Positions 1 to 64,000 of a stretch of DNA of 64,000 nt are shown here, piece by piece. The notes below the pieces were generated by a model, which worked only from the letters and a program-made list of their open reading frames with translations, was not told the origin of the DNA and ran no database searches. Each line of letters starts with the position of its first letter. Position 1 is the stretch's first letter. A program made the translations under genes and the position numbers. Location: positions 1 through 64,000 of the forward strand of contig JAJFLB010000001.1 of NCBI GenBank assembly GCA_021772915.1, written 5' to 3'. This DNA is from Gammaproteobacteria bacterium (GTDB lineage: Bacteria > Pseudomonadota > Gammaproteobacteria > Xanthomonadales > SZUA-36).

Positions 1-156
1 GATGGGTGACTGGTGCGCTTCATATGGAAGCAGCACAAAGAACGAAAACCCTGGTGCGCCATCAGCTGACTGCCATTAGATACAAAGGATGGCCTTCATC
101 AGGGATGCGTTTGGCCAGTTGACCGGAGACGGCTAATGGGTGACCCCTTAATTTCT
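1..156. other. Left-edge sequence, no assigned gene
   Basis: No recognisable gene lies here. One plus-strand frame is open from base 3 to a TGA at 120-122 and could be the last 39 codons of a gene running off the left edge. Its translation is not one I recognise, and so short an open frame can arise by chance. The motif GGGTGAC occurs near both ends (4-10 and about 138-144). The sequence may be the 3' end of a gene or a remnant of a repeat. Confidence 0.2.
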
Positions 157-2490
157 TTAGGTGTCATGTAGTCCATCACTATTCAAAACGAGGCCCGGTC
201 GAAATGATGGGTGGACGATCAAGCATCGATCTGATTCATCCCACTTCTCAATGTGTGCTCGCAAAATTTTCGGGTTGTAACCTGCGTCAAATATGTATAC
301 AGAGCTATCGGCATCCCGATGTCTAACACCGAGAAACCCTTGCCATATCAACTGGTCTAAAATCTGGTCTACAGTCAGCAGGGAATTTTCTGCCATCTCT
401 CTTAATTCGGCCACACTTAACCGCGCATTCGAATCTACAAACTGGTATAGAAACTCACCCTGCCCTTCACAAATATCCTCAAGTTCCAAAGAGATGTCGA
501 TAATCAAATCATTTGAGAAAGTTCTCAGTCCACTCAAGAAGTCATCCTCCTCGATCCTTTCTTTTCCCAGGTTCGCGGCTGAAGATTTGCAGTAATTAAA
601 CAGATTGATTAGAAATCTTGGACGCATGAGTGAGTGTTGCAACAGGAATTCGAGTGAATCCTGTCCAAGAACACGACGCACAGCAATATTCGACCAGATA
701 TCCTTCATATTCATGTCTGAAAAGACTGGATTATCTTGCAATCTCCTATACAGCAATTCCCGCAGTAGCTTCTCATCCCTCCAATCGATATCAGCTTTTT
801 CCTCTTTGCCGTGATCAGAAGTGCTTGCCATGACGAGCTGATATACATCATTCCTTAGAAACAGATGACCCTTAAAGCTCAGCTCACGCCTTTGAAAGTA
901 TCGTTCCATTTTTTTTGTGGCATCAATTAGTGTTCTCACTATCAAAAGGTCTTCGGCGGAAATTCCTGTCGCATTCCAACCCTTGTCCAAATTATCGAAA
1001 AGAACTCTGACCTCATCTTTAAACACTAGGTAACCTTCTAATGAACTTCGGAGCTTTCTTATATCCTGAGCGTAGATTATATTTGTTAGTTGATCACTAC
1101 CAAGCTCAACGGTAGATTTTTGCTTTAGGTTATCAACTGCATCAACGAACCTCCCGCCAACAGATGTTGCTAGGTAATCCAGACGCTCTGAGAAGTCAGC
1201 CTCTCGGAAACCAAAGTGTGATTCGTATTGTGCCAAGAGCTTTTGGAAAGGCTCGAAGAGTCGGTGATCACGTTTGTGTACTTCTGCGTCTTTTTCAATC
1301 AACTTTCTGCATATTTCAAGAAGCAAAAGATATTCCCAAAAAGCTGTTAGTAAGTGGGCTTTGGATCCTTCAGCGAGATACCTAATTACACGATCCTTAA
1401 GCTTAAGAAGCTGAAAACCTTCAGGTTTAAGGTCGAGAATCACATTTGATCTTTTTGCCCTTAGAGAGTCGCGAACTTGGCCAAAAAGTGCAGTTTTCCC
1501 AGAACCCTTCCTTCCAATAATCAGGTCGACTTCGGACCTCATCATTCTTTGGAATACATCCGTAGGAACAAAATATCGAGATAAATCTCTAAATTCATTC
1601 TCGGCCTTTGAAGAACCGACCTGGATCTGAGCTAGTTCTGCAATGATCTTCGGAGCAGACAGCTCGAATGATTGTAATCCTTCAAAAATTTCCGGCTGAA
1701 ATTCAGCAACAAACTTCTTGATGTCGTCTGGATGGCGATATTCCCTAATAATATCGCGAACATCTACCTCTGCCTCCGCATTGTAAGACTTCAGCATAAG
1801 CGTTGCCTTTTTCATGCCATGGGCCAAACCGGCAACAAATGCGCCCCTAATATTGTGGACGTCACACCCTTTCATTGTATCTTCCAGCAAAGGGACGATA
1901 ACTCCTACAGAGGCCGCTACATCATCTATTGTTTCTGACGCTGACATGCGGGACTGCTCAGCCGGATCAAAGCTCCTGTATGCCATTCGCTCTTTTTTCA
2001 CACGATTGAGTATGGCGAGCATTGGATCCGTCTTTTCAGGTGTTTCCAACACGAATACAGGTTGATGAAAATTAATATCAACTTTTAAGGGAATAGGGTT
2101 TGTCTCGCCAAGCTCTCTCAGAATCACACTTAGATCGAGAGAGTTTGCGTACTGCTTGTGCCCCAAAGTATCGAATATTCCGACTCGCTTTACTTGTTGC
2201 TCATCACGATTTACAGCTTTGTAGACAATGCAGTTCACTCTCTTACCCATTCCAATGGCATAACCAACTTCATAGGTGACATTGAAATTAAGACCTGTGA
2301 TATCTGCTACAAGTGATGAGCAATTACTAATAGAGTCCAAAACTTCTATCGGAACGAGCCTGCCCGAAACGTTTGTGTCCTCCCACAGTTCAATCTCGGG
2401 TGGGTTATTGCCATTTCGGGCGCGGTCTACTCCTCGATGAATCGTGTCGACGATTTCATTAGGCCGAGCCGCGTACGCAAAGAAAATCAT
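157..2490 (-). CDS. TIR/deoxyribosyltransferase-like and P-loop ATPase fusion (Sll1717-type), candidate defence protein
   Basis: A 777-residue protein in three parts. Residues 1-140 form a Rossmann-like lobe of the TIR/nucleoside 2-deoxyribosyltransferase type, with an FFAYA first strand and a conserved N-x3-YEVGYAIG motif (Glu74, the position of the catalytic Glu in this superfamily). Residues 145-285 look like a second, degenerate copy (NIRGAFVAGLAHG) without that Glu. Residues about 300-650 are a P-loop ATPase with Walker A GRKGSGKT (326-333) and a Walker B-like VRVLFDNLDKGW (494-505), then a helical tail. The arrangement matches proteins named P-loop ATPase, Sll1717 family. Known: NAD-cleaving TIR-like lobes joined to P-loop NTPases are common in anti-phage systems. 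Inferred: a single-gene nucleotide-targeting defence or stress effector. The gene is more AT-rich than its neighbours, suggesting transfer. No strong Shine-Dalgarno precedes the ATG at 2490. Confidence 0.72.
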   Translation of the reverse strand: MIFFAYAARPNEIVDTIHRGVDRARNGNNPPEIELWEDTNVSGRLVPIEVLDSISNCSSLVADITGLNFNVTYEVGYAIGMGKRVNCIVYKAVNRDEQQVKRVGIFDTLGHKQYANSLDLSVILRELGETNPIPLKVDINFHQPVFVLETPEKTDPMLAILNRVKKERMAYRSFDPAEQSRMSASETIDDVAASVGVIVPLLEDTMKGCDVHNIRGAFVAGLAHGMKKATLMLKSYNAEAEVDVRDIIREYRHPDDIKKFVAEFQPEIFEGLQSFELSAPKIIAELAQIQVGSSKAENEFRDLSRYFVPTDVFQRMMRSEVDLIIGRKGSGKTALFGQVRDSLRAKRSNVILDLKPEGFQLLKLKDRVIRYLAEGSKAHLLTAFWEYLLLLEICRKLIEKDAEVHKRDHRLFEPFQKLLAQYESHFGFREADFSERLDYLATSVGGRFVDAVDNLKQKSTVELGSDQLTNIIYAQDIRKLRSSLEGYLVFKDEVRVLFDNLDKGWNATGISAEDLLIVRTLIDATKKMERYFQRRELSFKGHLFLRNDVYQLVMASTSDHGKEEKADIDWRDEKLLRELLYRRLQDNPVFSDMNMKDIWSNIAVRRVLGQDSLEFLLQHSLMRPRFLINLFNYCKSSAANLGKERIEEDDFLSGLRTFSNDLIIDISLELEDICEGQGEFLYQFVDSNARLSVAELREMAENSLLTVDQILDQLIWQGFLGVRHRDADSSVYIFDAGYNPKILRAHIEKWDESDRCLIVHPSFRPGLVLNSDGLHDT

Positions 2491-2608
2491 TCGAATTATG
2501 CTCTCAGAATTATTGTTAACTACTTGTGCAACTTGTATTAAATATCAAGCCCGGTGGACCTTCTTTAACTCCAGAGTTGCTAGTGCAAAAACCAACTATG
2601 TATTCTGT

Positions 2609-5600
2609 CTACATATTCCTCCGGTACTCCCCCCCAACATCATAAAGCGCATGTGACATGCTTCCGAGCGAACAATCCCTAGCCGCATCCATCAAAGCTT
2701 CAAAAATATTCTCCCTGTCCCGCGCCACCTGCTGCAACCGGCTCAATTCCGGCTCAGCCTCCGCCCCATGCGCCCCCCTAAACACCTCCACACTCTCAAC
2801 CTGCTGGTCCTTCTCCCCATCGGTCGAGCGCATCAACTCCTGCTCCCCACCCTCAACATGACTTTCCTTACCCGCCAAAAAGGTATTAACACCCACCAAT
2901 GGCAAACTACCATCGTGCTTCTTACCCTCGTAGTAAAGCGATTCTTCCTGGATCTTGCTGCGCTGGTACATGGTATCCATCGCACCCAGCACACCGCCAC
3001 GTTCTGAAATGCGCTCGAACTCCCGGTAGACGGCCTCTTCGACCAGTTCAGTCAATTCATCAACGATAAAACTGCCCTGCCAGGGGTTTTCGCAGAAATT
3101 CAGACCCAGTTCCTTGTTGATGATCATCTGGATGGCGACGGCCCTTCTTACACTCTCCTCGGTGGGGGTGGTGATGGCCTCGTCGTAGGCGTTGGTGTGC
3201 AGGGAATTGCAGTTATCAAACAGGGCATACAGTGCCTGCAGGGTGGTGCGGATATCGTTGAACTGGATTTCCTGTGCGTGCAGCGATCTGCCCGAGGTCT
3301 GGATGTGGTACTTGAGCATTTGGCTGCGGCGGTTGGCGCCGTAGCGTTCACGCATGGCGCGTGCCCAGATACGTCTTGCGACCCGGCCGATGACGGTGTA
3401 TTCCGGGTCCATGCCGTTGGAGAAGAAAAAGCTCAGGTTGGGGGCGAATTCATCGATGCTCATACCACGGGCGATGTAGTACTCGACGATGGTGAAACCG
3501 TTGGAGAGTGTAAAGGCCAGTTGGCTGATGGGGTTCGCACCCGCCTCGGCGATGTGGTAGCCGGAAATCGACACGCTGTAGAAATTGCGTACGCCGTTGT
3601 TGACGAAATACTGCTGGATGTCGCCCATCATGCGCAGTGCGAATTCGGTTGAGAAGATACAGGTGTTTTGGGCCTGGTCTTCCTTGAGGATATCGGCCTG
3701 CACCGTGCCACGGACTTTTTTCAGGGTTGCCGCCTTGATGTCGGCGTAGGTTTTTGCATCGACCAACTGGTCACCGGTAATACCCAGCAAGGCCAGACCG
3801 AGACCGTTGTTGCCTGGGGGCAATTCACCCTCATAGTGGGGTTGTTGACCATTTTTAAAGTGTTTTTTGATCTTTTTCTGTACTTTTTCCCACTTTCCTT
3901 CCTCTTTCAGGTGTAATTCCACCTGTTGGTCGATAGCGGCATTCATGAAAAATGCCAGGATCATCGGTGCTGGACCGTTGATGGTCATCGAGACCGAGGT
4001 GTTGGGTTGGCACAGGTCGAAACCGGAATAGAGTTTCTTCATGTCATCGAGTGTGGCGATGGAAACACCGGAGTTACCGACCTTGCCGTAGATATCCGGA
4101 CGGGTGTGCGGGTCTTCACCGTAGAGGGTGACCGAATCAAAGGCGGTACTGAGCCGTGCCGCCGGCTGACCGTGGGCGATGATATGGAAACGCCGGTTGG
4201 TACGCTCCGGGGTACCCTCACCGGCAAACATGCGGGTGGGGTCCTCACCGACCCTGCGGTAGGGGAAAACACCTGCGGTGTAGGGGTAGGCACCGGGCAG
4301 GTTTTCACGCATCAGGAAGGAGAGCAACTCACCCCAGTCGCTGTCGCGGGGCATGCCGAGTTTGGGGATTTGGAGCTTGCTCAGGGATTCTTTGAAGTTA
4401 TTGCCGGTTATTTCGCGGCCGCGGACTTCGTAGGCGTATTGTTCGGTGCGGATGCCCTGTTTTCTTGCTGGCCATTGCTTGAGGAGGGCGATGGCCTCTT
4501 TTGATAGTTCGCCAAGGGCAGAATTGTAACGTTGACGGAGAAGGATCAGGGTTTGGTGGTTTTGGTGGTCGGTTCCCGACGACTTGTAGGACTGACGAGC
4601 TTGCTCGTCGGGAATTGTCTGGACAAACGAAGAGCTTCCCGACGACGTTCCGTCGTCAGTCCCACGGGATTGTTCAAATCCGGTCGGGAGATCGGGGTCT
4701 TGCAGGTCTTTCAGACACTCGTAGTAATGCTGTGCCAGGCTGGCGGCCTCGGCCTGCCGGGTGATGTCTGCGTTGATGTCCCTGCCCTGCTCGGCGATCT
4801 CTGCCAGGTAGCGGGTGCGGGCGCCCGGGATCAGGATGGTGGCGCGTGGCTCCTTGGTGCTGACATCGATATTGGGGGTCCAGTCCTTTTCCGGCAGGTC
4901 CAGCTTTTCACGCAGTAGTCTTAGCAGGCTGACAAACATCCAGCTGATACCGGGGTCGTTGAACTGGCTGGCGATGGTCGGGTAGACCGGCACATCGTCG
5001 TCTTCCATGGTAAAAGCCTGGTGGTTGCGCTTCCACTGCTTGCGCACGTCACGCAGCGCGTCTTCGGCGGCGCGCTGGTCAAATTTGTTCAGGATTACCA
5101 GTTCGGCGTAATCCAGCATGTCAATTTTCTCAAGCTGGCTTTGGGCGCCGAAATCAGAGGTCATCACGTAGCAGGAGAAATCCACCATATCGACGATTTC
5201 AGAATCGGACTGGCCGATACCGGCGGTCTCCACGATGACCAGGTCAAAACCGGCGGATTTGAGATAACCGATGGCGTCCTGCAACATGGCACTGGTGGCC
5301 AGGTGTTGGCGACGGGTTGCCATGGAGCGCATGTAGATCTGCTCGCTACGGAGCGAATTCATGCGGATGCGGTCACCCAGCAAGGCGCCACCCGTGCGTC
5401 TGCGGGTGGGGTCCACGGCCAACACGGCGATGTTCTTGTCCGGGAAACTGCTTAGCATGCGGTTTAGCAGTTCATCGGTTACCGATGACTTGCCCGCGCC
5501 CCCGGTACCGGTAATACCGATAACCGGGGCCTGCGGTTTGCTCCCCTGCCATTCACGCCGTTTGAGCTTGAGTTCGGCCTCACCAAACAGACCGGCTTCC

Positions 5601-6133
5601 AGTGCGCTCAACATGCCCGCAATCGCCGGCGCGTTGAACTTGCCGCTCGGCGGTGGCACATCCGTTTGCCGGCGTTTGCTGGTTGTTCTTTGCACCACGT
5701 CTTCGATCATCTCGACCAAACCCAGTTGCATGCCGTCATCGGGGTGATAAATGCGATTCACACCGTATTGTTCCAGCGCACTGATCTCGTCCAGGGTAAT
5801 CGTGCCACCACCGCCGCCAAACACCTGGATATGCCCTGCCCCACGCTCATTTAACTGGTCGATCATGAAGCGAAAATATTCGTTGTGGCCGCCCTGGTAG
5901 GAAGAGATCGCAATCGCGTCGGCGTCTTCCTGGATCGCTGCCCGCACGATATCCAGCACACTGCGGTTGTGGCCCAGGTGGATCACTTCACAGCCCTGCG
6001 CCTGGATCAGGCGACGCATGATGTTGATGGCCGCGTCATGGCCGTCAAACAGGGATGCGGCGGTGATGAACCGTAGCGGTGTGTTTACCGCGGGCTTTTT
6101 GCTGGCGCTGATTTCAGCGGCTGTTTGGCTCAT
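2609..6133 (-). CDS. icmF: Fused isobutyryl-CoA mutase IcmF (B12 domain, G-protein chaperone, mutase)
   Basis: A 1174-residue adenosylcobalamin enzyme that interconverts branched and linear acyl-CoAs (isobutyryl-CoA and n-butyryl-CoA in studied members). Residues about 20-150 are the B12-binding domain with DGHD (His32 is the expected cobalt ligand). Residues about 200-470 are the MeaI/ArgK-type GTPase with P-loop GTGGAGKS (209-216). From about residue 540 the mutase barrel follows; its TAGVFPYRR segment carries Phe where methylmalonyl-CoA mutase has Tyr, which favours IcmF. It could process valine-derived isobutyryl-CoA, fitting the branched-chain clusters nearby. Oddity: residues about 490-521, in the linker between GTPase and mutase, are encoded by two dispersed palindromic repeats read in frame, giving a Ser/Gly/Asp-rich low-complexity stretch. 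The 3' end (2609) lies 118 bp from the start of the divergent-origin ATPase gene on the same strand. Confidence 0.93.
4573..4665. repeat. Pair of dispersed palindromic repeats inside icmF
   Basis: Two units of the type 1 repeat lie within the coding sequence, at 4586-4614 (stem GACGAGC/GCTCGTC) and, inverted, at 4636-4665 (stem GACGACG/CGTCGTC). They keep the reading frame and encode the linker between the GTPase and mutase domains. Confidence 0.85.
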
Positions 6134-6213
6134 TCGTGGTACTCAAAAGATGAAACCTGCCCATTTTAGCGTGTTTTGGCTGCTGGACCGAAAATTTATC
6201 CAGGGGGGCACCC

Positions 6214-6373
6214 GTAGGAGGGACGACCTTGGTCGTCGCGAATATTACAGATTCCCGACGAGCAAGCTCGTCAGTCCCACAGGGCGGAAACATTTTGGGT
6301 TCCCGACGAGCAAGCTCGTCAGTCCCACAGGGCGCGATTTCGGGTTCCCGACGGGCTGGCTCGTCGGTCCTAC
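6214..6373. repeat. Cluster of four palindromic repeats upstream of the GST gene
   Basis: The 316-bp gap between icmF and the glutathione S-transferase gene holds one type 2 unit (6214-6242, stem GACGACC/GGTCGTC, ending GCGAA) and three type 1 units (6252-6280, 6300-6328, 6345-6373). The type 1 units begin TTCCCGACGAGC and end GTC(A/G)GTCC(C/T)AC. The spacers between them are 9, 19 and 16 bp and unlike one another. Nothing else was seen in the gap before the ribosome-binding site at about 6440. Confidence 0.9.
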
Positions 6374-6449
6374 GAGTCTTGGGTTGTGGGTGTGTAAATG
6401 CGAGGTTCTATCGGATAAGATCGAACCTTCAATTAAACAGAGGTTTGGA

Positions 6450-7070
6450 ATGAATAATCAAAACGGCGCGGTAGACGTCACGCTATATGAATTGAGCCCC
6501 AGCCGGTCGGTTCGCTGCCAGTGGACATTGCGGGAACTCGATCTGGCCTACACTTCCATATCAGATGATTCGTTGTTTCATAGCGAGGAGTTGGTAAAGG
6601 TACACCCGCTGGGCAAACTCCCGGCCGCCGTGATCAACGGTAAACCCCTGTTTGAGTCCGCTGCTATTTGTACCTACCTGGCAGACCTGGTGCCGGAAAA
6701 AGAACTGATCGCCCCGACGGGTACCTGGGAGCGTGGGCTGCACGATCAATGGGTCAGTTTTTGTTTGACCGAGATGGAGGCCTACCTGTGGAGCACCGCC
6801 CGTAACACCCTGGACTTTATCCAGCCGGAAGAAAAGCACGTGACGGCTATCATTGAACAAAACAATGAGATGTTTTTGCTTGCCGCCACAGCCTTGGACA
6901 AGGCCCTGGGGGATACCGATTACCTGGTGGGAAACAAGTTTTCGGTCACCGATATTATCGTGGGCTTGACGGTCAACTGGGGGAATAGCCAGGGTCTGAT
7001 CGGAGATTTGCCAAACCTGCTGCGCTACAGAGAACGTTTGCACGAGCGGCCACTTTGCCCGCTGAAATGA
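6450..7070 (+). CDS. Glutathione S-transferase family protein
   Basis: A 206-residue cytosolic protein with the two-domain GST layout. The N-terminal thioredoxin-like domain (residues 10-85) has SPSRSVRC at the active-site loop and the glutathione-binding FESAAI segment (Glu69-Ser70). An all-helical C-terminal domain contains the conserved N-capping region (VGNKFSVTDIIVG). The usual role is conjugating glutathione to electrophiles or reducing peroxides; the substrate cannot be told from sequence. The ATG at 6450 follows AGAGG by seven bases; the reading frame stays open upstream to 5967, but that part crosses icmF and the repeats and is not coding. Repeat clusters flank the gene on both sides. 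Confidence 0.88.
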   Translation: MNNQNGAVDVTLYELSPSRSVRCQWTLRELDLAYTSISDDSLFHSEELVKVHPLGKLPAAVINGKPLFESAAICTYLADLVPEKELIAPTGTWERGLHDQWVSFCLTEMEAYLWSTARNTLDFIQPEEKHVTAIIEQNNEMFLLAATALDKALGDTDYLVGNKFSVTDIIVGLTVNWGNSQGLIGDLPNLLRYRERLHERPLCPLK

Positions 7071-7077
7071 GGCCTGC

Positions 7078-7144
7078 GTAGGAGCGAAGACGCAAGTCCT
7101 CGCGAACACCCGGAATTCCCGACGAGCAAGCTCGTCGGTCCTAC
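7078..7144. repeat. Type 2 and type 1 palindromic repeats downstream of the GST gene
   Basis: A type 2 unit (7078-7106, starting GTAGGAGCG and ending CGCGAA) begins eight bases after the GST stop codon; a type 1 unit (7116-7144) follows. The rest of the 315-bp gap to the next gene (7145-7338) shows nothing recognisable. Confidence 0.88.
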
Positions 7145-7338
7145 ATGAATGACGAAATGCTGAACAAGCCTTTGGTCACCCACCCGCAAGTTGTTCATCG
7201 CAACTCCGTAACTGTTCATCGAATAAGCCACGACATTCGCTTTATCGCAGCGCACACTGCGCGCAGTTCGTGGCTGGCGTCCACATTTTTCACCACCACT
7301 CCGGTGCGATACGTGGACTAGAGGGACCGGCTGTTATC

Positions 7339-7374
7339 AAACCGTGTATATCTCTCAAACCGTGTATATCTCTC
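7339..7374. repeat. Perfect 18-bp tandem duplication next to a ribosome-binding site
   Basis: Two identical 18-bp units (7339-7356 and 7357-7374, each AAACCGTGTATATCTCTC) stand directly before the GAGGAG Shine-Dalgarno of the MBL-fold gene. Eighteen bases equal six codons, so the in-frame GTG triplets at 7344 and 7362 are also possible upstream starts, though neither has a ribosome-binding site. Confidence 0.9.
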
Positions 7375-7385
7375 GAGGAGTCATA

Positions 7386-8855
7386 ATGAAAAACTTTATG
7401 TTTATTACCGCTTCAATCAGTCTGGCAATGGCATCGTCCCTGGTAACGGCGGAAGACACGCTGCCGCTCAAGGCTGTGAACCGCGCCAACGAAGTGATCG
7501 ATGCAGCGCTGGAAGCCTATGGCGGCAGCGAGGTCATTGCCGAACTCAACAGCGTCACACGCAAGAGTCATTTCACCACCTGGGCGACCAACCAGAGCCG
7601 TTCACCCGGCCCACCCTGGGATGAAAACGAGCAAATGAGTTTTGGGGCAATTGATTTTGAAAACAAAACTTTTGTCGGCAAAAACAAGGGTAGCGGTGGC
7701 GGATCTGAGTTCAACGGCAGCCAGATCATCAAGGCCGAGGAAGGCTGGCAGATCAGCTATCGCGGTGGCACCGTCACACCGATAGCCGAACCGAGCTTCG
7801 ACACCACCTCCGGCCCGTTCATCCGGGTCACTGCACCCTTGCTGGTCAAGCAACTGCAGGACCGTCGCCAAACCTCACACTGGCTGGGTGAAGTCGTGCT
7901 GGACGGACGTCCACACGACGTGATTACACTGGTGATGGAGGTTGGTCCCGGGCTGAGCCTGTATTTCGACCAGAAAACCCATCTGTTGAGCCGCAGTGAG
8001 CGGGTGTTGCCACCGTTCGGGCAGGTTGACTATAGATTTTTGGATTACGCAACTGTGGAAGGTATTCCGTTCAGCAAGACCTTCAAGTTGTTTGTAAATG
8101 GCGAGCCGAATCTTCATATCGACATCCTGTCCACCGAGGTCAACCAACCGATCGAGCAATACGCTGTGCTGCCGACCAACCTGGAAATGGTTGAGGCCGC
8201 ACCACCTGCGCCTACGGAAGTGGGATTGCAGGAGATCTCCGAAGGAGTCTTCCTGGCAGGCGCCGGTGGCACCTATGCCCTGTTTGTCGAGATGGATGAA
8301 CACGTCATCGCAGTGGGTGGAACCGCAGGTATTCCGGATCGCATCAAGGCCATCCGCGAGGTCATCGAGGACAAGCCGATCAAGTACGGCGTGATGACCC
8401 ATCATCACAGTGACCACATACCGGGGGTAAGGGCCTACCAGGCCGAGGGTGCAACGGTGCTGACCGTGAAAGAGAATGAGGCGGTCATGCGCGCCGCCGC
8501 GACCGATGCAGATTCTCTGAAATTGCAGTTTGTAAAAGACAGGCACGTGTTCGACGGTGGCAGCCGCAAGCTGGAGATCATTGACATCGGTCCAACCCCA
8601 CATGTTGAGCACTTGCTGGTGGCGTGGCTGCCCGAAGAAGGCATTCTGTTTGAAGCGGACCATTTCCAGAATCCGACCAATGGGCGTATGCAACCGGCAC
8701 AAGCAACCACCAAACGCCTGGCCGAGGCCATTGATGAACTGGGTCTGAAGGTCAAAACGATTGTCGGCGCACACAGCCCTCGGATCGCCAGTATCGACGA
8801 TCTCCGTCGCTCGCTGGCGCTTGCTCCGGCTGAGGTGGCGCAAACATCACCCTGA
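7386..8855 (+). CDS. Secreted metallo-beta-lactamase-fold hydrolase
   Basis: A 489-residue protein with an N-terminal Sec signal peptide (MKNFMFITASISLAMASS, cut near LVTAEDT). A roughly 270-residue N-terminal region resembles the beta-rich lipid-binding modules placed before some periplasmic MBL proteins. The MBL domain follows, with metal motif HHHSDH (ligands His339, His341, Asp343, His344) and later segments GPTPHVEHLLVAW, FEADHF and GAHSPR. A di-zinc periplasmic hydrolase is expected; the substrate is unknown. The ATG at 7386 is preferred over upstream GTGs because GAGGAG sits at 7375-7380 and the signal peptide then starts correctly. It stands alone between repeat clusters. Confidence 0.82.
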   Translation: MKNFMFITASISLAMASSLVTAEDTLPLKAVNRANEVIDAALEAYGGSEVIAELNSVTRKSHFTTWATNQSRSPGPPWDENEQMSFGAIDFENKTFVGKNKGSGGGSEFNGSQIIKAEEGWQISYRGGTVTPIAEPSFDTTSGPFIRVTAPLLVKQLQDRRQTSHWLGEVVLDGRPHDVITLVMEVGPGLSLYFDQKTHLLSRSERVLPPFGQVDYRFLDYATVEGIPFSKTFKLFVNGEPNLHIDILSTEVNQPIEQYAVLPTNLEMVEAAPPAPTEVGLQEISEGVFLAGAGGTYALFVEMDEHVIAVGGTAGIPDRIKAIREVIEDKPIKYGVMTHHHSDHIPGVRAYQAEGATVLTVKENEAVMRAAATDADSLKLQFVKDRHVFDGGSRKLEIIDIGPTPHVEHLLVAWLPEEGILFEADHFQNPTNGRMQPAQATTKRLAEAIDELGLKVKTIVGAHSPRIASIDDLRRSLALAPAEVAQTSP

Positions 8856-8895
8856 TATTGGCCCGTCCTCAAGCAAGGTCGGTCCTGCAAACATC

Positions 8896-9039
8896 GTAGG
8901 ACCGACCAGCTTGCTGGTCGGGAATTGCTCCTAATGACGGAGATTTGTTCCCGATGAATAAATTCATCGGTCCTACGGTGAGCTTTGATTAGTTTGTTGG
9001 CAGGTTTTTGTTCCCTACGAGCAAGCTCGTAGGTCCTAC
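8896..9039. repeat. Three type 1 palindromic repeats with different but paired stems
   Basis: Units at 8896-8924 (stem CGACCAGC/GCTGGTCG), 8948-8976 (CGATGAAT/ATTCATCG) and 9011-9039 (CTACGAGC/GCTCGTAG). Base changes on one arm are matched on the other, while the outer TTCCC and GGTCCTAC ends stay fixed. They fill most of the gap between the MBL and M16 genes. Confidence 0.92.
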
Positions 9040-9107
9040 AGCACAGGTATTTTTTGCAAGCCTTTGCTAGAATGCCGGGCTGTTTCTCATCAAGTCAGGA
9101 AAACCAC

Positions 9108-11981
9108 GTGAAAAAACTCAATATTCTTCTGTTAATGCTGCCGTTGGCTGCATGCAATAACGATTCTGTCGAAGTTGCCGATGGTGCTGTGGCCCTGCCG
9201 GAAGGTGTCACGCTGGTCGACGAATTCAAAGGCGACGACAGCGGTATCGCGATCCCTTACGCCAAGTACAAATTGGCCAACGGCCTAACAGTGGTATTGC
9301 ACGAGGATCATTCCGATCCGTTGGTGCATGTTGATGTGACCTATCATGTGGGCTCCAACCGCGAAGAGATTGGGCGTTCGGGTTTTGCCCACTTCTTTGA
9401 GCACATGATGTTCCAGGGCTCCAAGAACGTGGCCGACGAGGAGCATTTCAAGATTGTCTCCAATGCCGGTGGCACCCTGAACGGAACGACCAATTCAGAC
9501 CGCACCAATTACTACCAGACCTTGCCGGTCAATCAGTTGGAAGTCGCCCTGTGGCTGGAAGCTGACCGCATGGGCTTTTTGCTGGAGGCCGTGACCCAGG
9601 AGAAATTCGAGGTCCAGCGTGAAACGGTCAAGAACGAACGAGGGCAACGGGTTGACAACCAGCCTTACGGCCGTGCCTTTGAAACTTTGAGCAAGTCTCT
9701 TTATACCCAGGACCACCCCTATTTCTGGCCTGTCATCGGCTGGCTGGAAGACCTGAACCGTGCGGACGTCGACGATCTGAAGCGCTTCTTCCTGCGCTGG
9801 TACGGCCCCAATAACGCGGCGCTGACCATCGGTGGAGATATTGATCCGGGTGCGACGCTGGAACTGGTCAACAAGTATTTCGGCTCCATGCCCACCGGCC
9901 CGGCAGTTGATAACCTGCCCAAGCAACCCGGTCAGCTTGACACCGATCGCTACGTGACACTGGAAGACAATATCCATTTGCCCGCCCTGGCACTGATCAT
10001 CCCGACGGTTTACGCCAGTCATGCGGATGAGGCACCGCTGGATGCGGCGGCCAAGATCATGGGCCAGGGGCAGGCCTCTTTGCTCTATCAGCGGTTGGTG
10101 CAAACCGGCCGCGCCGTACAGGCCAATGTCAGACACAGTTGCCGTGAGTTGGCCTGTGAAATGATGTTTATCGTTATCCAGAACCCGGGCTCAGGCGAAA
10201 CCCTGGCCGAGATGGAAGTTGCGGTGCGTGAAACCATGGACGAGTTTGCGGCACGCGAGGTCTCTGCTGACGATCTGCAGAAGTTCAAGGCGGACTATGA
10301 ATCCGGTCGTGTATTCGGTCTGCAAAGCGTACGTGGCAAGGTTTCCACCCTGGCCGCATTCCAGACTTATACCGGTAGCCCGGCCGGCATCGGAAAAGAG
10401 ATCCAGCGCTATCTGAATGTTGAAACAGACAACGTCAAACGCGTCTTTAACCAGTATATTGCCGGCAAACCGTCGGTCATATTGAGCATAGTGCCCAACG
10501 GCAAACTTGAGTTGGCCGCCGCCGAGCAAGACTATGCTTCACCGGAACGCGATATTCCGGAAAGCTTTGGTGACGAGGGCTCCGAATTACCCTTACGCCC
10601 GGTCGCAGATACCTTTGACCGCAGTCAGAACCCGGTACCGGGCACCAACCCATCAGTTGAATTACCCGCCATCTGGGATACGACACTGGGCAACGGTGTA
10701 CGCCTGCTCGCGGTTCCCAACGCAGAAACGCCCACGGTTACCGTGCGCGCGACATTTACTATCGGACAACGTGACGAGCCCCCCGGCAAGGCCGGTTTGA
10801 CTGCCCTGACCGCATCCCTGATGAATGAGGCGACACAAGATCACAGCGCGGCAGAATACACCGAGGAACTGGAACGCATCGGCGCCAGCGTCAGTGTCAG
10901 CCCCGGAAAATATCAGACCACGGTGACCGTCAATACGCTGACCAAACACCTCGACAAAGCAATCGAGCTGATGTTGGAGCGCACACTCAAGCCCGCTTTC
11001 ACTGAAGCGGACTTCAAGCGTATCAAGAGCCGCACCATCGAGGGTCTGATGGCGGCTCGCAAAACCCCCGAGGGACTGGCCGGGCGCGCCATTGAAGCCG
11101 TTTTGTATGGGGCCACACATCCGCTTTCCTATCCCGGTAGCGGTATTCCTGCGACCGTGGAGACCCTCACGCTGGACGACGTGAAGGGCTACTACGCTGC
11201 CCACTTTCCGGCCCACCTGAACGGTGTGACGGTCAGTGCGAGCCTGCCAAAGGAAAAAATTATTGACGCGCTTGCGGGCTTTGCTGAACTCGAGGTGGAG
11301 CCGGCTTACCGCGCGTCCATCGATGACCTGCCTGAAATCCAGGGTCGCACGCTTTACCTGGTCAACAAGGAAGGCGCGGCCCAGTCCAGTCTGCGCACCG
11401 CCCAACCGTCGATCAAATACGACGCCCTGGGCGATTACTTCAAGGCCGGTCTGGCGAACTTCAACCTCGGCGGTACCTTCAACAGCCGTATCAACCTGAA
11501 TCTGCGTGAAGATAAAGGTTATACCTATGGCGCACGCAGTGGTTTTAACGGTGGCCAGGAGCTGGGCAGTTTCCGGGTCTCCACCGAGGTCAACAAAGAC
11601 GCTACCACCGCTTCGCTGACCGAGGTCTTGAACGAACTGGAAAGTTATGCAGCCGACGGCATGACCGGGGAAGAGTACGACTACATGCGCTCAGCGATCG
11701 GTCAGCGTGATGCCCTGCAGTATGAAACGCCGGGCCGTAAGCTGGGTCTGCTGGGCAATATCCTGCGTTACGACCTGCCACTTAACTACCGTACCCAACA
11801 GAACAACATCCTGAAAGAAACCGACCGCGAAACCCTGAACGCATTGAGCAGCAAGTTGATCACACCGGAAAACATGGCCATCGTGGTGGTCGGTGACGAA
11901 GCCACTATTCGTGAGGAGCTGGAAACCCTCGGTATGCCGATCAAGAACCTGGACGAGGACGGTTTCGAAATAGAGCAATAA
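9108..11981 (+). CDS. M16 family zinc metallopeptidase, predicted lipoprotein
   Basis: A 957-residue protein with two tandem M16 (pitrilysin/insulinase) halves. The N-terminal half has the inverted zinc motif HFFEH (His95, Glu98, His99) and a downstream Glu region (ETVKNERGQR). The C-terminal half lacks the motif, as is usual. The N-terminus MKKLNILLLMLPLAAC has a lipobox with Cys16, so the mature protein is probably a lipid-anchored periplasmic or outer-membrane peptidase. I chose the GTG at 9108 because AGGA lies seven bases upstream and the lipobox is then correctly placed; the ATG at 9054 would add 18 residues and spoil the signal. A separate transcription unit among repeats. Confidence 0.9.
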   Translation: MKKLNILLLMLPLAACNNDSVEVADGAVALPEGVTLVDEFKGDDSGIAIPYAKYKLANGLTVVLHEDHSDPLVHVDVTYHVGSNREEIGRSGFAHFFEHMMFQGSKNVADEEHFKIVSNAGGTLNGTTNSDRTNYYQTLPVNQLEVALWLEADRMGFLLEAVTQEKFEVQRETVKNERGQRVDNQPYGRAFETLSKSLYTQDHPYFWPVIGWLEDLNRADVDDLKRFFLRWYGPNNAALTIGGDIDPGATLELVNKYFGSMPTGPAVDNLPKQPGQLDTDRYVTLEDNIHLPALALIIPTVYASHADEAPLDAAAKIMGQGQASLLYQRLVQTGRAVQANVRHSCRELACEMMFIVIQNPGSGETLAEMEVAVRETMDEFAAREVSADDLQKFKADYESGRVFGLQSVRGKVSTLAAFQTYTGSPAGIGKEIQRYLNVETDNVKRVFNQYIAGKPSVILSIVPNGKLELAAAEQDYASPERDIPESFGDEGSELPLRPVADTFDRSQNPVPGTNPSVELPAIWDTTLGNGVRLLAVPNAETPTVTVRATFTIGQRDEPPGKAGLTALTASLMNEATQDHSAAEYTEELERIGASVSVSPGKYQTTVTVNTLTKHLDKAIELMLERTLKPAFTEADFKRIKSRTIEGLMAARKTPEGLAGRAIEAVLYGATHPLSYPGSGIPATVETLTLDDVKGYYAAHFPAHLNGVTVSASLPKEKIIDALAGFAELEVEPAYRASIDDLPEIQGRTLYLVNKEGAAQSSLRTAQPSIKYDALGDYFKAGLANFNLGGTFNSRINLNLREDKGYTYGARSGFNGGQELGSFRVSTEVNKDATTASLTEVLNELESYAADGMTGEEYDYMRSAIGQRDALQYETPGRKLGLLGNILRYDLPLNYRTQQNNILKETDRETLNALSSKLITPENMAIVVVGDEATIREELETLGMPIKNLDEDGFEIEQ

Positions 11982-11998
11982 AAAGAACCAATTGAGAC

Positions 11999-12218
11999 GT
12001 AGGAGCGACGACAAAAGTCGTCGCGAATAACCCTGGTTCCTGTAGGAGTGACGACGAAAGTCGTCGCGAACAGGGCTGGTTCCCGAGCGAATAACCCTGG
12101 TTCCTGTAGGAGTGACGACGAAAGTCGTCGCGAACAGTGCTGGTTCCCGAGCGAACAGGGCTGGTTCCCGAGTAATTTCTTGTTGCAAGTTCCCGACGAG
12201 CGAGCTCGTCGGTCCTAC
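11999..12218. repeat. Repeat cluster with a 64-bp tandem duplication; overlaps the ilvA stop codon
   Basis: Type 2 units at 11999-12027, 12042-12070 and 12106-12134 share a GACGAC/GTCGTC stem. The second and third lie in a tandem duplication of 64-bp period that includes the spacer GCTGGTTCCCGAGCGAA. A type 1 unit follows at 12190-12218; read on the minus strand it starts GTAGGACC, and its TAG is the ilvA stop codon. The palindromes lack T tracts, so they are not typical intrinsic terminators, though stems at converging gene ends may still stabilise mRNA. Confidence 0.9.
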
Positions 12219-13789
12219 AGGACGGATTTCAGGGGTTCCAGTATTGCTTTCGGGGCGGAGAGAAAATCCCGACAGGCGACGTTGTGGGTTTCATCTGTGA
12301 ATGGGTAACCGGTTTCCTCGAGAAACTGGTGGAAGGCCCGGTCGTCTTCCGGTGGCACCAGGAATCCAGCCAGGATACGGGCATTGGCAGCGGCGTGGTT
12401 GCGATAATGGAACAGGCTGATCGACCAGCGCCCGGCCAGTACGGTGAGAAATTCAAGCAAGGCGCCAGGACGCTCCGGGAACTCGAAGCGGTACAAACGC
12501 TCGCTCTCACTGGAGGGTAAACGCCCACCGACCAGATGCCGCAAATGCAGCTTGGCCACTTCATTGGAAGAAAGGTCTGTGACCGTATAGCCACTTTTGG
12601 TCAACCTGTCCTGCAGATGCCGTGAAGTCTCTTGTAATCGCACACCGACAAATACATGTGCGGCCCCGTTACCCGCAAATCGGTAGTTAAATTCTGTTAC
12701 CGAGGACTCTCCCAGCGACCGGCAGAACTCCAGAAAACTGCCGGGTGTCTCCGGGATCGTGACCGCGAGCAAGGCTTCATTGCCCTCACCCAGTGCGCAA
12801 CGCTCAACCACATGGCCCAAACGGTCAAAATTGACATTGGCACCGGAGATCACACTGACCCAGTCACCTGCAGGTAAAGCACTTGAATCAGCCGACGTTG
12901 CGTGCCGGGCAGCATATTGAATTGCACCGGCCACGGCCAGCGCACCGGCGGGTTCCGCCACCGCCCGGAGCTCTTCAAATATGGTTTTAACCGCCGCACA
13001 AACCTGATCCACGCCAACGGTGATTACTTCGTCCACCAGCTCACGACACATTGCAAATGTGGTATCACCCACCTTGCGCACGGCCACCCCATCGGCGAAC
13101 ATGCCGGTGGCGCCGATATCCACCGGCTGACCCGCTGCCAGTGCGGCCTTCATGCTGGCTGCGTCTTCGGGTTCAACGCCGACAATCCGGACCTCCGGGT
13201 ACACCGCCTTGATGGTGGCGGCAACCCCCGCAGCCAGACCACCGCCACCAACAGGCAGAAAAACAATACCCGGGCGGGCTGCAAGTTGCTGGGTGATCTC
13301 AATCCCGAGCGTACCCTGCCCCGCAATGACTTCCATATTGTTAAAGGGGTGTACAAAAAAGGCACCGGTTTCACGACTAAATTCCGTTGCCAGCTCACAG
13401 GCGGCGTCGTAATCATCACCGGCAAGCTGAATCTTGGCGCCCAGGTCTTCCACCGCTCTGACCTTGATCTCCGGTGTCGTACAGGGCATGAATATGGTGG
13501 CCTTGATACCCAGCTCCCGTGCGGATAAAGCGACACCCTGTGCGTGATTACCGGCAGAGGCAGCCACCACCCCCAGTTTGCGCGTCGCAGAATCCAGTTG
13601 CCGGATGCAGTTGTACGCCCCACGGAGTTTGAAGGAGTAGGTAGGCTGCAAATCCTCGCGTTTTAACCACAGCTGGTGGCCCAGGCGTGCAGAGAGTTTT
13701 GGTGCTGCTTCCAGGGGCGTACGCCGCGCCAGTTCGTAAACCGGGGCGGTCAGGGCGCGACGCAAACATTCCTGGGCGATATCAGCCAT
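12215..13789 (-). CDS. ilvA: Threonine ammonia-lyase, biosynthetic
   Basis: A 524-residue PLP enzyme that deaminates threonine to 2-oxobutanoate, the entry step to isoleucine. The catalytic domain has the PLP lysine in SFKLRGA (Lys54), the SAGNHAQG phosphate-binding region and a glycine loop PVGGGGLAAG. The C-terminal 190 residues form the doubled ACT-like regulatory domain expected of the isoleucine-inhibited biosynthetic enzyme. The start at 13789 overlaps the leuB stop by eight bases (ATGGCTGA); a longer frame to 13828 is possible but would overlap leuB by 47 bases. It is the last gene of the ilv-leu operon. Its TAG stop is part of a dispersed palindromic repeat. Confidence 0.95.
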   Translation of the reverse strand: MADIAQECLRRALTAPVYELARRTPLEAAPKLSARLGHQLWLKREDLQPTYSFKLRGAYNCIRQLDSATRKLGVVAASAGNHAQGVALSARELGIKATIFMPCTTPEIKVRAVEDLGAKIQLAGDDYDAACELATEFSRETGAFFVHPFNNMEVIAGQGTLGIEITQQLAARPGIVFLPVGGGGLAAGVAATIKAVYPEVRIVGVEPEDAASMKAALAAGQPVDIGATGMFADGVAVRKVGDTTFAMCRELVDEVITVGVDQVCAAVKTIFEELRAVAEPAGALAVAGAIQYAARHATSADSSALPAGDWVSVISGANVNFDRLGHVVERCALGEGNEALLAVTIPETPGSFLEFCRSLGESSVTEFNYRFAGNGAAHVFVGVRLQETSRHLQDRLTKSGYTVTDLSSNEVAKLHLRHLVGGRLPSSESERLYRFEFPERPGALLEFLTVLAGRWSISLFHYRNHAAANARILAGFLVPPEDDRAFHQFLEETGYPFTDETHNVACRDFLSAPKAILEPLKSVL

Positions 13790-14861
13790 AGGCAACCTGT
13801 GAAAGGTAGTACTCACCCAGTCGTTCACGCACTGCGGTACCCGCCTCGGTGGTCGTTAAACTACCGCCCAGATCCGGTGTGCACTGGCCGTGGGATATAC
13901 AGTTCCAGATCGCAAGTTCGACACGGTGCGCCGCTTCTTTCAAACCCAGACTGTAGTCGAACATCATGCCCACGGAGGCCAACATGCCAAACGGATTGGC
14001 GATGCCCTGACCGGCAATATCCGGTGCTGAGCCATGGATGGGCTCATACAGACCAAGTTTGCCCTCACCCAACGAGGCTGATGGCAGCATACCCATGGAT
14101 CCAACCAGCATTGAGGCCTCGTCGGTCAGGATGTCACCAAACATGTTCTCGGTCACAATCACATCAAAGCGGGCCGGGTTCGAAACAATGAACATCGCAG
14201 CGGCATCGACCAGCATGAATTCATACTGCACATCCGGAAACCGGGATTGCATGATTTCATCCGTCACCCTGCGCCACAAACGTGATGTGGCCATTACATT
14301 GGCCTTGTCGATCATGGTCAGACGTCCACAACGCTCACGTGCAATTGCCGCAGCTTGCAATACGACCCGTTCAATTTCCTTTCTTGAGTAAACACAGGAA
14401 TCGGAAGCCCAGTCCTCCCCTTCCTGCTTGTCACCGAAATAGCTGCCACCGGTCAATTCCCGCACCACCATCATATCCACGTCTTCGAGATACTCCGATT
14501 TGAGCGGGCTGACATTGGCAAGTTCCGGGTGCAGTCGCACCGGTCGCAAGTTGGCATACAAACCCAGCTCTTTACGCAATTGCAACAATCCCTGCTCGGG
14601 ACGTTTTTCGGCGTTCGGGTCAGACCACTTCGGTCCACCAACAGCACCCAGTATGATCGCATCCGATGCGCGGCAAGCTGCCAGTGTTTCGGCCGGCAAG
14701 GGCTCTCCACTCGCATCCATGGCTGCGCCACCGATCAAGGCACTTTCCACTTCAAGATCCAGCTCGTATTCTTTGGCCAGGCCCCTCATCAGCAGTTCGG
14801 CTTCGGCGGTGACTTCAGGACCTATGCCGTCACCGGGTAGCATCACGATATTTGCCTTCAT
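13782..14861 (-). CDS. leuB: 3-isopropylmalate dehydrogenase
   Basis: A 359-residue NAD-dependent decarboxylating dehydrogenase for the third leucine step, which oxidises (2R,3S)-3-isopropylmalate to 2-oxoisocaproate. It shows the family start PGDGIGPEV, the substrate-binding arginine segment (LRKELGLYANLRPVRL), and the metal and NAD region VTENMFGDILTDEAS followed by EPIHGSAPDIAG. Its length is typical. It overlaps leuD by four bases (ATGA) upstream and ilvA by eight bases downstream, pointing to translational coupling within the operon. Confidence 0.97.
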   Translation of the reverse strand: MKANIVMLPGDGIGPEVTAEAELLMRGLAKEYELDLEVESALIGGAAMDASGEPLPAETLAACRASDAIILGAVGGPKWSDPNAEKRPEQGLLQLRKELGLYANLRPVRLHPELANVSPLKSEYLEDVDMMVVRELTGGSYFGDKQEGEDWASDSCVYSRKEIERVVLQAAAIARERCGRLTMIDKANVMATSRLWRRVTDEIMQSRFPDVQYEFMLVDAAAMFIVSNPARFDVIVTENMFGDILTDEASMLVGSMGMLPSASLGEGKLGLYEPIHGSAPDIAGQGIANPFGMLASVGMMFDYSLGLKEAAHRVELAIWNCISHGQCTPDLGGSLTTTEAGTAVRERLGEYYLSQVAYG

Positions 14862-15442
14862 AATCTTTCCTCAAACTTTTTTATGTCGGGCTCTGCCTGG
14901 CTCAAATAGTCAAACCTGTCCAGTCCACGCAACAGGCAGTGACGTGCGAATGGATCGATGGAAAAGGACCAGTGCTGCACTGCCCGGTCTGCCATCTGTA
15001 CAGTGACACGGCTGTGCTCAAGATCTACGGTGATTTCTTCACCGTCCATCTCCAGCACGCGGGCATGCTGTTCGGCTTCGAGTACCACGGGCAGCAAGCC
15101 TATATTTTGTGCGTTTGCCTTGAAAATATCGGCGATCTCCGAGCTGATCACGACCCGGAAACCAAAATCCAGTAACGCTTGCGGTGCGTGTTCTCGGGAC
15201 GACCCGCAGCCAAAATTATGCCCGGCCACCAGTATCGGACTTTTACGGGCGCGTGGCTTATTCAACACGTGACCGGTCAGCAACTCACCCTCCGCATCGT
15301 GTCTCCAGTCTGCAAATACGTGCTCGCCAATGCCGTCAAAATCCGTCACCGTCAAGTAGCGGGCGGGGATGATCTGGTCGGTGTCGATGTTCTCTTCAGC
15401 CAACACCAGGATTGGCCCGCTCAGAGCGGTAAATGCGCGCAT
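14858..15442 (-). CDS. leuD: 3-isopropylmalate dehydratase small subunit
   Basis: The 194-residue swivel-domain subunit of isopropylmalate isomerase, acting with LeuC to convert 2- to 3-isopropylmalate. The conserved DTDQIIPARYL and GCGSSREHAPQAL motifs are present; the latter binds the substrate carboxylate. Length is normal for the bacterial subunit. Its start is one base into the leuC stop region and its end overlaps leuB by four bases, so leuC, leuD and leuB are translated as a coupled block. Confidence 0.97.
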   Translation of the reverse strand: MRAFTALSGPILVLAEENIDTDQIIPARYLTVTDFDGIGEHVFADWRHDAEGELLTGHVLNKPRARKSPILVAGHNFGCGSSREHAPQALLDFGFRVVISSEIADIFKANAQNIGLLPVVLEAEQHARVLEMDGEEITVDLEHSRVTVQMADRAVQHWSFSIDPFARHCLLRGLDRFDYLSQAEPDIKKFEERL

Positions 15443-16869
15443 CAGGTGATCTCCGGTGTTGTCTTGCTGTCGGACTTGATTTCCGCGAAACTGGCAATCC
15501 GTCCCGCAACTGCGCAGGCAGCGGCGGTCTCGGGGCTGGCCAGCAAGGTGCGTGAACCCGCACCCTGGCGTCCTTCAAAGTTTCGGTTCGAAGTGGATAC
15601 AGCCGTCTTACCCGGTGGCACCAGGTCACCGTTCATGGCGATACACATGGAACAACCCGGCAGCCGCCACTCGGCGCCGGCACTACGGAACAGTTCATCA
15701 AGACCTTCTTGCTCTGCCTCGCGCAGGACAGCCTCTGAACCGGGGACTACCAGCATGCGAACATGCGGCGCAATTCGCCGGTCACGCAAGACATTGGCTG
15801 CCGCACGTAAATCGCTGATCCGTCCGTTCGTGCAACTGCCAATAAACACGAGGTCTATGGGTCGTTCGGCCAGCGACTGGCCAGCACGGAGGTCCATGTA
15901 AGACAAGGCCTTTTCCTGACTGTCGCTGGTCGCGGTGGGTACCCGTTCACCAACGTTGATTGACATGGCGGGGTTGGTACCGTAGGTGATTCTCGGGGCT
16001 ACCGTTGATGCGTCCAGACTAATCTCCTGGTCAAAGTGAGCTCCCGGATCAGACGCCAGTTGCAACCATTGCCTGGCGGCCTGCTCAAATGCTTCCCCTT
16101 CTGGCAGCCTGGGCCGACCACGCAAATAATCAATGGTGATCTGGTCAGGCGCGACCATACCGGCTTTTGCACCGGCCTCAATGGTCATGTTGCACAAGGT
16201 CATGCGGCTTTCCATATCGAGTCCGCGTACCGCTGCACCGGCGTACTCAATGACATGACCCGTGCCACCATGCATGCCGATACGGTTAATGATATGCAGC
16301 GCCAGATCCTTGGCAGTCACTCCTTTGCCTAACTCACCCTCCAGGTTAATACGCATGCTGCGGGGTTTGTTTTGCAACAGACATTGCGTGGCCAGTACAT
16401 GACCAACCTCGGTGGTACCGATACCAAAAGCCAATGCACCAAAAGCCCCGTGGGTGCTGGTGTGACTGTCGCCACATACGATGGTCATACCCGGTTGTGT
16501 CGCACCCAGCTCAGGACCCATCACATGGACGACACCACGCGACGGACTGTCCCAGCCGTGCAATTCAATACCGAATTCCTCACAGTTACCCTGCAAGGTC
16601 TGTACCTGCCGGCTGGCCTGCTCCGTTACCCAGGGTCGCTGCCCGTTTTCATCTGCAGGCAGCGTCGGGGTTGAATGGTCCAGGGTCGCCAGTGTGCGTC
16701 CGCTACAGCGCACGCCGATGCCTTGCTCGCGCAGCAGGTCAAACCCCTGCGGCGAGGTGACTTCGTGCACGAGGTGCAAATCTATGTACATGATCGCCGG
16801 CGTTTCATCCGTCTGCGGGCGGACGAGATGACCGTTCCACAGTTTTTCAAAAAGTGACTCAGCCTGCAT
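15442..16869 (-). CDS. leuC: 3-isopropylmalate dehydratase large subunit
   Basis: The 475-residue aconitase-family catalytic subunit carrying the [4Fe-4S] cluster. Cluster cysteines are visible in [10 protein letters not shown] and in PGCSMC, and substrate residues in [12 protein letters not shown] and [13 protein letters not shown] placed the start at 16869 ([11 protein letters not shown]), two bases past the ilvE stop, giving the usual LeuC length; the open frame continues 34 codons upstream inside ilvE and has no family support there. It works with LeuD encoded just downstream. Confidence 0.96.
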
Positions 16870-16870
16870 A

Positions 16871-17833
16871 TCAAGCCGTGGCACTGCCGGTCTCCCGAAT
16901 TGAGTCGTCCCGCTCACCAATCGGCTGCAACCATCCAAAATGGTCTTCAGTTCGTCCATCGAACAGGCCAAAAAAAGTCGACTGGAGTTTCTCGGTCATG
17001 GGCCCGCGTCCGGCGTTGCCGATATCGATGTCATCCACTGACCGGATGGGTGTGATTTCCGCAGCCGTGCCGGTAAAGAATAATTCATCAGCCAGGTATA
17101 GGGCTTCACGCGAAAGTGGCATTTCTCGCAGTTCAATGCCCATCGCGTGCGCCAGACGGATCACCGTATCACGGGTGATCCCGGCCAAAATCGAGGCAGA
17201 CTGGGGTGGTGTAATCAGGACATTGTCTTTCACCATAAACAGGTTTTCACCCGCGCCTTCACTCAGGGTGCCATCGGTCGCCAAACCGATGCCTTCATCA
17301 TAGCCAAGCCGATGGGCTTCCATGCTGATCAACTGACCAGAAAGATAGTTGCCACCTGCCTTGACCCCCGCGGGAATGGTATTGGATGCCACCCGACTCC
17401 AGCTGGATACACAGACCCTGGCGCCGTGCTCACGGGCTTCTTCACCCAGGTAAGCACCCCACTCCATGGCCGCCACAGCGACATCCACCGGTGAATCCTC
17501 TTTGGCCGCAACACCCAGTGAACCATAACCACGAAAAGCAACCGGCCGCAAATAGGCGCTGCTTAAGCCATTGCGCTGTACCACGCCCCGGCAAGCCCCC
17601 AGCAGTGTGTCCATGGTGAAAGGAATCTTGATTCGGTATACCTTCGCCGAGTCGAACAACCGTTCAATGTGCTCGCGCATGCGGAAGCCAACCGGTGTGC
17701 CCAGACGGTCATAAACGCGAACACCCTCAAATACACTTGAACCGTAGTGAATGGCGTGGGACAAAACGTGGGTCGTGGCCTCATGCCAGGGTTTGTATTC
17801 TCCGTTGTGCCAGATGGTATCAGTTTCATTCAT
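16871..17833 (-). CDS. ilvE: Branched-chain amino acid aminotransferase
   Basis: A 320-residue fold-type IV PLP aminotransferase for the last step of valine, leucine and isoleucine synthesis (glutamate as donor). The family start [13 protein letters not shown] is present, with the PLP lysine in [10 protein letters not shown] (Lys158) and the phosphate-binding segment near GTAAEITPI. The ATG at 17833 follows AAGGAAA by eight bases and is preferred over an in-frame TTG at 17857 that would overlap leuA. Placing ilvE inside the leu genes, between leuA and leuC, puts the shared transaminase under the same attenuator as the pathway. Confidence 0.94.
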
Positions 17834-17853
17834 TGCACTTTTCCTTGCGATAC

Positions 17854-19398
17854 TCAAGCCGCGTCCGACTGCTGGGCCTGTGCGGCGTAGCGCACGGCCC
17901 GGTTAACAATTTCAAGCAAGGCCTCGGCGCAGGCCGCCACAATATCCGTGGATAGACCGTGACCGCTCAACTCCACACCATTGACCGTAGCCCGCATACT
18001 GGCCTCACCCTGGGCATCCTCACCCAGTGAAATACTGCGCATTGCCAGGCTCAGGACCTTGATCCGGGTATCGGTGACCTGCTCAAGCGCGTGCACCATT
18101 GCGTCCACTGGCCCGTCACCTTCGCCGGTGTGTGTACAGGTGGTGCCGTCTTCATGGGCCAGCGTTAATGAGGCTGTTGGTTCCGATTCACCGTTAATTC
18201 GGGACACCACACTCAGCCAGTTCAATGACCATGGACCAACAGTACCCGTTTGGCTACCAGTGATGATGGCTTCGAGATCCGAGTCAAAAACCCGTTTCTT
18301 TCGATCCGCAAGGTCTTTAAACCGCTTCATGACCTCTTCTATTTCATCTTCTGCCAATTCAAGACCCATTTCCCGGGCACGCTCAATGACCGCGTGCTTG
18401 CCACTGTGCTTACCCAGTATCAATTGTGATTGCTTCAGTCCGACATCCTCGGGTTGCATGATTTCATAGGTGTTGCTGGACGCCAGCATGCCGTGTTGGT
18501 GAATCCCGGCCTCATGGGCAAACGCATTTTCACCGACAATGGCCTTATTACGCGGTACGAAATTGCCGGTCACCGCAGCAAGCAAATGGCTGCCCGCGGT
18601 TAATCGGCGTGTTTCCACATTGGTTTCCACCTGGTACCGGTCGGCACGGGTTCGTAGTGCCATTACGACCTCTTCCAGTGCGCAATTTCCGGCCCGTTCG
18701 CCAATTCCGTTGAGGGCACACTCGATCTGCGTGGCCCCGGCCTCAACCGCCGCCAGTGAATTTGCAACTGCCAGACCTAAATCGTCGTGGCAATGCGTGC
18801 TGACGGTTACATTTTCAATACCCGGCACGGTCCGGATCAACCAACGGTACAGGTCGTACATCTCCGAAGGTGTCGCATAGCCGACTGTATCCGGGATGTT
18901 GACCGTATTGGCGCCTGCTTCAATGACAGCCTGCAAAATTTCTGCGAGAAAATCCCTTTCGGTTCGAAACCCGTCCTCAGCGGAAAATTCCACATCGTCA
19001 CAGGCTCCTCTGGCCATTACTACAGCGTCAATCGCATGGCGGATGACTTCATCCCGGTCCATGCAAAGCTTTTCCCGGCGATGGATTGGGCTGGTTGCAA
19101 TAAAGGTGTGAATACGGGCATTTGCAGCGGGTTCGAGGGCCCTCGCCGCGTGTTCAATGTCACGTGGAATCGTGCGGCACAGCGCAGCTATACGTGGCCC
19201 CTCAATTTCCTCAGCCAGCGCACGCACGGCGTCAAAGTCACCGGGGGACGCAGCTGGAAAACCGGCCTCGAGTACGTCAACGTGCATTTCTGCCAGTACG
19301 CGACCGACCCGCAGTTTCTGCCCAAGGCTCATACTGAAACCCGGGCTTTGCTCACCGTCTCTCAAGGTCGTATCAAAAATTTCTATGCTGCGACGCAT
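17854..19398 (-). CDS. leuA: 2-isopropylmalate synthase
   Basis: A 514-residue enzyme that condenses acetyl-CoA with 2-oxoisovalerate, the committed leucine step. Residues 1-280 form the HMGL-like TIM barrel, with FDTTLRDGEQSPG at the start and the metal-binding STHCHDDLGLAV. The C-terminal 130 residues (from about PWSLNWLSV) are the leucine-binding LeuA dimer domain, so feedback inhibition by leucine is expected. It directly abuts ilvM (19399) with no spacer and runs into the ilvE leader. Confidence 0.96.
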   Translation of the reverse strand: MRRSIEIFDTTLRDGEQSPGFSMSLGQKLRVGRVLAEMHVDVLEAGFPAASPGDFDAVRALAEEIEGPRIAALCRTIPRDIEHAARALEPAANARIHTFIATSPIHRREKLCMDRDEVIRHAIDAVVMARGACDDVEFSAEDGFRTERDFLAEILQAVIEAGANTVNIPDTVGYATPSEMYDLYRWLIRTVPGIENVTVSTHCHDDLGLAVANSLAAVEAGATQIECALNGIGERAGNCALEEVVMALRTRADRYQVETNVETRRLTAGSHLLAAVTGNFVPRNKAIVGENAFAHEAGIHQHGMLASSNTYEIMQPEDVGLKQSQLILGKHSGKHAVIERAREMGLELAEDEIEEVMKRFKDLADRKKRVFDSDLEAIITGSQTGTVGPWSLNWLSVVSRINGESEPTASLTLAHEDGTTCTHTGEGDGPVDAMVHALEQVTDTRIKVLSLAMRSISLGEDAQGEASMRATVNGVELSGHGLSTDIVAACAEALLEIVNRAVRYAAQAQQSDAA

Positions 19399-19677
19399 TT
19401 AATTTCTCCTGCCCAGCGGGCGAATTGCGGAGTGCTGTCCATCAACAATGGCTACAGGCTGTAACTCAACCTTCATCACGTCGTGCAGCCTTTCCAACTG
19501 ACGTTTGAGCAAATCACCCGACCGTGAGGAAGACACACTCACCTCCATGGTACGCCCACCGTCATTGGTCTCGCCGATCACACAACTCCGTAAGCGGTAG
19601 CACCTGCGTTCGATCAGCCCAAGCGCTCTGAGCACCGCGCCATCATTGTCTCTAATTTGAATACGTAGTGTGTGCAT
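19399..19677 (-). CDS. ilvM: Acetolactate synthase small subunit, IlvM type (ACT domain)
   Basis: A 92-residue single ACT-domain protein (MHTLRIQIRDNDGAVLRALGL), the size of E. coli IlvM (87 residues) and much shorter than IlvN/IlvH-type subunits with a C-terminal extension. It lies 12 bases after the large-subunit gene and should activate or regulate that enzyme. The residues usual for valine binding in the ACT beta-alpha turn are not clearly conserved, so valine sensitivity cannot be predicted. Confidence 0.85.
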   Translation of the reverse strand: MHTLRIQIRDNDGAVLRALGLIERRCYRLRSCVIGETNDGGRTMEVSVSSSRSGDLLKRQLERLHDVMKVELQPVAIVDGQHSAIRPLGRRN

Positions 19678-19689
19678 GCCAGTACTCCT

Positions 19690-21387
19690 TTAACGTTTCT
19701 TCGCAGAATTTGCTTGCATCATCTTGTGATTGGGGTTACCCGGCGCCACCAGGGGCCAGACGTTTTCTCGTGGGTTGATCGACACATGCAACAAGGCCGG
19801 TCCCTCCGCACTCAAAAGCCAGTCGAGGGCTGCTGCTACTTCACCGGGTTTGCTGATGGACCGCGACGGGATGCCAAAGGCTTCGGCGACCAGCGCAAAG
19901 TCCGGATTGTCGGAAAGATCAACCTCACTGTAATTTTCGTTGAAGAACAGTTCCTGCCACTGCCGTACCAGGCCCAGGGCCGAATTGTCGAGTAATATTA
20001 TTTTGACCTCGAGATCGTAGCGTTTGATAGTGGCCAGTTCCTGGATGTTCATCATGATGGATCCGTCACCGGAAACGCAGACCACGGTGGCTTCCGGTTT
20101 GGCGATTTTTACGCCGATGGCTGCCGGCAATCCGTAGCCCATGGTGCCCAGGCCACCCGAAGATAAGTGGTCAAGAGGGTCATCGAACTTACAGTGCTGT
20201 GCGACCCACATTTGGTGCTGCCCAACATCGCAGGTAATGGTTAAATCTCCCGGACTCAGCCTGGACAAATCCCGCAGTAATTTTGGTGCATAGATGCCTT
20301 TTCCGGGGGCATCGTAACGCCAGGCAAATTCTTTCTTCCACGCCGCACATTGCGCTCGCCATGAAGCCCGCCCAGCGGTACCCGGGCGAATGCCGTCAAG
20401 CGCCGTGGCCAGGTCGCCAATGACGGCGACCTCCGCCCGGCGTAACTTGGAAATCTCCGCGGGATCAATATCGAGATGTATGACACGCGCCGAGGGTGCA
20501 AACTGCGCCAGCTGACCGGTTGCCCGATCATCGAAACGTGCGCCGACAACCACCAGGACATCACAATTTTGCACCGCGTGATTGGCAGCGCCATTACCGT
20601 GCATGCCGAGCATGCCAACAAAACAGTCATCATCGGTCGGCATAACACCCAAGCCCTTCAGGGTTGCCGTCACCGGCACACCCGTATGGGCTGCAAACTC
20701 GCGGAAGGCCTGAACCGAATCTGAAATTGTTATTCCCCCACCCGCGATGACCAGCGGACGACGGGCCTGGCCCAACACCTCACTGGCGGTCTTAATGGCC
20801 TTGGTGTCCGGTAGCGTGAATTCCGCAGGGGGCAGAGGCTGGTAATCCGGCTCAGCACCCATGGCGGTAGAAATGTCCTTGGGAAAATCTATCAACACGG
20901 GCCCTGGGCGGCCACCTTGTGCGAGCTGAAATGCCTCGTCAACCAGGTGGGGAATAGTCGCAATATCGCGCACGATATAACTGTGTTTAACTATCGGCAG
21001 CGTGATACCGAATATGTCAACTTCCTGAAAAGCATCCGTACCCAGCAAGGCAGTAGGTACCTGACCGGTGATCACCACCATTGGCACCGAATCCATAAAG
21101 GCATTAGCGATACCGGTAACCAGGTTGGTCGCACCGGGACCGGACGTGGCCATGCATACCCCGGCCTTACGTGTACTGCGTCCATAGGCGTCAGCAGCCA
21201 GTGCTGCGCCCTGTTCATGCCGGCACAGGTAATGTTGCAGCCCGGAGCCCACCAATGCGTCGTACAAGGGCATGATGGCACCTCCCGGATATCCAAAAAC
21301 ATGCTCGACGCCGTTGCGCCGCAACGCATCGATCAACATCTGGGATCCACTTCGAAGCTTAACGGCCGGGTTCGGGGATGCAGTCAT
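19690..21387 (-). CDS. ilvG: Acetolactate synthase large subunit
   Basis: A 565-residue thiamine diphosphate enzyme, the first shared step of valine/leucine synthesis (two pyruvate to acetolactate) and of isoleucine (acetohydroxybutyrate). The catalytic Glu lies in RHEQGAALAADAYGR, the ThDP/Mg motif in VSGDGSIMMN through LLDNSALG, with the FAD-binding central domain between. Pairing with an IlvM-sized regulatory subunit favours the name ilvG over ilvB or ilvI, though the three are hard to separate by eye. Second gene of the operon, 11 bases after ilvC. Confidence 0.93.
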   Translation of the reverse strand: MTASPNPAVKLRSGSQMLIDALRRNGVEHVFGYPGGAIMPLYDALVGSGLQHYLCRHEQGAALAADAYGRSTRKAGVCMATSGPGATNLVTGIANAFMDSVPMVVITGQVPTALLGTDAFQEVDIFGITLPIVKHSYIVRDIATIPHLVDEAFQLAQGGRPGPVLIDFPKDISTAMGAEPDYQPLPPAEFTLPDTKAIKTASEVLGQARRPLVIAGGGITISDSVQAFREFAAHTGVPVTATLKGLGVMPTDDDCFVGMLGMHGNGAANHAVQNCDVLVVVGARFDDRATGQLAQFAPSARVIHLDIDPAEISKLRRAEVAVIGDLATALDGIRPGTAGRASWRAQCAAWKKEFAWRYDAPGKGIYAPKLLRDLSRLSPGDLTITCDVGQHQMWVAQHCKFDDPLDHLSSGGLGTMGYGLPAAIGVKIAKPEATVVCVSGDGSIMMNIQELATIKRYDLEVKIILLDNSALGLVRQWQELFFNENYSEVDLSDNPDFALVAEAFGIPSRSISKPGEVAAALDWLLSAEGPALLHVSINPRENVWPLVAPGNPNHKMMQANSAKKR

Positions 21388-21398
21388 ATCGGCTTGCC

Positions 21399-22409
21399 TC
21401 AGGCAGCTTTTTGGGGTTTTTTGGGTCGGGAAATCCAGCTCATACGATCTCTCAACTTGCGGCCGACCTTTTCAATCGGGTGTTCGCGGCGTTCCGCCAG
21501 CATCGACTTGTAGTTCTTCGAGCCATCTTTGTATTCATCCATCCAGCGACGTGCAAAACTTCCATCCTGGATCTCGGCGAGCACCTCCTGCATACGCTCT
21601 TTAACCGAGGCATCCAGTATCCGTGGTCCGGATACGAGGTCACCGTAAGAGGCCGTGTCCGAAATAAACTCATACATCTTGTCAACACCGCCTTCGTACA
21701 GCAGGTCAACGATCAGCTTGAGTTCGTGCAGACACTCAAAATAAGCCGCTTCCGGCTGGTAGCCCGCTTCGACCAGGGTTTCAAAGCCGTGGATCACCAA
21801 TTGGCTGGTACCGCCGCACAATACGGCCTGCTCACCAAACAGGTCGGTTTCTGTTTCTTCAGCAAAGGTCGTATCCAACACCCCCGCACGCGTGCCGCCG
21901 ATGGCATGGGCATAACTCAGGGCCCGCTCTGCCGCCTCCCCACTGGCGTCTGCGTGCACCGCACGTAAACACGGTACACCGCGGCCCTGCGCGTACTGGC
22001 GACGGACCAGATCACCCGGCGATTTGGGTGCGACCATGATCACATCCACACCTGCGGGTGCCTCAATGGCACCGAAATGGATGTTGAATCCATGTGCAAA
22101 CAACAATGCATCACCATCCTCAAGGCACTCCCTGATGTCTGTATAGACTCGTGGCTGTGCCATATCCGGCATCAACATACAGATCACCTGCGCGCGCGTG
22201 GCCGCAGCAGAAAAAGACATGACCTCAAACCCGTCGTCAGTGGCAATCGCCGCCGTTGGTCCGCCCCTACGCGCACCGATGATCACTTCGTATCCGGAAT
22301 CGCGCAGATTCTTGGCGTGCGCCTTACCCTGGCTGCCATACCCAAGTACAGCAACAGTTTTCCCCTGCAGAGCATCACGACTCACGTCTTCTTCGGTAAA
22401 TAATTTCAT
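21399..22409 (-). CDS. ilvC: Ketol-acid reductoisomerase, class I
   Basis: A 336-residue NADPH-dependent enzyme that isomerises and reduces acetolactate in valine/leucine synthesis and acetohydroxybutyrate in isoleucine synthesis. The Rossmann motif GYGSQGKAHAKNLRDSG lies near the N-terminus, and the knotted C-terminal domain has the Mg-binding ECLHELKLIVDLLYEGG. Its length marks class I. It is the first structural gene after the attenuator; AAGGAAA stands ahead of the ATG at 22409. Confidence 0.97.
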   Translation of the reverse strand: MKLFTEEDVSRDALQGKTVAVLGYGSQGKAHAKNLRDSGYEVIIGARRGGPTAAIATDDGFEVMSFSAAATRAQVICMLMPDMAQPRVYTDIRECLEDGDALLFAHGFNIHFGAIEAPAGVDVIMVAPKSPGDLVRRQYAQGRGVPCLRAVHADASGEAAERALSYAHAIGGTRAGVLDTTFAEETETDLFGEQAVLCGGTSQLVIHGFETLVEAGYQPEAAYFECLHELKLIVDLLYEGGVDKMYEFISDTASYGDLVSGPRILDASVKERMQEVLAEIQDGSFARRWMDEYKDGSKNYKSMLAERREHPIEKVGRKLRDRMSWISRPKKPQKAA

Positions 22410-22480
22410 AGTTCCATTTCCTTTGTATGCATATTCATTTCAGTCAATGTATCAGTGACGCAAGTTGCCGCGCAGCGCCA

Positions 22481-22516
22481 AAAAAAACCCCGCTTCCTTT
22501 CGGTTGCGGGGTTTTG
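22481..22516 (-). terminator. Attenuator terminator hairpin upstream of ilvC
   Basis: On the minus strand an AACCCCGC arm pairs with GCGGGGTT around an AA/AA mismatch, CC/GG and a GAAA tetraloop, then runs into T8. It lies between the leader peptide stop (22538) and ilvC (22409), exactly where a transcription attenuator belongs. The A tract on the other side makes it look bidirectional, but no plus-strand gene ends here. Confidence 0.88.
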
Positions 22517-22537
22517 TTGTTCTTGTCGTCTGAGTGA

Positions 22538-22666
22538 TTAGGCGATCAAAGCTACCCCGCTGAGTGTGGGAATAAGCACTAGTACCAGCACCAAAACAAC
22601 ATCGACGCCAACCTTGCGGTTTGCGGTTTGTTGATTTGCTTCGCTTTGTGGCAAATACCTCGACAT
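22538..22666 (-). CDS. ilvL: ilv operon leader peptide
   Basis: A 42-codon open frame whose last third contains VVLVLVLVLIP and ends SGVALIA, a run of valine, leucine and isoleucine codons followed by a stop 22 bases before the attenuator hairpin. This is the arrangement of ilvL/ilvGMEDA-type leaders: starvation for any of the three amino acids would stall the ribosome and let the operon be read. The ATG at 22666 is preceded by GGGAT about ten bases upstream. The open frame continues further up, but without coding character. The exact start is less certain than the control region. Confidence 0.85.
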   Translation of the reverse strand: MSRYLPQSEANQQTANRKVGVDVVLVLVLVLIPTLSGVALIA

Positions 22667-22743
22667 GCTGCGTTTATCCCATTGTTGATATGTTCTGTCA
22701 ACTACTTTTTTTATATTTCTGTAATTATTCATTTTATTTTTCC

Positions 22744-22773
22744 AATATTTCACCACCGAATCACTTCCGTCAA
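22744..22773 (-). promoter_or_regulatory. Possible promoter of the ilv-leu operon
   Basis: On the minus strand TTGACG (22773-22768) and AATATT (22749-22744) are 18 bases apart, about 80 bases ahead of the leader peptide start. The hexamers only partly match sigma70 consensus. Nothing else was recognised in the 276-bp gap between the leader and the leucine dehydrogenase gene. Confidence 0.35.
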
Positions 22774-22942
22774 ACGCTGTTACAAGGTGTCTATAAAACC
22801 GCCATTCGGTTACAATACGTGGCTGAATCCGGCAATAGCCGATCAGTCCAATTTTAGCAGCCAACGCGTCGTGTAAGCGCCTGGTTTTAACACCGGTTTG
22901 CACGGTCTTTTCCAAGCGATTTCACCTCCCGGAGGAGCGTCA

Positions 22943-24049
22943 ATGGAAATTTTCGAAACGATTGGGTCCACGCAACATGAACAAGTCGTCTTCTGCAACA
23001 ATAATGATGCCGGCCTCAGGGCCATTATCGCCATTCACAATACGACACTGGGTCCGGCCTTGGGCGGCCTGCGCATGTGGCCCTATGGCTCTGAGCAAGA
23101 GGCACTGGACGATGTTTTGCGTCTCTCAAGGGGTATGACCTACAAAGCCGCTGTATCCGGCCTCAATCTGGGCGGTGGCAAGTCAGTCATTATCGGTGAC
23201 CCAAGAAAAGACAAGTCAGAAGCCCTGTTTCGGGCTCTCGGTCGTTTTATTGATTCGCTGAATGGACGCTATATCACCGCTGAAGACGTGGGCATCGATG
23301 TCAATGACATGGAGTTCCTGTTCCAGGAGACCAATAACGTCGTCGGTGTACATCAGGTGCACGGGGGCTCAGGTGACCCATCACCCTACACGGCATATGG
23401 CACACTGCAGGGCATCAAGGCCGCATTGCAGTGGAAATTTGGCGATCAGGAAGTGGGTAAGTACAGTTTTGCAGTCCAGGGGGCAGGCCACGTCGGTCTC
23501 CACCTGATCAAACTGCTGCGTGAAGAGGGTTCCAAGGTGTTTGTATCTGATTTCAACTCGGAGGCAGTGGCCGAAGCAGTAGAAACCGGTGCTGAAGCCG
23601 TAGGCCTTGAAGACATTTATGACGTCGACGCTGATGTTTTCAGTCCCTGTGCGCTGGGCGCAGTTGTCAATGCGGAGACCATTCCCCGTTTTAAATTCAA
23701 AATCGTGGCCGGCGCCGCCAATAACCAGTTGGCGACAGAAGAGTCTGGTGATGAATTGGCGGCACGCGATATCCTGTACGCCCCTGATTACGCCGTCAAC
23801 GCCGGTGGACTGATGAATGTCTCCATCGAGTTTGAAGGCTGGAACAAGGAACGTGCCATGCGCATGACACGTACCATTTACTACAACGTCAGCAAAATAT
23901 TCAGCATTGCCGAACGTGACGAGATTCCCAGCTACAAGGCTGCAGACCGTATGGCCGAAGAGCGCATTGACATCATTGGCAGGCTTAAACTGCCCCACAT
24001 GGGCAAGCCACACCGCTTCCCGGGTCGGGAGCGAACGCACGCTTGCTAG
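22943..24049 (+). CDS. ldh: Leucine dehydrogenase (Glu/Leu/Phe/Val dehydrogenase family)
   Basis: A 368-residue NAD-dependent amino acid dehydrogenase that reversibly deaminates leucine (also valine and isoleucine) to 2-oxo acids. The N-terminal domain has GPALGGLRMWPY and the catalytic lysines in GMTYKAAVSGLNLGGGKSV; the C-terminal Rossmann domain has AVQGAGHVGLHL. The ATG at 22943 follows GGAGGAGC closely, a strong ribosome-binding site. It starts a plus-strand catabolic series divergent from the biosynthetic operon. The TAG stop lies at the start of a 23-bp inverted repeat arm that begins a large structured element. Confidence 0.92.
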   Translation: MEIFETIGSTQHEQVVFCNNNDAGLRAIIAIHNTTLGPALGGLRMWPYGSEQEALDDVLRLSRGMTYKAAVSGLNLGGGKSVIIGDPRKDKSEALFRALGRFIDSLNGRYITAEDVGIDVNDMEFLFQETNNVVGVHQVHGGSGDPSPYTAYGTLQGIKAALQWKFGDQEVGKYSFAVQGAGHVGLHLIKLLREEGSKVFVSDFNSEAVAEAVETGAEAVGLEDIYDVDADVFSPCALGAVVNAETIPRFKFKIVAGAANNQLATEESGDELAARDILYAPDYAVNAGGLMNVSIEFEGWNKERAMRMTRTIYYNVSKIFSIAERDEIPSYKAADRMAEERIDIIGRLKLPHMGKPHRFPGRERTHAC

Positions 24050-24317
24050 TACTCCGTCCATGTGATAATTACGGATTCAGAGGTACCCAGATGTTTCAGG
24101 ACAAGACGCAGACAGCAGAGAATGGCCCGGTCCTTCTCAAGGGCTGCAACGTAGTACTGGCACATCTGGGTACCTCCCTGCGGGCGAGCTGGGAAGCGGT
24201 CGTCCGTGGCGCCGCATCACTTGGCAAGGACCGGGCCATTACCTGCGTGCTGCAACCCCACGGACGACCACTTCTCAACTCGCTGAACTCGCAGTTATCA
24301 CATGGACGGAGTACTAG
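24046..24317. other. Large structured element: three-way junction with kissing loops (E1)
   Basis: A 272-bp element fills nearly the whole gap between ldh and liuA. P1: perfect 23-bp inverted repeat, 24046-24068 with 24295-24317. P2: perfect 14-bp stem, 24081-24094 with 24162-24175. P3: 26-position stem, 24184-24209 with 24258-24283, with two C-A and one G-T non-canonical pairs. A perfect 15-bp complementarity joins the P2 loop (24121-24135) to the P3 loop (24226-24240). No open frame of note. This is strong folding potential, not random sequence. Function unknown: structured RNA, mRNA processing site or small mobile element. Confidence 0.8.
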
Positions 24318-24335
24318 GAGTCCGCCAGATTTAAC

Positions 24336-25493
24336 ATGAACTTAAGCATGCCATTGAGCGAGGACCTCGAACTGCTGCGCGAAACCGTGCGTCGCTTTGC
24401 CGAGAGCGAAATCTCACCGCGGGCTGCGGAAATCGACAGCAGCAACACTTTTCCGCAGGATTTGTGGCCCAAGCTGGGTGAGCTCGGGTTACTGGGGATG
24501 ACCGTTGAGGAATCCCTGGGAGGTTCCAGTTTTGGCTACCTGGCCCACGTGGTAGCAATGGAGGAAATTTCCCGGGCTTCAGGCTCCGTTGGCCTGTCCT
24601 ATGGTGCCGACAGCAATCTGTGCATGGATAACCTGCGCAAGAACGGCAGTGAGGTACAAAAGCAAAAATACCTGCCGGGTCTGTGCAAAGGTGAACTGGT
24701 TGGCGCCCTGGCGATGTCAGAATCCGCCGCTGGTTCAGACGTGGTGGGTTCCATGAGCTGCCGGGCAGAATTGAATGGTGATTTCTGGCTGGCCAATGGC
24801 TCCAAGATGTGGATCACCAACGGTCCGGAAGCCGATGTGCTGATCGTCTACATGCGTACCGCTGATAAAAGTGCGGGGTCATCAACCATGACCGGATTCC
24901 TGGTCGAGAAAGGAATGTCCGGCTTCAGCACCGCCCAAAAACTCGACAAGTTCGGTATGCGTGGTTCCAATACCTGCGAGCTGATCTTTGAAAATTGTGA
25001 GATCCCGGTTGCTAATGTCATCGGAGCTGTTAACCGCGGCGTCAAATTGCTGATGGGAGGCCTCGATACCGAACGTCTCGTGTTGTCAGGTGGCCCGCTG
25101 GGACTGATGCAAGCCTGCCTTGACCTGGTTATCCCCTACCTGGCGGAGCGCAAACAGTTTGACCGTGCCATTGGCTCCTTTGGCGTTATGCAGGCCAAGC
25201 TGGCAGATATGTACACCGCGCTGCAATCATCCCGCGCCTACGTGTATCGTATTGCACAGGACTACGATGCAGGCAAACGATCCCGAATTGACCCGGCCGC
25301 CTGTTTGTTGCACGCATCAACCAGTGCCGTAAACGTTGCCCTGGAAACCATCCAGTCACTGGGTGCCAATGGTTATAGTAATGAATACCCGGCTGGCCGC
25401 ATATTGCGGGATGCCAAGTTGTATACAATCGGAGCGGGGACCAACGAGATCCGCAAAATGTTGATCGGTCGTGAGCTCGTGGGTTCCCGATGA
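24336..25493 (+). CDS. liuA: Isovaleryl-CoA dehydrogenase
   Basis: A 385-residue FAD acyl-CoA dehydrogenase for the third step of leucine breakdown (isovaleryl-CoA to 3-methylcrotonyl-CoA). The segment [11 protein letters not shown] is characteristic of the IVD subgroup, and the catalytic base lies on the inner helix as in human IVD: Glu246 in [15 protein letters not shown]. The C-terminal signature [17 protein letters not shown] and [15 protein letters not shown] is intact. The final residues GSR and the TGA stop are encoded by a dispersed palindromic repeat beginning at 25484. The gene is bracketed by two large stem structures (24046-24317 and 25540-25664). Confidence 0.94.
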
Positions 25494-25512
25494 GCAAGCT
25501 CATCGGTCCTAC
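25484..25512. repeat. Type 1 palindromic repeat overlapping the liuA stop codon
   Basis: Stem CCGATGAGC/GCTCATCGG with TTCCC and TCCTAC ends. The TGA at 25491-25493 is formed by the repeat, and only the last three liuA residues precede it within the repeat. Confidence 0.9.
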
Positions 25513-25539
25513 GACCCGGTTATCTATCAGCCCGGCACA

Positions 25540-25664
25540 AACCGCCATTCTGGTTCAGGCAGACCCTCCAGAGACCTTGAGCCAACACGACGTTGGCGAC
25601 AGAGCGTTACAGGACGTACTTGCAGCGTGTCTCTGGAGGGTCTGCCTGAATCGGGATGGCGGTT
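25540..25664 (+). other. Long hairpin between liuA and the thiolase gene (E2)
   Basis: A 36-position inverted repeat, 25540-25575 with 25629-25664. All positions are Watson-Crick except three, and each of those is a G-U wobble when read as plus-strand RNA (they would be A-C mismatches on the other strand). The 53-base apical region holds a small GCCAAC/GTTGGC hairpin (25581-25597). The wobble bias suggests selection as RNA in the sense of the operon. No T tract follows, so it is not a standard terminator; an RNase III-type processing site or mRNA-stability element is possible. Confidence 0.8.
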
Positions 25665-25716
25665 CCCAGATCGGGGAAGAGCATAATCGATCCCACAAAA
25701 CCAGGAGTTTGATGTC

Positions 25717-26892
25717 ATGAACAACAAGGTCGTCATTGTTGGTGCAAAACGCACCCCGATTGGATCATTCCAGGGACAATTTGCCAGTGTCCCAGCCGAC
25801 GAACTCGGCGCCGCCGCTATTCGTGGTGCTATCGAACAGGCGGGTATTGAGCCGGATTTGATAGACGATGTACTGATGGGTTGTGTGTTACCTGCAGGTA
25901 TCGGTCAGGCACCGGCGCGTCTGGCCAGCCGCAAGGCCGGTATCCCGACTTCAGCGGGTGCGGTTACGCTCAACAAAGCCTGTGGCTCAGCCATGAAAGC
26001 CATCCAGATTGGCCATGATCAGATTATTGCAGGGTCGTCTGAAATCGTCGTGGCCGGAGGGATGGAAAACATGACCCTGGCGCCCTACCTGTTATCCAAG
26101 GCGCGTGGCGGATACCGCATGGGCCACGGTAAGGTTCTGGACCATATGTTCCTGGATGGTTTGCAGAACCCGGATGACGGCCAGATGATGGGTGTCTTCG
26201 GTGAACAATGCGCCGAAAAATTCCAGTTTTCACGTGCCGAGCAAGACAGCTTTGCAACCGCCTCTATAGAGCGTGCCATGCAGGCCATCGACACCGAGTT
26301 CGAACATGAAATAGCGCCGGTGACGGTCAGCTCACGTCGGGGCGATACCATTGTTAGCACTGACGAGGAACCACCCCGTTGTAAATTGGACAAAATCCCG
26401 GCCCTGAGACCTGCATTCAAGAAAGATGGCACGGTAACCGCCGCAACCTCATCCAAGATATCCGATGGCGCTGCAGCCACCGTATTGATGACCGCAGAAC
26501 AAGCCACAAAAATGGGTCTGACACCGCTGGCCGTCATTGTCGCCCATGCAACCTTTTCCCATGACCCCGAGTGGTTTACCACAGCCCCCATCGGGGCTAT
26601 CAGACGGGTCCTGGAGAAGGCCGGCTGGAGCAAGGATGAAGTTGATCTTTTCGAGGTCAACGAAGCTTTTGCAGCGGTCACCATGGCAGCCATGCGGGAA
26701 CATGACATTGATCACGACAAAATGAATGTTAACGGTGGCGCCTGCGCACTGGGACATCCAATTGGTGCCTCAGGCGCGCGGGTGATAGTCACACTGATCA
26801 ATGCACTGGCACAACGTGGGTTAAAAAAAGGTGTCGCGGCCCTGTGTATCGGTGGCGGTGAGGCTACAGCTGTCGCCCTAGAACTGCCATAA
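25717..26892 (+). CDS. Acetyl-CoA C-acetyltransferase (thiolase)
   Basis: A 391-residue degradative/condensing thiolase. The acylated cysteine is Cys89 in [11 protein letters not shown], with the catalytic histidine in [16 protein letters not shown] and the second cysteine in LCIGGGEA. It reversibly cleaves acetoacetyl-CoA and could also cleave 2-methylacetoacetyl-CoA in isoleucine breakdown, which would fit the HSD10-type dehydrogenase three genes downstream. CCAGGAG precedes the start. It sits between liuA and liuB, in place of the biotin-carboxylase genes often seen in liu operons. Confidence 0.9.
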
Positions 26893-26911
26893 TCTGGCCG
26901 GTGGCAAATCC

Positions 26912-28519
26912 ATGGCGATAATTAACACCCAGATTGATACCGGCAGTGACGATTTTCGTGCCAATGATGCGCATATGCGTGAGTTGGTCGCAGATCTGCA
27001 AAGCAACCTGGATCTCGTGGTCCAGGGTGGCGGTGAAAGAGCCCGCAACAAGCACACCCAACGTGGCAAAATGTTGCCACGGGAGCGTATCAACAAGCTG
27101 CTTGATCCAGGGACCCCTTTTCTGGAACTTTCGCCCATGGCGGCGCACGGCATGTACGAAGGTAAAGCGCCATGCGCCGGCATCATAACCGGGATCGGCC
27201 GCGTCAGTTCCCAGGAAGTCGTCATCATCGCCAATGATGCTACCGTAAAGGGTGGTAGCTACTTACCCATGACGGTAAAAAAGCACCTGCGTGCCCAGGA
27301 AATCGCCTTGGAAAACCGCTTGCCCTGCATCTACCTGGTAGATTCCGGCGGTGCATTTCTGCCTTTGCAGGACGAAGTTTTCCCGGACCGTGAGCATTTT
27401 GGTCGGATTTTCTACAACCAGGCTCATTTGTCAGCCGCAAATATCCCGCAAATAGGCGTGGTCATGGGTTCGTGTACTGCGGGCGGGGCCTATGTGCCGG
27501 CCATGAGTGACGAATCCATCATCGTCAAGGAACAAGGCACTATATTTCTCGGTGGGCCCCCGCTCGTAAAGGCGGCTACCGGCGAGATTGTTGACGCGGA
27601 GTCATTGGGTGGGGCAGAAGTGCATTGCACCAAGTCTGGCGTTACCGACCATTTCGCGCTTGACGATGAACACGCGCTGGAACTTGCCCGCGAAGCTGTC
27701 AGCTTTCTAAATCGTAAAAAAACCAACCCCCTGGAAATGCATAAATCCGTCAGCCCCGTCTACGCTGCGGAAGAGATTTACGGCATCGTGTCGCGTGACA
27801 CGCGCTATCCCTACAAAGTGCGTGAAATTATCGCCCGGCTTGTTGACGGAAGTTTATTTCATGAATTTAAAGCCCGCTATGGCAAGACCCTGGTTTGTGG
27901 TTTTGCTCGTCTGCACGGCTACCCGGTGGGGATCGTGGCCAATAACGGGATACTTTTTTCGGACAGCGCCTTAAAAGGCACGCATTTTATTCAGGTGTGT
28001 AACAAGCGCAATATCCCCTTGATATTTCTGCAAAATGTCACTGGGTTTATGGTTGGAAAGGCGTATGAAAATTCCGGAATTGCCAAGGATGGTGCAAAAA
28101 TGGTGACCGCCGTAGCAACTTCCCACGTTCCGAGGTTTACCGTTATTACCGGTGGCTCATTTGGTGCCGGTAACTACGCCATGTGCGGCCGTGCCTACCA
28201 GCCCAGAATGGTCTGGATGTGGCCCAATGCCAGAATTTCGGTGATGGGTGGAGAGCAGGCCTCAGCGGTACTGGCCACGATCCGCAGGGACGCCATCGAA
28301 GCTTCCGGGGAAACCTGGTCGCATGCAGATGAGGAAGCCTTCAAGCAACCCATTCGCGACAGTTATGAACGCGAGGGTCACCCCTACCACGCAACCGCTC
28401 GTTTGTGGGATGACGGCGTCATCGATCCTATTGACACCCGTCACGTATTGGGTCTGGCACTGTCAGCGGCCATGAACGCACCCATCAAGCGTGGCCGGCA
28501 CGGCGTTTTCAGGATGTAA
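26912..28519 (+). CDS. liuB: 3-methylcrotonyl-CoA carboxylase beta subunit (carboxyltransferase)
   Basis: A 535-residue carboxyltransferase subunit of the biotin-dependent enzyme that carboxylates 3-methylcrotonyl-CoA in leucine catabolism. Typical MCCB segments are seen: [15 protein letters not shown] near the N-terminus, [33 protein letters not shown] and [16 protein letters not shown]. The length matches the family. The partner alpha subunit (biotin carboxylase plus biotin carrier) is not in this window, so it must be encoded elsewhere or the operon is rearranged. It lies 20 bases after the thiolase gene. Confidence 0.94.
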
Positions 28520-28524
28520 CAGCG

Positions 28525-29343
28525 GTGTCCGCATCAAGAAACTTAAGCCACATGCCGACAATACAAAGTAAACAGGATAATAGCGGCGTTCTCACGCTGC
28601 ACATGAACCGTCCTGCGGTGCATAACGCCTTTGACGCGAACATGATCCGTGAACTGACCGATTCACTGCACGCAACGGAACAGAATGATGACGTCAGGTT
28701 AGTGGTTATCACCGGTACCGGCAGCTGTTTTTCTGCGGGTGCTGACCTGAATTGGATGCAAGGCCAGGTTACTGCGAGTCAGAAAGAAAACGAGCGTGAT
28801 GCCCTGGAATTGGCCAAATTGCTGCGGATACTGAATTACCTGTCAAAGCCAACCCTGGCCAGGGTCAATGGGGCGGCGTACGGGGGCGGACTTGGATTGC
28901 TTGCGGCCTGTGACATCACCCTTGCAGCAGACACCGCGCATTTCGGCCTGACCGAAACCCGTCTGGGTCTGGTGCCGGCGGTCATCTCACCCTATGTTTA
29001 CCGCCGTATCGGCGAGCGCTATGCACGACGATATTTTTTGACAGGCGAGCGATTTGATAGCCAGCAAGCACTGGCCATGGGTTTGATTCAACAATGTGTA
29101 GCTGCTGAAAATCTGGATACTGCCGTCGACGCTATCACCGAGGACATCATCAAGGGCGGTCCCTTGGCGGTTGCCCACGCCAAACAACTGGTATTTAAAG
29201 CGGCTGGACACAATCAGATCCATCAGGAAGCCCAGGACGCTCATACGGCCCGGCTGATAGCCGATTTGCGGGTTTCTTCCGAAGGCCAGGAAGGGCTGTC
29301 GGCCTTCCTTGAAAAACGTAAACCCGCCTGGATCAACAAATAA
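28525..29343 (+). CDS. liuC: Enoyl-CoA hydratase/isomerase, probable methylglutaconyl-CoA hydratase
   Basis: A 272-residue crotonase-fold protein. The oxyanion-hole loop and substrate region are seen in FSAGADLNWMQ and NGAAYGGGLGLLAACD; ADLNWM resembles methylglutaconyl-CoA hydratases of liu clusters. It should hydrate 3-methylglutaconyl-CoA to HMG-CoA, directly after the carboxylase step encoded by liuB. The GTG at 28525 has AGGA eleven bases upstream; an ATG at 28552 without a clear ribosome-binding site is the alternative and would give 263 residues. Confidence 0.88.
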   Translation: MSASRNLSHMPTIQSKQDNSGVLTLHMNRPAVHNAFDANMIRELTDSLHATEQNDDVRLVVITGTGSCFSAGADLNWMQGQVTASQKENERDALELAKLLRILNYLSKPTLARVNGAAYGGGLGLLAACDITLAADTAHFGLTETRLGLVPAVISPYVYRRIGERYARRYFLTGERFDSQQALAMGLIQQCVAAENLDTAVDAITEDIIKGGPLAVAHAKQLVFKAAGHNQIHQEAQDAHTARLIADLRVSSEGQEGLSAFLEKRKPAWINK

Positions 29344-29374
29344 TTGGTCCATAGTGGACTGAGGAGTCATCGCA

Positions 29375-30142
29375 ATGAACATTACTGAAGTAAAAGCCGT
29401 GATCAGCGGTGGTGTATCGGGTCTTGGCCTGGCTTTGGCCCGCAAAGTGGTAGCCGGCGGTGGACAAGCTGTCTTGCTGGATGTGAATGACGAGGCCGGA
29501 GCTGCTGCAGAAGATGAGTTGGGGACAGCAGTGCACTATTGTCACACCGATGTCACACAGGAGCAGGCAGTTACCGACGCGGTTAAATGGACCGTAAATA
29601 AGCTGGGATCGGTCAATGTGGCGGTGTGCTGTGCCGGAGTCGTTGGCGCGGGTCGTGTTTTGGGCCGGGAAGCGCCCATGGCACTGGATTTCTTTACCAA
29701 AGTCATCCAGATCAACCTGGTCGGCAGCTTTAATCTCACCAAGGCCGCCGGGGCGGCAATGGAGTCCAACCCCCGCAACGACGATGGTGAACGTGGGGTC
29801 ATCATCAGCACGGCTTCGGTGGCGGCCTTTGAAGGCCAAATTGGCCAGGCAGCCTACTCTGCTTCAAAAGCCGGTATCGCCGGAATGACCCTACCGATAG
29901 CAAGAGAGTTTGCCCGCATTGATGTACGTGTAAACACCATTGCGCCTGGAATTTTCATGACACCCATGGTCGCGGGAATGCCGGAACACATTCAGGAATC
30001 ACTGGGTGCATCCGTGCCCTTTCCCAGTCGATTAGGCAAAGCAGAAGAATTTGCTGAATTAGCCGTGCATATCATGGAAAATAGCTACATTAACGGCACA
30101 ACCATCCGTCTGGACGGTGCTGTCAGACTATCGCCAAAATAA
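29375..30142 (+). CDS. SDR family dehydrogenase, HSD10-like 3-hydroxyacyl-CoA dehydrogenase
   Basis: A 255-residue short-chain dehydrogenase. NAD-binding SGGVSGLG lies near the N-terminus, and the catalytic tetrad includes Ser in ISTASVAAFEG and Tyr161/Lys165 in YSASK. The overall sequence, including the insertion SNPRNDDGERGVI and the tail INGTTIRLDGAVRL, resembles type II 3-hydroxyacyl-CoA dehydrogenase (HSD17B10), which acts on 2-methyl-3-hydroxybutyryl-CoA in isoleucine breakdown. With the thiolase upstream this gives two consecutive isoleucine steps in the cluster. A good GGAG stands before the ATG. Confidence 0.86.
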   Translation: MNITEVKAVISGGVSGLGLALARKVVAGGGQAVLLDVNDEAGAAAEDELGTAVHYCHTDVTQEQAVTDAVKWTVNKLGSVNVAVCCAGVVGAGRVLGREAPMALDFFTKVIQINLVGSFNLTKAAGAAMESNPRNDDGERGVIISTASVAAFEGQIGQAAYSASKAGIAGMTLPIAREFARIDVRVNTIAPGIFMTPMVAGMPEHIQESLGASVPFPSRLGKAEEFAELAVHIMENSYINGTTIRLDGAVRLSPK

Positions 30143-30152
30143 GGAGAGGGTA

Positions 30153-30560
30153 ATGGAAACTTTTGCCGAAGTAAGGCAGCATATCCTTGATAATCATCAA
30201 CTATTTCTAGACGAGCCCTTTCAAATAGCCTTTGAGTATGCCGTCAAAGACGATGACAGAAAGCAGAGTATTTTTCTGGCTGAATTGAAATCATCGGACA
30301 ACCGGCGCTACCTGCGCGTAGAAACGCTCATCTGTCCGCTGGATGTCTTTGATGCGGAAAAGTGCCTGCGGATCAACCTCATCTTAAGGGTTGGTTACCT
30401 GGCGGTCGGTGACCTGGAAGGAACTGCTTTTGTAAAAATGTGTGAGAATCTTCCTTATGCATCATTGCATGGTCAGGAACTCGAATACGTCGTAGACCAG
30501 GTGGGATCCATGGCAGATCGCATGGAACAGGCCCTGGAATCTGGCGATGACATAGCCTAA
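30153..30560 (+). CDS. Conserved-looking small protein of unknown function
   Basis: A 135-residue acidic cytosolic protein without a signal peptide or membrane segment. I do not assign a family. The pattern of alternating strands in the first 100 residues followed by a C-terminal helix (VVDQVGSMADRMEQAL) recalls YbjN or CesT-type small dimeric folds, but that is only an impression. It begins ten bases after the dehydrogenase stop with GGAGAGG as ribosome-binding site, and ends 19 bases before the MscS gene, so it is probably cotranscribed with both. The ATG at 30153 is chosen; the frame extends 12 codons upstream inside the dehydrogenase gene. Confidence 0.75.
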   Translation: METFAEVRQHILDNHQLFLDEPFQIAFEYAVKDDDRKQSIFLAELKSSDNRRYLRVETLICPLDVFDAEKCLRINLILRVGYLAVGDLEGTAFVKMCENLPYASLHGQELEYVVDQVGSMADRMEQALESGDDIA

Positions 30561-30579
30561 CGATATTGGGAGAGTAAAA

Positions 30580-31404
30580 ATGGACACGATCAAAGGTTTT
30601 ATCGATCAATTGCTAAACAACGAGGCGGTCACGTCGTGGCTGATCTCTTTCGTCATCGCGATAGTTATTTTCCTGGTTGGCCGCTGGGTCGCGAAACGCG
30701 TCACCAAGGTAATCAGGTCTCTCATGCTCAAGCGCGGAATGGAGGAGACCCTGATTAACTTCCTCGCGCAGGTCATGTACGCAACGCTGATGACCGCGGT
30801 CATCATCACCGCATTGCAGAAAATGAATGTACCGGTGACCTCGGTCGCAGCCATTGTCGCTGCCGCCGGTCTGGCCATCGGTCTGGCGCTGAAGGATTCG
30901 TTGACCAACTTTGCCCAGGGCGTGATGCTGGTCATGTTTCAACCGTTTAAAAAAGGCGACTTTGTAGAAGTAGGTGGTATTGCAGGCTCGGTAGAGGAAA
31001 TTCGCATTTTTAGCACCATTCTGAAAACCGGCGACAACAAGCAGGTCATTATTCCCAACGGTATCGTGGGCAGCGGGACGATCACCAACTACTCAGTTCA
31101 TGCAACCCGACGCATTGATTTCGTCATGGGTGTAAGTTATGACGATGACCTGAAAGTCGCACGGGATGTGTTGACGCGGGTTTGCAAGGCGCACCCACTG
31201 GTGCTGGATGATCCGAAGACCAATGTTTTTGTTTCAAATCTGGGTGACTCCAGCGTCGATTTCGCTGTTCGCCCGTGGGTAAAAACTGCCGATTACTGGA
31301 CCGTCTATGGTGAGTTGCTGGAAAGTTTCAAAACGGAACTTGAGGCCGCTGGTTGCAACCTTCCCTACCCACAAACGGATGTCTACCTCCACCAGGCGTC
31401 CTGA
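30580..31404 (+). CDS. mscS: Small-conductance mechanosensitive channel, MscS family
   Basis: A 274-residue inner-membrane channel of E. coli MscS size. Three N-terminal transmembrane helices are visible (about residues 20-40, 60-82, 85-110); the pore helix contains the glycine/alanine-rich VAAAGLAIGLALKDSL, followed by the beta domain (FKKGDFVEVGGIAGSVEEI) with PNGIVGSGTITNYS and a C-terminal alpha/beta vestibule domain. It releases solutes at hypo-osmotic shock. Placement after the catabolic genes may reflect read-through rather than shared function. Confidence 0.93.
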   Translation: MDTIKGFIDQLLNNEAVTSWLISFVIAIVIFLVGRWVAKRVTKVIRSLMLKRGMEETLINFLAQVMYATLMTAVIITALQKMNVPVTSVAAIVAAAGLAIGLALKDSLTNFAQGVMLVMFQPFKKGDFVEVGGIAGSVEEIRIFSTILKTGDNKQVIIPNGIVGSGTITNYSVHATRRIDFVMGVSYDDDLKVARDVLTRVCKAHPLVLDDPKTNVFVSNLGDSSVDFAVRPWVKTADYWTVYGELLESFKTELEAAGCNLPYPQTDVYLHQAS

Positions 31405-31477
31405 ACAAAACTTGCGCTGCCCCCTGGCGAATCTCACTTGCTGGTCCGGCGAACCCTTTCGTCGGGCAGCAATCCAT

Positions 31478-31579
31478 GTAGGACCGACGAGCTTGCTCGT
31501 CGGGAACCCTGGCAATAACCAAGGAACCCCCAAATCATGAATTCAGAGAGTTCCCGACGAAAAAATTCGTCGGTCCTAC
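31478..31579. repeat. Two type 1 palindromic repeats in opposite orientation
   Basis: Units at 31478-31506 (GTAGGACC first) and 31551-31579 (TTCCC first, stem CGACGAA/TTCGTCG). The second ends eight bases before the GTG start chosen for the phytase-like gene. Confidence 0.9.
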
Positions 31580-31586
31580 AAAACTG

Positions 31587-32789
31587 GTGAGTTTTAGACG
31601 CCCTGGTGTAGACTTTGGGTTGGCGACCTGCACCCTGGCACTGCTGTTGCAGGCGTCCGTGGTCCCGGCCGCGACCTTGATAGGTTTCGCCACGCTGCCG
31701 GCAGATACATTTGTGCCAGGACCGTCATCCGGGCAATTCATTGAAGCCGCCAACGGTCGTCAGCCACCGTTTGCGGATCGTCAGCCTGTACAAGGTTTCT
31801 CAGCACTTATCGACGGAGGAAATGGCTCTTTTCTGATCCTCAGCGACAACGGCTTTGGCTCCCGCGCCAATTCACCCGATTACCTGCTGAGTATTTACCA
31901 CGTCAATGTCGATTTCCGGACCGAAAAAGGCGGCCAGGGTTCTATCAGGGTCGACGAAGTTATTAACCTGAGTGACCCAAAACACCACCTGCCCTATCCT
32001 GTGGTACGCACGACAGACCGTTTGTTGACCGGAGCCGATCTTGATCCGGAGTCATTCCGTAAACTTGCAGACGGGAGTTACTGGATAGGTGAAGAGTTTA
32101 ACCCTTCATTGCTGCATGTAGATGCACGCGGGATCCTGCTGGCACCACCTTACCTGCTCGCAGGCCTGTGGGCTGTAGACAACCCGCGCTCCCAGCCCGC
32201 TACGCTGCCCCGCTCGCGTGGTTTTGAGGGCATGGCGATATCACCGGATGGCAACAAGCTCTACCCCATGTTGGAGGGAGGTCTGCTACTGGACGATGGT
32301 GAGGAGGTCGGAATTGGACTCAATATTTATACATTTGACCATCAAAAGCGACAGTTCTTGAATACACGTGCGAGCAGGCCCAGCCACCGCTACCGACTCG
32401 ACGGGGAAGCAACAGCGATAGGTGACTTCACGTTGTTTTCAGCGACCGGTGGTTTGGTTATCGAGCGTGATTCACAGCAGGGGGCCGATGCGGTATTGAA
32501 GAAAATTTACAAGGTAGATTTTACACAAATTGACACGGAAGGTTTTCTAAGAAAGACCCTGGTTGCTGACCTGCTCGAGATCGCAGATCCGCACGACCTG
32601 GATCTGGATGGGAAGGAGTTCTTTAGGTTCCCGTTCAAAACGATCGAAGGTCTGCTGGTCATCGACCGTACAACCCTTGGGATTGTGAACGACAACAACT
32701 ATCCCTTTGGGCAGGCCGGCAGAACACAACAAAACCGACCAGATGACAGCGAATTTATCCTACTCGAAGTGACACCATTATGGGACTAA
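31587..32789 (+). CDS. Secreted phytase-like / esterase-like protein
   Basis: A 400-residue exported protein of the phytase-like (COG4222-type) beta-propeller family. A hydrophobic signal segment ATCTLALLLQASVVPAA is followed by mature sequence with FLILSDNGFGSRANSPDY, GSYWIGEEFNPSLLHVD and FEGMAISPDGNKLYPMLEGGL, which are family hallmarks. Substrate specificity is not established for most members. The GTG at 31587 has no clear ribosome-binding site and lies only eight bases from a palindromic repeat, so the true start may be a little downstream, but it must stay ahead of the signal segment. Confidence 0.82.
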   Translation: MSFRRPGVDFGLATCTLALLLQASVVPAATLIGFATLPADTFVPGPSSGQFIEAANGRQPPFADRQPVQGFSALIDGGNGSFLILSDNGFGSRANSPDYLLSIYHVNVDFRTEKGGQGSIRVDEVINLSDPKHHLPYPVVRTTDRLLTGADLDPESFRKLADGSYWIGEEFNPSLLHVDARGILLAPPYLLAGLWAVDNPRSQPATLPRSRGFEGMAISPDGNKLYPMLEGGLLLDDGEEVGIGLNIYTFDHQKRQFLNTRASRPSHRYRLDGEATAIGDFTLFSATGGLVIERDSQQGADAVLKKIYKVDFTQIDTEGFLRKTLVADLLEIADPHDLDLDGKEFFRFPFKTIEGLLVIDRTTLGIVNDNNYPFGQAGRTQQNRPDDSEFILLEVTPLWD

Positions 32790-32862
32790 ATCAGACGGTA
32801 TAATGAGGCCGTGCGTTCCTGAACATTGGTGTTTTGGTCGCATTTGTAAACCGGAATTATAA

Positions 32863-34862
<2,000 letters not shown>

Positions 34863-34930
34863 TCAACTGACAATCCAGTCCCCGGCGGCACAAGCAAGCT
34901 GGTGGTCTATGACCAAAAAGGACAACGGTG

Positions 34931-35761
34931 ATGAGCTACGAAAATTCAGTCTCAGAGCATTACACTCATGGAGGATTGCTTGGAGCAATCCGGGATTCCA
35001 TCGTCAAACTGGGCAAAACAATTGACACCATAACCATCGACGACCTGGCGCCCGTTGACGAGTTCCACATTGGCGGGCGACGAGCTACCGACCACTTACT
35101 TGATCAAGTGAATTTTTCCGCAGATGACCACGTTCTTGACGTGGGATGCGGGCTGGGCGGTGCTGCCCGATATATTTCGAGCAAGTTCAACAACCAGGTC
35201 ACTGGTATTGACATTACTCAGGAATACATCGATGTAGGAATCGCACTGTGCGCGTGGGTGGAACTGGATAAGCGGGTTTCCCTGCAGCATGGCAGCGCGC
35301 TTTCCATGCCGTTCGAAGATGAAACATTTGACGGTGCTGTCATGTTGCACGTTGGGATGAATATTGATGACAAGCCCGGGCTCTTTACCGAAGTATTCAG
35401 AGTGTTGCGCCCGGGTGCGTATTTTTGTGTTTACGACATCATGCAGTTGAGTAATGAGGATTTGATTTATCCGGTTCCCTGGGCGACACAAATGAGCACC
35501 AGCATACTAGCCACACCGCATCACTACCTGCAGGCACTGAAGACGGCGGGATTCAGCTCATCAAAAGAAAATATTCGCCGTGACTTTGCACTTGAATTCT
35601 TTAGAAACATGCACTCAAGAATGCAGACTGCCGGGGGTCCGCCACCGCTTGGACTACATACACTGATGGGGGAAAGCTCGGCCCTTAAAGTAAATAACAT
35701 GATCCACAATATCGAAGCAGGTCGCATAGCGCCTGTAGAAATTATTGCCCGGAAGGAATAA
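34931..35761 (+). CDS. Class I SAM-dependent methyltransferase
   Basis: A 276-residue methyltransferase with motif I VLDVGCGLGGAARY and motif II/III region FDGAVMLHVGMNIDDKPGLF. The general pattern recalls small-molecule methyltransferases of the sarcosine/dimethylglycine or UbiE-like group; the substrate is unknown. The ATG at 34931 has AAGGA eight bases upstream and is preferred over the GTG one codon earlier. It follows frmB by 68 bases on the same strand and may share its transcript, but a link with formaldehyde metabolism is only inferred. Confidence 0.82.
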   Translation: MSYENSVSEHYTHGGLLGAIRDSIVKLGKTIDTITIDDLAPVDEFHIGGRRATDHLLDQVNFSADDHVLDVGCGLGGAARYISSKFNNQVTGIDITQEYIDVGIALCAWVELDKRVSLQHGSALSMPFEDETFDGAVMLHVGMNIDDKPGLFTEVFRVLRPGAYFCVYDIMQLSNEDLIYPVPWATQMSTSILATPHHYLQALKTAGFSSSKENIRRDFALEFFRNMHSRMQTAGGPPPLGLHTLMGESSALKVNNMIHNIEAGRIAPVEIIARKE

Positions 35762-35778
35762 CGGGACCCAGCGTGCAA

Positions 35779-36312
35779 TCAATCCCGGGACATCAACAAC
35801 CGGGCCTGCAACCCGATCCTGGTTGAGTACCCCACCGACCGGCTGACAATCCGGCCTTCACCGTCGACGACAAAGTAGGTTGGGAAACCGCGGATTTGCC
35901 AGTCTCTCGTGGTTTGTTGAGTTCCAAGCAACACCGGCAAACGCACTCCCGTGGTGTCGATGAATTCACGGACTTCATCCACCCTGCCGTAGTCCAGAGC
36001 GACCACACGCGCCCAGGCAAGCTCGCCCTCAGCCACCAGTTTGTCCAAATTACCGATACTGTGGCGACAGTAAAAACACCAGGGGGCAAAGAAGTACACC
36101 ACCCCCACCTTGCCGGGCACCAGTACTGACTCAGCGCGCATGTCATCCAGCCAGGCCAATTCCAGCGGGGGCGCAGGTTCATCATTGGGAAGATTGCGTG
36201 TTTGCCAGTGGTTAATTACAACAAATACCAGAATGAGAACAACGGCATCAAAAAGCAATGAACCCCAATAGTGGCCGCGTAATACCTTCCAGGCGTGACT
36301 GAATGTTTGCAT
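35779..36312 (-). CDS. Membrane-anchored TlpA-like thioredoxin family protein
   Basis: A 177-residue protein with one N-terminal transmembrane anchor (about residues 17-35) and a periplasmic thioredoxin fold carrying an APWCFYC active site (Cys79, Cys82) and the cis-proline loop GFPTYFV. It should be a periplasmic thiol-disulfide reductase of the TlpA/ScsD kind. The start at 36312 (MQTFSHAW) follows AGGTTAAG; in-frame ATG at 36327 and GTG at 36345 are alternatives without better ribosome-binding sites. Confidence 0.82.
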   Translation of the reverse strand: MQTFSHAWKVLRGHYWGSLLFDAVVLILVFVVINHWQTRNLPNDEPAPPLELAWLDDMRAESVLVPGKVGVVYFFAPWCFYCRHSIGNLDKLVAEGELAWARVVALDYGRVDEVREFIDTTGVRLPVLLGTQQTTRDWQIRGFPTYFVVDGEGRIVSRSVGYSTRIGLQARLLMSRD

Positions 36313-36359
36313 CGGCTTAACCTGCATGCCACACCGGCATTCCACAAACTCGCGCCGGA

Positions 36360-36731
36360 CTATTCATCATCGCCCCACAATAGTCTGTCCACGGCACCAC
36401 GGTAGCCATATTTGCCAAGGTCAATTTTTCCGTTTAGAAATACCACTCCTTCAGCCTCCAACAAATCCTTTTGTTTTTGCCAGCCGATTGAGTCCTTTTT
36501 AAAAGAAATTTTTCCCTGTGAATTGATTACCCTGTGCCAGGGTAAATCCAGTCCCCTCGGTGCACGTCTCAACGCCTGACTAACACGTCGCGCAGCACGC
36601 GGCATCCCCGATAAGCGGGCAACTTCACCGTAGGTCAGCACATGACCGTCCGGTATCTCACAGACGACCTTCCAGACACTTTGATACCAGTTGCCTGTAT
36701 CAGTCTTTCCCAATTTTGGGTCTGGAGTCAT
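36360..36731 (-). CDS. atl: Alkyltransferase-like protein (MGMT family, active-site Cys replaced by Trp)
   Basis: A 123-residue protein made only of the DNA-binding domain of O6-methylguanine-DNA methyltransferase. The reactive PCHRV motif reads PWHRV (Trp65), which is the signature of alkyltransferase-like proteins. These bind O6-alkylguanine and flag it for nucleotide excision repair instead of removing the alkyl group. The DNA-recognition helix (PRAARRVSQALRR) is intact, with the arginine finger position retained. Monocistronic or coupled to the TlpA-like gene 47 bases downstream. Confidence 0.92.
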   Translation of the reverse strand: MTPDPKLGKTDTGNWYQSVWKVVCEIPDGHVLTYGEVARLSGMPRAARRVSQALRRAPRGLDLPWHRVINSQGKISFKKDSIGWQKQKDLLEAEGVVFLNGKIDLGKYGYRGAVDRLLWGDDE

Positions 36732-36900
36732 TGTCTCAACCGGCTTCAGATTTGGTAAGTTACATTACATGATTCAATGGTTTTCATTGACTCAACTGAC
36801 AAGGTAGCATGTTAACCATGCGGATTTGCAACACGGCAAGCTGACAAGTGTTGACAGTCCTGTCATTCTAATTCCACAAAACATACCAAAAGAGACCCCA

Positions 36901-37527
36901 ATGACGAAAAAAGCTGACACAAAATTTAAGCGGGCAGCCGAACGAGGCAGCCATGATTTCCCACTTGCCTGTAAAATACTCGACACCGGCAAGATTTGCC
37001 ATGTTGGTTTTAGCGTGGATGAGCAACCTTACGTTGTGCCCATGGCCTACGCCCGTTTTGAGAACCAGTTGCTTATCCATGGTTCGGTAGCCAGTCGGTT
37101 GGTCAAAAACCTGTCTTCCGGGCTGCAGTGCTGCGTGACTGTGACCCACTATGATGGCCTGGTTTATGCACGGTCCACATTTCATTCTTCGATGAACTAT
37201 CGCTCGGTGATGGTGTTCGGTGTCGCACGAACCATAGAAGACACCGAAGAAAAACGCGTGGGTGTCCAGGCTTTGGTTGATCACCTGATGCCTGGGCGTA
37301 GGGAAGAGTTGCGACAGTCGAGCTCGCAGGAACTCAATGCCACGAGTCTGCTGACCCTACCCATTGAAACCTTCAGTATCAAGTGCCGCACGGGACCACC
37401 TGAAGACCTCAAGTCCGACCTCGACCATCCCGTGTGGGCCGGTGTCGTGCCGCTGAGTGTTTGCCCGGGAGAGCCCGTGGATGCGCCCGATCTGCTGCCT
37501 GGAATTTCGCGACCTGATTATTTGTGA
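36901..37527 (+). CDS. Pyridoxamine 5'-phosphate oxidase-fold flavin-binding protein
   Basis: A 208-residue protein with the split-barrel flavin-binding fold of the PNPOx/nitroimidazole-resistance group. Supporting segments are ILDTGKICHVGFSVDEQPYVVPMAY, LLIHGSVASRLVKNL, the STFHSSMNYRSVMVFG strand and a C-terminal DHPVWAGVVPL. It may bind FMN or F420-like cofactors or haem; the reaction is unknown. The ATG at 36901 follows AAGAGA; the frame extends 25 codons upstream without support. Confidence 0.85.
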   Translation: MTKKADTKFKRAAERGSHDFPLACKILDTGKICHVGFSVDEQPYVVPMAYARFENQLLIHGSVASRLVKNLSSGLQCCVTVTHYDGLVYARSTFHSSMNYRSVMVFGVARTIEDTEEKRVGVQALVDHLMPGRREELRQSSSQELNATSLLTLPIETFSIKCRTGPPEDLKSDLDHPVWAGVVPLSVCPGEPVDAPDLLPGISRPDYL

Positions 37528-37568
37528 GATGGGAGAGCGAAAAGTTTAGCGATGACGTACCAACCAGA

Positions 37569-37597
37569 TTCCCGACGAGCAAGCTCGTCGGTCCTAC
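37569..37597. repeat. Type 1 palindromic repeat supplying the stop codon of the hydrolase gene
   Basis: Stem CGACGAGC/GCTCGTCG. Read on the minus strand it starts GTAGGACC, and that TAG (37596-37594) ends the alpha/beta hydrolase gene. Confidence 0.92.
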
Positions 37598-38460
37598 GTA
37601 TGACGTTGCAATATACCCGTGGCCACCTGCTCCGGGGCCTCCAGCTGTGGGTAGTGTGCAGTGTTTTCCAGGGTCAGCAACTCGGCACCAGGGTTCTCCG
37701 CACATATTTTTTTGGCGATAGGATAGACGGCTACGGGGTCCAATCGACCCCAGATTAGCTTGAGCGGCAGCCGGGTACGGTGCAATGGACCCAACCAACG
37801 GTCGTGCATGCGGGTGCGTTCCCGCATATACATCGCAACCTTCGCCAGTGTCCGTCGGCCGTCGTTGTGCAAGATTAGTGCCCACTGCTGGCGGTAATGT
37901 TCTTCATCAAAGCTTTCCGGATTTGCATAGACCTGTGGGTACTGGTGTCTGAAAATCGTGTAGCTACTCAAACGTGCCGTAAACTCACCCAACAAGGGTG
38001 TTCGTAGCAGACGTTGCGTCGCCAACGGTTGGTGCATATCCATGTATACACCCGCGTTGAGTATGGTCATGCGGCGCAACTGCAATGATGTGAGGGATTC
38101 CTCCAGACGATAAAGTAACTCACAGGCCACACTGGCGCCCATATCATGTGCCAGGAGATCAAACTCATGGACCCCCAACAGGTGCAGCAAAGCCTCTGCT
38201 GTATCCATCTGTGTGCACAGCGAGTAATTCCATTGGGTTGGTTTCTCGGACAAGCCATAGCCGGGAAAGTCGAATATCAGCACGCGGTAGTGCCGAACAA
38301 GCAAGGGCAACAGTCGGTGCCAGTCCCAACTACTGGTTGGAAAACCATGCATACAAACCAGCCACGGACCCCTGCCCTCTACTCGATACCAGACCTGCGT
38401 GCCATTAACGCTGATCGTGCGGCCCGAGGCCATCCAGGTATGAAGTTCTTCGGTTAGCAT
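37594..38460 (-). CDS. Alpha/beta hydrolase with predicted Asp nucleophile
   Basis: A 288-residue hydrolase. The oxyanion segment CMHGFPTSSWDW and the nucleophile elbow LLAHDMGAS place Asp106 where serine hydrolases have Ser; this is the pattern of haloalkane dehalogenases and epoxide hydrolases. The catalytic His lies in ENTAHYPQLEAP near the C-terminus, and a cap domain sits between. The substrate is unknown. The gene's TAG stop belongs to a dispersed repeat. It lies nine bases downstream of trmJ on the same strand and is probably cotranscribed with it. Confidence 0.85.
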   Translation of the reverse strand: MLTEELHTWMASGRTISVNGTQVWYRVEGRGPWLVCMHGFPTSSWDWHRLLPLLVRHYRVLIFDFPGYGLSEKPTQWNYSLCTQMDTAEALLHLLGVHEFDLLAHDMGASVACELLYRLEESLTSLQLRRMTILNAGVYMDMHQPLATQRLLRTPLLGEFTARLSSYTIFRHQYPQVYANPESFDEEHYRQQWALILHNDGRRTLAKVAMYMRERTRMHDRWLGPLHRTRLPLKLIWGRLDPVAVYPIAKKICAENPGAELLTLENTAHYPQLEAPEQVATGILQRHT

Positions 38461-38469
38461 GAGATACCT

Positions 38470-39258
38470 CTACTTAGCATCGCCCTTGCCGGCGGCGCGT
38501 TGCGCGGCGGCCAGTATACCGCGCAGGATATTGATCTCATTCTGGTCCGGGCGGGCACGATTGAACAAGCGTCTCATACGCGCCAACAGTTTCCTGGGTT
38601 GGGCCGGGTTCAGAAAGCCAATATCCAGAAGACTCTGCTCAAGATGGTCGTAGAATAATTCCATCTGCCCGGCATCCACCCCCACCCAATCGGTGGGTGC
38701 AAACTGATTTCCAGCATCAGTAAGGGCAGTCATACGCAATTCATAAGCCATTACCTGAACGGCCTGCGCGAGATTGAGTGAGCCATAGTCCGGATTGGTT
38801 TCGATATGCACCAACTGGTGGCAACGCTGCATTTCATCATTGGTTAACCCGTAGCGCTCACGGCCAAATAGTATCGCGATGTCCTGCCCGCCTTGCTCGG
38901 CCAATGCCCCTTCGGCGGCCATGCGCAGGTCCATTTGCGGCATTGGCAAACTCCGCAATCGTGCACTGGTACCGAGGACCAGTGAGCATCCCGCAAGCGC
39001 AGAGTCCAGGGAACCGTGAACGACTGCCCGCTGCAACAGATCATCCGCACCGGACGCCATCGCGGTAGCGTCAGCACAGGGAAACGTCTTTGGCGTAACC
39101 AGATGCAGACTCTGCAGACCCATGACTTTCATGGCTCTCGCCGCAGCACCAATATTTCCCGGGTGGGTGGTATTGATCAACACAAAGCGAATACGGGATA
39201 AGTGTGCTGCCACCCGCGCCGCGCTTCTGGTATCCTGTGCCGCCTTTATGATCACTGT
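38470..39258 (-). CDS. trmJ: tRNA (cytidine/uridine-2'-O-)-methyltransferase TrmJ
   Basis: A 262-residue SPOUT (trefoil-knot) methyltransferase that modifies the ribose of nucleotide 32 in tRNA. The N-terminal RFVLINTTHPGNIGAAARAMKVMGL and the knot segment GRERYGLTNDEMQRCH ... NLAQAVQVMAYELR are diagnostic, followed by the TrmJ C-terminal extension. I chose GTG at 39258 because GGAG lies eight bases upstream; an ATG at 39276 lacks a ribosome-binding site and would overlap the divergent suhB start. TrmJ next to suhB is a common gammaproteobacterial neighbourhood. Confidence 0.9.
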   Translation of the reverse strand, partial: TVIIKAAQDTRSAARVAAHLSRIRFVLINTTHPGNIGAAARAMKVMGLQSLHLVTPKTFPCADATAMASGADDLLQRAVVHGSLDSALAGCSLVLGTSARLRSLPMPQMDLRMAAEGALAEQGGQDIAILFGRERYGLTNDEMQRCHQLVHIETNPDYGSLNLAQAVQVMAYELRMTALTDAGNQFAPTDWVGVDAGQMELFYDHLEQSLLDIGFLNPAQPRKLLARMRRLFNRARPDQNEINILRGILAAAQRAAGKGDAK

Positions 39259-39267
39259 AGAAACTCC

Positions 39268-40065
39268 ATGGCCCATCCCGTATTAAACATCGCGATAAAC
39301 GCGGCACACATTGCCGGCGACGTGATGCGTCGCGAATTGCACAAAGTGGCTTCTATTCCAGTGACCCGCAAAGCACGACATGATTACGTCAGTGAAATTG
39401 ACAAAACCAGTGAAGCTGAGATTGTACGTGAAATCAAACGCTATCATCCAGACCACGCAATCCTGGGGGAAGAAGGTGGTCAACAGGGTGAGAGCGAATC
39501 GGTCTGGATCATTGATCCACTTGACGGCACCAGCAACTATCTCCATGGCATGCCGCATTTTGGCATTTCCATCGCCCTGCAAGTCAAGGGCCGCACTGAG
39601 CACGGTGTTGTCTATGATCCAATGCGTGATGAAATGTTCAGCGCCAGCCGTGGTGGTGGTGCACACCTGAATAACAGCCGTATCCGCGTTTCAGCCCGCA
39701 CTTCACTCGATAGCGCCATATTCGCCACGGCATTTCCGTTTCGCCAACGTGGAATGATGAGTGTGTACACGGGTATTTTCAGCGAGATATTCAGAAAGGC
39801 TGAAGATATCCGTCGTTATGGTGCGGCCTCGCTGGATCTTGCATGGGTTGCTGCCGGACGGGTAGACGGTTTTTTCGAAATTGGACTCAAACCCTGGGAT
39901 GTTGCGGCCGGCGCATTGCTGGTCCGCGAAGCAGGCGGGGTAGTCACTGATTTTGAAGGCGACACTGCGGTGGAAAAATCACACTCTGTACTTGCAGCAC
40001 CCTACAAGCTAATGACCCCATTACGGCAGATCATCGAGCCACGTTGGGCAAAAGCCAAAAAGTAG
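39268..40065 (+). CDS. suhB: Inositol-1-monophosphatase family protein SuhB
   Basis: A 265-residue Mg-dependent phosphatase, also known in E. coli as part of rRNA antitermination complexes. The metal-binding motifs are present: GEE (67-69), DPLDGT (83-88) and the C-terminal KPWDVAAGALLVREAGG. The ATG at 39268 is ten bases from the divergent trmJ start, so both 5' ends share a very short region. The gene's TAG stop (40063-40065) is the TAG of a GTAGGACC repeat end. Confidence 0.94.
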   Translation: MAHPVLNIAINAAHIAGDVMRRELHKVASIPVTRKARHDYVSEIDKTSEAEIVREIKRYHPDHAILGEEGGQQGESESVWIIDPLDGTSNYLHGMPHFGISIALQVKGRTEHGVVYDPMRDEMFSASRGGGAHLNNSRIRVSARTSLDSAIFATAFPFRQRGMMSVYTGIFSEIFRKAEDIRRYGAASLDLAWVAAGRVDGFFEIGLKPWDVAAGALLVREAGGVVTDFEGDTAVEKSHSVLAAPYKLMTPLRQIIEPRWAKAKK

Positions 40066-40140
40066 GACCGACGAGCTCGCTCGTCGGGAAGCTATCACAC
40101 GATTCAATGGTTCCCGACGATCACATCGTCCGTCCCATAC
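40062..40140. repeat. Two palindromic repeats after suhB, the first supplying its stop codon
   Basis: Unit 40062-40090 starts GTAGGACC; its TAG ends suhB. A second, inverted and divergent unit lies at 40111-40140 (CGACGAT/ATCGTC). They fill the 88-bp gap to the converging secF gene. Confidence 0.88.
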
Positions 40141-40153
40141 GCCCCCGCAAATA

Positions 40154-41092
40154 TCAAGGCCGAGCGTCGGGCGGGCCGCCTTCTTTTTCCACTTCAATCA
40201 GGTCGGACTTGCTCACACCTGACGCCAACAATGTGGTACTGGCCACATAGATGGATGAATAGGTACCAATCACAACACCTGCTATCAGGGTAAATGCAAA
40301 GCCGTGAATAATTTCACCACCGAAGTAAAACAGGGCAAGCAACACCAGCAAGGTGGTGGTTGATGTCATGATCGTACGGGACAAGGTTTCATTGATGGAT
40401 GTATTGACGACTTCAATGGGCCGGCGTTTGCGGTAACGCGGAAAGTTTTCACGGATGCGGTCGAACAGCACGATGGTATCGTTAAGTGAATAACCCACTA
40501 CTGCCAGCAGTGCCGCAACCACGGTCAGATCAAATTCAACCTGTGCAAGGGACAATATCCCCATACTGATGACGACGTCGTGAAATAAGGCAGTCACTGC
40601 ACCCACTGAGAAACGCCACTGAAACCGAAACATGACGTACAGAAAAACACCCACCATGGCGTAAATCACGGCCAGAATGCCTTGCTCCGTCAATTCATCT
40701 CCTACCTGTGGGCCGACAAACTCAACCCTGCGCATTTCTAACTCACCTTCCACCCCCTGACTCAGGGCCTCCAGTACACGGGTAGATAATTCCGCGCTGC
40801 TCTCACTTGCGTCCGATGGAGGAATACGCACGACGATGTCGGTCGCTGCTCCGAAGGTCTGCACGATTGAATCGAAACCACCTGTGGCAAGGTTTTTGCG
40901 AACCTCATTGATTTCCGGCGCCACCGGGTAGCCAACTTCAATTAATGTACCGCCGGTGAAGTCCAGCCCAAAGTTCAAACCACGTACCACCAGGGATGTA
41001 ATCGCTGCGGTGATCAGTACAACTGAAAAGGCCAACGCAATTTGACGCCGGGACATAAAGTCAATGGATGTTTTACGGTTCAGAAATTTCAT
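40154..41092 (-). CDS. secF: Protein translocase subunit SecF
   Basis: A 312-residue inner-membrane protein that, with SecD, uses the proton gradient to help pull proteins across after SecYEG. It has six predicted membrane helices, a periplasmic loop after the first (LDFTGGTLIEVGYP) and the RND-type signature VGYSLNDTIVLFDRIREN. Length and order after secD are standard. It is the last gene of the queA-to-secF series. Confidence 0.96.
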   Translation of the reverse strand: MKFLNRKTSIDFMSRRQIALAFSVVLITAAITSLVVRGLNFGLDFTGGTLIEVGYPVAPEINEVRKNLATGGFDSIVQTFGAATDIVVRIPPSDASESSAELSTRVLEALSQGVEGELEMRRVEFVGPQVGDELTEQGILAVIYAMVGVFLYVMFRFQWRFSVGAVTALFHDVVISMGILSLAQVEFDLTVVAALLAVVGYSLNDTIVLFDRIRENFPRYRKRRPIEVVNTSINETLSRTIMTSTTTLLVLLALFYFGGEIIHGFAFTLIAGVVIGTYSSIYVASTTLLASGVSKSDLIEVEKEGGPPDARP

Positions 41093-41133
41093 CTCAGGCC
41101 CTTTTGTACTATGTCAAGCTCGTCGAACACTGG

Positions 41134-42966
41134 CTAAATCAACAGCCTGCGGACGCGTTTCTTGCCACCGTAAATCAGATTTACGACAGCCCGTGTCCCC
41201 ATGATCGCGGTAAACATCGAGGTCATGATACCCAGCGACAGCGTGACAGCGAAGCCCTTGACCGGGCCGGTGCCGAACAGGAATAAGACAAAGGCCGCAA
41301 TCAGGGTCGTGATGTTGGCATCGGCAATGGTCGAGAAGGCCTTTTCGTATCCTGCACGAATACTGGCTTGTGGCGTGTTGCCATTACGCAGTTCTTCACG
41401 AATTCGCTCAAAAATCAATACATTGGCATCCACCGCCATACCAATCGTCAGGACAATACCGGCAATACCCGGCATGGTCAGTGTTGCTCCCAGCATGGAC
41501 AGCAAGGAGACCAACAGTACCAGGTTGGCAAACAACGCAAGGTTCGCGACCAGCCCGAAAACCCGGTAATAAATCGCCATAAAAAACAATACCAGAGTAA
41601 ACCCAATGACCACGGATTTGAAACCCTGGGCAACATTATCTGCACCCAGGCTGGGGCCGACGGTACGCTCCTCTACAATTTCCATGGGTGCAGCCAAGGC
41701 ACCTGCCCTCAGCAGCAGTGAGAGTTGTGAAGCCTCGGTGAAGGAACCCAGACCCGTTGTCTGGAAACGCTTGCCAAAAGGCTCACGCACGACCGCCACG
41801 CTGATGACATCCTCGAGTTTGCGTCCACCGGGTTTTTGCTCGATGTAAACCACCGCCATCCGGTTACCGACATTGTCACGGGTGAAATCCAGCATGCGCT
41901 TGGCACCCACACCATCCAGTGTGACGCTGACGGATGGCTGACCGGATTGCTGATCAAACGAAGCCGAAGCACCAATCAGCTGATTACCGGAAACAATCAG
42001 ACGCTTTTTCAACAAAATTGGGTTGCCGTTCTCATCGTTGTATAAGCGGGACTCGGGCGGTATGCGGCCCGTCTGGGCCGCGGTAAAGGGATCATTGCTC
42101 TCGTCGACGGCACGATACTCAAGTGTGGCCGTCGCACCAATGATCTTCTTGGCTGCAACCGTATCCTGTATCCCCGGCAATTGCACCACGACACGGTCTG
42201 CACCCTGCTGCTGGATAACCGGCTCCGCTACCCCCAACTCGTTGACGCGGTTTTTCAACGTGGTGATGTTCTGCTTTAACGCAGTCTGTTGCAATTCCAA
42301 CAACTGCTGCTCCAGCACGGTGGCAGAAATACCAAAGGTATCACCGGCTGGGAGTTCCTTATTGATCAGGCCTTGTAGACTTTGATCGGTACGCAGGATA
42401 TTCATGGTCCGATCACGGTCGGCTTCGGAACGCAACATGGTCAGCAGGCCATTGCCCTCGCGTCGAACAGAAACATAGCGTATGCCCTCGGCACGCAGCG
42501 CTGACCTGATGTCATCAACAAATCGGTCCAGCTGCTGCCCACGTGCGGTATCCATGTCGACCTGCATCAGAAAGTGCACACCACCCTGCAGGTCAAGACC
42601 CAGGGTCATGGGCTTTCCACCAACGGCACGCAAGCCATCCGGTGTTGCATGCGCAAGGTTCAGTGCAACCACGTACTGGTCACCCAACTTTTCCCGCAGT
42701 ACGCCTGCTGCCTTGAGTTGTTCTTCGGTGTTGGCAAAGCGGTACAACAAATGATTACCCTGCTGCTCGTAGCTGTCGTAGGCAATCCGTTCGACCATCA
42801 GCGCATCATCGATATTGGCTGTGAGGTCAAGTGGCAATTCAAAGCCACGTGCTGAGGTTACCTGTATTGCAGGGTCCTCACCATAGAGGTTGGGCAGCGC
42901 ATAGACCACACCGACCACGATGACAAAAACTATCAGCAGGTACTTCCAGACGGAATACTGGTTCAT
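41134..42966 (-). CDS. secD: Protein translocase subunit SecD
   Basis: A 610-residue inner-membrane RND-family partner of SecF. The first helix lies at residues 7-25, then a large periplasmic P1 region beginning at LGLDLQGGVHFLMQVD, then five C-terminal helices with IVLTIGMAVDANVLIFERIREEL, the conserved signature with Asp and Arg residues needed for proton-driven action. Length is usual. Forty-one bases separate it from secF. Confidence 0.97.
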   Translation of the reverse strand: MNQYSVWKYLLIVFVIVVGVVYALPNLYGEDPAIQVTSARGFELPLDLTANIDDALMVERIAYDSYEQQGNHLLYRFANTEEQLKAAGVLREKLGDQYVVALNLAHATPDGLRAVGGKPMTLGLDLQGGVHFLMQVDMDTARGQQLDRFVDDIRSALRAEGIRYVSVRREGNGLLTMLRSEADRDRTMNILRTDQSLQGLINKELPAGDTFGISATVLEQQLLELQQTALKQNITTLKNRVNELGVAEPVIQQQGADRVVVQLPGIQDTVAAKKIIGATATLEYRAVDESNDPFTAAQTGRIPPESRLYNDENGNPILLKKRLIVSGNQLIGASASFDQQSGQPSVSVTLDGVGAKRMLDFTRDNVGNRMAVVYIEQKPGGRKLEDVISVAVVREPFGKRFQTTGLGSFTEASQLSLLLRAGALAAPMEIVEERTVGPSLGADNVAQGFKSVVIGFTLVLFFMAIYYRVFGLVANLALFANLVLLVSLLSMLGATLTMPGIAGIVLTIGMAVDANVLIFERIREELRNGNTPQASIRAGYEKAFSTIADANITTLIAAFVLFLFGTGPVKGFAVTLSLGIMTSMFTAIMGTRAVVNLIYGGKKRVRRLLI

Positions 42967-43003
42967 GAATCAGTCTCGAATATGAGGGTGTTTAAGTTTC
43001 AGA

Positions 43004-43327
43004 TCACGCTGCCTTGATCGTGCCCTTTGGCATGACATTGGCAACTGCCTGGCGTTGCAGCTTGATCTGCACATTGTCTGCCACCTCCAGGGTGACAAAA
43101 GAATCTGACACTTCAGTGATACGTCCCAGCATTCCACCATTGGTGATCACTTCATCGCCCTTGCCCAGCTCGGCAACCAACTTTCTGTGCTCTTTCGTAC
43201 GTTTCATTTGGGGCCGAATCAGCATGAAATAAAATACTGCAAAAATGACGATCAGGGGCAGAAAACTCATTAGGCCACCACCGGCGGCAGCGTCTTGTGC
43301 GTATGCATTGGAAATAAAAAAGTCCAT
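43004..43327 (-). CDS. yajC: Preprotein translocase subunit YajC
   Basis: A 107-residue single-span inner-membrane protein associated with SecDF. The helix MSFLPLIVIFAVFYFMLIRPQMKR is preceded by a short periplasmic segment; the cytosolic part has GDEVITNGGMLGRITEV, the YajC hallmark. Conserved order tgt-yajC-secD-secF supports the call. Confidence 0.95.
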   Translation of the reverse strand: MDFFISNAYAQDAAAGGGLMSFLPLIVIFAVFYFMLIRPQMKRTKEHRKLVAELGKGDEVITNGGMLGRITEVSDSFVTLEVADNVQIKLQRQAVANVMPKGTIKAA

Positions 43328-43516
43328 GGTTGATCTCTTGGATTATCCTGGGGTTTTGACTTGATGTTGTGTTAGGTGGGGGTTATGTATCCATTTTCAA
43401 ACAACAAGCGCGCAATTATAAGCCATGCAGCAACAGAAAACCGCTGGTTTGTGCACTTGTACCAGGACCTGCTGAGGGTAACAAGACCTGGCCAATCCGA
43501 CCGTAAACCAAGCAGC

Positions 43517-44632
<1,116 letters not shown>

Positions 44633-45415
44633 TCAAACGTGGGCCGCAACCATCACTCGCTTGCCGTAACGCAACTGTTCATAGGCGTCCTCCGGTGGCT
44701 CGAGCACTGCAACCTCGGCAAAACCAACTTTAAGTAACAACCAATGCAAGGCTTCCAGGCTGGGTACCAGGCAGATACCGGTAACACCGGCTTCAGGTCC
44801 ATGTGTTTCACCTGTTTCATCAATGAGGCCAAAACTTCCCTTGAGTGGTCTGACAAACTGGTAGCTGCCATAATCAACAACTCCGCTGATACCAGGCACT
44901 ATCTGCGTTTCGATAATACACAGACCCTTGCACAATGCGTGACACAAGCGCAGTGCACTGATCGGGTTTTCCAGGTGGTACAACAATCCCAACATCAAAA
45001 CCAGATCAAACTGACCCAGTTTCAATGTATCCACGTCGTGAATATCGGACTGTGTAAACTGTAATTGCTGCAATGCATAAACATCTCTTATCAGGCAACT
45101 GTCATCCACATGACTTTGCCGGGCTTCGATTCCAAGCACCTCAGCAAAACCGAGCTGTGCAGTTTTGACCGCGAACCAGCCTTGATGCGATGCCAGGTCA
45201 ACCGCTTTGAGATGTGAATATCGACCCGAGAAAACCTTTTGCAACTGCCTTTCCAGCATCAACCAACGGGTGTCGTGAATGGCATCGAGGTCACCGTTAT
45301 GGTAAGTGGGGGTACGCTCTCCACCCGGCAGCTCATAGGAATAAAACCACTCTTTTGCAAGGACCTGCCTGACCAGATCACTCTGTGACAAGTCGTTACT
45401 TCTGGAACCGGACAT
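44633..45415 (-). CDS. Class I SAM-dependent methyltransferase, CmoB/DUF1698-like
   Basis: A 260-residue methyltransferase with a degenerate glycine motif (AVDLASHQGWFAVKTAQLGF), an acidic strand end (LGIEARQ) and LVLMLGLLYHLENPISALRL, the LLYHL pattern common to CmoB and other DUF1698-type enzymes. No substrate can be assigned. The ATG at 45415 has GGAG six bases upstream and is preferred over an ATG four codons earlier. It lies between queA and tgt, where no gene is usual, 9 bases from tgt. A role in tRNA or queuosine modification is possible but unproven. Confidence 0.78.
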   Translation of the reverse strand: MSGSRSNDLSQSDLVRQVLAKEWFYSYELPGGERTPTYHNGDLDAIHDTRWLMLERQLQKVFSGRYSHLKAVDLASHQGWFAVKTAQLGFAEVLGIEARQSHVDDSCLIRDVYALQQLQFTQSDIHDVDTLKLGQFDLVLMLGLLYHLENPISALRLCHALCKGLCIIETQIVPGISGVVDYGSYQFVRPLKGSFGLIDETGETHGPEAGVTGICLVPSLEALHWLLLKVGFAEVAVLEPPEDAYEQLRYGKRVMVAAHV

Positions 45416-45525
45416 CTGACACTCCATTTGTTTGCCCGCCTATTGCACCCGTCGGATACGGGCGCAATAGGCGGCATAGGCCGACAGGTGCCGGCGGGTA
45501 GAGCGGTATTTTGACACCGTTGTGA

Positions 45526-46542
45526 TCAGGCGACCAGCATGGCATCGCCGTAACTGAAAAATCGGTATTGATTCCTGACCGCATGTCGGTAGGCAGCCAA
45601 TGTTTGTTGTCGGCCCGCAAACGCACTGACCAGCATCAACAGGGTGGATTCCGGCAGGTGGAAATTGGTGATCATCGCATCTACCACACTGAATTTGTAG
45701 GGTGGGTAAATAAAAATCCGACTTTCGCCACAATAGGGCTTTATCACGTCCTGTTTAACGGCACTTTCAAGACTGCGTACTGCCGTGGTCCCGACGGCAA
45801 TGACCCGTCCGCCACGTGCCCTGGTGGCCACGATGGCATCACATGCGGCCTGGGGCACATTCAGCCACTCTGCGTGCATGTGGTGGTCTTCGATATCCTC
45901 TACCCTGACAGGCTGAAACGTTCCCGCACCCACATGCAGGGTCACCATGCAGGACCTGACACCCATGGCCTGTAGTTGATCCAGCAGACCCTGGTCAAAA
46001 TGCAGACCGGCGGTTGGTGCTGCCACTGCCCCCGGAATTTCAGCAAACACCGTTTGGTAACGCTGGCGGTCGACCTGGGTGGCTTTACGTTCAATGTAGG
46101 GTGGCAGTGGAACATGTCCCAGTGTTTCCAGCCGTGGCATCAGTTCGCCCTCAACGACTTGCAGATGAAAGAAACTGTCTTCGCGTCCGAGCACCTGCAA
46201 TTTACTGCCATCTTCCAGCAGTATACTGCCCCCCTCGCTTGGCGCCTTGCTGGCCCGAATTTGCGCCAGGCATTCCCGTTCATTCAACAGGCGCTCGATA
46301 AGAATTTCCACCCGCCCACCGCTGGTTTTTTTTCCGTACAGGCGGGCCGGGATTACGCGGGTATTGTTGAAGACCAACAAATCATCGCGTTTCAGCAAGG
46401 TCGGCAAATCTCTGAATTCACGATCCTGTAGCGCGCCCGAACACCGGTCAAAACACAGCAGGCGGCTTGCACTGCGCAATTCCAGGGGAGTCTGCGCAAT
46501 CAACTCTGCCGGCAAAACATAAGAAAAATCCTTGCGTTTCAT
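45526..46542 (-). CDS. queA: S-adenosylmethionine:tRNA ribosyltransferase-isomerase
   Basis: A 338-residue enzyme that turns preQ1 in tRNA into epoxyqueuosine, using the ribosyl group of SAM. Family segments are the N-terminal [43 protein letters not shown] and [14 protein letters not shown]-like [17 protein letters not shown]. The ATG at 46542 follows GAGG; the frame extends 18 codons upstream without family support. Thirty bases upstream lies a large inverted-repeat structure. Confidence 0.95.
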
Positions 46543-46572
46543 GGCCTCATTATCCATTAAAACTAGCCAGGG

Positions 46573-46836
46573 GGATCCGCAGCAATGCTGTCCCACTTAA
46601 TTCAGCGAAGGGTCGCCGTGGTGGGTATCTACTGCCAGGACACGCTGTGAACACCTGGCCCAGGCCAGCCTCTCGACCGAATCCCCATGGAAGGGTTAAT
46701 GATGTGTCCTGCGACAAGACCCCGCATTCCCGGGGCGAGCCGAAGCCATGTCCACGTTAACGCCGTATCCCGCAGTCAAAGTCATAGCTTCATTTCTGCA
46801 CAGAACTCTCAGATTAAGTGGGACAGCAGCGGGTCC
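46573..46836. other. Large stem structure between queA and kynU (E3)
   Basis: The 398-bp gap between the divergent queA and kynU genes holds a 264-bp element closed by a perfect 15-bp inverted repeat (46587-46601 with 46813-46827) and, outside an internal loop, an eight-pair stem (46573-46580 with 46829-46836) with one G-U wobble on the plus strand. Inner complementarities include 46636-46643 with 46704-46711, 46611-46615 with 46674-46678, and a CTGGC-CCAG-GCCAG hairpin (46655-46668). Size and closing architecture resemble the element at 24046, but the sequences differ. Confidence 0.68.
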
Positions 46837-46940
46837 GAAGTGTTTTTCGTGAGTACCCTCTATCGGCTAACAGCTGGCTCACCTGTTGCGCCGGCTGACC
46901 TCGCGCAATATGCTAACCAAATCCTATTGGGAGCGCCGCA

Positions 46941-48227
46941 TTGACAAGCAACAGGCTCGAAAAGGCCCGCCGACAAGCACTTCAACTTGACCGACTTGAC
47001 CCACTTGGCGAGTTCCGGGAGAAGTTCTGGATTTCACAAACTCCCACTGGCAACGACCAGTTATATTTTTGTGGCAATTCCCTGGGCTTGCAGCCAAAAG
47101 GGGTGCAGGAGCTCATCCAGGAGGAACTAGAGAACTGGCGGGAGCGTGCGGTTGAAGGCCATTTCAAAGGCCAACACCCATGGATGTTCTACCCGGATAA
47201 TTTGCGTGAACCAATGGCCGAATTGGTAGGTGCAAAGCCGACGGAAGTGGTGCTGATGAATTCGCTGACGGTCAATCTGCACCTGATGATGGTGAGTTTT
47301 TACCGCCCACGCGGACAACGTCAGCGAATAGTGCTGGAGCACCAGCCCTTCCCATCTGATCGCTACGCCGTGGAATCTCAAATTCGTCTCCACGGACTCG
47401 ACCCGGCTGAGTGCCTGGTTGAACTTGGCTCCGGTGGAGACCCACAGACTGTCGATGAGTCTGTCCTCGAGGAGTATCTTGCACGCCATGGCGAACAAGT
47501 CGCATTGGTGCTTTGGCCCGGAGTGCAATACGCAACCGGGCAGGTCTTCGACCTTGGCAGAATAACCGCGGCGGCACACCTGGCGGGTGCTTTGTGCGGT
47601 CTCGATCTGGCTCACGCGGTCGGCAATGTGCCCCTGTCTTTACATGACAGTGGTGCTGATTTTGCGGCTTGGTGTAGTTACAAGTACCTCAATTCAGGCC
47701 CGGGCGCAGTGGCAGGATGTTTTGTACACGAACGCCATCACCAACAAACTGCTCCGGTACGTCTGCAGGGCTGGTGGGGCAATGCACCCGAGTCACGTTT
47801 TCTGATGGGTCCCGACTTTGTCGCCGCCACCGGCGCAGACGCCTGGCAGATATCCTGTCCAAGCGTCCTGTCAATGGCTCCCGTAAGGGTTTCGCTGAGT
47901 TTGTTCCAGCAAGCAGGTATGACTGCCCTGCGCAAGAAATCCATTGCAATGACGGGCTTTCTCGAACAGTTGGTTCAAGACGAACTGGGGACCAGTGTGG
48001 AAATAATCACTCCGGCAGAACCTGAACGCCGTGGCTGCCAGTTGTCATTACGGATGCGCGCAGGAAGAGCTGCGGGACGTCAATTATTCGAACAATTGGA
48101 AGCGGCAGGAACGATCCCCGATTGGCGCGAGCCGGATATCATCCGCATTGCGCCCGTGCCCCTGTATAACCACTTCGAGGAGTGTTGGCGGTTTGTTAAC
48201 CAGGTTAAGGCGATTCTTGGGGATTGA
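46941..48227 (+). CDS. kynU: Kynureninase
   Basis: A 428-residue PLP enzyme that cleaves kynurenine to anthranilate and alanine (or 3-hydroxykynurenine) in tryptophan breakdown. FCGNSLGLQPKG, LDLAHAVGNVPL and the PLP lysine in SYKYLNSGPG (Lys248) followed by GWWGN are family features. The start is a TTG at 46941 with GGGAG eight bases upstream; no ATG lies between it and the conserved N-terminus. Other kynurenine-pathway genes are not nearby. Confidence 0.93.
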   Translation: MTSNRLEKARRQALQLDRLDPLGEFREKFWISQTPTGNDQLYFCGNSLGLQPKGVQELIQEELENWRERAVEGHFKGQHPWMFYPDNLREPMAELVGAKPTEVVLMNSLTVNLHLMMVSFYRPRGQRQRIVLEHQPFPSDRYAVESQIRLHGLDPAECLVELGSGGDPQTVDESVLEEYLARHGEQVALVLWPGVQYATGQVFDLGRITAAAHLAGALCGLDLAHAVGNVPLSLHDSGADFAAWCSYKYLNSGPGAVAGCFVHERHHQQTAPVRLQGWWGNAPESRFLMGPDFVAATGADAWQISCPSVLSMAPVRVSLSLFQQAGMTALRKKSIAMTGFLEQLVQDELGTSVEIITPAEPERRGCQLSLRMRAGRAAGRQLFEQLEAAGTIPDWREPDIIRIAPVPLYNHFEECWRFVNQVKAILGD

Positions 48228-48257
48228 CAGGGGGCCTCGTTACGCCTCCCTTGGCTG

Positions 48258-51200
48258 TCACTGACAATTCGCCCGTTCGGTCAGTTTGACTACCGTATCT
48301 GTTCTTGCGATCAACCCGTTCAAAGGTGCCTTGAGTTCGTAGCCCAGGGTCCAGGTCGCGTTGTTCTCATCAGGGAAATCCCTGGTCAACGTGCCGATCG
48401 GCTCATTGGTTAGAGGTTTTGGAGCACACACGGCGCAATAACCGCTGAATTGCTCCATGATCACACTCGGGGCATTTGGCGAACCACCAGTGGAGTCCGC
48501 ACCAAGAATCCACCGTGGGTTTCCGGAACTATCATAAATATAATGCAAGTGGCCTTGTGAAGCGGCATTGAGCAAAACACTGGCGCCACCAACACCTGCT
48601 GCCGCACGTGCATAAGTGCCCGTTTGACTACGTGTGATGTTATCAATGACAGGGCAGATGGGAGGAGAACTCGGTCGCATCCTGTCACTGCCATTTTCGC
48701 CGTACAAAACGAAGGAGAATATCGCGTCTTCCTGGGCCAACGTGGTTATCGAGACAAAACCTACTGACGTGGCTTGCTGTAACAAACCATCATTGGTATA
48801 GCGGAATAATTCGGCCACCCACACATTGCCCTGGGGTTCTGCGTTTGCAGCCAAATACCAGGTCGCATTGCCGTCTTTGTCATAGGTGTACCAGAGGAAA
48901 CCCCGGTTACTGCCAATTTTGGCATAGTCATAGCCCTGCTTGATACCCTCCCTCGATGACGGCTGCCACAAACCACCCTGCAAGGGCACCTGATTGCCGC
49001 TCACTGTGATGTCGGCTTTGATCTCAACCGTGGCAGGGGTATCCCCGTTGTTTTTCAATACCAGGTACCAACGTCCAGGCGTCAGCGTGCCGCCGTTGAC
49101 ATTCACTACAGGGCCCTCCCCGCTGCCGCCGGTTGCCGCTGCAAGTGGGTTACCGCTTTGGTCGGGTGCGGCGGCAAAAGGTGCGACGGAGAACGCATCG
49201 CCGTGATCCATTCGGTAAAGCTCGACCATCAGGTTATCACTTTGCTGTGTATCCCCACCGGTGGCGGTAATGGTCAACGAATCGGTACCTGGCGGTATGT
49301 CGATATAGGCCAGATCGTGGGTGCCCTGTGCAGCGAGTAATACACTGCGTTTAATCCCGTTCATCAACACCAGTGTTTCGACTGCACCAACAGCCGATTT
49401 AGTGAATTTGACCGGAATAATACCGATGTTGTTGGGGCTTTCGCGTCGGTTGCCAATGCCCACGGCTCCTATCAATTCGGTCCCCGGAGGGACACTGACG
49501 CTGTCCCAGGACAGACGCACATTCTGGCTTTCTCCGGCGGGGACGATGCCACTACCGGTTGCCGTCAGTCGCGACAAGGTGTTCTTACCGACCACTGCAG
49601 ACACCAGGGTTGCTTCGTCGGGATCATTGGTCGCGGCCCAGTTTTGCACGACGACCCAGTATTCGCCTGCCACCGGTGAAAACAGATCACATAATTCCAA
49701 CTCGTTTGGAGAAGTGCTGGCGCAGAGCTCTTCGCTAGCCTCTGCGATGCCGTTGCCATTGCTGTCCAATCCGACAAACAGGTCCAGATCGGTGGCAGTT
49801 GACTGCAGTGTCTCGGTGTGCAACCAAAGTGCGTCTGCGGGGACGTTATGCCACACCGTCATCACCCCCGCACCAAAGTCATAAGGATTGCTGGTTGTGG
49901 GGTCCTGGGACAAATCCTGCACGGTATGTGTGGGCACCACCAATCCACCACTCTGGTAGGTGGCGTCCGGCATGGTTGTCAGACCTCCGAGTGCAAATTC
50001 CTGCCAACCGGAGTTTTGTTCACTATTGATCAGCCACTGTGTCGGTAAGGTACCGCCATCGGCAAATACGGCTACGGTGAATACCATATCCGGCAGGCCA
50101 TCCGCACTGAGTCGCACCTCACCGTAGACCCACTCGCCAATCTTCTCTGACTGCGCCAGATCAATCTCTATACTCAGCAGTTGACTGGCACCGGTAGCCA
50201 GGGTGAAATTCTGGGGTGAGATATTGACGACTGCACCGGCATCAAAACCTTCTGCCACGGCGGACCAGCTGGCACCACCGGCCAGATCTGTAACCCTGCG
50301 CTGAAAGTTACAGGAAATAAAACACGCCGAGTCGACCAGACCCGGCAAGTTCAAGTTCTTCGGTGCACCACTCTGGTTCGGGTTTGCTGCCAGGAAGCTG
50401 TTCTTGGTTTCGTTCAGGTACAATCCGGCGTTGGCTGCCAGACCCAATCTGGGTCTTCCGTGGCCTAGTTTATGCGGCGTCGTAGCGCTGCCGTCAAAAT
50501 CCCTTGCCAGATCCGGTGTAGCTGTCATTGACAGCGCCGATCTAAGCATGGCGGGTGTCCAGTCGCGATGTTCGGTCGCGAGCATTTTAGGTGTCTGCTT
50601 GCCTTGTACCGAACTGATCGCTGCAGTAGTTTGGTTGGCTCCTATCGACAGAAGCAATGCCGCAGCACCTGTGATGTGCGGAGAAGCCATGGAAGTGCCC
50701 TGGAGGATGGCGGTGTTACCAATGCCCTGGTCACTCGCGGCCAGTATCTGACTGCCGGGGGCGAAAACATCGGGTTTCAGTACATCTATCGCAGCGGGTC
50801 CACGACCACTAAAGTTAGCCAGTATGTCTGCTACTGAGATGGCATGCACAATGCCCCAGGATGTTATGCTCGCCAGGTGATTGGTTGCGGCGGTCAATCC
50901 GGTAGTCTGTTGACTGGCTCCATTGGCCAGCCAATGACGTAACTTATCCCCATCCTGGGCACCAATGTGGGTGCCGGGAAGGCAATGTGTGTCCGCTGAA
51001 ATTGGTGTTGATGGATTGGTGAGCTCGGTCGCCTGGGTGTTGGCAAGGATATAGCCACCGGCCCCAGCCAGCATGACGTTCTTGCTCTTTTCCACGCGAC
51101 CGTATTCACCCCGGTCGCAAACGACAATTTGCCCATTAAAAGTGTTCGGAGCAAAGGGGCTGGAAGCGCCCGTATTGCCGGCACAGGAAGGTTGCGACTC

Positions 51201-52544
51201 GGGAACACCCGTACCGCACAGGGCGTTACCAAAATCACTTGCATGTACAATCGGTGCATTATCAATACCCGCCGTAAAACTGGCCCCGATCAGGTCACCC
51301 GGTGGGGTGGTATCACCACCGGTCATGTTCTTGATCGTATTTCCAAATACGCGGTCGTGGGTGGCAGCCCCCACCGCCATGATCCACGGGGCATTTGCCG
51401 GCGAGCCAATAGTGCCGCCGTTTGGCCCGTCGTTGCCCACCGAGGTCGCCACAAAAATACCGGCCGCCCACGCGTTGAGAAACGCCATTGGCACACCACC
51501 ATTGATCCAAGGATTAAACGCATCGGTGCCTATGGAGTAGTTGAGCGCGTCAACGCCATCTGTTATGGCCTGGTCAATTGCACTTAAAATGGCGGAACCC
51601 TGGCAACCACCCTCTCCGGCGATATAACAAACCCGATACATGACAAGACTGGCGTTGGGTGCTACCCCGGCTATCTGCGTGGCAACACCGCTCAGGGTCA
51701 AATTGACCGGATTGCCCACCGCCGTAGACGCAACGTGTGATCCATGACCGTTGTTGTCCTTGCCTTTGGTATTTTCTTCTTCTTCGGTCGTCGAGGCTTC
51801 ATCTGTTACAAAATCGTAAACCCCGACAAGTTTGTCGTTGCAAAGCACCTCGGGGTCTGAGCACAAGCCCAACTGGGAACCAAAGGGGTTGACATGATCC
51901 CAGGATCCGCTTTCAGGCGGGAGGCCCTCACCCGGATCTGCGAATGAAGCATGATTCCAGTTCACTCCGGTGTCGATAACTCCAACGACCACGCCTTCGC
52001 CCCCCGTAGCACCAAACCCTGCACTACCGCTTTGGATTACACCGGCGCCAATCCAGTTGGGGCCCGAATCAGTCTCAAGTTGGTGGGTTTCATCGATCAG
52101 GACTGCCTTGACCCGCGGCATACCGCGCATGGCCTTCACTTCAGCCGCACTCATCTCGATTGCGAATCCATTGGTCGCGGTAGTGTAACGATGGGTCGGT
52201 TGCAGCTTGCGCCCAAGAGCCAGCGCAGCTTCCCCTTTGAAATGTTCAAACCTCTCATCCAGATACTTCAAGTACTGTTTTGAGGGCGTCGAACGGACAT
52301 CCAGCCGGCGTGCTCCCGTATGAGCAATGGCGGTGGCCTGCAAACGGGTTGAATTGGTGTTCCTTTCCGGGGTTGGCATAACGCGACCGTCATAGGCCGC
52401 CAGCGGCAGATCATCAAGAATGACGATATAGCGTTGCTTGGCGCCTGATTCTGCGCTTTTTGCAAATACAGGAGCTTGTACCAACGCCAGCGTCAACAGC
52501 GCTGTAGCGATCGATCCGAGCACAAGTTTCGAACGATAATCCAT
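48258..52544 (-). CDS. Secreted subtilisin-like serine protease with PA insert and C-terminal repeats
   Basis: A 1428-residue extracellular S8 peptidase. Signal peptide 1-29; inhibitor I9-like propeptide about 38-155; catalytic domain with Asp191 (GVIDTGVN), His267 (NGHGSHVAS), oxyanion Asn371 (SVGNDGP) and Ser618 (GTSMASPHITG). A PA domain is inserted at about 430-560. After the catalytic core (about residue 720) come beta-sandwich modules, including a PPC-like pre-peptidase region (DLFVGLDSNGNG), then a tail of two modules rich in WYTYDKDG-x-WYL and IYDSSGNPRWILG motifs. Secretion and nutrient scavenging are likely. Monocistronic; stop codons of kynU and this gene converge. Confidence 0.92.
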   Translation of the reverse strand: MDYRSKLVLGSIATALLTLALVQAPVFAKSAESGAKQRYIVILDDLPLAAYDGRVMPTPERNTNSTRLQATAIAHTGARRLDVRSTPSKQYLKYLDERFEHFKGEAALALGRKLQPTHRYTTATNGFAIEMSAAEVKAMRGMPRVKAVLIDETHQLETDSGPNWIGAGVIQSGSAGFGATGGEGVVVGVIDTGVNWNHASFADPGEGLPPESGSWDHVNPFGSQLGLCSDPEVLCNDKLVGVYDFVTDEASTTEEEENTKGKDNNGHGSHVASTAVGNPVNLTLSGVATQIAGVAPNASLVMYRVCYIAGEGGCQGSAILSAIDQAITDGVDALNYSIGTDAFNPWINGGVPMAFLNAWAAGIFVATSVGNDGPNGGTIGSPANAPWIMAVGAATHDRVFGNTIKNMTGGDTTPPGDLIGASFTAGIDNAPIVHASDFGNALCGTGVPESQPSCAGNTGASSPFAPNTFNGQIVVCDRGEYGRVEKSKNVMLAGAGGYILANTQATELTNPSTPISADTHCLPGTHIGAQDGDKLRHWLANGASQQTTGLTAATNHLASITSWGIVHAISVADILANFSGRGPAAIDVLKPDVFAPGSQILAASDQGIGNTAILQGTSMASPHITGAAALLLSIGANQTTAAISSVQGKQTPKMLATEHRDWTPAMLRSALSMTATPDLARDFDGSATTPHKLGHGRPRLGLAANAGLYLNETKNSFLAANPNQSGAPKNLNLPGLVDSACFISCNFQRRVTDLAGGASWSAVAEGFDAGAVVNISPQNFTLATGASQLLSIEIDLAQSEKIGEWVYGEVRLSADGLPDMVFTVAVFADGGTLPTQWLINSEQNSGWQEFALGGLTTMPDATYQSGGLVVPTHTVQDLSQDPTTSNPYDFGAGVMTVWHNVPADALWLHTETLQSTATDLDLFVGLDSNGNGIAEASEELCASTSPNELELCDLFSPVAGEYWVVVQNWAATNDPDEATLVSAVVGKNTLSRLTATGSGIVPAGESQNVRLSWDSVSVPPGTELIGAVGIGNRRESPNNIGIIPVKFTKSAVGAVETLVLMNGIKRSVLLAAQGTHDLAYIDIPPGTDSLTITATGGDTQQSDNLMVELYRMDHGDAFSVAPFAAAPDQSGNPLAAATGGSGEGPVVNVNGGTLTPGRWYLVLKNNGDTPATVEIKADITVSGNQVPLQGGLWQPSSREGIKQGYDYAKIGSNRGFLWYTYDKDGNATWYLAANAEPQGNVWVAELFRYTNDGLLQQATSVGFVSITTLAQEDAIFSFVLYGENGSDRMRPSSPPICPVIDNITRSQTGTYARAAAGVGGASVLLNAASQGHLHYIYDSSGNPRWILGADSTGGSPNAPSVIMEQFSGYCAVCAPKPLTNEPIGTLTRDFPDENNATWTLGYELKAPLNGLIARTDTVVKLTERANCQ

Positions 52545-52554
52545 TATATGTCCT

Positions 52555-53913
52555 TCATCCCTGAACCGCTGTCCGCATGGTCACCAACTCTTCTGCAGCA
52601 GTCGGGTGGATACCGGTTGTGCAGTCAAATTGTTGTTTTGTCAGGCCTGATTTTAGCGCAATTGCAAAGCCTTGCACAATTTCGGCCGCATCCATGCCGA
52701 CAACGTGCAAACCAACCACCTTGTCGGTGGCAGCCTGCACGATCAGTTTCATCATGGTTTTTTCCTCTCTGCCCGAGAGTGTGTGCTTCAGGGGGGTGAA
52801 TTCAGATCTGAAAATTTCCAGGCGACCGAAATGACTGGCGGCGTCTTTTTCGGAATAACCAACCGTTGCAATCTGTGGGTGCGTAAAAACGGCAGACGGT
52901 ATGAAATCGTGGTTGACGGGACTTGGTTTGTCGCCGAACTCGGTATCGGCGAAGGCATGACCTTCCATTAAAGCAACCGGCGTCAGGTTGACCCGGTTGG
53001 TCACATCACCCACGGCGAATATATGCGGGACATTGGTCACCGAATACTCATTCACCGCGATTGCGCCACCGGCCTGAACATGCACACCCGCGGCCTCCAG
53101 GCCAAGTTTTCGTACATTGGGTACCCTGCCAGTGGCCGACATGACGGCATCAGTCCGCAGGACCGTAGCGTCATCCAGTTCAACGTCCAGGCCCCCATCT
53201 GCATCGCGGGTCACCTTGGTGACATTGCGGTGCAGGCATATCTGAATACCCTTGGTGCTCATTTCCCGCGCCAGGCTGGTGCGAACATCGTCATCAAAAC
53301 CACGTAAAATCTGCTCCCCACGATAAACCTGTACAACCTCAACACCCAGCCCATTGAAAATTCCGGCAAACTCGCAGGCGATATATCCGCCTCCTACAAT
53401 CACCATGCGCCGTGGTAATTCCTGCAGGTGAAAAGCCTCGTTGGAGCTAAACACGTGTTCGGAGCCTGGAATTTCCGGCATCCATGGCCATCCTCCAGTT
53501 GCGATCAGTATTTTCTCCGCCCCGACGATATCCTCACCCAGCTGAACGTGGTGTGAATCAACCAGTTTTCCATGCACCGGGTAGAGCTTCACGTTCGCAT
53601 CACTTAATAACCGCAGGTAAATCTTGTTGAGCCGGTCAATTTCATGGTCTTTGTTTTCGATCAGACGCTTCCAACTGAAGCTGGACGGACCAACTTTCCA
53701 TCCATATCCTGCGGCATCCTCGAACTCCTCGGCAAAATGCGCAGCATAGGAAAACAGTTTCTTCGGCACACAACCGCGTATTACACAGGTACCCCCCACC
53801 CGGCTTTCTTCACATATGGCAACACGCGCGCCATAAGCTGCTGCGATCCGCGCCGCACGCACACCACCTGACCCGGCACCTATGACAAACAAGTCATAAT
53901 CGTAATCGCTCAC
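52555..53913 (-). CDS. gor: Glutathione-disulfide reductase
   Basis: A 452-residue FAD-dependent pyridine nucleotide-disulfide oxidoreductase that regenerates glutathione using NADPH. FAD motif GAGSGGVRAARIAA, redox disulfide GGTCVIRGCVPKK (Cys43, Cys48), NADPH motif VGGGYIACEFAGI and the C-terminal active His in TGIHPTAAEELVTM are visible. The GTG at 53913 is chosen because GAGGGAG stands six bases upstream; the longer frame to 53964 has no family match. It supplies glutathione for the frmA/frmB and GST proteins in this window. Confidence 0.93.
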   Translation of the reverse strand: MSDYDYDLFVIGAGSGGVRAARIAAAYGARVAICEESRVGGTCVIRGCVPKKLFSYAAHFAEEFEDAAGYGWKVGPSSFSWKRLIENKDHEIDRLNKIYLRLLSDANVKLYPVHGKLVDSHHVQLGEDIVGAEKILIATGGWPWMPEIPGSEHVFSSNEAFHLQELPRRMVIVGGGYIACEFAGIFNGLGVEVVQVYRGEQILRGFDDDVRTSLAREMSTKGIQICLHRNVTKVTRDADGGLDVELDDATVLRTDAVMSATGRVPNVRKLGLEAAGVHVQAGGAIAVNEYSVTNVPHIFAVGDVTNRVNLTPVALMEGHAFADTEFGDKPSPVNHDFIPSAVFTHPQIATVGYSEKDAASHFGRLEIFRSEFTPLKHTLSGREEKTMMKLIVQAATDKVVGLHVVGMDAAEIVQGFAIALKSGLTKQQFDCTTGIHPTAAEELVTMRTAVQG

Positions 53914-54121
53914 ACTAAATTCTCCCTCTGATATGTAAATGACAGACAAAGCGTTTGAAATCATTCAAAACTGCGCTTTCCACCTTGTGACATCCTGAGT
54001 TGGCCAGGTGCGGCTGCCATGCTACTCACAATTGAGATCACAAATGCAGTTATTTGTTCCCAGACAGTACCAAAGTGCGGGGTAGGCGCATTTCTCATGG
54101 GCGATGGCCTTTTTGCGTAAT

Positions 54122-54529
54122 TTAACCGCAAGGCTGGTTGGAAATCTCTGTCAATATCCTAATTGCCTGCTCCGCCTGCGCGGCCGGGACAAATACGTGG
54201 TCGTGGAAATATGCGGCCATTACGTTTGCGCTGATTCCATGCTCGGTCAGCTTGCTGGTAACCGCCGCTGTCAGTCCCACCGCCTCGAGACTTGAATAAA
54301 CCCCCAGACTGATGCACCTGAACCCACCGGTATAGGTAAAGCCCTGCTCATCAGCATCCTGTTTGCGCAGCACCAGTGTCAGACCCTCCGTTTCCTGAAA
54401 AGATGCCAACGGCTTTGCCTCTACGTGCTCGCCGTAAATCGCATCGGCCAGGGTGCAAAACACAAATTCACCGTCCAGCATTGTCGGCGACAAGGCGTCA
54501 AGTAACGATGCGAGATTTTTCTGACCCAT
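54122..54529 (-). CDS. ACT domain-containing protein
   Basis: A 135-residue cytosolic protein with two ACT-like halves: a first half GEFVFCTLAD and a second half FRCISLGVYSSLEAVGLTAAVTSKLTEHGISANVMAAYFHDHVFVP resembling the amino-acid-binding ACT fold. Proteins of this shape are annotated as small stand-alone ACT regulators or aspartokinase-like; the ligand is unknown. The ATG at 54529 follows GGAGAG by seven bases and is preferred over an upstream in-frame start at 54580. Confidence 0.8.
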   Translation of the reverse strand: MGQKNLASLLDALSPTMLDGEFVFCTLADAIYGEHVEAKPLASFQETEGLTLVLRKQDADEQGFTYTGGFRCISLGVYSSLEAVGLTAAVTSKLTEHGISANVMAAYFHDHVFVPAAQAEQAIRILTEISNQPCG

Positions 54530-54630
54530 CAAGCTTCTCTCCTCACCAACCCCACCTGCTCCTCGACCCGGCAGCAGCAAAATTGCTCCGACGTGTGATC
54601 TTTACACGCTGCCTCCAGTCGCACACTACC

Positions 54631-54708
54631 TAATAGCACTTCATATGACTAAGATCATTATCCGCCTAATTAATAGCACTTTAATATGATTAAGATCATT
54701 ATCCGTGC
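54631..54708. promoter_or_regulatory. Two direct repeats with FNR/ANR-type boxes upstream of ccmA
   Basis: Two copies of a 38-40 bp unit (TAATAGCACTT ... AAGATCATTATCCG) start at 54631 and 54671. Each carries a dyad of the FNR-family form TTGAT-N4-ATCAA: ATGACTAAGATCAT (54645-54658) and ATGATTAAGATCAT (54686-54699), 41 bases apart. They lie about 140-180 bases before ccmA. Low-oxygen control of cytochrome c maturation by an FNR/ANR regulator is the natural reading, but the outer positions deviate from consensus. Confidence 0.6.
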
Positions 54709-54827
54709 AATGAAAGCGGGGCATAATCCTGCCGAATCGAGGATTACCGCAAACTGGTGTTGAATCTCCAGTTGCTGTTCCCAATAATAGCTTAGATGTT
54801 TAAACCTTTTTGCTGACCGGTTTTTGT

Positions 54828-55448
54828 ATGCTTTCAGTTTCCGAACTCAGTTTTGAACGATATTTCGAGCGGGTCTTCGAGCCGGTCAGTTTCGAGGTAT
54901 CTGCGGGGTCCCTGTTACTGGTCACCGGTGCCAACGGTTGCGGCAAAACAACGCTGTTGAGGGTCCTGGCCGGATTGCTTGAACCCAGTGAAGGTGAGCT
55001 AAATTGCCGGCAACAGCCTTTGTACGCCGGTCATAATCCGGCGATCAAGGATGATCTGAGCGTGACGGAGAATATCCGTTTCATGATGAATTTTATGGGT
55101 ACACGCGGTAACCAGGACCAGACCGCATTGTGTCAGCAGGTCATCGACAAGGTTGGCCTGTCACCCGTTGCCCAGCAGGAAGGCAGGACGCTTTCAGCCG
55201 GTCAGCGCAAACGCTGCTCGCTTTCCCGCTTGTTATTTTGCGCCGAATCCCTGTGGTTGCTGGATGAGCCGTACTCCAATCTCGACCCAGAAGGCATCGC
55301 ACTGCTGGACAGCATCATGAGTGCACATTTGAATGCGGGCGGTGCCTGTGTGTTAACCACGCACGGCAGTTTGCGACCGGAAGGCTTTGCACTGCAAGAA
55401 TGCCTACTGATCAGTGGTCGGGCGCAAAACGAGTGGACAACGACATGA
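54828..55448 (+). CDS. ccmA: Cytochrome c biogenesis ATP-binding export protein CcmA
   Basis: A 206-residue ABC ATPase that powers release of haem-loaded CcmE in System I cytochrome c maturation. Walker A TGANGCGKTT (34-42), ABC signature LSAGQRKR, Walker B LWLLDEPYSNLD and the switch His in VLTTHGSL are present. The ATG at 54828 gives the usual length; the ribosome-binding site is weak. It opens the ccmABCDEFGHI operon and overlaps ccmB by four bases. Confidence 0.95.
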   Translation: MLSVSELSFERYFERVFEPVSFEVSAGSLLLVTGANGCGKTTLLRVLAGLLEPSEGELNCRQQPLYAGHNPAIKDDLSVTENIRFMMNFMGTRGNQDQTALCQQVIDKVGLSPVAQQEGRTLSAGQRKRCSLSRLLFCAESLWLLDEPYSNLDPEGIALLDSIMSAHLNAGGACVLTTHGSLRPEGFALQECLLISGRAQNEWTTT

Positions 55449-56113
55449 GGGGGGCATTCCTGGCCCTGCTGAGGCGAGATTTTCTACTCGCCTACCGGCG
55501 TCGCGCCGAATTGCTGCAACCGCTGGTATTCCTGCTGGTGGTCGTCACATTGTTTCCACTGGGCGTGGGGCCATCACCACAGTTACTGGCCAATATCGCG
55601 CCGGGTGTTATCTGGATAGCCGCACTGCTGGCGACGGTATTGCCGCTGGACAGCCTGTTTCGCTCTGATTTCGAGGATGGAACACTTGAACAAATGGCAC
55701 TGTCAGGCCAGCCGCTTGCCCTGATCGCCCTGGCCCGAACGGTAGCCCACTGGCTGGTGTCTGGCCTACCCATCGTCCTGATGTCACCCTTACTCGCGAT
55801 GTGGATGAATCTCCCTGATGAAGGTGTTCCTGTTCTGCTAAAATCTCTGGCCATTGGTACACCCGTGCTTAGTCTGGTCGGTGCCATTGGCGGCGCACTG
55901 ACCGTTAGCCTGAAACGTGGTGGGCAATTGTTGTCATTGCTGGTATTTCCCTTGTACGTGCCGCTGCTGATCCTGGCTACCAGTGCTGTCAGCGCCGCAG
56001 TGGCCGGTTTGCCTTATGGCGGTCAACTTGGCCTGATGCTTGCCGGAATGATTGGTGCTCTGACATTGGCGCCTTTTGCCACGGCGGCCGCGCTTAAGTT
56101 AAGTTTGAGTTGA
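55445..56113 (+). CDS. ccmB: Haem exporter protein CcmB
   Basis: A 222-residue inner-membrane protein with six predicted helices, the membrane partner of CcmA. The sequence FLALLRRDFLLAYRRRAELLQPLVFL at its start and the hydrophobic blocks that follow are typical. The ATG at 55445 forms ATGA with the ccmA stop; the longer frame from 55400 lies inside ccmA and is not supported. Confidence 0.95.
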   Translation: MRGAFLALLRRDFLLAYRRRAELLQPLVFLLVVVTLFPLGVGPSPQLLANIAPGVIWIAALLATVLPLDSLFRSDFEDGTLEQMALSGQPLALIALARTVAHWLVSGLPIVLMSPLLAMWMNLPDEGVPVLLKSLAIGTPVLSLVGAIGGALTVSLKRGGQLLSLLVFPLYVPLLILATSAVSAAVAGLPYGGQLGLMLAGMIGALTLAPFATAAALKLSLS

Positions 56114-56122
56114 GGATACGTA

Positions 56123-56857
56123 ATGAATCGTTTTATTTTGTTTTTTCACAACACGGGGTCGCCACCCTGGTTTTATCGATTCAGTGGCAAGTTGATACCG
56201 TGGTTGTGGCTGGGCTTTGCAGTATTAACCGTCATCGGGCTGTACATGGGTCTGTTCCTGGCACCACCGGATTATCAGCAAGGTGAAAGCGTGCGCATCA
56301 TGTACTTGCATGTACCGGCTGCGTGGTTGTCAATGATGATATTCGGATTGATGGCTATAATGGGTTTTATCGCTTTGGTCTGGCGTATTCGTGTGATGGA
56401 AGTCCTGATGATATCGAGTGCGCCAATAGGTGCCGCATTCACCGTGATCGCACTGATAACCGGCTCGTTATGGGGTCGCCCCACCTGGGGGACGTACTGG
56501 GTGTGGGACGCCCGTCTGACATCTGAACTGGTATTGTTGTTTCTGTATTTCGGCGTCATCGCCCTGTACAACGCCTACGACGAACCACGCAAAGCAGCCC
56601 GGGCAGCATCACTGATGGCGATCGTTGGCGTGGTCAACCTGCCGATTATTCATTATTCAGTACTGTGGTGGAATACACTGCACCAGGGCAGCAGTATAGG
56701 CACCAGTGGTAGCGGAATTCACCCCAGCATGTTGTGGCCCTTGTTGATTATGGCCATCGCATCCAAGTTTTTCTACGGCGCAAATTTACTCAGCCGTGCA
56801 CGCTTGCAACTGTTAAAACAGGACCATCGCAAACGATGGGTACGGGAATTACTATAA
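56123..56857 (+). CDS. ccmC: Haem transporter / haem-lyase accessory protein CcmC
   Basis: A 244-residue six-helix membrane protein that presents haem to CcmE. The tryptophan-rich periplasmic motif WGRPTWGTYWVWDARLTSEL is present with the flanking His residues of the family (LHVPAAW and IHYSVLWWNTLHQ). GAGG precedes the ATG by a few bases. Confidence 0.96.
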   Translation: MNRFILFFHNTGSPPWFYRFSGKLIPWLWLGFAVLTVIGLYMGLFLAPPDYQQGESVRIMYLHVPAAWLSMMIFGLMAIMGFIALVWRIRVMEVLMISSAPIGAAFTVIALITGSLWGRPTWGTYWVWDARLTSELVLLFLYFGVIALYNAYDEPRKAARAASLMAIVGVVNLPIIHYSVLWWNTLHQGSSIGTSGSGIHPSMLWPLLIMAIASKFFYGANLLSRARLQLLKQDHRKRWVRELL

Positions 56858-57000
56858 TGTCACATACACCTTTCATACTCGCTTCCTACCTGATTAGTGC
56901 GGCGGTGTTATTGTGGGCTGCGTTGTCACCCATGTTTAGCCAACGCGCGCTCCTGAAACAGTTAAAAAACCGTCAGGCACACATGGAGAAAGAACAATGA
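56857..57000 (+). CDS. ccmD: Haem exporter protein CcmD
   Basis: A 47-residue single-span membrane protein (SHTPFILASYLISAAVLLWA then a basic tail) that helps release holo-CcmE from CcmABC. Its ATG overlaps the last base of the ccmC stop (TAATG), and its own stop overlaps ccmE by four bases. The start was taken from position and family size; an upstream extension to 56734 would run through ccmC. Confidence 0.9.
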   Translation: MSHTPFILASYLISAAVLLWAALSPMFSQRALLKQLKNRQAHMEKEQ

Positions 57001-57446
57001 CTCCAACACGCAAACGCCGACTAATTGCTGTTCTGGTCATCATCGTCGGTGTCGGTGCCGCGGCCACCGTGGCCATCAAATCCCTGAACGAGAACATGTT
57101 GTTTTTTGTCAGCCCCACCGATGTCGAAGAGCAATCACTACCGGCCGGTAAGCGTTTCAGACTGGGCGGATTGGTCGCCGGCGGCAGTGTGACCCGCGAC
57201 AGCGAGGGTCTGGCAGTAAAGTTTGTGGTTACCGATGGCCTGGCGTCTGTTGATGTCATCTACGACGGGATTTTGCCGGACCTGTTCCGTGAGGGCCAGG
57301 GCGTGATAGCCATTGGTGAGCTGCACCCGGATGGCCACTTTAACGCCGCGGAAGTGCTGGCCAAGCATGATGAGAATTACATGCCTCCGGAAGTGGCAGA
57401 CGCGCTGGAAAAAGCCGGCCATACCAATGCAAGTGACGGCCAATGA
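56997..57446 (+). CDS. ccmE: Cytochrome c maturation haem chaperone CcmE
   Basis: A 149-residue periplasmic haem chaperone with an N-terminal anchor (about residues 9-27) and an OB-fold domain. The covalent haem-binding histidine is His124 in LAKHDENYMP, with Tyr128 as the axial partner, the HxxxY form. GKRFRLGGLVAGGSV and the VTDG segment complete the family pattern. It overlaps ccmD and ccmF by four bases each. Confidence 0.97.
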   Translation: MTPTRKRRLIAVLVIIVGVGAAATVAIKSLNENMLFFVSPTDVEEQSLPAGKRFRLGGLVAGGSVTRDSEGLAVKFVVTDGLASVDVIYDGILPDLFREGQGVIAIGELHPDGHFNAAEVLAKHDENYMPPEVADALEKAGHTNASDGQ

Positions 57447-59404
57447 CTGCTGAACTCGGCCAGGTTGCCCTGCTGGCGGCGCTGCTGACCGCTTTTGGTC
57501 TGGGTCTTTTCCCACTGATCGGCGCCCACAATGGAAACCGGCGACTGATGGCTGTGGCCTCAAGTGCAGCTCTGATCCAGTGTCTGCTGGTTTTGATCGC
57601 CTTTGGTATCCTGACAGCGGCGTTTATCCGCCTGGATTTTTCCGTTGAATACGTGGCCCGCAATAGCAATTCGCTGCTGCCTTTGAGCTACCGGTACTCG
57701 GCGGTCTGGAGCTCCCATGAAGGTTCGCTACTGCTTTGGGAGCTGATACTTACCCTCTGGATAGCGGCGGTTGCGTTGTTTAGCAGGGCCCTGCCTGAAG
57801 TGTTCAGGGCGCGGGTCCTGGGTGTACTCGGCTGGATTTCCGCAGGTTTTCTGATGTTTATCCTGTTTACCTCCAACCCGTTCGGTCGAATAATACCCGC
57901 AGCGGTAGAAGGCCTGGATCTGAATCCACTGTTACAGGACTTTGGTCTGATCGTCCACCCACCCATGCTGTACATGGGATACGTGGGGTTTTCCGTGGCC
58001 TTTGCGTTTGCCGTTGCAGCACTGCTCGGCGGTGAAATCAACCGCGACTGGGTACGCTGGTCACGCCCCTGGACACACGTCGCCTGGGCTTTCCTGACCG
58101 TGGGTATTGCACTCGGCAGTTGGTGGGCCTACTACGAATTGGGCTGGGGCGGCTGGTGGTTTTGGGACCCGGTGGAGAACGCGTCGTTCATGCCCTGGTT
58201 GGTGGGTACAGCGTTGATCCATTCACAGGCAGTAACCGAAAAGCGCGGTGCGTTTGGCAACTGGACATTGTTGCTGGCACTGTCCACATTCTCCCTGAGC
58301 CTGCTGGGTACTTTCCTGGTCCGCTCCGGTGTGTTGACCTCAGTACACGCCTTTGCATCCGACCCGACCCGGGGTGTATTCATCCTGGTTTACCTGGGCC
58401 TGGTGGTTGGCATTTCCCTCACCCTATTCGCCCTGCGGGCACCGAAAATGATCCAGGGCGGTGGATTTGCAGGTCTTTCGCGTGAGACTCTGTTGCTGAT
58501 CAATAACCTGGTGCTGGTCGTCATGACGGCCATGGTGTTAATCGGTACGCTTTACCCCTTATTAATGGACGCTCTCGATGCCGGCAAGATATCTGTTGGC
58601 CCCCCCTATTTCGGCTTCTTGTTTGCCTGGCTGCTGGTACCCATGGTCATCGCCTTGCCGGTCGGTATCTTTAGTCGCTGGAGACAGGACAAGGCGGGCC
58701 GACTGGCCAGCAAGTTAAGCTGGCCACTGTTGTTATCTGTCCTCGTCGCGGCGATCACCTGGCTTGTAGCGCCAGCCGTCGGAGTGGTGGCTGCTGCAGG
58801 TGTTGCAGGTGGTGTGTGGGTTATCTCAGGCAGTCTGTTTTACGTGGGCCGGCGTATGCGTAAAGGCAAAGGCTTTGGTCTTTCCACCAGTGTATTGGCG
58901 ATGACACTCGCGCACGTTGGCCTGGGTGTGTTTCTGGTTGGTATCTCTCTGACCAGTGCCACCAGTAGTGAACGGCATTTGCGTATGATCAGCGGCGACG
59001 TTTTGGAGATGGCCGGCTACGAATTCAAGTTTCTGGGTACCAGTTTTGTGCAGGGACCCAATTACCGGGCCGACGAAGGCGAGTTCGTGGTTTCCAAGCA
59101 AGGCCGTGAAATAGCCCGCCTGTACTCACAAAAACGTCTTTATGCAGGGGGTGGGCAAACCATGACAGAGGCTGCCATCGACCCGGGTTTTATGCGTGAC
59201 CTGTACGTATCCCTGGGAGAACCCCTGGATGGGGGACAGGCCTGGGCGGTACGCATTTATCACAAGCCATTTATACGCTGGATCTGGTTGGGATCTCTGC
59301 TGATGCTTGCAGGCGGATTGATGGCGGCCGGAGACAGACGTTACAGACGCCGGGTTAAGGATCCAGAAATGATTCAATCAGAATCACAGGCGGTGTCCGT
59401 ATGA
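57443..59404 (+). CDS. ccmF: Haem lyase CcmF
   Basis: A 653-residue multi-helix membrane protein that attaches haem from CcmE to apocytochrome c together with CcmH/I. The WWD domain reads GWGGWWFWDPVENASFMPWL. Conserved periplasmic histidines are seen in SAVWSSHEGSLLLWE and LLQDFGLIVHPPMLYMGY. Length is standard. It overlaps neighbours ccmE and ccmG by four bases each. Confidence 0.97.
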   Translation: MTAELGQVALLAALLTAFGLGLFPLIGAHNGNRRLMAVASSAALIQCLLVLIAFGILTAAFIRLDFSVEYVARNSNSLLPLSYRYSAVWSSHEGSLLLWELILTLWIAAVALFSRALPEVFRARVLGVLGWISAGFLMFILFTSNPFGRIIPAAVEGLDLNPLLQDFGLIVHPPMLYMGYVGFSVAFAFAVAALLGGEINRDWVRWSRPWTHVAWAFLTVGIALGSWWAYYELGWGGWWFWDPVENASFMPWLVGTALIHSQAVTEKRGAFGNWTLLLALSTFSLSLLGTFLVRSGVLTSVHAFASDPTRGVFILVYLGLVVGISLTLFALRAPKMIQGGGFAGLSRETLLLINNLVLVVMTAMVLIGTLYPLLMDALDAGKISVGPPYFGFLFAWLLVPMVIALPVGIFSRWRQDKAGRLASKLSWPLLLSVLVAAITWLVAPAVGVVAAAGVAGGVWVISGSLFYVGRRMRKGKGFGLSTSVLAMTLAHVGLGVFLVGISLTSATSSERHLRMISGDVLEMAGYEFKFLGTSFVQGPNYRADEGEFVVSKQGREIARLYSQKRLYAGGGQTMTEAAIDPGFMRDLYVSLGEPLDGGQAWAVRIYHKPFIRWIWLGSLLMLAGGLMAAGDRRYRRRVKDPEMIQSESQAVSV

Positions 59405-59937
59405 ACACACGGATGATACCTCTGGTCGGGTTCGTCGCTTTGCTCATCCTGCTATTGGTGGGCTTGAAGATATCCGATCGAAAGACCCTGATTCCATCCC
59501 CTCTGATCGATAAACCGGCACCCGCCTTTAATCTTCCGGTGCTGGGAAATTCGACTCAGAATTTGTCAAAAGAGTCTTTTCTTGGCCAGGCTTACCTGGT
59601 CAATTTCTGGGCCAGCTGGTGTGTTACCTGTCGCGTAGAGCACCCGGTCATTACCGAGCTCGCGAAACGCAAGGCCATCACCATAGTGGGTATGAATTTC
59701 CGCGATTTGCAGGATGATGCACTCAAGTGGTTGCAACAGTATGGCGATCCCTACGATATCAACCTGACGGATGCTGATGGACGTATCAGTATTGATTTCG
59801 GAGTGTACGCCGCACCCGAGACCTTTCTGGTTGATCCGACCGGCGTGATTGTCTTTAAACACATCGGTGCATTGACACCGGAAATCATCGAAACCGAAAT
59901 TCTGACACGCATCACCAGCATGCAGGGGGGTAAGTAA
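59401..59937 (+). CDS. ccmG: Thiol:disulfide interchange protein CcmG (DsbE)
   Basis: A 178-residue membrane-anchored periplasmic thioredoxin that reduces the apocytochrome CxxCH site. N-terminal helix about residues 7-22; active site ASWCVTCRVEHP (Cys74, Cys77) with the family's acidic residue shortly after; cis-proline loop AAPETFLVDP. It overlaps ccmF by four bases and abuts ccmH. Confidence 0.95.
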   Translation: MNTRMIPLVGFVALLILLLVGLKISDRKTLIPSPLIDKPAPAFNLPVLGNSTQNLSKESFLGQAYLVNFWASWCVTCRVEHPVITELAKRKAITIVGMNFRDLQDDALKWLQQYGDPYDINLTDADGRISIDFGVYAAPETFLVDPTGVIVFKHIGALTPEIIETEILTRITSMQGGK

Positions 59938-60347
59938 TGAAATGGGGCACCGTTCTGATCCTGTTTGTTGCGCTGGGTGTGCACGCGCAGGAGCCTCTGA
60001 TATTTGAAACCCAACAGCAACAGGACCGTTTTGACGGGCTGACCAAGGAACTGCGTTGCCTGGTGTGTCAAAACCAGAACCTGGCCGACTCCGACGCCTC
60101 ATTGGCCCACGATCTTCGTCAGGAAGTACATGGCATGATACTGGAAGGTCGCACGGATGAGGCGATCAAGCAGTTCATGGTGGAGCGATATGGAGATTTC
60201 GTGCTGTATCGACCACCTGTCCAAAACAATACTTATATGCTGTGGCTGATGCCCTTGGTGCTGTTGCTGGGCGGCGCCTGGGTGCTGCGCTCCAATATCA
60301 GGAAACGCACAGCGCTGCTCGCTGAAAATGAAAACCGGGAAATCTGA
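59937..60347 (+). CDS. ccmH: Cytochrome c-type biogenesis protein CcmH
   Basis: A 136-residue protein with a cleavable signal (KWGTVLILFVALGVHA), the periplasmic redox motif LRCLVCQNQNLADS (Cys41, Cys44), and one C-terminal membrane helix. This is the short CcmH form; the TPR part is encoded separately as ccmI, the arrangement in pseudomonads and many other gammaproteobacteria. Its start overlaps the ccmG stop by one base (TAATG). Confidence 0.95.
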   Translation: MKWGTVLILFVALGVHAQEPLIFETQQQQDRFDGLTKELRCLVCQNQNLADSDASLAHDLRQEVHGMILEGRTDEAIKQFMVERYGDFVLYRPPVQNNTYMLWLMPLVLLLGGAWVLRSNIRKRTALLAENENREI

Positions 60348-60380
60348 TATGCAGACAAGCACCAATTTGGGAACCGGCGG

Positions 60381-61409
60381 ATGAATTTCTGGATTCTTGC
60401 GGTCGCCCTGCTTGCCATTCCTGCCGCCGCCATCGCGTGGCCCTTCTTTGTCGGCTCTTTTAAGGAACGCATGCTGGGTATGTGGGTACTGTTGATGATG
60501 CCACTGGCAGGATTGCTTCTGTACCAGCAGGTCGGTAACCCGGGGGCCCTCAACGTGCAGCCGGTCCCGCCACAACAACATGCGAACCAACAGTCTCTTC
60601 CACCAGAGCAGCAACAGATGGATGCCATGATTGACGGCCTGCAACAGCGTCTGACTGAAAACCCTGACGATCCCGATGGGTGGGTAATGCTTGGGCGCAG
60701 TCTCAAAACCATGCAACGTTTTGCGCAGGCGCAGGTCGCGTTAAGCAAAGCCAACGATCAGATACCGGGTAATGCACAGATCATGGTCGAACTTGCAGAA
60801 GCAAACTTGTACCTGTCCGGCAGTAGCGAAATTTCAAGCTCAGTTCGGGAAATGCTGGAGACCGCACTTGAAATTGACCCACAGCAGCAAAAAGCGTTGT
60901 GGTTACTGGGAATGGTTGCGGCGCAAAGCGGAGATAACGAATCAGCTGTTGCCCATTGGCAAAGACTACTTGAGCTGGTTGATCCAAACTCTGAAGCAGC
61001 CAAGACCATTAACCAGCAGATCGCAGTGGCGCTAACCGGAACGAGCCAGGCAGTTGCTGAACTTGAAATTCCTCTCAGCATCACCCTTGGAGAAGGGTTA
61101 GAGCATAATTTGCCCGCCAACGCCGTGCTGTTTGTCTTCCTGCACCCGGCTGGTAGCTCTGGTGGTATGCCATTGGCAGTCAAGCGCTTTGCCGCCCCCG
61201 CATTCCCCTTATTAACCAGGCTGGGTGATGCTGACCTGTTGCGGCCAGGTACATCGCTCTCAGACTTCACACAGCTGGATGTCAGTGCACGTATATCCAT
61301 GACTGGAGTCGCCAATCCACTCTCAGGCGATTACCAGGCCAATGTCGTCAGCGTGGATACACAAACACCGACGGAGATTGCACTACACCTGGACCGGCGT
61401 GTACCTTAG
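60381..61409 (+). CDS. ccmI: Cytochrome c-type biogenesis protein CcmI (TPR)
   Basis: A 342-residue protein that holds apocytochrome c for ligation. Two N-terminal hydrophobic segments (residues 3-20 and about 32-50) frame a short cytosolic loop. The periplasmic part contains TPR repeats (DGWVMLGRSLKTMQRFAQAQVALSKAN and the next two) from about residue 80 to 210, then a beta-rich C-terminal domain. Last gene of the operon; no clear terminator follows in the 79 bases before the next start. Confidence 0.92.
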   Translation: MNFWILAVALLAIPAAAIAWPFFVGSFKERMLGMWVLLMMPLAGLLLYQQVGNPGALNVQPVPPQQHANQQSLPPEQQQMDAMIDGLQQRLTENPDDPDGWVMLGRSLKTMQRFAQAQVALSKANDQIPGNAQIMVELAEANLYLSGSSEISSSVREMLETALEIDPQQQKALWLLGMVAAQSGDNESAVAHWQRLLELVDPNSEAAKTINQQIAVALTGTSQAVAELEIPLSITLGEGLEHNLPANAVLFVFLHPAGSSGGMPLAVKRFAAPAFPLLTRLGDADLLRPGTSLSDFTQLDVSARISMTGVANPLSGDYQANVVSVDTQTPTEIALHLDRRVP

Positions 61410-61488
61410 GGTTTTGTGCTCTTTAATCTGTTGGTCATCAGCAGACTCCAGTCACTGGGCTTAACAGGTGCAATTTGAGGATAACCAT

Positions 61489-62418
61489 ATGAAGTATTTA
61501 CTGGTAATGATGGTATCGCTGGCCATAGGTGCCAGCGCATCCGCCCAGGACAGAAAGGTTGAGTTTTCGACTTTTAAACTCTCCGAAACGATTTATATGC
61601 TCAGGGGCGGCGGTGGCAATGTCGGTATCTCCGCCGGTGAGGACGGTCTCTACCTCATTGATGACCAGGTCGCGCCAGTAACCGAAGGACTGCTGGCTGC
61701 AATCCGGGAGATCAGCGATGCGCCAATCAGGTTTATCATAAATACGCACTATCACTATGACCATGTGGGTGGTAATGAAACCATCGGCAAAGGTGGCGCG
61801 GTCATCATTGCGCACAATAACATTCGCAAGAGAATGACCACGGAACAGATCAGCGTCTTCAGGCAAAGCACCGAGCCTCCCTACGCAACAGGCGCACTAC
61901 CGATACTGACTTTCAATGATCAGGTGTCACTGCATCTCAACGGTGAAACGGCCACAGCCTACCACGTCGCCAATGGTCATACAGACGGTGACAGTATCAT
62001 CCACTTCCCCCTGAGCAATGTCATTCACATGAGCGATATGTATTTTAACGGCCTGTACCCCTACGTCGACCTCGAAGCCGGCGGCTCCATCCTGGGTATG
62101 GTCGATGCCGTGAACCTGGGTTTGTCATTGTCAGATAAAGACACCCAGATAATCCCCGGCCACGGACCACTGGCCACATCTCAGGACCTCACGGCCTATC
62201 GGGATTTTCTCGTCGCTGCCATCGCCAATGTAAAATCATTAATTGAGCAGAATCTGAACCTGCAACAGATCATCAGTGCCAAACCTACGGCGGAGTGGGA
62301 CGAGGCACTGGGTAAAATCTGGATTACACCCGCCCAATTTGTGACTTTTATTTATAACAGCCTCGAGGGTATCCATCGCTACACACCACCAACAACAGCA
62401 GAGCCTGTGGCGGAGTAA
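61489..62418 (+). CDS. Secreted metallo-beta-lactamase-fold hydrolase
   Basis: A 309-residue periplasmic MBL-fold protein, with signal peptide MKYLLVMMVSLAIGASASA. The di-zinc motif is THYHYDHVGGNE (His87, His89, Asp91, His92), followed by NGHTDGDSIIHF, MSDMYFNG and IIPGHGP carrying the remaining ligands. It resembles the subclass B3-like or quinoprotein-relay group of MBL proteins; lactamase activity should not be assumed. The ATG at 61489 follows GAGGATAACC. It is separate in type from the other MBL protein at 7386. Confidence 0.85.
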   Translation: MKYLLVMMVSLAIGASASAQDRKVEFSTFKLSETIYMLRGGGGNVGISAGEDGLYLIDDQVAPVTEGLLAAIREISDAPIRFIINTHYHYDHVGGNETIGKGGAVIIAHNNIRKRMTTEQISVFRQSTEPPYATGALPILTFNDQVSLHLNGETATAYHVANGHTDGDSIIHFPLSNVIHMSDMYFNGLYPYVDLEAGGSILGMVDAVNLGLSLSDKDTQIIPGHGPLATSQDLTAYRDFLVAAIANVKSLIEQNLNLQQIISAKPTAEWDEALGKIWITPAQFVTFIYNSLEGIHRYTPPTTAEPVAE

Positions 62419-62454
62419 AACCTGACCGCCAATGGTGTGTCTCCACGATTGGTG

Positions 62455-62482
62455 TTCCCGACGACGATGTCGTCGGTCCTAC
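62455..62482. repeat. Type 1 palindromic repeat supplying the stop codon of the TrmB-like gene
   Basis: A 28-bp unit with stem CCGACGAC/GTCGTCGG. Its GTAGGACC end on the minus strand provides the TAG of the downstream-oriented methyltransferase gene at 62479-62481. Confidence 0.92.
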
Positions 62483-63216
62483 ATTGCATTATTGGAGTCC
62501 CTGGATGTCGCTGTTGCAGTCGCCGGCACACAGACTGAATACAACTTCTGCCCCCGGTCGTGGTATTTCCGTTCAAATGGTGACACACATTCTTCATCAT
62601 CAATTTGTTTTACTTTCACACTGTTTCCGGTTGCAATACTGACCGCAAGCGCGAATTCAAGCGCGTAGATTTCCCAGTTGCAGCGCATTTCCATGTCTCC
62701 ACCCAGTGCCAGAAACTGCGGGAACACCGGGTGGCCGTGCCAGCGTTTTTGCAAATGCCTGGGTTTTGGCCAAGGGTTCGGGTATAACAAAAAATGCCGA
62801 TCCGGCAGGTGGCCATCATGGAGCAACAGGCGCCAGAACGTACTCAATTCCGCCCTGATCAGAACACAGTTATCCTGCTCGACCAGGCCTCGGCTCCATC
62901 CACCTTTTGCAAGACGTTTTCGCGAGCGGTCAACACCGATGACCAGATGCTGGGGGAACTGCCTGGCAAGTCGGTGCGTACTCTTTCCCGTACCGCAACC
63001 TGAATCAAGTACAAAGGGCCGGTCGGCCGACAAGCCACAGGTATCTTTCAGCTCGTGATAGATGACACTGGTTGGTGGATGGTAAGGTTCCAGCCATCGG
63101 GTTTCCAAGTGCCGGCGAACGACCTGACCCAACTGCGGGTGGACCGTGCTCTGGCTACTGCGAACGAGCCCAAGCCTCGCCTTGGCCAACCGGTTTGATT
63201 TACTTGCGGCGCGCAT
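62479..63216 (-). CDS. TrmB-like SAM-dependent methyltransferase
   Basis: A 245-residue protein related to tRNA (guanine-N7)-methyltransferase. Motif I reads VLDSGCGTGKSTHRLARQFP, followed by IGVDRSRKRL and LLYPNPWPKPRHLQKRWHGHPVFP, where canonical TrmB has a PDPWPKKRHHKRR-type segment. The N-terminus (SSQSTVHPQLGQVVRRHLETRWLEPYHPP) differs from TrmB, so it may be a paralogue with another target. Start at 63216 (MRAASKSNRL) is uncertain; a GTG at 63252 is possible. Its TAG stop belongs to a repeat. Confidence 0.8.
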   Translation of the reverse strand: MRAASKSNRLAKARLGLVRSSQSTVHPQLGQVVRRHLETRWLEPYHPPTSVIYHELKDTCGLSADRPFVLDSGCGTGKSTHRLARQFPQHLVIGVDRSRKRLAKGGWSRGLVEQDNCVLIRAELSTFWRLLLHDGHLPDRHFLLYPNPWPKPRHLQKRWHGHPVFPQFLALGGDMEMRCNWEIYALEFALAVSIATGNSVKVKQIDDEECVSPFERKYHDRGQKLYSVCVPATATATSRDSNNAM

Positions 63217-63267
63217 TCTCGTAGTTAACACGGTATCCTTACAGCAACACACGACGAATCATACCTT

Positions 63268-64000
63268 ATGCCATCAGCCACCCGGTTTTTTAAAATCGAT
63301 GAACCGTTTTCCTTCAAGAAAGGTGGCGTTTTGCCATCCATCACATTGGCCTATGAAACCTGGGGTGAGCTAAACAAGGATGCCTCCAATGCCGTCCTGA
63401 TTCTGACCGGTCTGTCGCCCAGTGCCCACACTGCTTCCAGCCCCCAGGATCCGTCCCCGGGCTGGTGGGAACCAATGGTTGGACCCGGTAAACCGATCGA
63501 TTCAGACCGGTTTTTCGTCATCAGCCCAAACTCTCTGGGTAGTTGCAAAGGCTCTTCCGGGCCTGCCGGCGAAAATCCGGAGACCGGCAAGCCCTATCGG
63601 CTGGATTTCCCGGAACTGTGCATCGAAGACATCGCCGCGAGTGCCTTTGAGTTGGTCAGGCACCTGGGTATCGAACGTCTGAGTACCATGGTGGGACCAT
63701 CCATGGGTGGTATGAGTGCCCTGGCCTACCTGCAACAAAATCCCAACGGTGCACGACATTTTCTGACCATATCAAGTTCACCTAATTCTGCTCCGTTCAG
63801 TATTGCTATTCGCTCCTTGCAAAGAGAACTGATCGTCTCCGACCCGGCCTGGAGTAACGGTAACTACGACGATAAAAACTGGCCGGAAACCGGTATGCGA
63901 ATGGCGCGCAAACTGGGCATGCTGTCCTACCGGTCAGGCGAAGAATGGCGTGAACGCTTCGGCCGACGCCTGCAGGATTACTTTCCGACCGAACTGTTCG
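63268..64000 (+). CDS. MetX-family O-acyltransferase, probably serine/homoserine O-acyltransferase (partial)
   Basis: The first 244 codons of an alpha/beta-hydrolase-fold acyltransferase that runs past the right edge. The segments FSFKKGGVLPSITLAYETWGELN, ISPNSLGSCKGSSGPAGENP, GPSMGGMSALAYL (nucleophile Ser145) and FSIAIRSLQREL ... GMRMARKLGMLSYRS are typical. From memory, the pattern is closest to the Xanthomonas-type MetX relatives reassigned as serine O-succinyltransferases, so its product may be O-acylserine for cysteine synthesis rather than O-acetylhomoserine. The ATG at 63268 has no clear ribosome-binding site. Confidence 0.82.
   Translation, partial: MPSATRFFKIDEPFSFKKGGVLPSITLAYETWGELNKDASNAVLILTGLSPSAHTASSPQDPSPGWWEPMVGPGKPIDSDRFFVISPNSLGSCKGSSGPAGENPETGKPYRLDFPELCIEDIAASAFELVRHLGIERLSTMVGPSMGGMSALAYLQQNPNGARHFLTISSSPNSAPFSIAIRSLQRELIVSDPAWSNGNYDDKNWPETGMRMARKLGMLSYRSGEEWRERFGRRLQDYFPTELF

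What the first reader, a model, noticed from the sequence alone, without database searches (positions are those of the whole stretch)
24046..24317. Three-way-junction element with a 15-bp kissing loop between ldh and liuA
Seen directly: 23-bp perfect outer stem, 14-bp perfect second stem, a 26-position third stem with three non-canonical pairs, and a 15-bp perfect match between the loops of stems two and three. Such nested plus crossed pairing over 272 bp cannot be chance. Inference: a structured RNA, RNase-processing site or non-autonomous mobile element. The ldh stop codon lies within the outer arm. No reverse transcriptase, integrase or homing nuclease is next to it.
Basis: partly seen in the sequence, partly recalled or inferred. 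Interest (0 to 1): 0.85.

Follow-up and report, generated by a model that had tools for sequence, protein, structure and literature searches.

The report
Two-armed hairpin transposon with changeable ends
The folded 272-base stretch is one copy of a small, gene-less jumping element, present in many copies in this genome and in many related bacteria, whose ends resemble those of IS630-type insertion sequences while its two-hairpin middle is conserved by paired mutations.

Summary
The genome holds many copies, 23 of them with both ends called. Ends begin GTR and are mostly bordered by TA, often CTAG. Same-genus genomes hold empty sites. It is a MITE of the IS630/Tc1-mariner type. Six of ten IS630s with GT-starting ends resemble termini of family members, against 0 of 20 others. 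No IS630 was found in this genome, so the mobiliser of this copy is inferred.

A covariance model of one arm finds the family in 91 of 398 order-level, 96 of 369 class-level and 38 of 299 phylum-level genomes. Length stays near 270 bp while the ends differ completely. Outer stem and both arms covary (26 of 26 non-redundant elements). The "kissing" helix does not (11 better, 15 worse than swaps): arm 3 is an inverted homologue of arm 2, so in this lineage both loops carry one motif in opposite orientation. What the folded core does is unknown. Rfam has no match; my literature searches found no description.

The parts
24046..24317 (+). whole element with both CTAG borders; element proper 24049-24314 (starts G, ends C)
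   Evidence: other copies diverge outward from here
24047..24048 (.). left copy of the TA target (inside CTAG 24046-24049, which also gives the ldh stop codon TAG)
   Evidence: TA duplication inferred from copies, empty sites
24315..24316 (.). right copy of the TA target (inside CTAG 24314-24317)
24049..24080 (+). left terminal inverted repeat (outer stem, 5' side)
   Evidence: covariation in 23 of 32 outer pairs
24283..24314 (-). right terminal inverted repeat (outer stem, 3' side)
24080..24176 (+). arm 2: hairpin, stem 24080-24102/24154-24176
   Evidence: changes on both sides in 17 of 21 pairs; model R1 hit 24076-24189, 115.8 bits
24176..24184 (+). tiny hairpin between the arms (CCC TGC GGG)
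   Evidence: minimum-energy fold; nearly invariant CCC..GGG in A1
24184..24283 (-). arm 3: inverted homologue of arm 2; stem 24184-24209/24258-24283
   Evidence: 16 of 23 pairs with changes on both sides; model R1 of arm 2 hits 24171-24287 on the - strand, 55.9 bits, E 1.3e-11
24121..24135 (+). loop motif of arm 2, complementary to 24226-24240 in this copy
   Evidence: complementarity not kept over the family
24226..24240 (-). loop motif of arm 3 (same motif, inverted)

Best explanation
A non-autonomous IS630-type transposon (MITE) of about 270 bp. Shown here: it is dispersed in the genome and absent from the same sites in relatives; it has terminal inverted repeats of about 32 nt that start GTR and are bordered by TA, often CTAG; its two hairpin arms are inverted homologues of each other; the outer stem and both arm stems are kept by paired changes. 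Inferred: a Tc1/mariner-type transposase encoded by an IS630 element recognises the two ends in trans, cuts the element out and inserts it into the TA of a new CTAG. In the window that CTAG supplies the stop codon of ldh, so the insertion leaves both neighbouring genes intact. Inferred and weaker: the arms are selected as a folded strand (extruded or single-stranded DNA, or read-through RNA) that helps the element move or be tolerated; which of these is not shown. The kissing helix is mostly a by-product of the mirror symmetry plus a motif shared by the two arm tips in this lineage.
For: Many copies in the own genome, 23 with both ends called, G/C as first/last base at 45 of 46 ends, TA on both sides in 13 of 23 and on at least one in 22 of 23, CTAG at 28 of 46 ends. 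Empty sites: L016 site in 8 of 9 same-genus genomes with exactly 4 bases at the junction; L012 site with an intact CTAG in 3 of 7 aligned loci. IS630 ends like element ends: 6 of 30 IS630s at P<=0.01, all among the 10 with GT-starting ends; the same six pass with the first three bases held fixed (11 of 19 ends at P<=0.033). IS630 L335 and element L257 match at 25 of 30 positions; L194 and L183 share GTGTCATGTCA after CTA; G660 carries both an IS630 with GTACTCC ends (L333) and elements with GTACTCC ends (L348). Stems: own partners beat swapped ones in 26 of 26 diverse elements for each of three stems. Arm homology. No coding signal.
Against: No IS630 transposase was found in the own genome (97.96% complete; by DDE_3, by protein), so the mobiliser of this copy is not shown. 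Presence of the element and of DDE_3 do not go together over the class sample: 21 of 369 genomes have both, 21.9 expected (counted by hand). Four of the ten GT-starting IS630s match no element, and 22 of 49 class-level IS630 loci looked at gave no callable ends. Ten of 23 own copies lack TA on one or both sides and only 11 of 31 diverse elements have TA on both sides as called; some distant ends are not GT-type. At the L016 site the empty sequence of relatives is TCAG/TCAA, not CTAA, so the duplicated bases cannot be read directly.
Confidence: 0.82

Rival explanations
1. A structured RNA (regulatory, or an RNase III / mRNA-stability element) with a functional kissing loop, dispersed as a secondary matter.
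For: Very stable fold; stems covary; stem 2 tolerates G.T far more than A.C (69:8), as an RNA of the + strand would. NEMIS and ERIC transcripts of other MITEs are reported to be processed (PMC2229807 passages).
Against: The minus strand folds better in 35 of 55 elements; stem 3 has more A.C than G.T (126:90); the loop-loop helix is not kept; copies sit in all gene arrangements, 17 of 23 codirectional, 4 divergent, 2 convergent, no background compared; no transcript data.
Confidence: 0.1
2. The complementarity of stems is kept not by selection on a fold but by template switching or gene conversion between inverted arms, which homogenises them.
For: A 22- to 23-nt insert is found at mirrored places of the two arms in different copies (arm 2 in L012, L018, L013, L014; arm 3 in L011, and reverse-complemented in arm 3 of L027, L029, L033, L047, L183 and of L170-L173), as exchange between arms would give.
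Against: Conversion between arms should also keep the loop-loop pairing, which is not kept. Length is 264-274 bp in 27 of 31 diverse elements. Arm-tip motifs are nearly invariant.
Confidence: 0.25
3. A REP/REPIN-like element moved by a Y1 (RAYT) transposase: CTAG followed by a hairpin resembles GTAG-tagged REPs.
For: A tetranucleotide next to each hairpin foot; short 41-bp single hairpins exist (L046).
Against: Borders are TA-centred on both sides with empty-site evidence, and ends resemble IS630 ends. The Y1 family was not searched.
Confidence: 0.04

Closest known systems
RUP of Streptococcus pneumoniae with IS630-Spn1 (passages of PMC2229807)
   Same: Non-coding element with TIRs like those of an IS630 element; TA target; mobilisation in trans proposed
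   Different: RUP is 107 bp in one species; this family is about 270 bp with two covarying arms, found across a phylum with many unrelated TIRs
Correia/NEMIS and ERIC/IRU elements (passages of PMC2229807)
   Same: Small TA-bordered repeats with TIRs whose transcripts form long stem-loops
   Different: They are 107-168 bp single stem-loops formed by 5'-3' end pairing, without side arms according to that review; no sequence comparison was made here
CIR of Caulobacter and Brucella (passages of PMC2229807)
   Same: Two long arms joined by a linker
   Different: CIR has no TIR in that review's table; here the two arms sit inside long TIRs
IS630 family insertion sequences (PF13358), with CTAG preference known from the title of Tenzen and Ohtsubo 1991 in the reference list of PMC2170065
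   Same: TA target within CTAG; ends alike over up to 25 of 30 nt
   Different: No transposase gene; the two-arm core is not found in 11 IS630 loci tested with the family profile (best E 0.045)
P. fluorescens R178/R200 repeats (passages of PMC2718517)
   Same: Dispersed intergenic repeats of similar kind in Pseudomonas; R200 is 320 bp
   Different: Sequences not given in the text seen, so identity was not tested

Membership tests
MITE (non-autonomous DNA transposon) | Dispersed multicopy, short, no transposase gene | tested here: met
   no Pfam match in the 98-aa reading frame across it; no codon-position signal
MITE (non-autonomous DNA transposon) | Terminal inverted repeats | tested here: met
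MITE (non-autonomous DNA transposon) | Target-site duplication and empty sites | tested here: met
   Empty sites shown; TA on both sides in 13 of 23 own copies; exact duplicated bases not readable at the L016 site
MITE (non-autonomous DNA transposon) | Movement by a transposase in trans | not testable with these tools
   Inferred from end similarity
IS630-associated MITE | Ends shared with an IS630 element | tested here: met
   6 of 30 IS630s, all GT-starting. For the window copy itself the best matches are L202 and L327, 20 of 30, in other genomes
IS630-associated MITE | Matching IS630 in the same genome | tested here: not met
   None in the own genome; one suggestive case elsewhere, G660. 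So the family is filed under IS630-type MITEs by its ends, not this copy by a resident partner
Rfam structured RNA family | Match at gathering score | tested here: not met
   0 matches in the window; weak microRNA-model hits far below cut-off
Pseudoknotted (kissing-loop) RNA | Compensatory change in the crossed helix | tested here: not met
   Family: 4330 of 5000 permutations as good, 11 better and 15 worse. Near relatives: weak signal, 31 of 5000 for 34 copies and 87 of 5000 for 12
REP/REPIN | Y1/RAYT transposase association | not tested
   No search made

The most novel reading that the evidence does not exclude
A single ancient two-arm core, conserved in fold, length and arm-tip motifs over a phylum, changes its outer ~30 bp to fit whichever IS630 transposase is at hand: a modular parasite of transposons whose core itself does something as a folded nucleic acid, rather than an internal deletion of one insertion sequence.
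Probability: 0.4. Interest if true: 0.8.

Novelty: new variant of a known kind. Interest (0 to 1): 0.6.

Why it matters
Bacterial MITEs are mostly described as species-bound repeats, with few links to a transposase (PMC2229807 names RUP as the exception at its date). Here one fold of nearly constant length, not found in the IS630 loci tested, recurs in about a quarter of the class-level genomes sampled (96 of 369) with unrelated ends, some of which follow IS630 termini. If borne out, non-coding elements can persist by changing transposase, and the covarying arms make selection on the fold of a transposon testable. In practice such copies end contigs in draft genomes and place a stop codon and a long hairpin between genes.

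Tried and rejected
Rejected: an isolated structured RNA (multicopy with empty sites). The kissing loop as a family feature. A decayed gene: a 98-aa frame (24043-24339) runs across the element and 17 of 27 near-full copies are open in at least one frame, but it has no Pfam match; over 26 diverse elements stops per frame are like those of shuffles, and difference rates at the three codon positions are 0.261, 0.258 and 0.269 (core only 0.219, 0.219 and 0.251). Derivation from an IS630 interior: the family profile finds nothing convincing in 11 IS630 loci.

Led nowhere: blastn of the window element against plasmids and phages and of L260 against plasmids: no match. Co-occurrence with DDE_3 over genomes: none (21 of 369 against 21.9 expected). 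The 30 class-level IS630 loci with the best DDE_3 scores were of other end types. Sites L043 and L029 gave no junction-spanning match, L018 an ambiguous one. Elements L344, L352, L356 and others had no callable ends.

Rows dropped: profile, end and tree-free comparisons left out L256, L318, L319 (uncertain ends; L319 kept) and L249-L252 and L254 (same places as earlier loci); L157 repeats L027. Pairings over 330 bp (such as L026, L156) are spurious. One search used 26 of 55 aligned elements after an 80% identity filter, one search used 34 of 37 and 12. End calls searched only near the profile position, so the length range leans on the profile. Searches scored 9, 10 and 12 candidates per genome, so copy numbers there are lower bounds; one search scored 150. 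The shuffles (100 each) do not hold the GT start fixed; one search does.

Papers: searches (PubMed Central open library only; ISfinder and subscription literature not searched). Seen: passages of PMC2229807, PMC2170065 and PMC2718517; all others as listings. Nezha and other IS630-linked MITEs are known to me by recall only and were not compared.

Full report
WHAT IS THERE. The three stems and the 15-bp loop-loop match are as described and far beyond chance. No Rfam family matches; the weak hits are microRNA models far below their cut-offs.

IT IS MULTICOPY. The own genome (4.68 Mb, 71 contigs) holds many copies, the closest 94% identical. In the stretches fetched, 23 copies have both ends called: full ones of 267-275 or 291-295 bp, and shorter ones of 189 (three), 138, 69 and 41 bp that keep the ends. 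Three contigs stop inside a copy (L013, L014, L015) and three within about 60 bases of one (L019, L022, L023). Flanks differ from copy to copy outward from the border.

BORDERS. Of 46 ends, 45 have G/C as the first/last base. TA is on both sides in 13 of 23 copies and on at least one side in 22 of 23; full CTAG is at 28 of 46 ends. The base outside TA varies, which points to TA as the duplicated target inside a preferred CTAG. Joined flanks of six sites were searched in nine same-genus genomes. At the L016 site eight of nine genomes are uninterrupted, with exactly four bases (TCAG in seven, TCAA in one) where the element sits. At the L012 site three of seven aligned loci show an intact CTAG, one shows TTA, and three alignments end before it. 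At the window site four loci have a short spacer, too diverged to read the duplication. Ten more distant ldh loci also lack the element there. In the window the CTAG gives the ldh stop codon.

PALINDROME RATHER THAN PSEUDOKNOT. A profile built from 27 elements hits all 27 on both strands (window, reverse: 101.6 bits, E 1e-29). A covariance model of arm 2 (R1) hits arm 3 on the opposite strand (55.9 bits, E 1.3e-11). So arm 3 is an inverted homologue of arm 2 and the crossed helix is the mirror pairing of an old palindrome. On 37 aligned copies (A1) changes on both sides occur in 23 of 32 outer pairs, 17 of 21 in stem 2, 16 of 23 in stem 3, 6 of 28 in the main crossed helix and 2 of 4 in its extension. 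Swapping partners between elements destroys the stems (0 of 5000 permutations as good) but the crossed helix only slightly: 31 of 5000 for 34 copies, 87 of 5000 for 12, own better than the median swap in 18 and worse in 16. Over 26 diverse elements the three stems beat swaps in 26 of 26; the crossed pairing does not (4330 of 5000; 11 better, 15 worse; a long perfect match beyond shuffles in 5 of 26). In many distant elements the tip of arm 3 carries another motif.

SPREAD. With the window DNA, 13 of 101 genomes match, the own one included. With R1 at E<=1e-5: 91 of 398 genomes in the order, 96 of 369 in the class, 38 of 299 in the phylum; 20 of those 38 lie outside the class, 18 of them in one family (the samples overlap and include the own genome). 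With deeper scoring the complete genome G518 has 55 matches and G024 60, both arms counted. The fold and both arms were checked for L108, L383 (V. campbellii) and L384 (P. aeruginosa plasmid). By ldh the nearest named relatives of the host are MAGs labelled Gammaproteobacteria, Oceanospirillales or Lysobacterales (up to 89% identity), then Wenzhouxiangella at about 80%.

ENDS DIFFER, CORE STAYS. Of 31 diverse elements with called ends 27 are 264-274 bp, while their ends are largely unrelated. Core and end identity correlate only moderately (r 0.48 over 55 elements); 32 pairs have cores at least 78% identical with ends at 60% or less, where shuffled ends average 51%. End exchange and fast joint drift were not told apart.

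IS630 LINK. DDE_3 genes occur in 4 of 39 genomes of the family and 84 of 369 of the class, none in the own genome. Ends of 30 IS630 elements were compared with 77 element sequences against shuffled ends: 6 of 30 reach P<=0.01 (L194, L202, L327, L330, L333, L335), all among the 10 with GT-starting ends, 0 of the other 20. With the first three bases held fixed the same six stand out (11 of 19 ends). IS630 L335 GTGGTCCATGCGGTTAATTAGGTAA compares with element L257 GTGGGCCATGCGGCTAATTAGGTAA; L194 and L183 share GTGTCATGTCA. G660 has an IS630 with GTACTCC ends (L333, 1389 bp) and an element with GTACTCCGTCAA ends (L348). The window's own end is closest to L202 and L327 (20 of 30). Against this: DDE_3 and the element do not go together over genomes (21 of 369 with both, 21.9 expected, counted by hand), four of the ten GT-starting IS630s match nothing, and 22 of 49 IS630 loci had no callable ends.

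STRAND AND CODING. In 55 elements G.T and A.C mispairs are 74:68 in the outer stem, 69:8 in stem 2 and 90:126 in stem 3; the minus strand folds better in 35 of 55. Related sequences share changes, so this is at most a hint that arm 2 is selected as one particular strand. There is no coding signal.

JUDGEMENT. An IS630-type MITE is well supported for the family; for this copy the transposase is inferred. The work of the arms is open. The closest described case that I saw is RUP with IS630-Spn1 (passages of PMC2229807). The two-arm core, its spread and its differing ends were not found in searches.

Noticed in passing
A1 columns about 107-130, 195-217, 261-283 and 307-333; L012, L011, L027, L170 and others: A 22- to 23-nt module (AAGAGTAGGCGCC..., or its reverse complement) is inserted at mirrored places of the two arms in different copies, at most one per copy; also seen in other genera (L265, L269).
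   Followed up: partly
L046/L158 (own genome C41), L042/L162 (C4), L193 (G005), L188 (G014): Minimal forms of 41-89 bp keep only the ends around a single hairpin, suggesting that ends of about 12-15 bp may suffice for movement.
   Followed up: partly
L013, L014, L015, L019, L022, L023: Contigs of this draft genome end inside or next to copies, so the true copy number is probably higher.
   Followed up: no
L324 (G518:C1:865500-868800): A weak element (38.5 bits) with TTAACC-type ends lies beside an IS630 gene fragment; its ends resemble IS630 L278 (18 of 30, P 0.21), which would be a second end type if real.
   Followed up: partly
L370, L372, L312/L379, L383: Elements in several genera outside the own order, Vibrio among them, share TATACCC-type ends, unlike the CTAG/GTR type.
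   Followed up: no
window 24043-24339: A 98-aa frame runs through the element in phase with the left CTAG; the same frame is open in many own copies, but no coding signal was found.
   Followed up: yes
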